From: a virus
Direction: 5' to 3' (one strand)
DNA: 29,649 nt
Virus record (IMG/VR): IMGVR_UViG_3300006315_000129
Coordinates: 1-29,649 of that record
Shown: positions 1-29,649 of the stretch, one piece after another
How the letters are laid out: each line of letters opens with the position of its first letter
Numbering within the stretch: the stretch's first letter is position 1
Program-made: the position numbers and the translations under genes
The notes under the pieces: generated by a model
Seen by the model: the letters and a program-made list of their open reading frames with translations, nothing else
Database searches by the model: none
What the model was told of the DNA's origin: nothing

Positions 1-600
1 TTAGTATTACAATATGGTAAAGCACAAATAGATTTCTTGAAAAATAAAACTTATCAAGAAGAAATGGATTTTTTAGTTAGAAATGAGAAAAGAAATAAAT
101 ACATTAAAAATCTGGTCACTAATTTGCAAGGCAATACTTTATGTCTGTTTCAGTACGTAGAAAAGCACGGTAAGTTATTATATGAATTAATTAAAGAAAA
201 GGCAGGTGACCGACCTATTTTCTATATCCACGGAGGAGTGGAAGCAGATGAAAGAGAACAAGTTAGAGCAATTACCGAAAAGTCGGATGACGCAATTATT
301 GTCGCTTCTTATGGGACGTTCAGTACTGGTATCAATATCCGTAATTTACACAATATTGTTTTTAGTAGCCCTAGTAAATCTCGTATAAGAAATTTACAAT
401 CAATAGGACGAGGATTAAGACTAAAAGATAACAATTCACACGCAACGTTATATGACATTGCTGATGACCTTTCCTATGGCGAAAAAGAAAATTATACTCT
501 ACAACACTTTAGAGAACGTATAAATATTTACAATAGTGAAGATTTTGACTATGAAATTCACAATATAGAATTGGAGAGAAATGGACAAAGTAAAAGCTAA
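1..600 (+). CDS. uvsW: UvsW-like helicase, C-terminal part (5' end outside window)
   Basis: The reading frame is open from base 1, so this is the last ~199 codons of a longer gene; T4 UvsW is about 500 residues. What remains is the second RecA-like lobe of a superfamily 2 helicase. It contains a motif V region (ASYGTFSTGINIRN) and a motif VI arginine finger (QSIGRGLRL). In T4, UvsW unwinds D-loops, R-loops and Holliday junctions, drives fork regression, and helps switch from origin-dependent to recombination-dependent replication. That role is inferred here from family and position upstream of gene 55. A TTG at 37 is in frame, but upstream codons continue openly, so it is not a start. The stop overlaps the next gene by 20 bases, which suggests translational coupling. 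Confidence 0.9.
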   Translation, partial: LVLQYGKAQIDFLKNKTYQEEMDFLVRNEKRNKYIKNLVTNLQGNTLCLFQYVEKHGKLLYELIKEKAGDRPIFYIHGGVEADEREQVRAITEKSDDAIIVASYGTFSTGINIRNLHNIVFSSPSKSRIRNLQSIGRGLRLKDNNSHATLYDIADDLSYGEKENYTLQHFRERINIYNSEDFDYEIHNIELERNGQSKS

Positions 601-1012
601 CATAAAGATAATCAAACTAATAAATGGTGATGATGTTGTTGCCCATATGCCAATAGGTGAGAAACAACTACCAGATAAATCTCCTTTGCTTAGAATCGCA
701 AAACCATTACAAATTAAGTATATTCCACAGATGACCCCTACTGGAATAAGAGATTATATTGCTCTTATTAAATGGGTTAATTATACAACAGATAAATTGA
801 TAACTATTCCAAAAGATAAAATAATGACTATAACTATGGCGTCGGATGATATGACTAAAAACTATACATCTTTAGCAAATGATTATGACAGATTAGACCA
901 ACCGAAAAAGGCCAAAAAGGGTGACTTTATACAAGAACAAATTTCGGTGGAAGACAATGAATTATTGAACGAAATATTTAAAGATAAAATAACAAAGAGA
1001 ACTCTCCACTAG
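581..1012 (+). CDS. Sm-like fold protein (paralogue of the one at 20741)
   Basis: A 143-residue protein of a type common in T4-like marine phages and usually listed as hypothetical. Its first 25 residues have a strand-turn-strand with the core LINGDDVVAHM, the pattern of an Sm/LSm-type small beta-barrel. A second strand pair around residues 75-100 (ITIPKDKIMTITM) resembles an Sm2 segment. The protein at 20741 has the same N-terminal motif (LMTGEDVIGHI) and the same closing segment, so the two are divergent paralogues. The start is supported by GGAG seven bases upstream, and the gene overlaps the uvsW end by 20 bases. RNA binding is an inference from fold resemblance; no biochemical role is established from sequence. 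The last ~40 residues are charged and probably flexible. Confidence 0.75.
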   Translation: MDKVKANIKIIKLINGDDVVAHMPIGEKQLPDKSPLLRIAKPLQIKYIPQMTPTGIRDYIALIKWVNYTTDKLITIPKDKIMTITMASDDMTKNYTSLANDYDRLDQPKKAKKGDFIQEQISVEDNELLNEIFKDKITKRTLH

Positions 1013-1032
1013 TTACTAAAGCGTTCTCCAAC

Positions 1033-1046
1033 GGTCTACATAGACC
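1033..1046. repeat. short perfect inverted repeat
   Basis: GGTCTA-CA-TAGACC is a 6-base inverted repeat around a 2-base centre, lying in the intergenic stretch between the Sm-like gene and gene 55. With so short a centre it is more likely a protein-binding dyad than an RNA hairpin. No poly-T follows, so it is not an intrinsic terminator. Confidence 0.35.
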
Positions 1047-1062
1047 ATTATATACAAAAAAC

Positions 1063-1209
1063 GTGAAAAGTCAAGTGCCATTCAAAACAAAAAAACTCGC
1101 TCATATCGCTAAACAATGGCAGATAGGAGAGATTATTCCTGTCAAAAAACTATCTAAAGCAATCAAACGATTATTACGTCATAGCATTGACAAAGACAAA
1201 AAATTGTAG
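1063..1209 (+). CDS. possible small basic ORF or gene remnant
   Basis: Frame 1 is open from 988 to the TAG at 1207, but it has no ATG; the only usual start is the GTG at 1063, giving about 48 residues. The product would be basic and amphipathic, with segments such as KTKKLAHIAKQWQIG and KKLSKAIKRLLRHS. There is no recognisable ribosome binding site before the GTG. The frame lies -1 to the preceding Sm-like gene and overlaps its last eight codons, but I see no classic slippery heptamer after the frame-1 stop at 985. It could be a decayed gene, the end of a frameshifted product, or noise. The -35 and spacer of the gene 55 promoter lie inside its 3' end. Confidence 0.25.
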   Translation: MKSQVPFKTKKLAHIAKQWQIGEIIPVKKLSKAIKRLLRHSIDKDKKL

Positions 1210-1215
1210 TAATAT
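1187..1215 (+). promoter_or_regulatory. sigma70-like promoter for gene 55 (near-leaderless)
   Basis: TTGACA at 1187-1192, a 17-base spacer, and TAATAT at 1210-1215. The -35 is preceded by AGCA, as at two other promoters in the window. The predicted transcription start near 1222 is only about three bases before the gene 55 ATG at 1225, and no Shine-Dalgarno sequence lies between the -10 and the ATG. The mRNA would therefore be leaderless or nearly so. Confidence 0.65.
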
Positions 1216-1224
1216 GTAATCATT

Positions 1225-1761
1225 ATGCCAGGAATTAGAATTAAAAAAAAACCAGAACATTATGTAAATAATAAAGAATTTTTACAGGCAATGATTGAGT
1301 ATAGAAAGTCTGTAAATAAAGCTAAAAGACAAAAACAAAATAAACCACCAGTACCAGATTATGTAGGTGAGTGTTTTTTAAAAATAGCAAATCACTTATC
1401 ATTTAGACCAAATTTTATAAACTATACTTATCGGGATGATATGATATCAGACGGTATAGAGAACTGTTTACAATATTTGGATAACTTTAATCCAAAAACA
1501 TCAAACAATCCATTTGCATATTTCACACAAATTATCTATTATGCCTTTGTACGGAGAATACAGAAAGAGAAAAAACAAACAACTATTAAACACCGTATGA
1601 TTCAAAACGCAAACTATGATGATATGACTTTGCAACCAGGAGAAGATAGAGAGTTTAAAAATCAATTTACAGAATTTCTACAAAAAAATCTTCCGCAGGA
1701 AGAACCAGTTAAAAAAACAACAACTAAAAAAAAGAAAAAAGTAATTAAGAAGAAAAAATAA
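1225..1761 (+). CDS. 55: RNA polymerase sigma factor for late transcription (gp55)
   Basis: A 178-residue protein, close to the 185 of T4 gp55. The core at about residues 52-115 matches the T4-like gp55 region 2-type segment: NFINYTYRDDMISDGIENCL, then FNPKTSNNPFAYFTQIIYYAF and RRIQKEKKQ. Gp55 replaces the host sigma on RNA polymerase, recognises TATAAATA-type late promoters, and works with the co-activator gp33 and the sliding clamp gp45. The C-terminus is unusual: after a plausible clamp-contact segment (FTEFLQKNLPQEE, about 150-162) it ends in a lysine-rich tail (TTTKKKKKVIKKKK). The gene has its own promoter and is followed two bases later by the halogenase gene, so the two are probably co-transcribed. 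Confidence 0.93.
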   Translation: MPGIRIKKKPEHYVNNKEFLQAMIEYRKSVNKAKRQKQNKPPVPDYVGECFLKIANHLSFRPNFINYTYRDDMISDGIENCLQYLDNFNPKTSNNPFAYFTQIIYYAFVRRIQKEKKQTTIKHRMIQNANYDDMTLQPGEDREFKNQFTEFLQKNLPQEEPVKKTTTKKKKKVIKKKK

Positions 1762-1763
1762 TT

Positions 1764-3332
1764 ATGAAAACTGATAAGATTTTAATAGTCGGCGGAGGTT
1801 CTGCTGGCTGGATGACTGCTGCTACTTTAGTTAAAGCATTTCCAAATAAAGATATAACTGTAATAGAATCACCAAATATACCAACTGTTGGTGTTGGTGA
1901 AAGTACAATATCAAAAGTTAAACAATGGACTAAATTTTTAGGCATTGATGATAAAGAATTTTTAAAACATACAGATGGCACTATTAAGTTTAGTATTAAG
2001 TTTACAGACTTTAATGGAAAAGACGAGCCAGCATTTCATTATCCTTTTGGTCCTATTAAAATAGAAGGAACTCAATTAAATTATAATGACTGGTGGATGA
2101 AAAAAGAATTTTATCCAGAAACACCTGTTTCAGATTATGCTGATAGTTTTGCTCCTAATATGGCATTAGTTAATCAAGGTAAAGGTGCTTTTAACTTTCA
2201 CGGTTTTGAACTTGACCGAGATTCTGCTTATCAGTTTGACGCAACTAAATTTGGTCTATGGTTAAGAGACCATTATTGTTTACCAAGAGGTGTTAAACAT
2301 ATACAAGAAGATATTATTGATGTGCCTACAAATGAGAATGGTATTAAATGTGTAGTTACAAAAACATATAGTTACTACGCAGATTTATTTGTTGATTGTA
2401 CAGGTTTTAAATCAATGCTTTTAGGTGGTGCATTAAAAGAACCTTTTGAAACTATAAAAAATCTACCAAACAATAAAGCGTGGGCGACTAGAATTCCTTA
2501 TGTTGATAAAGAAAAAGAAGTAGAATGCTTTACCAATTGCACAGCAATAGAGAACGGTTGGGTGTGGAACATACCATTGTGGAGTAGAATTGGTACAGGT
2601 TATGTTTATTCAGATAAATTTGTAGATGATGAAACTGCTTTAAAAGAATTTAAAAATCATTTAGCAAAAGTAAGACCTGGATTTAATAAAGAAGAACACG
2701 AATTTAGAAACATTACAATGAGAACTGGTATACACGAAAGATTATTTGTGAAAAATTGTGTTGCAATAGGACTATCTGCTGGATTTATTGAACCATTAGA
2801 GAGTAATGGTTTGTTTTCAGTACACGAATTTTTAATGATGTTAGTAAGAAATTTAAGAAGAGAAAATATTACACGTTGGGATAAAGATAACTTTACGTTT
2901 GCTTGTAAATCTATCTTTAAAGGATTTGAGGAATTTGTTGGGTTGCATTATGCTTTATCAACAAGAAATGATACTGAATATTGGAAAGCAAATAATGAAA
3001 GAGTATGGGAAGAAAGTTTATATACTTTTAAACCTAAAATTATGTTAGGATATTTACAAGCCGCTTTACAAAGAAATATGGCGTCGGAGTTTCCTGTTGA
3101 TCCTATGGATAGACCAGGCAAATATGGATTACATTATATAGCAGCTGGTTTAAATTGGTGTCCAATGGATTTACCTAACTTAATAAATCTAACACATAAG
3201 AGTAAAGAAGAAATAAAACAACGTATGGATCCATTTATAAAGAAATTAACTGAACGCAAACAACAATGGAATAAAGAAGTTGAAAACTTTCCAAGTTATC
3301 ACGATTTTATACAGGAGAATTATTATCAATGA
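1764..3332 (+). CDS. flavin-dependent tryptophan-halogenase-family protein
   Basis: A 522-residue protein of the PrnA/RebH family, which uses FADH2, oxygen and halide to make hypohalous acid for halogenating aromatic substrates. The diagnostic features are present: FAD-binding GGGSAGW at 10-16, GVGEST at 43-48, a lysine in TIKFSIKF (Lys75) at the expected catalytic lysine site, the WVWNIP motif at 266-271, and Glu346 in PLESNG. All active-site positions look intact, so an active enzyme is likely. Precedent is VirX1, a halogenase from a marine cyanophage that iodinates varied substrates. The substrate and halide here cannot be read from sequence; free tryptophan is only the family default. It sits between gene 55 and gene 47 and shares an ATGA overlap with 47. 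The phage would need a flavin reductase from the host. Confidence 0.9.
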   Translation: MKTDKILIVGGGSAGWMTAATLVKAFPNKDITVIESPNIPTVGVGESTISKVKQWTKFLGIDDKEFLKHTDGTIKFSIKFTDFNGKDEPAFHYPFGPIKIEGTQLNYNDWWMKKEFYPETPVSDYADSFAPNMALVNQGKGAFNFHGFELDRDSAYQFDATKFGLWLRDHYCLPRGVKHIQEDIIDVPTNENGIKCVVTKTYSYYADLFVDCTGFKSMLLGGALKEPFETIKNLPNNKAWATRIPYVDKEKEVECFTNCTAIENGWVWNIPLWSRIGTGYVYSDKFVDDETALKEFKNHLAKVRPGFNKEEHEFRNITMRTGIHERLFVKNCVAIGLSAGFIEPLESNGLFSVHEFLMMLVRNLRRENITRWDKDNFTFACKSIFKGFEEFVGLHYALSTRNDTEYWKANNERVWEESLYTFKPKIMLGYLQAALQRNMASEFPVDPMDRPGKYGLHYIAAGLNWCPMDLPNLINLTHKSKEEIKQRMDPFIKKLTERKQQWNKEVENFPSYHDFIQENYYQ

Positions 3333-4387
3333 AGATAGCATTACTTAACGATACACACTTTGGTTGTAGAAATGATAGTCCTCATTTTGTACAATATCAA
3401 TCACGATTTTATGATGAAGTATTTTTTCCATATTTAAAAGAACACAATATTAAGACGTTAATACATTTAGGTGATGTAGTTGATAGACGTAAATTTATAA
3501 ACTATAAGACTGCTAATTTCTTCCGTCAAAAGATTATGAAAAGACTTTGGGAAGAAAAGATTGATACACATATTATATTAGGTAACCACGATACTTATTA
3601 TAAGAATACAAATAAAGTAAATGCAATTACTGAATTATGTACAACGTATGATGGTCAAAATGAACCTTGGATATATGCGAGTCCAAAAGAAGTTACCTTT
3701 GATGGATTGCCTATATTGTTTATGCCTTGGATATGTGATGATACGTATGAAGAGTCTTTATATGCTATTGAAAATTCAAATGCTGAAATATGTATGGGTC
3801 ATTTAGAAGTAAAAGGTTTTGAAATGCATAGAGGACATATGAACGAACAAGGTTTAGATAGGTCAATGTTTCATAGATTTGAAAAAGTTTTATCAGGACA
3901 CTTTCATAAAAAATCAGATGATGGTCAGATATATTATTTAGGAACACAATATGAAATTACTTGGAACGATTATAAAGATCCAAAGGGGTTCCATATTTTT
4001 GATACGGAAACAAGAGAGTTAACTAGAGTACCTAACCCTATAAGAATATTTAAAAAGATAGTATATGATGATACACAACACGATTATAATACGTTAGACA
4101 TATCAAGATTTGATAACAGTTATATCAAACTGTTTATATCTCAAAAAACAGATGAAGATATGTATGATAAGTTTATCAATAGGTTGTATAGTACATTAAA
4201 CATATATGAACTAAATATATTTGAGGATACTAGTGATGTAACTGCTAGTGTAAAAGAAGATTTAATAGAACAAGGTGAAGATACACTTACATTTTTGGGC
4301 AAGTATATAGACCAACTTGATACAGACCTTGACAAAAATAAATTAAAAGAGTATACTAAAGAATTATATAGCGAGGTAAATCAATGA
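3329..4387 (+). CDS. 47: recombination endonuclease subunit gp47 (SbcD/Mre11-like)
   Basis: A 352-residue calcineurin-like phosphoesterase. The metal-binding motifs appear in order: DTH (8-10), GDVVD (48-52), GNHD (85-88), GHLE (157-160) and GHFH (190-193). This is the nuclease partner of the gp46 ATPase; the complex resects double-strand ends for UvsX-driven recombination and takes part in host DNA breakdown. T4 gp47 is 339 residues, so this is full length. The gene starts within the ATGA of the halogenase stop. Unlike the compact T4 47-46 pair, an oxygenase gene separates it from 46. Confidence 0.95.
   Translation: MKIALLNDTHFGCRNDSPHFVQYQSRFYDEVFFPYLKEHNIKTLIHLGDVVDRRKFINYKTANFFRQKIMKRLWEEKIDTHIILGNHDTYYKNTNKVNAITELCTTYDGQNEPWIYASPKEVTFDGLPILFMPWICDDTYEESLYAIENSNAEICMGHLEVKGFEMHRGHMNEQGLDRSMFHRFEKVLSGHFHKKSDDGQIYYLGTQYEITWNDYKDPKGFHIFDTETRELTRVPNPIRIFKKIVYDDTQHDYNTLDISRFDNSYIKLFISQKTDEDMYDKFINRLYSTLNIYELNIFEDTSDVTASVKEDLIEQGEDTLTFLGKYIDQLDTDLDKNKLKEYTKELYSEVNQ
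4329..4357 (+). promoter_or_regulatory. candidate internal promoter near end of gene 47
   Basis: TTGACA at 4329-4334, a 17-base spacer and TATACT at 4352-4357 lie inside the last codons of gene 47. Transcription would start about 20 bases before the oxygenase ATG at 4384, where a weak GCGAGG ribosome binding site is present. It lies in AT-rich coding sequence, so chance is possible. Confidence 0.35.
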
Positions 4388-5241
4388 GTATAGACGAAAA
4401 GAAAATGCAAGAAATGGTAGAAAGTATTAATAGGTCGCAGTTTCAAGGAAATCAAGACCAATATTCATATAACTTTGACAAAGATAAAAATTATGATCCA
4501 GCTGATCCAGTACCTACTAAAATAGAAACAGAAGGACATTTAAATTTTGGTCCATATGTTGCTTATTTTAAAGTACATCAAGCATTATTAGATGGACTTT
4601 TAAAAAGAGGTAAAGAAGCACCACAAGGTTCAGGAAATAGTAGATTAGCAGGATTATTAAGTGACCAAAGACGTTATAGTAATGAAGATAAAGAGTGGTA
4701 CATAAGACACTTTCAACCATATATAGATGAATATGTTGAAGGACATTGTAGATTTGTTGGACAACCATATGATGAAAGACAATTTTCAAAAGCATATACG
4801 TTAATGGATTTATGGATTAATTTTATGAAAGAACGTGAATATAATCCTCAACACTCTCACGGTGGACAATTTTCTTGGGTTATATATTTAAAAACACCAG
4901 ACATAAAAGAAGAAAGAGAATCATTTAAAGGAACTGGTTTAGGTCCTGGAGTTATAGGTTTTCATTATGGTGAAAATCAAGCACCAAAATGGGCAGAACA
5001 CTCATACAAATATGAACCAATAGTAGGATATATGTGGATATTTCCAGCGCAATTAAGACACGAAGTATTACCTTATACAACTAAAGGAGAAAGGATAAGT
5101 GTATCTGGAAATTGTTATATGAATCCACCTAATCAAAAAACAACGTATTTGAAAACTGAAGGTGCAGAACCATATGTTGGATTAGGACGCAAAGGTAAAA
5201 TAACTGGAGATTATGTCGGATTAGGCAAAGATAGAAAATAA
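4384..5241 (+). CDS. putative 2OG-Fe(II) oxygenase
   Basis: A 285-residue protein whose C-terminal half has the double-stranded beta-helix signature of phage 2-oxoglutarate/Fe(II) dioxygenases. It has HSH at 157-159, a distal histidine in RHEV (His226), and an arginine in GERISVSGN (Arg237) that would bind the 2OG carboxylate. The usual acidic ligand of HxD is His or Gly here, as in related phage proteins with HxH. The N-terminal ~130 residues are helical and charged and I do not recognise them. The gene overlaps gene 47 by ATGA and precedes 46, so it is co-expressed with the recombination nuclease. The substrate is unknown; possibilities are nucleobases, amino acids or proteins. Confidence 0.65.
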   Translation: MSIDEKKMQEMVESINRSQFQGNQDQYSYNFDKDKNYDPADPVPTKIETEGHLNFGPYVAYFKVHQALLDGLLKRGKEAPQGSGNSRLAGLLSDQRRYSNEDKEWYIRHFQPYIDEYVEGHCRFVGQPYDERQFSKAYTLMDLWINFMKEREYNPQHSHGGQFSWVIYLKTPDIKEERESFKGTGLGPGVIGFHYGENQAPKWAEHSYKYEPIVGYMWIFPAQLRHEVLPYTTKGERISVSGNCYMNPPNQKTTYLKTEGAEPYVGLGRKGKITGDYVGLGKDRK

Positions 5242-5257
5242 TTTTTAGTTTTATATT

Positions 5258-6973
5258 ATGATACAGTTTAAGAGAATATCTTATAAGAATTTTTTATCTA
5301 CAGGTAATGTACCAATAGAAGTAGATTTAAGAAAATCACAATTAACATTAGTCATAGGAGCAAACGGAAGTGGTAAGTCTACTTTGTTAGACGCATTATG
5401 TTTTGCTTTATTCAATAGACCATTTCGTATTATTAAAAAAGACCAAATGGTTAATACTATTAACAATGGTGGTTGTGAGGTTGAGTTAGAATTTAATGTA
5501 GGACCAAAAGAGTATAAAGTTATAAGAGGTGTTAAACCAAACATCTTTGAAATACATTGTGATGGACAATTAATGAGTCAAGACGCAAGCGCAATTGATT
5601 ATCAAAAGTATCTTGAAAACAATATTATGAGGTGCAACTATAGGTCGTTTTGTCAAGTAGTATTATTAGGGTCTTCTTCTTATATGCCATTTATGAAAAT
5701 GAGAGCAAGTTTCAGAAGAGAGGTCGTTGAAGAGATTTTAGACATAAGAGCCTTTAGTAGAATGGATACTATATTGAGTGGTCAACAAAGAGAATTACAG
5801 AATAAAATAACAGAAACCAGACATCAATGTGAGCTTATAGAAACCAAGTACCAGACTGAAGCTAAGTACTTGGATACTCTTCTCCATAAGGATATAGACG
5901 TCCAAACGCATAAAAATAGGGTGCTTGAGAAGAATACCAAGGATAGACTAGAATATGAGAACAAGGTAGCACAACTCAATAAAGAGATAGATTCGGCAAA
6001 AGATTGCATACAGGATAGACATATAGTTGATGATAAATCAAAGCAATTATCCAAGATAGAAGCGAAGATTGAAACTAATTTAGAAAGACATAAGAAGTCT
6101 TTAAAATTTTTTGAAGAAAATGATGTGTGTCCAACTTGTACACAACCACTATCTACAGAATTTAAACATCAAAAATGTAATGAAGAGAAAAATAAGATTA
6201 ATACTTTACAAGATGGTATGGAAAAGTTATTAAAAGAACTTGTAAATATGGGTGAAAAAATAAATGAATATGATAAAGTAGCAGATAAGATTTATAATTT
6301 AAGTGTTGATTTATCAAAAGTAAATACATCATTAGAAGGTCTTAAAAATCAAAGTGATAATATAGAAGAAGATTTAAAAGTATTTTCAAATAAAGAAGAA
6401 GATATAGCAAATATTAGAAAACAATTAGATGAAATGAAAGACCAATTAAGACATTGTAAAATAGAATTAGATAAAATTGTTGAAGAGAAAATGTATCAAG
6501 ATGTATTAAGACAAGTATTAAATGACAAAGGCGCTAAGGCACAAATAATTAAGAAGTATATACCTATAATGAATCAATTGATTAATAAGTATCTACAAGC
6601 AATGGAGTTTTATGTATCATTTCATTTAGATGAAGAGTTTAATGAAACAGTTAAGAGTAGATATAGAGATACATTTAATTATAATAACTTTAGTGAAGGT
6701 GAAAAAATGAGAATAGATTTAGCATTGTTATTTACTTGGAGAGATATAGCTAAACTTAAAAACTCTACTAATACAAATCTATTAATACTAGATGAGATAT
6801 TTGATTCAAGTTTAGACCTTGCAGGTACAGATGATTTCTTTAAAATAGTACAGAAATTATCAAACGAAAATGTCTTTATTATTTCACATAAAGGTGATAT
6901 ATTATTTGATAAATTTACAAACATAATTAAGTACAAAAAAGACCAAAACTTTACAGTACTAGATAGGATATAA
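5258..6973 (+). CDS. 46: recombination endonuclease subunit gp46 (SbcC/Rad50-like)
   Basis: A 571-residue SMC-like ATPase, about the length of T4 gp46 (560). Walker A is GANGSGKS at 34-41. Long coiled coils run through about 180-285 and 305-420, separated by the zinc hook CPTC at 291-294. The ABC signature FSEGEKMR is at 478-485 and Walker B (LLILDEIFD) at 508-516, with a D-loop SSLD after it. With gp47 it forms the Mre11-Rad50-type complex for end resection. The ATG is chosen because the family begins with a strand like MIQFKRISYKNF. A 16-base gap separates it from the oxygenase gene; its stop overlaps the deformylase start. Confidence 0.95.
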   Translation: MIQFKRISYKNFLSTGNVPIEVDLRKSQLTLVIGANGSGKSTLLDALCFALFNRPFRIIKKDQMVNTINNGGCEVELEFNVGPKEYKVIRGVKPNIFEIHCDGQLMSQDASAIDYQKYLENNIMRCNYRSFCQVVLLGSSSYMPFMKMRASFRREVVEEILDIRAFSRMDTILSGQQRELQNKITETRHQCELIETKYQTEAKYLDTLLHKDIDVQTHKNRVLEKNTKDRLEYENKVAQLNKEIDSAKDCIQDRHIVDDKSKQLSKIEAKIETNLERHKKSLKFFEENDVCPTCTQPLSTEFKHQKCNEEKNKINTLQDGMEKLLKELVNMGEKINEYDKVADKIYNLSVDLSKVNTSLEGLKNQSDNIEEDLKVFSNKEEDIANIRKQLDEMKDQLRHCKIELDKIVEEKMYQDVLRQVLNDKGAKAQIIKKYIPIMNQLINKYLQAMEFYVSFHLDEEFNETVKSRYRDTFNYNNFSEGEKMRIDLALLFTWRDIAKLKNSTNTNLLILDEIFDSSLDLAGTDDFFKIVQKLSNENVFIISHKGDILFDKFTNIIKYKKDQNFTVLDRI

Positions 6974-7599
6974 TGGTTAAAGTAATTACAAAAGAAGAAG
7001 CAGAAAAACAAGGAATGGAAGTAGAAAGACTTTTAAAATTGCTACCACCTAGCGATCCTAAAGTTAGGTCAGCTATAGCACCCTTTACAGATGATATGTT
7101 AAAGGAACACGATTTTAAAGATAGAAAAGAACTGTCAGAAGAAATGTTTAAATCAATGGCAAGATATGGTGGTATAGGTTTATCTGCTAATCAAGTAGGG
7201 TTACCATTTAATATGTTTGTATTAGGTAATCATTTATCATTAGAAAATGGTTTAAAAATGGCTTGTTTTAATCCTATGATAGTTAGTACAAGTGAAGAAA
7301 CTATAATGATGAAAGAAGGTTGTTTAACATATCCTTTCTTATTTTTAAGTATCAAAAGACCTAGAAAATGTGTAGTAAAATATACAGATGAAAATGGTGA
7401 TTTAAAAGAAGGTAATTTAGATGGTATGATAAGTAGAATATTCCAACACGAATATGAACATATGTTAGGTAGAAATTTTACTGAACACGTAAGTAAATTT
7501 AAATTAAAAAGAGCAGAAGAAAAAGCAAAGAAACAGTTTAAAATCTGGCAAAAGCAAATGGAAGCTAGACACGGCAAATATGAAGAAACTAACAAATAA
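6973..7599 (+). CDS. def: peptide deformylase
   Basis: A 208-residue zinc/iron metalloenzyme that removes the formyl group from the initiator methionine of new proteins. All three family motifs are present: GIGLSANQVG (67-76, GxGLAAxQ type), EGCLT (115-119, with the metal-ligand cysteine) and HEYEH (159-163, HExxH). HEYEH has Glu where HExDH is usual, and EGCLT has Thr where Ser is usual; the metal ligands and catalytic Glu are intact. The C-terminal ~40 residues are a charged helical extension. Phage deformylases are known in marine cyanophages, where photosystem proteins were proposed as targets; no such target gene is visible here. It starts inside the gene 46 stop (TAATG-type junction). 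Confidence 0.92.
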   Translation: MVKVITKEEAEKQGMEVERLLKLLPPSDPKVRSAIAPFTDDMLKEHDFKDRKELSEEMFKSMARYGGIGLSANQVGLPFNMFVLGNHLSLENGLKMACFNPMIVSTSEETIMMKEGCLTYPFLFLSIKRPRKCVVKYTDENGDLKEGNLDGMISRIFQHEYEHMLGRNFTEHVSKFKLKRAEEKAKKQFKIWQKQMEARHGKYEETNK

Positions 7600-8731
7600 A
7601 ACTGATACAAGAAATGCATTAGAAGCGTTTGGTGTAGAAACAACAGGTGATGAACTTATTACAAGTAAGGGCAATCTAAAAGGTGTTGTTCAAAACGAAG
7701 AAGAATTAAATTCTAATATTGATATGATATATGAGTATTGGAAGAAGAGAGGATTTCCATATTATGCTACAGATAAACAGTATAGAGAAGCACAGTTTAA
7801 AACATTACAATCTACAGACTTTAAAGGTCTATTAACGCAAGACAAAGTTATTAAACCGAATCAGACAGGATTATCTTTAGCTTGGTCGTATATGCCACAT
7901 AGTTTTGGTATACGTTGTGGTAAAATGAGAACTCCTATGGAGATATATGAAAGTGAAGAACACTTTAAAAAAGGTATACGTAAGTTATTAACAGGTAGTT
8001 TTTTTGGTAAACAATCAGTAGATACTTTAATGCCTATCGCAAGTAATTTAGAAGGTGAAATAACTGAAATATCTCCTGAATCAAAACATAAATCAGAAAG
8101 TGTAATGAGGTCTTTATTAAGAAGATATACAGGAACTCAATGTGTATCTAATTTTAGACCCACAGCAGCGGCGTGTTTATATTCACACTTTGCCCATCCA
8201 GGTGCTATGGTATGGGATATGTCAATGGGATATGGTGGACGTATATTAGGTGCAATTATATCAGATATTAATTATGTTGGTACTGATCCAGCAGAATTAA
8301 CATTTAAAGGACTACAACAAATTAAAGAAGATTTTGGTAGAGATAATAGACACTATTTCTTAAACAAGTGTGGTAGTGAAGTATTTGAACCAAAAGAAGA
8401 TAGTTTAGATTTTGCATTTACAAGTCCACCTTATTTCAATTGGGAACAATATGGTGAAGAAGAAGGACAATCATTTAATCAATATAGTGGTAATGAAGAG
8501 TGGAACAATGGCTTTTTAAGAAAGACTATACAAAATGCATATAAAGGATTAAAGAAAGATAAGTATATGGGTTTAAATGTAGCAAACATTAAATCACATA
8601 AAACCTTTGAAGATGATACAGTACGAATCGCTGTAGAAGAAGGATTTACACACACGGATACCTATAAATTACAGTTATCCTCGCAAGAATCTGGTGCAAA
8701 ATATGAGCCAGTTTTCATATTCCAGAAATAG
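7580..8731 (+). CDS. DNA methyltransferase (SPPY type), paralogue of that at 24989
   Basis: A 383-residue protein with an AdoMet-methyltransferase core in its C-terminal half. The motif I equivalent is WDMSMGYGGR (about 212-221), followed by a TDP acidic turn (235-237) and the catalytic motif IV TSPPYF (281-286). SPPY is typical of N4-cytosine and some N6-adenine amino-methyltransferases. The N-terminal ~180 residues may read the target sequence but match nothing I know. It shares TSPPYF..EQY and overall order with the protein at 24989. No cognate restriction enzyme is adjacent, so an orphan modification role, such as protecting or marking phage DNA, is likely. It overlaps the deformylase gene by 20 bases and ends the first long operon. 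Confidence 0.75.
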   Translation: MKKLTNKTDTRNALEAFGVETTGDELITSKGNLKGVVQNEEELNSNIDMIYEYWKKRGFPYYATDKQYREAQFKTLQSTDFKGLLTQDKVIKPNQTGLSLAWSYMPHSFGIRCGKMRTPMEIYESEEHFKKGIRKLLTGSFFGKQSVDTLMPIASNLEGEITEISPESKHKSESVMRSLLRRYTGTQCVSNFRPTAAACLYSHFAHPGAMVWDMSMGYGGRILGAIISDINYVGTDPAELTFKGLQQIKEDFGRDNRHYFLNKCGSEVFEPKEDSLDFAFTSPPYFNWEQYGEEEGQSFNQYSGNEEWNNGFLRKTIQNAYKGLKKDKYMGLNVANIKSHKTFEDDTVRIAVEEGFTHTDTYKLQLSSQESGAKYEPVFIFQK

Positions 8732-8758
8732 AATCGTCTAAAAGTCGCATAAAATAAG

Positions 8759-8790
8759 GGGAAATTAACACTTGACTTTCCCGATTTTTT
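8759..8790 (+). terminator. weak intrinsic terminator candidate overlapping a promoter
   Basis: GGGAAA (8759-8764) can pair with TTTCCC (8777-8782) across a 12-base loop, and six Ts follow at 8785-8790. The stem is short. It overlaps the -35 and spacer of the next promoter, so the same bases may end the upstream transcript and start the next. Confidence 0.35.
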
Positions 8791-8800
8791 CCTGTATTAT
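8772..8800 (+). promoter_or_regulatory. sigma70-like promoter for the VWA gene (near-leaderless)
   Basis: TTGACT at 8772-8777, a 17-base spacer and TATTAT at 8795-8800. The spacer ends in TTTCCTG, identical to the promoter at 11168. Predicted transcription starts near 8807, five bases before the ATG at 8812, and no Shine-Dalgarno sequence is present. Confidence 0.65.
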
Positions 8801-8811
8801 ATATACATACT

Positions 8812-11127
8812 ATGAAAAAAAGCACTACAATTAATTTAGACACAAAAAGTCAATTAGCTAAATTACTTGCAACAGAAAATATAATCATACAACATAACGC
8901 TGTATCAACAGCAAGTTTTAACACAAAGACTCGTGTATTAACTCTTCCTATATTTAAAGAATCACACGGTGATGTTTATGATATGTTAATTGCTCACGAA
9001 TGTGCCCACGCATTATTTACTCCAGAAGACGGATGGAAAAAAATTCAAGATGATGATGAGTTAAGAACTTACGTTAACGTATTAGAAGATACTAGAATAG
9101 ACAAAAAAATTCAAAAGAAATACCCAGGAGTTGTTAAAAATTATATCAACGGATTTGATATATTAGAAAAACAAAACTTCTTTGGTATGAATAACAAAGA
9201 TTTAAATAAAGACCTTATGTTAATTGATAAGATTAATTTAAGAAGTAAATCAAGTCAAAGAATTCCATTCATATTTACTCCCGATAACAACAATTGGTTA
9301 GCAAAAGTTGACGCCATCAAAACTTTTGCTGACGTTGTTAGAGTTGCTAAAGAAATGTTGAATTGGCAGAAAAAACAAGTTGAAGATATAAAGAAATTAC
9401 CAGATTTTGATGACCACCCATTAATTAAAAATTATGATTTATCAGATGAAGACGGAGAAGATCCAGAAGATAGTAAAAAACAAGATGTTAAATCAGATGA
9501 GAATTCAGATGAACAAGATGAAAAAAATGATAAAAGAGATTCAGAAGAAAAAGGAACAGATAATGATTTAAAAGATAAAGAAAAAGAAGAAGATAAAAAA
9601 TCACTATCACCAACTCAACACGCCAAAGGTGCTGGAGGAGACCCTGCTCAGAAAAAACTTAAAGCAATTACAAACGATTTCTTTGAAGAGAAAAAAGAAC
9701 AGTTGTTAGATAAAAAAACTTCTTATGTATACGGTACATTACCAACACCAAATTATAGTCAAGTTTTAGTATCATATAAAGAATTTTTAAATGATTTTAG
9801 AACACACATTAATAAAGCATTAAATGATTATCCAACAGGTACAACTGAATATAGAAGATGGTTATTAGATAAGTTTAAAAAATTTAGAACTGAAAACAAG
9901 AAGACAGTTATGTATCTTGTTAAAGAATTTGAAATGAAAAAAGCTGCTAGTGCTTACAAGAGAGCAAGTACTGATAAAACAGGAATTATTGATCCTTTAA
10001 AATTAAAAAATTACAAATTTAGTGAAGATATATTTAAGAGAATAACTATTGTACCTGACGGTAAAAACCACGGTATGATAATGTTATTAGATTGGTCAGG
10101 TAGTATGAGTGATTGTATTTCTGATACTATTGCTCAATTAATTAACCTAGTTGAATTTGTTAGAAAAGTTAATATACCATTTGAAGTATATTTTTTCACT
10201 AGTGAAAGAGATAAATCAGAAAAAGAAATACCTTATTGGAAGTACAAACACGGTGACTTTGTTTTTGATGAATTTAAATTAGTAAATTGTGTTAGTCATA
10301 GAATGAAAAAAAATGAATTTGAAGAATCATTATTATACTTATTCCATATGGCAACATCATATGATTATAGATGGAATAGATTCGGTGATGTAGATGAGTA
10401 TCCAAAAGGAAATAATTATCAAATGCCAGACAAATATTGGTTAGGAAATACTCCTTTAAATGAAGCATTGTTAGTATGTAATTCACTAGTACCAGAATTT
10501 TTAAAGAAATATAAAGTTGAAAAACTTACTTTTATTACTTTAACTGACGGAGGTGCCAACGGTTTCAGACATAATCAGATAGTACCTATACCAGATAAAC
10601 CTACTAGAAGAATTGACGAATTAGATATAGCAGACGCTAAGAAAAAAGGACATAACTATATTAAACAAAGTTGTAGTTATGATTCTAAAATAGTTATTAC
10701 ACATAAGAATAGAAAAATAGTTTTAGTAGACGGTTGGTACGGTAGTGCTATGACCGAAACATTATTAGATATAATTAAAAAAGATTATGATCCTACAATA
10801 ATCGGTTTCTATGTTATGAAGAGAATTAGACGTTGGGATTTAGATAGATTTATCGGTGATTATAGAGATTACGACCACAAAGAAAAATTAAGACTTAAAA
10901 TACAAAAAGATTTTAGAGTTGATAATGCCGCTACAGTAAAATCAAAAGGATATGATAAGTATTTTTTACTGAACGGTAAGAAAATGAAAGTACAGAATTT
11001 TAATCTACAAGACGCAACAGTTAAAAAAGGAACTGGTGCTGAGTTAAAGAGAATCTTCGGTAGAAGTATGAAGAATCGACTAGTTTCAAGAGTAGTTTTA
11101 AACAAATTTATAGCGGAGGTCGCTTAA
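8812..11127 (+). CDS. CobT-like VWA protein with N-terminal HExxH domain
   Basis: A 771-residue protein in three parts. Residues 1-200 carry AHECAHALF (HExxH at 62-66) and a downstream LEDTRID (Glu92) that could be a third metal ligand, as in zinc metallopeptidase-like folds. Residues 205-265 are a highly acidic, low-complexity linker. From about 290 onward it resembles the CobT/VWA family, with a MIDAS motif DWSGSMS at 427-433. VWA proteins of this kind pair with MoxR/CobS-type AAA ATPases as metal-insertion or remodelling machines. The AAA partner is the next gene. True cobaltochelatase activity would also need CobN, which is not seen here, so a phage-specific chaperone or protease-like role is at least as likely. 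Confidence 0.75.
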   Translation: MKKSTTINLDTKSQLAKLLATENIIIQHNAVSTASFNTKTRVLTLPIFKESHGDVYDMLIAHECAHALFTPEDGWKKIQDDDELRTYVNVLEDTRIDKKIQKKYPGVVKNYINGFDILEKQNFFGMNNKDLNKDLMLIDKINLRSKSSQRIPFIFTPDNNNWLAKVDAIKTFADVVRVAKEMLNWQKKQVEDIKKLPDFDDHPLIKNYDLSDEDGEDPEDSKKQDVKSDENSDEQDEKNDKRDSEEKGTDNDLKDKEKEEDKKSLSPTQHAKGAGGDPAQKKLKAITNDFFEEKKEQLLDKKTSYVYGTLPTPNYSQVLVSYKEFLNDFRTHINKALNDYPTGTTEYRRWLLDKFKKFRTENKKTVMYLVKEFEMKKAASAYKRASTDKTGIIDPLKLKNYKFSEDIFKRITIVPDGKNHGMIMLLDWSGSMSDCISDTIAQLINLVEFVRKVNIPFEVYFFTSERDKSEKEIPYWKYKHGDFVFDEFKLVNCVSHRMKKNEFEESLLYLFHMATSYDYRWNRFGDVDEYPKGNNYQMPDKYWLGNTPLNEALLVCNSLVPEFLKKYKVEKLTFITLTDGGANGFRHNQIVPIPDKPTRRIDELDIADAKKKGHNYIKQSCSYDSKIVITHKNRKIVLVDGWYGSAMTETLLDIIKKDYDPTIIGFYVMKRIRRWDLDRFIGDYRDYDHKEKLRLKIQKDFRVDNAATVKSKGYDKYFLLNGKKMKVQNFNLQDATVKKGTGAELKRIFGRSMKNRLVSRVVLNKFIAEVA

Positions 11128-11167
11128 ATGATGAAAAAAACATTGAAAAATAAGGGTATTTTATATA

Positions 11168-11196
11168 TTGACTTTTCTAAAAATTTCCTGTATAAT
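11168..11196 (+). promoter_or_regulatory. sigma70-like promoter for the AAA ATPase gene
   Basis: TTGACT at 11168-11173, a 17-base spacer and a perfect TATAAT at 11191-11196. The -10-proximal seven spacer bases (TTTCCTG) are the same as at 8788-8794, so the VWA and AAA genes look co-regulated by duplicated or converged promoters. Predicted transcription starts near 11203. Confidence 0.7.
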
Positions 11197-11210
11197 ATAC
11201 TTATAATATA

Positions 11211-12461
11211 ATGATGAAAGGACGTGAAAACACTATGTTAAATCAGAAACAAATAGACTTTGTTAAACACGCTAAGAAGTTGTTTCCAAACAAAGTTGAG
11301 TTAACACTTGCTGATTTAGTACGTGCCAATAAAGAATTTGGGCATAAGTACGAACCACAATGGTTAACAAAAAATAAACAATATCGTGTAGATAGAGGTT
11401 TATTTAAATTACCAAACATAGATGATAATGTTTCAGAAGAAACTAAAGTTTCTAAAACTGAAACCGTTAAAGATAATAAAGTAAATGAAGCAGCGTATAT
11501 TGTTTCTTCTTTGACTGGCGATATTGTTCCTAAAAAAGATTCAGTATTCGTATCATTTGGTAATTATCCAGACGTAAAATCAATCGTCAAATCCAGAATG
11601 TTTTATCCTGTTTTTATTACAGGACTTTCGGGAAACGGTAAGACTATGGGAGTTACCCAAGCTTGTGCCGAAAACAGACGTGAATTGATTAGAGTCAATA
11701 TAACAATTGAAACAGACGAAGATGACTTGCTCGGCGGTTATAGATTAAGAGAAGGACAAACTGTTTGGCAAAACGGACCTGTTATAGAAGCAATGGAAAG
11801 AGGCGCAATTCTTTTACTTGATGAGATAGACCTTGCAAGTAATAAGATAATGTGTTTACAACCAATTCTTGAAGGTTCAGGAATCTTTGTTAAAAAGATT
11901 AATAAATTCGTGAAACCTGCCGAAGGATTTAACGTGATTGCTACTGCTAATACTAAAGGACAAGGTAGTGAAGACGGAAAATTTATCGGAACTAACGTGC
12001 TTAACGAAGCATTTTTAGAAAGATTTCCGATTACATTTGAACAGAAATATCCAAGTGTTAAGATAGAAGAAAAAATCTTGATTAAGACTCTTGAAAAAAA
12101 CGGTAAAAAAGACCAATCGTTTTGTAAAAAGTTAGTCACTTGGGCAGACGTTATAAGAAAAACTTTCTTTGACGGAGGCGTAGATGAGATTATCTCAACA
12201 AGAAGATTAGTCCACATTGTTCAAGCATTTACTATCTTTAAAGATAAGTTAAAAGCTATTGAAGTATGTACTAATAGATTTGATGAAGATACAAAGAATT
12301 CATTTGTAGAGTTATACCAAAAAGTTGACGGAGGTGCTACAGCAGAATCAATTGCTGAAGACCAAAGAAAAGCTGAAGTTGCTCAACAAGTGAAAGACGA
12401 AGAGAGTGAGTCAGAAGATGAGAAAGATGAATCAGATAATGATACATCAGCTCATATCTAA
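11211..12461 (+). CDS. cobS: MoxR/CobS-type AAA ATPase
   Basis: A 416-residue AAA+ ATPase, annotated as CobS in many marine T4-like phages. Walker A GLSGNGKT is at 138-145 and Walker B ILLLDEID at 200-207. Sensor-type ATANTKG (about 248-254) and an arginine-finger region EAFLERF (about 269-275) follow. The N-terminal ~115 residues contain a small helical domain, and the C-terminal ~35 residues are strongly acidic, as in the linker of the VWA partner. It likely forms a hexamer that acts on the VWA protein at 8812. The start is uncertain: ATG at 11211 would leave an 8-base leader, while ATG at 11235, 12 bases after AAAGGA, would shorten the protein by 8 residues. The cobalamin link is by family name only. 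Confidence 0.85.
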   Translation: MMKGRENTMLNQKQIDFVKHAKKLFPNKVELTLADLVRANKEFGHKYEPQWLTKNKQYRVDRGLFKLPNIDDNVSEETKVSKTETVKDNKVNEAAYIVSSLTGDIVPKKDSVFVSFGNYPDVKSIVKSRMFYPVFITGLSGNGKTMGVTQACAENRRELIRVNITIETDEDDLLGGYRLREGQTVWQNGPVIEAMERGAILLLDEIDLASNKIMCLQPILEGSGIFVKKINKFVKPAEGFNVIATANTKGQGSEDGKFIGTNVLNEAFLERFPITFEQKYPSVKIEEKILIKTLEKNGKKDQSFCKKLVTWADVIRKTFFDGGVDEIISTRRLVHIVQAFTIFKDKLKAIEVCTNRFDEDTKNSFVELYQKVDGGATAESIAEDQRKAEVAQQVKDEESESEDEKDESDNDTSAHI

Positions 12462-12474
12462 AACCTCTCAATCA

Positions 12475-12523
12475 TAGTGTAAGTCCTGAAGCGGAGGTAG
12501 TGCTCCGCTTCACTAAAACACTA
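12475..12523 (+). other. strong two-tier hairpin without U-tract
   Basis: A perfect 10-base stem, TGAAGCGGAG with CTCCGCTTCA (12487-12496 and 12503-12512), closes a 6-base loop. An outer stem pairs TAGTGT (12475-12480) with ACACTA (12518-12523). No T-run follows, so it is not a standard intrinsic terminator; transcript stabilisation, RNase processing or attenuation are possible. The AAAGGA ribosome binding site of the next small gene comes directly after it. Confidence 0.6.
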
Positions 12524-12533
12524 GAAAGGAACT

Positions 12534-12692
12534 ATGAAGGATTTTTATACAGAATATATGAACAGTACATCTAAAAGAAATAAATTAGAAAGAAAATTAG
12601 ATGAGTATAATCACACAATGGAATTAGTTAGAACTATTGTTCCAATTGTTGTTGTTATATTACAAACAATTATTTTAATTAAGATATGGTAA
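12534..12692 (+). CDS. 52-residue single-pass membrane protein
   Basis: A small open frame with a good AAAGGA site five bases before ATG. Residues 1-30 are charged and hydrophilic (SKRNKLERKLDEYNH). The C-terminal part is one hydrophobic helix (IVPIVVVILQTIILIKIW), predicting an inner-membrane protein with a cytoplasmic N-terminus or a tail-anchored form. I do not recognise the family. The stop overlaps the start of the next membrane microprotein (ATGGTAA), so the two are translationally coupled and may act together. Confidence 0.55.
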   Translation: MKDFYTEYMNSTSKRNKLERKLDEYNHTMELVRTIVPIVVVILQTIILIKIW

Positions 12693-12799
12693 AAAGAGTA
12701 ATAAAAAGTACAATTGATTTTACAATCTTTGGTTCTGCTGTACTAGGTGGAACATTAGGTTTTTTAACATTAATTGGATTTATACATTGGACGATATGA
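12686..12799 (+). CDS. 37-residue membrane microprotein
   Basis: Starts within the end of the preceding microprotein gene and ends in an ATGA overlap with the next gene. The product has a basic N-terminus (MVKRVIKS) followed by one hydrophobic, glycine-rich helix (IFGSAVLGGTLGFLTLIGF), consistent with a single membrane span with a cytoplasmic N-terminus. No known function. The tight coupling on both sides is the main argument that it is real. Confidence 0.5.
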   Translation: MVKRVIKSTIDFTIFGSAVLGGTLGFLTLIGFIHWTI

Positions 12800-13089
12800 T
12801 AAAACAAAAAACAAAAGACGTTATAAAAATCTTGGAAGATAATAAACTTACTAATATATATTCACCTGAAGACCAAATAAAAATGCAATTAAATAAAAAG
12901 GTTGAAACATTAGAATCTCAAAAAGAAGAATTAGCACTTGGTATGAAAGAGTCTAGACACCAGGAATATGTTAGAAAAGAAATGGACAAAATTAGAGCTG
13001 AAGGTTGGCAAGAGAATAGTGTATCTGATACACACAAAATTATTAAAGAAGCGGAGAGGAGGGTAAAAGAACGTGGCGATAACAGTTGA
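12796..13089 (+). CDS. small coiled-coil protein of unknown function
   Basis: About 97 residues, highly charged, with heptad-like helices throughout (for example LNKKVETLESQKEEL). An in-frame TTG exists at 12787, but the ATG at 12796 forms an ATGA overlap with the preceding stop and is preferred. No catalytic motif is visible. Its last bases contain the ribosome binding site of the bS21 gene, and the two genes overlap by 17 bases, so expression is linked to bS21. Confidence 0.6.
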   Translation: MIKQKTKDVIKILEDNKLTNIYSPEDQIKMQLNKKVETLESQKEELALGMKESRHQEYVRKEMDKIRAEGWQENSVSDTHKIIKEAERRVKERGDNS

Positions 13090-13276
13090 AGTAAGACACG
13101 GTAATGTAGAGAAAGCTATGAGAGTACTTAAAAAGAAAGTACTTAAAGCTGGTATATTAAAAGAATATAGATTAAAACAATACTACAGAAAACCATCTGA
13201 AATTAAAAGAGAAAAGAAAAAAGAAGGTATAAAGAATTACAAAAAGCAACAGAAATTAAGAGAATCAAGGATGTAA
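13073..13276 (+). CDS. rpsU: ribosomal protein bS21
   Basis: A 67-residue basic protein matching bacterial bS21: VEVRHGNVEKAMRVLKKKV, then KEYRLKQYYRKPSEIKREKK. Bacterial bS21 is about 70 residues, so it is complete. It begins with GTG, preceded by a very strong GAGAGGAGGG site at about 13053-13062. bS21 sits on the 30S platform near the anti-Shine-Dalgarno end of 16S rRNA. Phage-encoded bS21 is known, including in a pelagiphage, and is proposed to replace host bS21 and bias initiation to phage mRNAs. Here it comes just before a structured RNA candidate and in the same genome as a RimK-type ribosomal-protein modifier. Confidence 0.93.
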   Translation: MAITVEVRHGNVEKAMRVLKKKVLKAGILKEYRLKQYYRKPSEIKREKKKEGIKNYKKQQKLRESRM

Positions 13277-13280
13277 AGAT

Positions 13281-13623
13281 TTCCAACGCCTGTGCTTTGA
13301 TAACATAAATATATTATACCAGGCAATTCATAAGTCCTGGGGCGTGGAAGGTAGCCAGTCCTACATATTTTAAATATGAAAACTGGTAGTAGTTTGAGGT
13401 CTACTATAACAAAACCTCATTGAATTTAGTTATTCAGGAGCGGTAGCCTTAACCTGATGTGTTTGTTTAGCATTTGCGCTTCGTTCAACACCCCAAAAAG
13501 AACTAAAGTAGCAGACTATTTTTGGTAGTTTTGAAGTCTATAACTCAAAAAACTACCATAACTACTTGTAATTTGGAAAATAGTACTTATATAAGTAGTA
13601 GTGAGTTGCCATTAAGGGACTCA
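13281..13623 (+). ncRNA. candidate structured RNA with two pseudoknots
   Basis: Between bS21 and Hsp20 there are about 386 bases with no credible protein gene. Helices I can pair by eye nearly tile it: 13281-13290 with 13341-13349 (9 pairs, one bulge), enclosing 13319-13323 with 13336-13340; 13355-13359 with 13382-13386 around 13364-13370 with 13372-13378; an H-type pseudoknot at 13387-13419; 13434-13438 with 13453-13457; 13459-13463 with 13487-13491; a second pseudoknot-like unit at 13513-13558 with a 10-base stem; 13561-13567 with 13593-13599; and 13602-13606 with 13619-13623. The motif GGTAGCC occurs twice (13350, 13442). It could be a free-standing RNA or a long leader of the Hsp20 gene. 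No clear promoter starts it, so processing from the bS21 transcript is possible. No known family is recognised. Confidence 0.55.
13584..13597. repeat. perfect 14-base palindrome
   Basis: TACTTATATAAGTA is self-complementary. It competes with the longer pairing of 13561-13567 with 13593-13599, so it may be an alternative fold of the RNA or a DNA operator upstream of the Hsp20 gene. Confidence 0.4.
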
Positions 13624-13629
13624 TATAAT
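13601..13629 (+). promoter_or_regulatory. weak promoter candidate for Hsp20 gene
   Basis: TATAAT at 13624-13629 is a perfect -10. The -35 position 17 bases upstream is GTGAGT, matching TTGACA only at its TGA. It would start Hsp20 transcription downstream of the structured RNA. A very strong AAGGAGG site at about 13651 lies 5-6 bases before the Hsp20 ATG. Confidence 0.3.
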
Positions 13630-13662
13630 AAACGATAACTTTGCTTAATAAAGGAGGTTAAT

Positions 13663-14112
13663 ATGACCAATAAAGCATTATCTATTTTTAACAGATTAAG
13701 ACCAGTATCAGTAGGATTTGATTCTATCTTTGACCATTTCGGTTCAATGTGGGATGACGATTTTATTAATGATATACAACCGTCTTATCCACCATACAAT
13801 ATAGTTAAGTCTGGTAAGAACACTTACGATATTGAAGTTGCATTAGCAGGATTCAATAAAAAAGACATTAACGTTGAGGTTGAGAACGGTATGCTTACCA
13901 TTGAAACTAAAAAAGAAGATAAAGAATCTTCTAAAAAGGAAGATGGTGAAGTAATACATAAAGGTATATCTAAAAGATACTTCAAAAGGTCTTTCACAAT
14001 CGCTAATGATGTAAAAGTCAAAGGTGCAGAATTGAAAGATGGTCTTTTAAAAGTTTCTATGGAGAAGATTGTTCCAGAAGAAATGAAGTTAAAAACAATA
14101 GACGTTAAGTAA
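13663..14112 (+). CDS. hsp20: small heat shock protein, Hsp20 family
   Basis: A 149-residue protein with an alpha-crystallin domain at about 45-140. It has YDIEVALAGFNKKDINVEVENG, the conserved GISKRYFKRSF strand, and the A-x-L-x-x-G-x-L signature (AELKDGLLKVSM). The C-terminal TIDVK supplies an I-x-V motif used for oligomer assembly. Hsp20 is an ATP-independent holdase and is common in T4-like marine phages, where it may help capsid folding or protect proteins during infection. The gene has the strongest ribosome binding site in the window and is followed closely by an intrinsic terminator, making it the end of a transcription unit. Confidence 0.95.
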   Translation: MTNKALSIFNRLRPVSVGFDSIFDHFGSMWDDDFINDIQPSYPPYNIVKSGKNTYDIEVALAGFNKKDINVEVENGMLTIETKKEDKESSKKEDGEVIHKGISKRYFKRSFTIANDVKVKGAELKDGLLKVSMEKIVPEEMKLKTIDVK

Positions 14113-14122
14113 TAACGTATAG

Positions 14123-14155
14123 ATAGTGGCGGGGAAACTCGCCGCTATTTTTTTT
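14123..14155 (+). terminator. intrinsic terminator after Hsp20
   Basis: ATAGTGGCG (14123-14131) pairs with CGCCGCTAT (14140-14148), nine pairs including one G-T, across an 8-base loop containing GGAAAC. Eight Ts follow at 14148-14155. This is the clearest rho-independent terminator in the window. Confidence 0.85.
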
Positions 14156-14164
14156 GGCCTAGCA

Positions 14165-14193
14165 TTGACTTATAAATAGATATAGTATATAAT
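14165..14193 (+). promoter_or_regulatory. sigma70-like promoter with overlapping late-promoter motif
   Basis: TTGACT at 14165-14170, a 17-base spacer and TATAAT at 14188-14193, preceded by CTAGCA as at 20693. The spacer contains TATAAATA at 14171-14178, the T4 late promoter consensus recognised with gp55. Early and late transcription could both start here. Confidence 0.6.
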
Positions 14194-14205
14194 ATAAAGG
14201 AAATT

Positions 14206-14397
14206 ATGAATAAAATATTAATAGTGTTAATGAGTTTGATTCTTGTCAGTTGTGTACAAAATCCTAAACTATCATTTGGTAAGAAATGCGTGGAAAAAGG
14301 TGACCAGGTTCACTTTTCCTATGTGTGGGTATATGATAAAGAAGCAGGATTACAAGCAGACGAAATAACTTGCGAACTGATAGACAACCAGGATTGA
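14206..14397 (+). CDS. small lipoprotein
   Basis: A 63-residue product with a lipoprotein signal: basic start (MNK), hydrophobic stretch ILIVLMSLIL, and lipobox LVSC with cysteine at 16. The mature part is about 47 residues with two more cysteines. It would be anchored to a membrane facing the periplasm. A ribosome binding site AAAGGAAA sits four bases before the ATG, and the gene has its own promoter. No family is recognised; small phage lipoproteins are often involved in superinfection exclusion, which is only a guess here. Confidence 0.7.
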   Translation: MNKILIVLMSLILVSCVQNPKLSFGKKCVEKGDQVHFSYVWVYDKEAGLQADEITCELIDNQD

Positions 14398-14422
14398 CAT
14401 TTTAAACAAAATATTATATTAT
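14394..14422 (+). promoter_or_regulatory. sigma70-like promoter for peroxiredoxin gene (near-leaderless)
   Basis: Perfect TTGACA at 14394-14399, 17-base spacer and TATTAT at 14417-14422. The -35 overlaps the lipoprotein stop codon. Predicted transcription starts near 14429, two bases from the ATG at 14431, and no Shine-Dalgarno sequence is present. Confidence 0.65.
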
Positions 14423-14430
14423 GAGTCATT

Positions 14431-14970
14431 ATGAGTAAATTAGATTATTGGCACGTGCCAAATGTTACATTTAAAACAAGAGAAGGTGACGAGTTAATTG
14501 ACGGCGGATGTTCTTTTGAAGATGGTAAATGGGTAGATAGAACTACTGATTATTATTTCAAAGGAAAGAAAGTTGTTATATTCTCTTTACCTGGTGCATT
14601 TACACCAACGTGTTCAGCTAAACAATTACCAGAATACGAAAAAAGATTCCAAGAGTTTAAAGATAAAGGCATAGATGAGGTTTATTGTATATCAGTAAAC
14701 GATACTTATGTTATGAATGCTTGGTTTGCTGACTGGAAAATTAAGAACGTTAAACCTATTGCAGATGGAAACGGACACTTTACTAGACGTTTAGGTATGT
14801 TGATTAACAAAACTGATAAAGGTTTTGGTATGAGGTCTTGGAGATATGCCGCTGTAGTTAACGATTTAAAAGTTGAACAATGGTTTGAAGAACCTGGAAT
14901 CAATGATAATGGAAGTGATGATGATCCATATGGACAATCTTCTCCTTCTAACGTTTTAAATAATTTATAA
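14431..14970 (+). CDS. peroxiredoxin, Prx5/AhpE-like redoxin
   Basis: A 179-residue thiol peroxidase. The active-site motif PGAFTPTCS (54-62) places the peroxidatic cysteine at 61, and the conserved arginine region RSWRYAAVV (135-143) matches the Prx5 pattern. The extended C-terminus with a WFEEPG segment is also typical. It would reduce hydrogen or organic peroxides using host thioredoxin or glutaredoxin/glutathione. It is full length with intact motifs, so an active enzyme is likely. In infection it may protect DNA synthesis and Fe-S proteins from oxidative stress; two Fe-S genes lie elsewhere in the window. It has its own promoter and is followed after 23 bases by the clamp gene. Confidence 0.9.
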   Translation: MSKLDYWHVPNVTFKTREGDELIDGGCSFEDGKWVDRTTDYYFKGKKVVIFSLPGAFTPTCSAKQLPEYEKRFQEFKDKGIDEVYCISVNDTYVMNAWFADWKIKNVKPIADGNGHFTRRLGMLINKTDKGFGMRSWRYAAVVNDLKVEQWFEEPGINDNGSDDDPYGQSSPSNVLNNL

Positions 14971-14993
14971 TGATTAAATAATGAGGAAATGAA

Positions 14994-15659
14994 ATGAACC
15001 TATCAAACAATACAGTTGCTATTCTAAAAAATTTTGCTGATATTAATAAGAACATATTAGTAAAACCAGGAAAGCAATTGAAGACTATATCTACTTTAAA
15101 GAATATTCTTGCCGAAGCAGATATAGATACAAAATTTGAGCAAGAATTTGCGATATACGATTTACCAGAATTTCTACGAGCAATTGAGTTATTTAATAAA
15201 TCAGATATTCAATTTAATGGAACCAACAAATTGGTTATTAAAGACGCCAATTCAAGACAATCAGTTAAATATTTCTTTGCAGATAAATCAGTAATAGTTG
15301 CACCAACTAAAACGATTAATATGCCTGATAAGTATGTAACCTTTACATTAAAGAAAACACAATTTGCAGATTTACAAAAAGGTATAGTTACATTAAACTT
15401 ACCAGACATTGCAGTAAAAGGTGATGGTAAAAACATTACAATGATTGCAACTGATAAGAAAAATAAATCTTCAAATGATTATTCTGCTGTAGTAGGCACA
15501 ACTGATAAAGAGTTTGTAGCATATTTCAAAGCAGAAAACTTGAAAATAATACCAGATGATTATGATATTGCGATTTCTAAACAAAGAATAAGTCATTTTG
15601 TAAATAGAAATAAACCAGTACAATATTGGATAGCATTAGAACCTGATTCTGAATTTTAA
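14994..15659 (+). CDS. 45: sliding clamp gp45
   Basis: A 221-residue protein, close to T4 gp45 (228). Its position directly before the clamp loader gene 44, the two-domain beta-rich layout, and segments such as KNFADINKNILVKPG and the C-terminal YWIALEPDSEF identify it as the trimeric processivity clamp. It tethers the gp43 polymerase and, in T4, also activates late transcription through gp55 and gp33. A GAGG ribosome binding site precedes the ATG. Confidence 0.92.
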   Translation: MNLSNNTVAILKNFADINKNILVKPGKQLKTISTLKNILAEADIDTKFEQEFAIYDLPEFLRAIELFNKSDIQFNGTNKLVIKDANSRQSVKYFFADKSVIVAPTKTINMPDKYVTFTLKKTQFADLQKGIVTLNLPDIAVKGDGKNITMIATDKKNKSSNDYSAVVGTTDKEFVAYFKAENLKIIPDDYDIAISKQRISHFVNRNKPVQYWIALEPDSEF

Positions 15660-15673
15660 ATGATGAGTATATT

Positions 15674-16615
15674 ATGGCAAACAACTTATGGGTTGAGAAA
15701 TACCGACCTAGAGCAATTGACGATTGTATTTTAACAAGTGAATTAAAAGAAACTTTTAAGCAATTTGTAAAACAAAAAGAAATCCCAAACCTATTACTAT
15801 CAGGTACGGCAGGTACAGGTAAGACTACTGTAGCACGTGCTTTATGTGAAGAGTTAGGTGCTGATTACATTATCATTAATGGATCAGATGAAGGTCGTCA
15901 AATAGATACTCTCCGAAATAAGATTAAAAATTTTGCGTCAACTGTATCTTTTGAAGGCACAGGTCATAAAGTTGTTATAGTTGATGAAGCAGATTATATG
16001 AACGCTGAGAGTGTTCAACCTGCATTAAGAAATTTCATAGAAACATTTTATAAGAATTGTAGATTTATCTTTACTTGTAATTATAAGAATAAAATATTAC
16101 CAGCATTACATAGTCGTTGTACTGTTATTGATTTTGCGATTAACAATGGTCAAAAAGTTAAGACAGCGACAGCATTTATGATTAGATTATGTAATATATT
16201 AGAAGAAGAAAAAATAGAGTATGATAAAAAAGTACTTGCAGAATTAATACAAAAACATTTTCCAGATTTTAGAAGAACTATTAACGAACTTCAACGATAT
16301 TCAGTAAGAGGTAAAATTGATAGTGGTATATTATTCAGTATAACTGAAGCAGATACAAAAGAACTTGTCAAAGTCTTAAAAGAAAAAAGATTTAATGATA
16401 TGAGAAAATGGGTTATTCAAAACCTAGATAAAGAACCATCATCATTGTTTTCAACTGTATATGAGATATTATATAAACATTTACAACCACAATCTATCCC
16501 ACAAGCAGTTTTAGTTATTGCAGGATATCAATATAAATCCGCTTTTGTAGCAGACCAAGAGATTAATATGGTCGCTTGTTTAACAGAAGTAATGGCAAAC
16601 TGTAAATTCAAATGA
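15674..16615 (+). CDS. 44: clamp loader large subunit gp44 (AAA+)
   Basis: A 313-residue AAA+ ATPase (T4 gp44: 319). Walker A GTAGTGKT is at 44-51, Walker B VIVDEAD at 101-107, sensor 1 FTCNYKNK at about 133-140, and the clamp-loader SRC motif (SRC at 147-149). Four gp44 plus one gp62 load the gp45 ring. The RFC-like N-terminus WVEKYRPRAIDD supports the chosen ATG. Unlike T4, its stop does not lead into gene 62 but overlaps a membrane microprotein by ATGA, and four genes separate 44 from 62. Confidence 0.95.
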   Translation: MANNLWVEKYRPRAIDDCILTSELKETFKQFVKQKEIPNLLLSGTAGTGKTTVARALCEELGADYIIINGSDEGRQIDTLRNKIKNFASTVSFEGTGHKVVIVDEADYMNAESVQPALRNFIETFYKNCRFIFTCNYKNKILPALHSRCTVIDFAINNGQKVKTATAFMIRLCNILEEEKIEYDKKVLAELIQKHFPDFRRTINELQRYSVRGKIDSGILFSITEADTKELVKVLKEKRFNDMRKWVIQNLDKEPSSLFSTVYEILYKHLQPQSIPQAVLVIAGYQYKSAFVADQEINMVACLTEVMANCKFK

Positions 16616-16713
16616 AATATATGTTAATGTTGTATGTATTTTTATTGATGTATATAATATTTGTAGTGTATATGACTTTTAATAATCCTAATTTTTTTGG
16701 AGCATTTAGTTAA
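16612..16713 (+). CDS. 33-residue membrane microprotein before methyltransferase
   Basis: Starts in ATGA overlap with the gene 44 stop and ends TAATG with the next start. Almost the whole product is one hydrophobic helix (MLMLYVFLLMYIIFVVYM) after MKY, followed by a short polar tail. It would be a single-span inner-membrane peptide. No family is known. Coupling on both sides, and the same arrangement before two other methyltransferase genes, support its reality. Confidence 0.5.
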   Translation: MKYMLMLYVFLLMYIIFVVYMTFNNPNFFGAFS

Positions 16714-17348
16714 TGAAAAGTTTAGTTGAAGAATGGGATAAATTTTTTAAACAACACCCTTATGGTGGACCTTGGGATTTTAATAAACATACGAAAAAAT
16801 TACAAGATGACCACGTTGTTGATTTTATAAAGTATTATAATTTTGAAAAAAATCTAAAGGTTTTGGATTGTGGATGTGCAGATGGCAGAAATTCTGAATA
16901 TCTTATAAATGAGGGGTTTGAGGTAACAGGTGTAGATTTTTCACAAACGGTTATAGAAAGAACTCAAAAGCGTTTACCAAAAGGAAAATTTCTTACTGGA
17001 GATATAAGAAAATTAGATAAGATTGAATCAAATAGTTTTGATTTTCTTATTGACGCTGGTGCTTTACACGTAAATTATCCACAAGATACTATATCAATTA
17101 TAAAAGAGTATCATAGAATATTAAAACCTTCAGGTAAAATGTTTATTAGAGTTTTCAATAAGGATGATGATACACCTAATCCTATTTTTGCTGTAAATAA
17201 AGATTTAACTATGCCTGTATTTGGATATAGTGAGTCTGTATTTACCAATCGCATTAAAGATTATTTTAATGTTAAACATAAAATATATGATTCTCTTTAC
17301 GGCGCTCACGGTGAAGGATGTAATTATTATTATTTGGAAAGTAAATGA
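16713..17348 (+). CDS. class I SAM-dependent methyltransferase
   Basis: A 211-residue protein with a complete class I fold: motif I VLDCGCADGRN at 50-60, the acidic ribose-binding residue in VTGVDFS (about 73-77), a motif II-like GDIRKLD, and the post-motif RILKPSGKMFIRVF typical of type 11/12 small-molecule methyltransferases. It lacks the DPPY/SPPY motif, so it is probably not a DNA amino-methyltransferase. The substrate is unknown. It lies between the clamp loader genes 44 and 62 and overlaps the ParB-like gene by ATGA. Confidence 0.8.
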   Translation: MKSLVEEWDKFFKQHPYGGPWDFNKHTKKLQDDHVVDFIKYYNFEKNLKVLDCGCADGRNSEYLINEGFEVTGVDFSQTVIERTQKRLPKGKFLTGDIRKLDKIESNSFDFLIDAGALHVNYPQDTISIIKEYHRILKPSGKMFIRVFNKDDDTPNPIFAVNKDLTMPVFGYSESVFTNRIKDYFNVKHKIYDSLYGAHGEGCNYYYLESK

Positions 17349-17725
17349 ATTTAAAAAGTATGATACATCTAATTCAAGAAGTACAAAGAAAATATTTACC
17401 AGCTATTAAAAAGGGTTGGGACAATAATATTTTACCAGAAACTTCTAACTTATATTATAAAAGAGGTTGGGATAAGAATCCAAAGTTTCCTAAAGGTCAA
17501 CAAGAAATACCATTGTCTAAATTATGGATGGATAAATCTAAACAATCAGCATTATCTATAGATAATATAGACAGGATTATAAAAAATTTTGATCCTACTA
17601 AATTTAAACCAATAACTTGTACTAAAGATAAAGATAAGTATTTCGTAGTTGATGGAAGACATAGAGTTGTAGTTTTAGGATTGATTGGTAGAACTAATAT
17701 AGAGGTAGATATAAATGATGGATAG
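17345..17725 (+). CDS. ParB/sulfiredoxin-fold protein
   Basis: A 126-residue protein. Residues 50-115 form a ParB-like N-terminal domain: IPLSKLW..., PITCTKDKDKYFVVDGRHRVVVLGLIG, with DGRHR at 103-107 as the nucleotide/phosphate-binding motif. There is no helix-turn-helix DNA-binding domain, so it is not a partition protein. Stand-alone ParB-fold proteins in phages may act as nucleases, kinases or CTP/ATP switches. It overlaps the methyltransferase gene before it and the nuclease-like gene after it, suggesting a linked function. Confidence 0.65.
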   Translation: MNLKSMIHLIQEVQRKYLPAIKKGWDNNILPETSNLYYKRGWDKNPKFPKGQQEIPLSKLWMDKSKQSALSIDNIDRIIKNFDPTKFKPITCTKDKDKYFVVDGRHRVVVLGLIGRTNIEVDINDG

Positions 17726-18161
17726 AAAAGCAGTACTTGGTCAAATAGGTGAAAAGATAGTAAGTAATTACTATTCTAGGGCAGGTAATATGGTAGAACA
17801 CTCTATTGATCCTTTTGATAGACATAAAGATTTATTAGTAGACGGCGAAAAGGTTGAAGTTAAAACTCAAACTCGTTATGTAACAAAAGATTGTTTTACT
17901 CTTAAATTAAATCAAATTAAAAAATGTATGAACGGATATCATATTGTAGAGTGCCCAACAACAGCAAGTAATGAATCCGCATTATATAAAGTAGATAAAG
18001 GATTTAGATATAACACAGGACATATGAATAATGGAGATGTTAGATATGAAATACCTAGAAAACAACCAGCAGTTAAAAAATTAACAGACATTGAAGGCAA
18101 AGAAAAAATGTTATTGAAACAATACAGCACAAATTATGTACGAACTAAAAGATTACCTTAA
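17715..18161 (+). CDS. putative PD-(D/E)XK-fold nuclease
   Basis: A 148-residue protein with a compact restriction-endonuclease-like pattern: a helix with Glu13 (GQIGEKIVSNYY), then Asp39 and E48-V-K50 (HKDLLVDGEKVEVKTQ), the D...ExK signature of the fold. A role in DNA cleavage, such as trimming or host DNA attack, is an inference. Two adjacent ATG codons at 17715 and 17718 are both possible starts. It overlaps the ParB-like gene by 11 bases and gene 62 by 26 bases. Alternative: a degenerate nuclease fold used for binding only. Confidence 0.55.
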   Translation: MMDRKAVLGQIGEKIVSNYYSRAGNMVEHSIDPFDRHKDLLVDGEKVEVKTQTRYVTKDCFTLKLNQIKKCMNGYHIVECPTTASNESALYKVDKGFRYNTGHMNNGDVRYEIPRKQPAVKKLTDIEGKEKMLLKQYSTNYVRTKRLP

Positions 18162-18531
18162 AGCAATTAATGAATCAAAAGAGAACTTATTAGACACACC
18201 CGACCCAACCTGGGAAAAGAAGTACCCACCATTTGTAATTAACCGTTGTCTATCTATGTTCTATGATACCATAATGCATAGCAATGAAATGAACGGATTG
18301 CATTTCCTACCAAAGCGTATGCAATTTCATTATTTCATAAATAGTATACGAAAGAAAAGGCGATTTGGAGGTAAGTGGTTATCACAAACCAAGTTGAAGA
18401 ACCTAGACATTGTAAAACGTTATTATGGTTATAGCAATACAAAGGCGAAGGAAGCTCTCAACATACTTACAGACGACCAAATTGAAATTATTAAAACTAA
18501 ACTTATACAAGGTGGGAGAAAGTTTAAATGA
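18136..18531 (+). CDS. 62: clamp loader small subunit gp62
   Basis: A 131-residue protein, shorter than T4 gp62 (187) but like the short form of marine T4-like phages. The conserved core is YPPFVINRCLSMFYDTIMHS, NEMN, and INSIRKKRRFGGKW. With four gp44 subunits it makes the clamp loader. It is followed by an ATGA overlap with regA, as in T4. Confidence 0.85.
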   Translation: MYELKDYLKAINESKENLLDTPDPTWEKKYPPFVINRCLSMFYDTIMHSNEMNGLHFLPKRMQFHYFINSIRKKRRFGGKWLSQTKLKNLDIVKRYYGYSNTKAKEALNILTDDQIEIIKTKLIQGGRKFK

Positions 18532-18995
18532 GCGAAGATATTATTAGTTGGTCGGCTAGCGATATGCTAGAAGTGACCATCAAACAACCTGATGACTTTC
18601 TAAAAGTCAGGGAAACATTAACAAGAATTGGTGTAGCAAGTAGAAAAGATAAGACACTTTATCAATCGTGTCATATACTACACAAACAAGGTAAATATTA
18701 CATAGTCCATTTCAAGGAACTATTTGCATTAGACGGTAAAAAATCTACATTAACATCAAACGATATTCAAAGAAGGAATACCATATCTTTATTATTACAA
18801 GATTGGAACTTAATTGATATAGTTAAAAAAGAGGCAACGGAAGATAAAGCACCGTTAAGTCAGATAAAAGTATTACCATTTAAAGAGAAGAAAGAATGGA
18901 CATTATCTGCTAAATATAACATAGGGAAGAAAGTGGACGACAAGAAGGAAAAGAAACCTGAAACAGCTACAACTAGTCCAATGAGCGATGAATAA
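18528..18995 (+). CDS. regA: translational repressor RegA
   Basis: A 155-residue protein; T4 RegA is 122. The core matches T4 closely: DDFLKVRETLTRIGVASRKD, LYQSCHILHKQGKYYIVHFKE and the C-terminal FKEKKEWTLSAKYNIGK. RegA binds the initiation region of several early mRNAs, including those for the clamp, clamp loader and itself, and blocks ribosome access. Here there is an extra N-terminal segment of about 12 residues and a hydrophilic C-terminal tail of about 22 residues (VDDKKEKKPE...) absent from T4. Confidence 0.95.
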   Translation: MSEDIISWSASDMLEVTIKQPDDFLKVRETLTRIGVASRKDKTLYQSCHILHKQGKYYIVHFKELFALDGKKSTLTSNDIQRRNTISLLLQDWNLIDIVKKEATEDKAPLSQIKVLPFKEKKEWTLSAKYNIGKKVDDKKEKKPETATTSPMSDE

Positions 18996-20405
18996 ATGCA
19001 GATACCAAATTTTAAAGATTACATAACAGAAGCAAAAACTTCTGGATCATATAGATTAATCATTATATCAGATGAACCTGAAAATGATTTAAACTTTCAT
19101 ACAGCAAAAAACTTAATGAAACAAGCAGATAAGCTTGGTCATAAGGCATATATCTATAGAAACACAGGTGGTTATGTAACTGTTGAAGATGATGGAGAAT
19201 TGTATTTCCATAATCAAGATGATAAAAAAGGATTTAGAGTATCAGCAAAAGATACAGTTGCTATTATAAGAGGTTCAGTAGTACGTAGAGATAGTTGGAT
19301 GGACTTGGTATCAAGATTAGAAAAACACCAAGTGTTTGTAGTTAACAGTAGAGAATGTGTTAGTATGTGTGCCGACAAATATAGAACTTCATTAAGATTA
19401 GCAGACTATGGTATTAGACAACCTAAATCAGTATTAGTAACTGATCCAGAAAATTCAATAGAATCTTTTGAAAGTTTAGAAGAAAAGTTTCCTGTTATCT
19501 TAAAGACATTAAGAGGATCAAAAGGAGTTGGTGTCTTGTTTATTGAATCAGAAAAATCTTTAGATTCAATTGTACAATTACTTAATAAACAAGATGAGGA
19601 TTCTGATATACTATTACAGCAATATATAAAAACTAAATGGGATGCTAGAGTTTTAGTATTACAAGGTAAAGTATTTGCTGCTATGAAAAGAAAAGTTGTA
19701 CCAGGAGATTTTAGGAGTAATGTATCAAGAGGTGCAGAAGTAGAAGAATTAAAATTAACAAAAATAGAAACAGAAGAAAGTTTAAAAGCTGCTAAGGCAG
19801 TAGATGGTCAATGGGTTGCAGTAGACTTTATACCGTCAGCAGATAGAGTAAAAGAACCACCATTTGTTATTGAAGTTAACTCTTCACCAGGTACAGAAGG
19901 TATAGAAGAAGCAACAAAAAGAAATTTAAGTAAAGAAATAGTACAATATTTTGAAGATAGAGATAACTGGAAAAAAGTTCCTAGTATGTGTGGTTATAAA
20001 GAAGTTGTACATATACATCCATTTGGACGTATAGTAGGTAAGTTTGATACAGGTAACTCTGGTAATTCTGTTATACACGCAGATAAAATGAAAACTAGTG
20101 GTGGTAAAGTTACTTGGTCATTAGAAGGTAAAACACTTACAAACGATATCATACGTAAGCAAACAATTAATGTTGGTGGATTAAGAGATTATAAAGAAGA
20201 AAGAATAGTAATAAAACTTGACGTAGAATTTGCAGGTGGTTATTACAAAGAAGTAGAATTTACATTAGACGATAGGGATGAAAAATCAAAAATATTATTT
20301 GATAGAGAAACAATGAATAGGTTTAATGTAATGGTAAATCCAAATAGAAAATATATAATAACAACAAAGTATAGTTTAGATGACAGACAACCAATTACGA
20401 AGTAA
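18996..20405 (+). CDS. rimK: RimK-like ATP-grasp ligase fused to a RimB-like aspartic protease domain
   Basis: A 469-residue fusion. Residues about 20-325 are a RimK-type ATP-grasp enzyme: glycine-rich loop GSKGVGV at 174-180, KWDARVLVLQGKV (214-226), and the metal-binding EVNSSPG (293-299). RimK adds glutamate residues to ribosomal protein S6 in bacteria. Residues about 333-460 match the RimB/retropepsin-like (ATP-dependent zinc protease) family: KFDTGNSGNSVIHA with DTG at 351-353, and a closing RETMNRFNVMVNPNRKYI. In Pseudomonas, RimB is a separate protein that works with RimK on S6. The fusion could add and trim residues on one target. It starts directly after the regA stop and overlaps the NfuA-like gene by 26 bases. 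The target here is not proven. Confidence 0.85.
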   Translation: MQIPNFKDYITEAKTSGSYRLIIISDEPENDLNFHTAKNLMKQADKLGHKAYIYRNTGGYVTVEDDGELYFHNQDDKKGFRVSAKDTVAIIRGSVVRRDSWMDLVSRLEKHQVFVVNSRECVSMCADKYRTSLRLADYGIRQPKSVLVTDPENSIESFESLEEKFPVILKTLRGSKGVGVLFIESEKSLDSIVQLLNKQDEDSDILLQQYIKTKWDARVLVLQGKVFAAMKRKVVPGDFRSNVSRGAEVEELKLTKIETEESLKAAKAVDGQWVAVDFIPSADRVKEPPFVIEVNSSPGTEGIEEATKRNLSKEIVQYFEDRDNWKKVPSMCGYKEVVHIHPFGRIVGKFDTGNSGNSVIHADKMKTSGGKVTWSLEGKTLTNDIIRKQTINVGGLRDYKEERIVIKLDVEFAGGYYKEVEFTLDDRDEKSKILFDRETMNRFNVMVNPNRKYIITTKYSLDDRQPITK

Positions 20406-20703
20406 AGAAGAGATAGCAAAAGATATTAAATTTATCTTGGAAGATAAAGTAGCACCTGCTGTTGCTCAACACGGTGGGTTTATAAATTATCTGGACTTTG
20501 ATATGGATTTAGGTGTAGCAAAATTAGAACTAGCAGGTAGTTGTTCTGGTTGTGCAATGTCTAAACAAACATTACATCAAGGTGTAGAAGATATGTTAAA
20601 GCATTATGTTCCAGAAGTCAAAGCAATTGTCGGAGAAGACGACCAAAAAGCAGAAGAGTTAGGTTATTCACCATTTATACCTAGGACTAGCATTGACAAT
20701 TAA
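20380..20703 (+). CDS. NifU C-terminal/NfuA-like Fe-S scaffold protein
   Basis: A 107-residue protein with the NifU C-terminal domain: VAPAVAQHGGFINYLDF, then GSCSGCAMS with the cluster-binding CxxC at 55-58, then TLHQGVEDMLKHYVPEV. These domains carry [4Fe-4S] clusters to apo-proteins. It is full length for a single-domain form. Phage clients in this window could include the ferredoxin at 21067 only indirectly, since that binds 2Fe-2S. It overlaps the RimK gene end, and the next promoter starts within its last codons. Confidence 0.85.
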   Translation: MTDNQLRSKEEIAKDIKFILEDKVAPAVAQHGGFINYLDFDMDLGVAKLELAGSCSGCAMSKQTLHQGVEDMLKHYVPEVKAIVGEDDQKAEELGYSPFIPRTSIDN

Positions 20704-20721
20704 ACAAAATTGATGTATATT
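20693..20721 (+). promoter_or_regulatory. sigma70-like promoter for Sm-like/ferredoxin/polymerase unit
   Basis: Perfect TTGACA at 20693-20698, 17-base spacer, TATATT at 20716-20721, with a further TATAAT at 20721-20726. It is preceded by CTAGCA, as at 14165. Unlike the leaderless cases, an AAGGAG ribosome binding site lies between it and the ATG at 20741. Confidence 0.65.
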
Positions 20722-20740
20722 ATAATCAAGGAGAAATATA

Positions 20741-21070
20741 ATGGCAAGTGATATCTTAATATGTAGATTGATGACAGGAGAAGATGTTATCGGTCACATT
20801 ACCGAAGGTTCAGAAAAAGTTACAATCAAAAAAGGATACGTTATCATACCAACACAATCAGCTCCAGGTAAACCTGTGCAGTTAATGATGACACCTTACG
20901 CTCCATATTCAGAAGGAGAAACGATTGACATTAACAAAAATTTGGTAATATCAATATCAAAAGCAAAAAAACAAATACAAACAAGTTATACAAATACCAC
21001 TTCATCTATTGTAACACCTAATAAACAGTTAATAACTGAAACAGGTTTGCCTACATTAGATAAAAAGTGA
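20741..21070 (+). CDS. Sm-like fold protein (paralogue of the one at 581)
   Basis: A 109-residue protein with the N-terminal strand-turn-strand LICRLMTGEDVIGHI and a later segment IDINKNLVISISKAKKQIQTSYTN, both aligning with the protein at 581. The pattern suggests a small Sm-type beta-barrel. RNA binding and ring formation are inferences. It has its own promoter and an AAGGAG site seven bases from the ATG, and its stop overlaps the GTG start of the ferredoxin gene, so the two and probably the polymerase are co-expressed. Confidence 0.75.
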   Translation: MASDILICRLMTGEDVIGHITEGSEKVTIKKGYVIIPTQSAPGKPVQLMMTPYAPYSEGETIDINKNLVISISKAKKQIQTSYTNTTSSIVTPNKQLITETGLPTLDKK

Positions 21071-21405
21071 TAGATGTTTATTTTGTAAGAAACGGATCCA
21101 AAATTCGTGTTCAATCCAGAGAAGGATTGACAGCAATGGAGGCGGCGAAATTTGAATCACACGTAAGTATACCAGAAATTCCTGCCGATTGTGGCGGTAA
21201 TTGTATGTGTTGTACGTGCCACGTATATGTAGATGAAAAGTGGATAGACAAAGTACCAAAACCAGTAGACTCTTCAATAGAAGAAGCACAATTAGAATAT
21301 GAAAAAGGATATAAACCAAATCAAAGTAGATTAAGTTGTCAAATAAAACTTACTAAAGACCTTGATGGTTTAATACTCCATTTGAGACCAGATGAACTTT
21401 TATAA
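21067..21405 (+). CDS. 2Fe-2S ferredoxin, adrenodoxin/Isc type
   Basis: A 112-residue ferredoxin. Cluster ligands are Cys42, Cys48, Cys51 and Cys91 in DCGGNCMCCTCHVYV and RLSCQI, the C-x5-C-x2-C...C spacing of the adrenodoxin class rather than the plant type. Two extra cysteines (47 is Met, but 46 and 49 are Cys) crowd the loop. It carries single electrons; the partner is unknown, and host or phage oxygenases are candidates. Translation starts at GTG in GTGA overlap with the Sm-like stop; no ATG is available before the conserved region. It overlaps the polymerase gene by 14 bases. Confidence 0.9.
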   Translation: MIDVYFVRNGSKIRVQSREGLTAMEAAKFESHVSIPEIPADCGGNCMCCTCHVYVDEKWIDKVPKPVDSSIEEAQLEYEKGYKPNQSRLSCQIKLTKDLDGLILHLRPDELL

Positions 21406-23881
21406 AAATGTAATAGAATATAAAGGCAAACTCCTTGTTAGAGGTGTAAGAGATAGCAAAGAGTTTAAAGAGAAGATTAATTTTTCACCTACATTATATT
21501 CAGTATCACAACTACAAGAACAATTTAAATCATTACAAGGACATAATTTAAGACCAATTACTTTTTCATCTATTGATTCTGCTCGTAGATTTAAACGTGA
21601 TGTTGCTACTCAAAATGCACCTGTCTATGGACTTGATAGATTTCATTATCAATACATCAATGAAGAGTATCCAAAACAAGTTAAGTGGTCAAAAGACTTA
21701 ATTAAAATATTTACATTAGATATAGAATGTACCTGTGAAAATGGATTTCCAGAAGTAAATAATCCAATTGAAGAACTATTATGTATTACAGTTAAGAATC
21801 AAACAAACAAACAAATTATAACGTGGGGTGTTGGTGAGTTTAAAACTTTACGTACAGATGTAACTTATATTAAATGTACAGATGAAAGACATTTAATAAT
21901 GGAGTTTATGAAATTTTGGTTAAAGAATTATCCAGATGTTATTACAGGTTGGAATACTAAATTCTTTGACTTACCTTATTTAATGAATAGAATTGAAATG
22001 ATTGCAGGTGCCAAAGTTGCAAATAGAATGTCGCCTTGGAACTTAATACATAAAGAAGAAATAATTGTAAGAGGCAGACCTAATACATATTATTCATTGT
22101 ATGGTATTGCAATGTTAGATTATCTTGATTTATACAAATGGTTTATACCAGTAAGACAAGAGAGTTATAGATTATCTCATATAGGTGAAACTGAATTAGG
22201 TGAAACTAAAATAGAAAATCCATATGATACTTTTAAAGATTTCTATACAAAAGATTATCAAAAATTTGTAGAGTATAATATTCAAGACGTAGAAATAGTT
22301 GATGGTTTAGAAGATAAGTTAGGTCTAATTGATTTATCTTTAACCTTTGCATATGAAACTAAAGTAAACTATAACGATATATTCTCACAGGTAAGAGTTT
22401 GGGATACATTAATCGCAAACCACTTGATGACAAAAAAGATTTGTGTACCTCCTAGGGAAGACCACATAAAGGACACCAAGTATGAAGGTGCGTATGTGAA
22501 AGAACCTAGACTTGGTATGCAAAAATGGGTGGTGTCTTTTGATATCAACTCACTTTATCCACATATTATTGTACAATATAATATTTCTCCCGAAAAAATA
22601 TTAGGTGTTAAACCATCTGGTGTTTCTGTGAATAAAATGCTTGATAAGAAGACACCCCTAGATTATTTAAAAACAGAAGGTGCTTGTATAACACCTAACG
22701 GTGCAATGTTTAAAAATGATAGTCAAGGTTTTTTACCTGAAATGATTGAAAAGATTTATAAAGACCGTGTGATATATAAGAAACGTGAATTAAAAGCAAA
22801 GAAAGAATATCAAAAGAATCCAACAATAGAATTAAAAAAAGAAATTGCTAGGTGCCACAATGTACAATGGGCAAGAAAGATTGCGTTGAATAGTTGTTAT
22901 GGTGCAATAGGTAATCAATACTTTAGATACTATGACATAGCACAAGCAAGTGCTGTAACTACAGCAGGTCAGTTTATAATTAGATTTATAGAACAAAAAG
23001 TAAATGAATATTTAAATCAAGTATTACAAACACACGGTGAAATAGATTATGTACTAGCGTCTGATACAGATTCAATATATGTTTCATTAGATAAACTTGT
23101 AGAGAAAACTTGTAAGGGTAAAACAGACCAACAAATATGTGATTTCATAGGTAAGGTATGTGATAATAAATTAGAACCTTTTATTGCAAAACAATTTGAA
23201 GATGTTGCAGACTATACTAACGCATATAAAAACGCAATGGTTATGGCACGTGAAGTTATTGCCAACAAAGGTATATGGGTTGCGAAAAAAAGATATATGT
23301 TAAATGTATTAGACGAGGAAGATGTGAGATTATCTGAACCTAAACTAAAGATTATGGGTATAGAAGCGATTAAATCTTCAACTCCGCAAGTCTGCCGAGG
23401 TAAGATTAAAGAAGCAATTAAAATTATAATGAGTAAATCTGAAAGTGATTTACATACTTTCATTGCAGATTTTAAAAAAGAATTTATGGGTATGTCTGCT
23501 GAGAAAATATCTTTTCCAAGGTCTTGTAATAATATGAGAAAATATGGTAGTAGTAAAGATGTGTTTATCAAAGGTACACCTATACACGTTAAGGGTGCAT
23601 TGATTTATAATCATCAAATAAAACAATTTAAATTACAGAATAAGTATCCTTATATTCAAGAAGGAGATAAGATTAAGTTTATTAAATTGTTAGAAGCAAA
23701 TCCATTTAAGTTTGATGTGATTAGTTATATAACTAAACTACCAAAAGAATTTAATCTACAAGAGTATATTGATTATGAAGTACAGTTTGAGAAAACTTTC
23801 CTAGACCCTATGAGATTTATATTGAACTCAATAGGTTGGGAACACGAAAAGAAAGCAAGTTTGGAGGCATTTTTTGGATGA
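21392..23881 (+). CDS. 43: family B DNA polymerase gp43
   Basis: An 829-residue replicative polymerase (T4: 898; marine T4-like forms about 830). Exonuclease motifs: LDIE (Asp110, Glu112), TGWNTKFFDLPYL at about 185-197, YNIQD at about 295-299. Polymerase motifs: DINSLYP at 384-390, KIALNSCYG at about 496-504, and ASDTDSIY with catalytic Asp558 and Asp560, then KKRY. The C-terminal KKASLEAFFG resembles the clamp-binding tail of T4 gp43. No intron or intein interrupts it. The ATG lies inside the ferredoxin gene, and the stop forms ATGA with the following microprotein. Confidence 0.97.
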   Translation: MNFYKNVIEYKGKLLVRGVRDSKEFKEKINFSPTLYSVSQLQEQFKSLQGHNLRPITFSSIDSARRFKRDVATQNAPVYGLDRFHYQYINEEYPKQVKWSKDLIKIFTLDIECTCENGFPEVNNPIEELLCITVKNQTNKQIITWGVGEFKTLRTDVTYIKCTDERHLIMEFMKFWLKNYPDVITGWNTKFFDLPYLMNRIEMIAGAKVANRMSPWNLIHKEEIIVRGRPNTYYSLYGIAMLDYLDLYKWFIPVRQESYRLSHIGETELGETKIENPYDTFKDFYTKDYQKFVEYNIQDVEIVDGLEDKLGLIDLSLTFAYETKVNYNDIFSQVRVWDTLIANHLMTKKICVPPREDHIKDTKYEGAYVKEPRLGMQKWVVSFDINSLYPHIIVQYNISPEKILGVKPSGVSVNKMLDKKTPLDYLKTEGACITPNGAMFKNDSQGFLPEMIEKIYKDRVIYKKRELKAKKEYQKNPTIELKKEIARCHNVQWARKIALNSCYGAIGNQYFRYYDIAQASAVTTAGQFIIRFIEQKVNEYLNQVLQTHGEIDYVLASDTDSIYVSLDKLVEKTCKGKTDQQICDFIGKVCDNKLEPFIAKQFEDVADYTNAYKNAMVMAREVIANKGIWVAKKRYMLNVLDEEDVRLSEPKLKIMGIEAIKSSTPQVCRGKIKEAIKIIMSKSESDLHTFIADFKKEFMGMSAEKISFPRSCNNMRKYGSSKDVFIKGTPIHVKGALIYNHQIKQFKLQNKYPYIQEGDKIKFIKLLEANPFKFDVISYITKLPKEFNLQEYIDYEVQFEKTFLDPMRFILNSIGWEHEKKASLEAFFG

Positions 23882-24021
23882 TAGACCAGTTATTATTTCT
23901 AGCTATTATAGTATTTGCTGTAAGAGTAGGAGAGATATTTGCTATGACTAAAATATCATTTTGGAAGTTTTGTTTAATGTTATTATTAATTAAATTTGTG
24001 ATGGTAAGTTATGTTAGTTAA
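23878..24021 (+). CDS. 47-residue membrane microprotein before methyltransferase
   Basis: The ATG at 23878 sits in ATGA overlap with the gene 43 stop. The product has two hydrophobic stretches (LLFLAIIVFAV and FCLMLLLIKFVMVSYV) separated by a polar turn with RVGE, giving either two short spans or one span plus an amphipathic helix. No known family. It overlaps the next methyltransferase gene by 11 bases, the second of three microprotein-methyltransferase couplets. Confidence 0.5.
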   Translation: MIDQLLFLAIIVFAVRVGEIFAMTKISFWKFCLMLLLIKFVMVSYVS

Positions 24022-24916
24022 TGAAGAAAGTTTAAAACATTTAAAAACAGTTAAAGACAATACGTTTGATTCGTGTGTAACTGATCCACCATATCATTTG
24101 GCGTCTATACTTAAACGATTTGGTCCAGGTCAGAAAGGCATTAATAATAAAGATGAGAAAGAAGGACGCAATGGACCTTATCATAGAGCAGCCAAAGGAT
24201 TTATGGGACAGACTTGGGATGGTGGTGATATAGCATTTAATAAAGATTTTTGGAAAGAAGTATATAGAGTTATGAAACCAGGTGCAGTACTATTATCTTT
24301 TGCCGCCACTAGAAACTATCATAGAATGGCAGTTGCAGTAGAAGACGCTGGGTTTGAAATATTTGATATGATTAATTGGATATATGGTAGTGGATTTCCT
24401 AAAAGAAAAAATTATTTAAAACCTGGTCACGAACCTATTGTAATGGCACGTAAAGGAGTTAATAAAAGTTTAAACATAGATGAGAGTAGAGTACCTGGAT
24501 ACGAGTGGGACACAACTAAAAACAGAAGAGAACCTAAAAAACATAAAGAGGCAATTTATAAATTAGGTTTAAAGAAAACAGGTACAGGAGAAAAAATAGA
24601 TGGTAGATATCCTGCTAATGTTATACACGATGGAATAGGAGAAGAGTGGGCAAAGTATTTTTATTGTCATAAGGCAAGTAAAAAAGAAAAAGGAGATACT
24701 GAACACCCTACAGTTAAACCATTAGAGTTAATGAGATATCTTGTTAAGTTAGTTACACCTAAAGATGGTACAGTATTGGATCCATTTGCAGGCACAGGTA
24801 CTACTGGAGAAGCGGCGTTATTAGAAGGTCGTAAGTATTACTTGATAGAAAGAGAAAAGAATTATTTTAAAGACATAGAGAAGAGATTAAAGAAAGTGAA
24901 TCCGTTTTTTGTATGA
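24011..24916 (+). CDS. DNA amino-methyltransferase (DPPY type)
   Basis: A 301-residue methyltransferase of circularly permuted (beta-class) order: catalytic TDPPYH at 24-29 near the N-terminus and the AdoMet-binding DPFAGTGTTG at 257-266 near the C-terminus, preceded by HPTVKPLELM. This is typical of N6-adenine or N4-cytosine enzymes. The middle (about 60-200) holds the target recognition region. It is complete and probably active. No restriction partner is adjacent. It is coupled to membrane microproteins at both ends. Confidence 0.88.
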   Translation: MLVNEESLKHLKTVKDNTFDSCVTDPPYHLASILKRFGPGQKGINNKDEKEGRNGPYHRAAKGFMGQTWDGGDIAFNKDFWKEVYRVMKPGAVLLSFAATRNYHRMAVAVEDAGFEIFDMINWIYGSGFPKRKNYLKPGHEPIVMARKGVNKSLNIDESRVPGYEWDTTKNRREPKKHKEAIYKLGLKKTGTGEKIDGRYPANVIHDGIGEEWAKYFYCHKASKKEKGDTEHPTVKPLELMRYLVKLVTPKDGTVLDPFAGTGTTGEAALLEGRKYYLIEREKNYFKDIEKRLKKVNPFFV

Positions 24917-25008
24917 CATTATTACTTGCATTAACTTTATCAGCTTTATGTATTATAATACCAATGTTATTATTAATATTATGGAACAATGAAAAACCTA
25001 GACCTTAA
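24913..25008 (+). CDS. 31-residue membrane microprotein before methyltransferase
   Basis: ATGA overlap with the previous methyltransferase stop, and 20-base overlap with the next methyltransferase gene. The product is a single hydrophobic helix (LLLALTLSALCIIIPMLLLILW) with a short polar tail NNEKPRP. It is a likely single-span membrane peptide with no known family. Confidence 0.45.
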   Translation: MTLLLALTLSALCIIIPMLLLILWNNEKPRP

Positions 25009-26218
25009 ACAATTCGCAGACGAAAATAGATTACCTATAATGGATTCTATCCAATTTAAAAGATGGACAGATGAAATAGGTAAAGAAAAATTTAGAGAAC
25101 TATTATCAGAATATATTGCTGAATATAGACCAGAATTTCCTTTAAATCATATTTCATATGAAGATATGAAAAACAATATAATACAATTAAGTAAATTTGA
25201 TACTAGTAAACTTTGTACACCTAAAGAACAAAGTCATAAAGATGTATTTGAAAAATATGATGACTATAAGTATCCTTATTCAAAATATGGTTTAGGAGTA
25301 ATTGACGCTCCTTCAACATATAATAAATGCAGTAATTATTTTCATCAAAAGTTGAGATTAAATTGTTCAAGTTATAGTTTTAGAGCACCAATTGAAGTTT
25401 TTAAAAATGGTAATGCAAAAGATATATGGAAGTGTTTAGGTGCATTATGGAGAGGTGTTAATAGTAGTAAAGATTTATCACCAAATAGTTATAGAGAAGC
25501 AATAAGATTAGGTACATATATTGCAACACAATTTAAACCAGTTGTTGCAAAAACAATATACGATATGACCAATGCAGAAACAGTATTAGATACCAGTTGC
25601 GGTTGGGGAGATAGACTTGCTGGTTTCTTTGCTAGTAAGGCAACACATTATTATGGTTGTGATCCCAATCCAAATACATATAAAATATATCAGAAACAGA
25701 TAGAAGAATATAGTAAATTCTTTAAAAACAAAACTGTTAAGATATGGAATTGTGGTGCAGAAGATTTACCTTATAACGAACTACCAGAAATAGATTGTGC
25801 ATTTACAAGTCCACCTTACTTTAGTACTGAACAATATAATAAAGGTGGTGAGAAAGAAGAGAATCAATCTTGGTTTAAGTTTAATGAGTATGAACAATGG
25901 AGAGATAATTTTTATCTTCCAGTTGCAGAAAAGACTTTAAGTAAATCAAAATTTATGCTAGTTAATATTATGGATCCAAAGATTAAGGGTACTAGATATA
26001 GGTCAAGTGATGAATTAGTTGATAGATTTAAAGATAAGTTTTTAGGTCAGGTTGGTATGAGGATTATGCAAAGACCACAAGGTACTAAAAAATTTAAAAC
26101 AAAAGAAGAGTTGAATGCCTTTATGGCAATGACATATATTGAAAATGTATGGTGTTTTGGAGAGAAAACAGACTTATTCAAACACGCAAGACTAGGGACA
26201 CTAGAGGCGTTTATATAA
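24989..26218 (+). CDS. DNA methyltransferase (SPPY type), paralogue of that at 7580
   Basis: A 409-residue protein. AdoMet motif I is VLDTSCGWGDR at 199-209, followed by YGCDPNPNTY (222-231), and the catalytic TSPPYF at 273-278. It aligns with the protein at 7580 across motif I and TSPPYF..EQY, but has a different N-terminal region of about 190 residues, so the target site may differ. Motif I is better preserved here than in the 7580 protein (SCGWGD versus SMGYGG). Orphan DNA modification is the likely role. Confidence 0.75.
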   Translation: MKNLDLKQFADENRLPIMDSIQFKRWTDEIGKEKFRELLSEYIAEYRPEFPLNHISYEDMKNNIIQLSKFDTSKLCTPKEQSHKDVFEKYDDYKYPYSKYGLGVIDAPSTYNKCSNYFHQKLRLNCSSYSFRAPIEVFKNGNAKDIWKCLGALWRGVNSSKDLSPNSYREAIRLGTYIATQFKPVVAKTIYDMTNAETVLDTSCGWGDRLAGFFASKATHYYGCDPNPNTYKIYQKQIEEYSKFFKNKTVKIWNCGAEDLPYNELPEIDCAFTSPPYFSTEQYNKGGEKEENQSWFKFNEYEQWRDNFYLPVAEKTLSKSKFMLVNIMDPKIKGTRYRSSDELVDRFKDKFLGQVGMRIMQRPQGTKKFKTKEELNAFMAMTYIENVWCFGEKTDLFKHARLGTLEAFI

Positions 26219-26224
26219 ATATGT

Positions 26225-26398
26225 ATGAGAATAACGGTATATAAAAGATATAATGATTACATTAGTCAAAATTTTCTGCCAACGGAACTTGACTCGGTTA
26301 GAGAATTATGTTATATTAACAACATCAAATGGTACACAATAAGTTATACGGAAGAGGAGTGGAACGAATATGAAAGACTTTCTAAAAGAAATAATTAA
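26225..26398 (+). CDS. 57-residue protein of unknown function
   Basis: An open frame of 57 codons between the methyltransferase and uvsX, overlapping uvsX by 29 bases. The product is mixed-charge and aromatic-rich ([23 protein letters not shown]) with no membrane span. No recognisable ribosome binding site precedes it; TATAAATA at 26214-26221 lies just upstream. The uvsX promoter lies inside it, so it may be a real overlapping gene or a chance frame. Confidence 0.4.
26289..26317 (+). promoter_or_regulatory. sigma70-like promoter for uvsX
   Basis: TTGACT at 26289-26294, 17-base spacer and TATATT at 26312-26317. Transcription would begin near 26324 and leave a leader of about 46 bases holding the GAAGAGGAG ribosome binding site before the uvsX ATG at 26370. 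Confidence 0.55.
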
Positions 26399-27395
26399 AG
26401 AAACAGGAAATGAATTTGCTAGTTTAGCAAGTGAAGGAATTACAGCAGGAGATGTAACTTCATTTATAGATACAGGTTCTTATTCTTTTAATGCTCTTCT
26501 TTCAGGTTCAATTTATGGTGGGTTGCCAGGCAATAGAATTACAGCAATTGCAGGTGAGGCCGCAACTGGTAAAACATTTTTTGCATTAGGTATTTTAAAA
26601 AATTATTTAGAAAAAGACAAAGACGCAGGCGTTGTTTTATTTGAATCAGAAAATGCAGTATCAAAAGATATGATAGAGGCAAGAGGTGTTGATAGTTCCA
26701 GAGTTGTAGTAGTACCAGTATCAACAGTACAAGAATTTAGAAGTCAATCAATAAAAATATTAGACAAGTATTTACAACAACCAGATATTGAAAGAAAACC
26801 TTTGATGTTTGTATTAGATAGTTTAGGTATGTTATCTACTACAAAAGAAATGACAGATACAGCAGAAGGTAAAGAAACAAGAGATATGACTAGAAGTCAA
26901 ATAGTCAAATCTACATTTAGAGTTTTAACATTGAAACTAGGACAAGCAAATGTTCCTATGTTAATGACCAATCATACGTATGATGTCATTGGTTCAATGT
27001 TCCCACAAAAAGAAATGGGTGGCGGTTCAGGATTGAAATACGCTGCCTCAACAATCATCTATCTAGGTAAACGAAAAGAAAAAATCGGTACAGAAGTAGT
27101 TGGAAATATTATTCATTGCAAAACATATAAGTCAAGAATCACAAAAGAAAATTCTCAAATTGATGTTAAGTTAACATATAAAAGAGGACTAGATAAGTAT
27201 TATGGTCTTCTTCAACTTGGTGAAGAGGCAGGTATCTTTAAGAAAGTATCAACAAGATATGAAATGCCTGATGGTTCTAAAGTATTTGGTAAAGCAATCA
27301 ATGATGATCCAGAAAAGTATTTTACAAAAGAAGTATTAGAAAAAATAGATGAACACGCAAGACAAAAATTTACATACGGATCAGAAGAAGAGTAA
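26370..27395 (+). CDS. uvsX: UvsX recombinase (RecA-like)
   Basis: A 341-residue protein, slightly shorter than T4 UvsX (391). Walker A is GEAATGKT at 62-69, Walker B-type [11 protein letters not shown] at about 145-155, and a DNA-loop region with [12 protein letters not shown] at about 216-227. UvsX catalyses strand exchange for recombination-dependent replication, acting downstream of gp46/47 resection and alongside UvsW. A strong GAGGAG ribosome binding site and a promoter precede it. It overlaps the next gene by 47 bases. Confidence 0.95.
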
Positions 27396-27675
27396 AAGAT
27401 TTACCTACGCTCAAAGAGAAGGTGATGATTTTTCTTGTATAAAACTTACAGAAGGAAAGTATAAAGGTGTAATATATCATTATGGTAAGTGTGGATTTGC
27501 TAAAGATGAAAATGCTGATGGTACTTTACCTATGAAGTTTGATTTTATTATTAAAGTAAATCCTACAGATGAAATACTGGACGTTGACAATAATGAATTT
27601 GTAGATTATATTGGTGATATATTAATAGAAATTTTAGAAACACAATTACAAGATGGTACAGCAGTCATTTCATAA
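27349..27675 (+). CDS. unknown protein between uvsX and 41
   Basis: A 108-residue acidic protein. The only ATG lies 47 bases inside uvsX; the following codons are hydrophilic ([16 protein letters not shown]), so the folded part starts near residue 18. The rest looks like a small mixed alpha-beta domain ([38 protein letters not shown]). In T4 gene 40 occupies this position, but I see no sequence support for equating them. It overlaps gene 41 by 23 bases. Confidence 0.6.
27584..27612 (+). promoter_or_regulatory. candidate internal promoter upstream of gene 41
   Basis: TTGACA at 27584-27589, 17-base spacer, TATATT at 27607-27612, inside the preceding coding sequence. Transcription would start about 34 bases before the gene 41 ATG. 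Chance occurrence in AT-rich coding DNA is possible. Confidence 0.4.
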
Positions 27676-29047
27676 TTCAGATAGATTAGAAACAACTATA
27701 TTAAATAATCTTTTTTTTCAAGAAGATTATACTAGAAAAGTATTACCTTTTTTAAAAGAAGAATATTTTGGTTTAAGAACTGAAAAGATTTTATTTAAAG
27801 AAGTATATAAATTTGTAGAGAAATATAATAATCTTCCAACAAAAGAATCAATCTTAATAGAACTATCACAAAGAAAAGATATTAACGAAGAAGAACATAA
27901 TACATTAAAAGATTATGTTAATTCTATAACTAAATTAGATTCTGATCCACAATGGTTGTTAGATACAACTGAAAGATTTTGTAAAGATAAAGCAGTACAT
28001 AATGCTGTATTAGATGGTATTAAAATATTAGATAAGAAAGATAGTAAGAGAACACCAGAAGCAATACCTAGTATATTAGCAGACGCATTAGCAGTATCTT
28101 TTGACCAACATATTGGACACGATTATATAGATGACGCTGATGATAGATTTAAATGGTATCATACTAAAGAAACAAAATACCAATTTGATTTAGATTATAT
28201 GAATAGAATAACCAAAGGTGGTGTTCCAAGTAAGACTTTGAATATTGCATTGGCAGGTACAGGTGTAGGTAAGTCTTTGTTTATGTGTCATTGTGCAAGT
28301 GCTTATTTGGCACAAGGTTTAAATGTATTGTATATTACTTTAGAAATGGCAGAAGAAAGAATTGCTGAAAGAATTGACGCAAACTTATTAGATGTAACTA
28401 TGGACGATTTACATACAATGCCAAAAGATTTATATGATAATAAAATGGAAAAGATTAGACAGAAGACTGGTGGTAAATTAATTATTAAAGAATATCCAAC
28501 GGCGTCTGCTCACGCAGGACATTTTAGAGCATTGTTTAATGAACTTGCATTAAAGAAAAGTTTTAAACCAGATGTAGTGTTCATAGATTATTTAAATATA
28601 TGTGCGTCAAGTAGATTTAAAGGTGGTAATATAGGTTCTTATTTCTATATCAAAGCAATTGCAGAAGAATTAAGAGGACTTGCAGTAGAATTTAATGTAC
28701 CATTGTTTTCTGCTACACAAACAACAAGAACTGGTTTTATGAGTACAGATATAGGACTAGAAGATACAGCAGAAAGTTTTGGATTGCCAGCAACAGCAGA
28801 CTTTATGTTTGCAATAATATCCAATGATGATTTAGAAGCATTAGGACAGTTAAAAATTAAACAATTGAAGAATAGATATAATGACCCAGGTATTAATAGG
28901 TCATTTATTATAGGAGTTGATAGAGCAAAAATGAGATTGTATGACGTAGGTCAACAAGCACAAAACATAGTTGATTCAAACCAAAAAGAAGAGGAACCGA
29001 AAGAGAAAGATATCGCCTACGATAAGTTTTCGGATTTTAAAGTATAA
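27653..29047 (+). CDS. 41: replicative DNA helicase gp41 (DnaB-like)
   Basis: A 464-residue DnaB-family helicase (T4 gp41: 475). The N-terminal domain spans about 1-150. The RecA-like core has Walker A AGTGVGKS at 201-208, Walker B VVFIDYLNI at about 308-316, and the H4-type QTTRTGF region at about 358-364. It unwinds the lagging-strand template as a hexamer and pairs with the gp61 primase. The ATG overlaps the upstream gene by 23 bases. The acidic, lysine-rich C-terminal tail is probably a partner-binding segment. Confidence 0.94.
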   Translation: MVQQSFHNSDRLETTILNNLFFQEDYTRKVLPFLKEEYFGLRTEKILFKEVYKFVEKYNNLPTKESILIELSQRKDINEEEHNTLKDYVNSITKLDSDPQWLLDTTERFCKDKAVHNAVLDGIKILDKKDSKRTPEAIPSILADALAVSFDQHIGHDYIDDADDRFKWYHTKETKYQFDLDYMNRITKGGVPSKTLNIALAGTGVGKSLFMCHCASAYLAQGLNVLYITLEMAEERIAERIDANLLDVTMDDLHTMPKDLYDNKMEKIRQKTGGKLIIKEYPTASAHAGHFRALFNELALKKSFKPDVVFIDYLNICASSRFKGGNIGSYFYIKAIAEELRGLAVEFNVPLFSATQTTRTGFMSTDIGLEDTAESFGLPATADFMFAIISNDDLEALGQLKIKQLKNRYNDPGINRSFIIGVDRAKMRLYDVGQQAQNIVDSNQKEEEPKEKDIAYDKFSDFKV

Positions 29048-29592
29048 TGGATACTCAACCAATTTTTACAATAGATGTACACACGCAAGAAGATTTTTTA
29101 AATCAACAAGAAATAGATAAACTAATTACTGGTATAAACAAAGAAGATTTATTAGATTATAGTTTCTTTAAAGGGGATGCTAAATCATCTTACGTTGCTA
29201 TGCAAGAACAAAAACCTAACATTTTAGATTTTCATACAGATATAGCAGATAAAATTACTAATAAAGTTTATGTAACTAATCAAAGATTGGCAGACTCTTG
29301 GTGTAATATACAAGGTAAAGGCAGTACATTAGACTTTCATAATCATCCTAATTCAGTTGTTTCTGGTGTTATATTTTTAAAAGCAGATGAAAAGAGTAGC
29401 AAGTTAGTCTTTCAGAATCCACTTACTCCTATATCTCCAACAGCAGTTTCTCCACACCGAGAAACTTATGAACTAACACCTAAAACAGGATTATTGGCAA
29501 TGTGGCCGAGTTATTTAATGCACGGTTCAGGACCTAGCATTAATCAAAGTGATGAAAGGATAGTATTAAGTTTTAATACGTACTGGAAATAA
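29047..29592 (+). CDS. 2OG-Fe(II) oxygenase, phage type
   Basis: A 181-residue protein of the putative 2OG-Fe(II) oxygenase family common in marine phages. It has DFHNHPNSVVSGVIFL with His98 and His100, the distal histidine in MHGSGP (His159), and Arg171 in DERIVLSFN for 2-oxoglutarate. Fe(II) ligands and the 2OG arginine are therefore all present. The substrate is unknown. It shares one base with the gene 41 stop (TAATGG) and so is co-translated with the helicase. It is unrelated in length and N-terminus to the oxygenase at 4384 but has the same core. Confidence 0.85.
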   Translation: MDTQPIFTIDVHTQEDFLNQQEIDKLITGINKEDLLDYSFFKGDAKSSYVAMQEQKPNILDFHTDIADKITNKVYVTNQRLADSWCNIQGKGSTLDFHNHPNSVVSGVIFLKADEKSSKLVFQNPLTPISPTAVSPHRETYELTPKTGLLAMWPSYLMHGSGPSINQSDERIVLSFNTYWK

Positions 29593-29593
29593 T

Positions 29594-29649
29594 ATGGGCA
29601 TACAAAAGAATATATGGAACAACCAAAAGATATTAGACAATCTCATTTA
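29594..29649 (+). CDS. start of a further gene, cut by window end
   Basis: An ATG two bases after the oxygenase stop opens a frame of 18 codons to the window end (MGIQKNIWNNQ...). There is only a weak ribosome binding site. Too little is visible to name it; the close spacing matches the rest of the operon. Confidence 0.4.
   Translation, partial: MGIQKNIWNNQKILDNLI

Follow-up and report, generated by a model that had tools for sequence, protein, structure and literature searches.

A candidate structured RNA with a conserved hairpin and H-type pseudoknots between the bS21 and Hsp20 genes of a virus record and its relatives

The window, meaning the whole stretch of DNA that was analysed (29,649 nucleotides, IMG/VR record IMGVR_UViG_3300006315_000129), is probably a fragment of a T4-like phage of the Kyanoviridae, as judged from its genes and nearest relatives. 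The genes on its + strand follow the order CobS-like AAA protein, small ORFs, bS21, Hsp20, Redoxin-family protein, gp45 clamp and gp44 clamp loader. Between the bS21 and Hsp20 genes lies a gap of 386 bases (13277-13662), the largest among 34 hand-picked ORFs of the window (the runner-up has 325), so that the unusual size of this gap in a packed genome, remarked on in a preliminary description of the DNA, is borne out. A strong terminator-like hairpin with a T-run is present at 14121-14150, directly 3' of hsp20. The features of the locus are as follows.

13073-13276, + strand: bS21 gene (Pfam PF01165, 55.2 bits), adjoining the gap upstream
13281-13290 with 13341-13349, + strand: P1 closing stem, 9 pairs with one bulged A
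13305-13311, + strand: ATAAATA box in the P1 loop, candidate T4-type late promoter
13319-13340, + strand: P2, candidate recognition hairpin with the core GG-C-[NNYUCRUAA]-G-W(bulge)-CC
13354-13387, + strand: H2, hairpin GCCAGT/ACTGGT that contains an inner AT-rich stem; helices 3-4 show compensatory changes
13386-13419, + strand: PK1, H-type pseudoknot GUAG-UUU-GAGGU-CUAC-..AACAAA-ACCUC
13434-13457, + strand: H3, hairpin UCAGG/CCUGA with a 14-nt loop; similar hairpins seen by eye in other groups
13459-13508, + strand: possible PK2, GUGUU/AACAC with UUUAG/CUAAA (weak score, -12.8)
13513-13558, + strand: PK3, last H-type pseudoknot, stems AGACU/AGUCU and UGGUAGUUUU/AAAACUACCA
13565-13595, + strand: second promoter-like stretch, CTTGTA...TATATAAG, preceding the Hsp20 leader
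13603-13622, + strand: hairpin B, first of the Hsp20 leader, GAGTTGCCATTAAGGGACTC; equivalent seen by eye in relatives, including cyanophages
13637-13659, + strand: ROSE-like hairpin pairing the Hsp20 Shine-Dalgarno (SD) sequence, AACUUUGCUU / AAGGAGGUU, with a bulged G
13663-14112, + strand: Hsp20 gene (Pfam PF00011, 62.5 bits)

Sequence comparison indicates that the gap encodes a sense-strand structured RNA at about 13281-13558, which in the window runs in the order P1, P2, H2, PK1, H3, possible PK2 and PK3 (278 nt from P1 to PK3). An unannotated structured RNA between bS21 and Hsp20 had been proposed in the preliminary description, and relatives, covariation and the lack of a significant Rfam match confirm it; the span then given (13281-13623) holds as far as about 13558, and 13559-13623 instead consists of promoter-like sequence followed by the first part of the Hsp20 leader. 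No Rfam family reached its gathering score in the window, where the only matches at E ≤ 5 lay far below that score, and at E ≤ 1 there was no match to the RNA in five relatives; the Rfam search suggested earlier for this locus has thereby been run, with no significant match for the main RNA. A tRNA or tmRNA was ruled out, as ARAGORN found none in the window and Rfam gave no tmRNA match. In two of five relatives scanned, tRNA genes lie near the bS21/Hsp20 locus (L162:2210-2280 and L116:1286-1356).

Relatives of the RNA were found in many IMG/VR contigs, in the Pelagibacter phages Mosig and HTVC008M and in the Methylophilales phage Melnitz. Scans of IMG/VR with the Hsp20 query (best 80 of 167 relatives) and the bS21 query (best 80 of 165), together with the Mosig and HTVC008M regions, gave 91 distinct bS21-to-Hsp20 gaps of 211 to 1785 nt, 11 of them above 1 kb. 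The set of sites was enlarged by two pattern scans of the viral collection, for which counts are those among the matches listed: at least 140 distinct P2 motif sites occur in 366 loci, 128 of them near bS21 or Hsp20. Of the 128, the sites in L236 and L282 match by chance and fall within the upstream AAA gene. The other 12 of the 140 have no preceding TATA-type box, 11 of them also having no extended stem. In the GenBank entry for Mosig (MT647606.1), two hypothetical coding sequences, Mosig_00014 and Mosig_00015, are annotated inside the RNA (L161:1599-1847) and look like false genes.

Covariation was measured on alignment A3, which comprises 23 hand-picked rows of 26 loci prepared (L203, L213 and L289 were omitted), comes from two alignable groups of partly close relatives, and covers P1, P2, H2 and PK1. 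In A3, 89.7% of cells are paired compared with 81.7% after shuffling, and 12 pairs and 48 cells are changed on both sides compared with 6.3 and 12.7 in shuffles; none of 500 shuffles reached either the pair count or the cell count. The covariation value is 0.270 against 0.135 in shuffles, and slid versions of the structure gave at most 13 cells changed on both sides. The number of further pair types in A3 was not above shuffles (144 of 500). The covariation in homologues whose absence the preliminary description had named as grounds for giving up the proposal was thus found, with compensatory changes well above both shuffled and slid controls.

That the structure arose by chance in AT-rich sequence and forms no functional RNA is a reading that we regard as refuted. 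It could draw on single-sequence folding, which is weak evidence and gave a z of only -2.00 on the + strand (-4.76 on the - strand), but covariation is present, the 91 gaps share a conserved motif, and relatives keep stems and pseudoknots whose sequences have changed. The strand is indicated by the P1 helices of at least 8 pairs, which can be formed in 43 of 50 loci when G-U is allowed, in 22 of 50 when A-C is allowed (the minus-strand case) and in 19 of 50 with Watson-Crick pairs only; since G-U pairing does better than A-C pairing, the RNA appears to be read on the + strand, even though the - strand folds better alone. Purely DNA-level inverted repeats were rejected as an explanation, as pseudoknots and G-U-dependent stems make sense only in RNA.

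The comparison among relatives shows a predicted architecture in which a closed 5' domain (P1 around P2) is followed by H-type pseudoknots of one design, the last of which often stops a short way upstream of a further promoter-like box. The 9-pair closing stem stacked on a CCAGG/CCTGG hairpin, read from the window earlier, is present and kept in relatives. The MAFFT alignment A1, with 60 of 67 candidate rows, did not place the 5' strand of P1 correctly, and A1 was therefore not used in testing this stem. A contiguous helix of at least 8 bp was found in 38 of 50 non-redundant loci, compared with 9.3 expected from dinucleotide shuffling, and there are 44 distinct helices. When the P1 partners were swapped between loci, the mean went from -15.3 for own partners to -12.5 for swapped ones and -11.3 for shuffled ones, with 8 of 50 loci below 5%; this contrast is weak, partly because related loci share the stem. 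Among the 23 sequences of A3, P1 varies on one side only.

P2 has a near-invariant core, and its pattern, GG[CU]NN[CU][UC]C[AG]UAA[AG][AU]CC, occurs in its strict form in 83 of the 91 bS21-Hsp20 gaps. In the remaining eight, P2 variants can be recognised by eye: in five a stem G-C pair is replaced by A-U, and in three the loop differs at one position. Each of the six records searched whole has a single exact copy of the motif, and in A3 three of the six stem pairs are changed on both sides. The inner C-G pair is replaced by U-A in L107, L020 and HTVC008M; at 72 sites in protein-fetched loci it is C-G in 71 and U-A in one and is never mismatched, which supports the bulged W. In loci of the HTVC008M type the YUCGUAAR-type loop recurs on a second hairpin.

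Downstream of this domain, the two-part hairpin placed at 13355-13386 and the pseudoknot placed at 13387-13419 in the preliminary description are both present, as H2 (13354-13387) and PK1 (13386-13419), and both are kept in relatives. Helices 3-4 of H2 are paired in only 67-71% of the cells of A3. Stem 2 of PK1 is 100% paired in the 23 sequences, with four of its five pairs changed on both sides. In long forms of the RNA, the stretch corresponding to PK1 has a pseudoknot scoring -16 or lower in 19 of 19 loci (2.98 expected), and a U-loop pseudoknot at the PK1 place is the best-scoring one in 16 of 19 (0.42 expected); in the others, L107, L135 and L147, the best-scoring fold of the stretch differs from the U-loop form.

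The best pseudoknot of the window is PK3, with a score of -24.8. The "10-pair stem" previously assigned to 13523-13558 does exist as a helix, but as stem 2 of this pseudoknot rather than a stem of its own. The common design has a U-rich L1 and an A-rich L3, with one to three H-type pseudoknots per RNA. Of 64 non-redundant leaders, 58 contain such a pseudoknot scoring -19 or lower, against 4.37 expected, and six do not; one of the 64 rows, L236, begins at the chance motif site in the upstream gene, its true leader being included, and in 14 of the 64 more than 2 of 100 shuffles scored as well as the real pseudoknot. UU falls within the last three L1 bases in 48 leaders compared with 0.51 in shuffles, for which the rule was similar, not identical. 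In 49 of the 58, as with PK3, the end of the best pseudoknot and the Hsp20 start are 57-127 nt apart, and 44 of these have UU at the end of L1; in the other nine it lies further upstream and is not the last one. At or near the last-pseudoknot place, a near-identical hairpin, TTCACTAGGGAACTGGTAGGGATCC..AGCCTAGTGAA, is present in L060, L108, L126, L136, L138 and L146, and its recurrence in different groups looks like that of an exchangeable module.

The series of H-type pseudoknots resembles ToxI, a type III antitoxin whose units are pseudoknots. Unlike at ToxI loci, no toxin gene was found alongside and there are no near-identical tandem pseudoknot repeats, and identity as a type III antitoxin was rejected for these reasons. 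A broader version, in which the pseudoknot chain is a decoy that imitates a host RNA such as a type III antitoxin and neutralises a host nuclease, seems to us very improbable. Excerpts of published work provide precedents, as type III antitoxins are RNA repeats that bind an endoribonuclease (PMC8860590) and a phage can escape such a system through RNA mimicry (PMC3475682); the pseudoknots within one RNA, however, differ in sequence, the sole repeat being an AAAAGAA run outside the RNA, their stems drift freely, and none of five neighbouring proteins is a toxin (one has two weak matches to a reverse-transcriptase model).

By eye, groups of loci differ in pseudoknot number and in inserted domains. 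The short forms of pelagiphages consist of P1, P2 and a single pseudoknot, and the long ones (Mosig, L116) reach about 360 nt. Class D comprises 20 contigs with no detected upstream bS21; its RNA is about 65 nt, and a few bases separate P2 from the end of a preceding sigma70-like promoter. The upstream neighbour may be bS21, an ORF of about 90-130 aa or, in L223, an AAA gene. This variation bears on the possibility that the RNA is a 3' structure of upstream (bS21) transcripts, which protects or ends them before the next promoter. Such a function would fit the 99 of 138 sites (among the matches listed) at which the RNA comes directly after bS21, with the bS21 start within 320 nt upstream, and the TATA-type box found 1-2 nt past the pseudoknot in 9 of 58 leaders. 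It is nevertheless unlikely in our judgement, given that P2 sits at a promoter in class D, that an ORF lies between bS21 and the RNA in loci of the HTVC008M type, and that no terminator-like site is listed in the gap.

Promoter-like boxes accompany the RNA. An ATAAATA or ATATATA-type box starts 14-20 nt 5' of the P2 core at 120 of the 128 sites near bS21 or Hsp20 (among the matches listed). The window has six ATAAATA boxes on the + strand and none on the - strand, where an order-2 model expects 12.9 and 16.0, respectively. The strand bias and the near-constant position are suggestive of a T4-type late promoter, with a TATAAATA-like box, at 13305-13311. T4 late promoters are given as TATAAAT in the consulted part of PMC9004378, and in that of PMC7029224 the late promoters of pelagimyophages are said to have escaped identification. 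The absence of ATAAATA from the - strand and its shortfall on the + strand look as if the box were avoided outside promoters.

At the second promoter-like stretch (13565-13595), relatives have TTGAAA-n-TATATAAATA by eye. A sigma70 consensus scan gave no site in the gap and a count around it of 9, compared with 9.8 by chance. A TATA-type box after the pseudoknot was not found in 15 of the 58 leaders. For class D, counted here as 21 loci with L047, which is of another type, TTGA[CA]-N15-19-TA is matched in 13, and 16 have no TATA-type box after the pseudoknot. As class D mostly has no such box, its RNA appears to be co-transcribed with hsp20, as would suit a plain hsp20 leader. In class D (e.g. 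L278 and L223) and in loci with an extra gene (e.g. L147), the -35 to -10 stretch is an inverted repeat, for example GGGGGTTGT...ACAATCCCC, and these repeats sit before P2 or before hsp20.

The Hsp20 leader itself contains a second element. In the hairpin at 13637-13659 the SD pairs with UUUGCUU, and the hallmark U(U/C)GCU is present in 75 of 75 aligned phage hsp20 leaders (alignment A2), cyanophages included. Ten more phages were selected before their leaders were inspected (nine from a spread listing, plus AG-345-P14); the hallmark is present in 8 of them, and S-B68 and Pseudomonas phage Deifobo are the two without it. The pattern YYGCTT..AGGAG is found in the last 45 nt of 71 of 76 hsp20 leaders (64 contigs and 12 named phage entries, HTVC008M being counted twice) compared with 0 of 448 starts of other ORFs that have GGAG; the hsp20 leaders without the pattern are those of L174, L211, L222, L261 and HTVC103P. 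A MotA middle-promoter box, given as TGCTTtA in the part of PMC9004378 consulted, was rejected for TTGCTTAA before Hsp20, as this sequence has a fixed place relative to the SD, reads TCGCTT in cyanophages and pairs with the SD.

The layout of two hairpins with the SD in the 3'-proximal one was seen both in the sequence and in the predicted fold of the window at 20 C, and among the predicted folds of ten printed leaders some, not all, contain the SD hairpin. Predicted mean SD exposure at 20 C is 0.21 for hsp20 leaders compared with 0.48 for 150 sampled controls. In the window the predicted opening of the SD rises slowly, being 0.057 at 20 C and 0.136 at 37 C, and given this slow climb thermosensing is offered as a hypothesis. 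The Melnitz leader matched Rfam ROSE_3 (RF02523) with 34.1 bits and E = 8e-4, below the gathering score of 43; no ROSE match was found in the window (E ≤ 5) or in the other five loci scanned alongside Melnitz. The leader at 13603-13659 shares with ROSE-like thermometers the two hairpins, the U(U/C)GCU-SD pairing, the bulged G and the small heat-shock gene, and the excerpt of PMC3669281 describes two hairpins in the same U(U/C)GCU layout for the Pseudomonas ibpA type. It differs from ROSE and ROSE-like elements in being phage-borne and below the Rfam gathering score, and the likeness concerns only the neighbour of the main RNA. We consider the 13637-13659 hairpin a candidate RNA temperature sensor, by sequence, and a probable translational regulator for Hsp20. 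ROSE-like SD hairpins precede hsp20 in cyanophages, pelagiphage podoviruses and Melnitz (leaders L367-L386), a candidate for a general phage thermometer.

The presence of this hairpin next to the RNA raises the question of how far the RNA belongs to hsp20. A translation-related or cis-regulatory role had been suggested from its placement; a likely regulator does lie next door, in the ROSE-like hairpin beyond the span first described, but the RNA itself also occurs without hsp20. Among the matches listed, 132 of 138 sites, including two chance sites, have hsp20 no more than 2.5 kb downstream. No hsp20 was found within 919-2531 bases downstream in L191, L251, L254 and L264, where it could lie elsewhere in the genome; the next ORF there has 94-98 aa and is followed, where the contig extends, by what appears by eye to be a clamp-like ORF. 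Three of these four loci have a pseudoknot of -25.3, near-identical among them, and the finder missed that of L264. The two other sites without hsp20, in L113 and L178, are both at contig ends. That the RNA occurs where no hsp20 follows makes a purely cis role for Hsp20 doubtful.

A wholly cis-acting account would make the element solely a long 5' leader of hsp20, in which P2 and the pseudoknots tune mRNA stability or translation together with the ROSE-like hairpin, as a multi-domain thermometer or riboswitch-like element. We hold this to be a real possibility, if not a probable one. The proximity of hsp20 agrees with it, as do the 20 class D loci, in which the promoter, pseudoknot, hairpin B, SD hairpin and ATG are packed within about 120-160 nt of P2, and a pseudoknot scoring -17 or lower in all 21 class D loci including L047. 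Against it stand, besides the four loci without hsp20, an additional gene, of 323-394 aa, that separates the RNA from hsp20 in the 8 gaps examined of the 11 above 1 kb among the 91 (L110, L119, L121, L134, L138, L147, L149 and L161, the last being Mosig), the promoter-like box between the RNA and hairpin B in many pelagiphage loci, and the cyanophage hsp20 leaders examined, in which P2 was not seen and only the SD hairpin and a preceding short hairpin are present. The inserted genes are several different ones, and that of Mosig has no Pfam match.

The reading that we favour, at about even confidence, is that of a stable, semi-independent small RNA that would present a conserved recognition hairpin, acting in trans or from the hsp20 leader. 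Consistent with this, the module keeps its form beside different upstream and downstream genes, and the element preceding P2 is a sigma70-like promoter in class D and an ATAAATA or ATATATA box in the other loci. Against it, a transcript begun at the ATAAATA box would lack the 5' strand of P1. In the proposed mechanism, transcription would start late in infection at the ATAAATA box inside the P1 loop, or would reach the RNA by read-through from bS21. The pseudoknots, probably stabilised by triplexes, would cap the RNA and shield it from nuclease attack. A factor of the phage or the host, either a protein or an RNA, would read the near-invariant loop of P2, which HTVC008M-type phages have in duplicate; the partner that binds P2, the triplexes and the protection from nucleases are all pure conjecture. 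Where a phage has no promoter between the last pseudoknot and hsp20, the module would form the 5' end of the hsp20 mRNA, and separately the ROSE-like SD hairpin at 13637-13659 would gate Hsp20 translation. More tentatively, and with somewhat greater doubt than belief, the RNA could define a new class of free-standing phage RNA that acts in trans during infection and combines a duplicable recognition hairpin with an expandable chain of triplex-stabilised H pseudoknots at one locus of pelagiphages and methylophages, whatever the flanking genes.

Among known RNAs, GOLLD and ROOL are likewise unannotated structured RNAs of phage genomes with hairpins and pseudoknots; they are larger than the RNA here, which differs from them in having no Rfam match, a smaller size and a variable chain of one pseudoknot design. 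In T4-like phages, leader pseudoknots and hairpins are protein targets, as with the gene 32 leader pseudoknot and the gene 43 hairpin. The present RNA differs from these T4-family mRNA operators in its genes and layout. Neither the main RNA nor the phage hsp20 ROSE-like hairpin was found described in the portions of open-access literature searched, and the consulted parts of PMC7029224 and PMC9004378 mention neither element. As far as these searches go, the main RNA is so far undescribed.

Pelagibacter and the phages that infect it rank among the sea's most abundant organisms, and RNA regulation in these phages is little known. The cultured representatives HTVC008M, Mosig and Melnitz make the conserved RNA directly testable, and its modular pseudoknot chain is a natural series for studies of RNA triplex stability.
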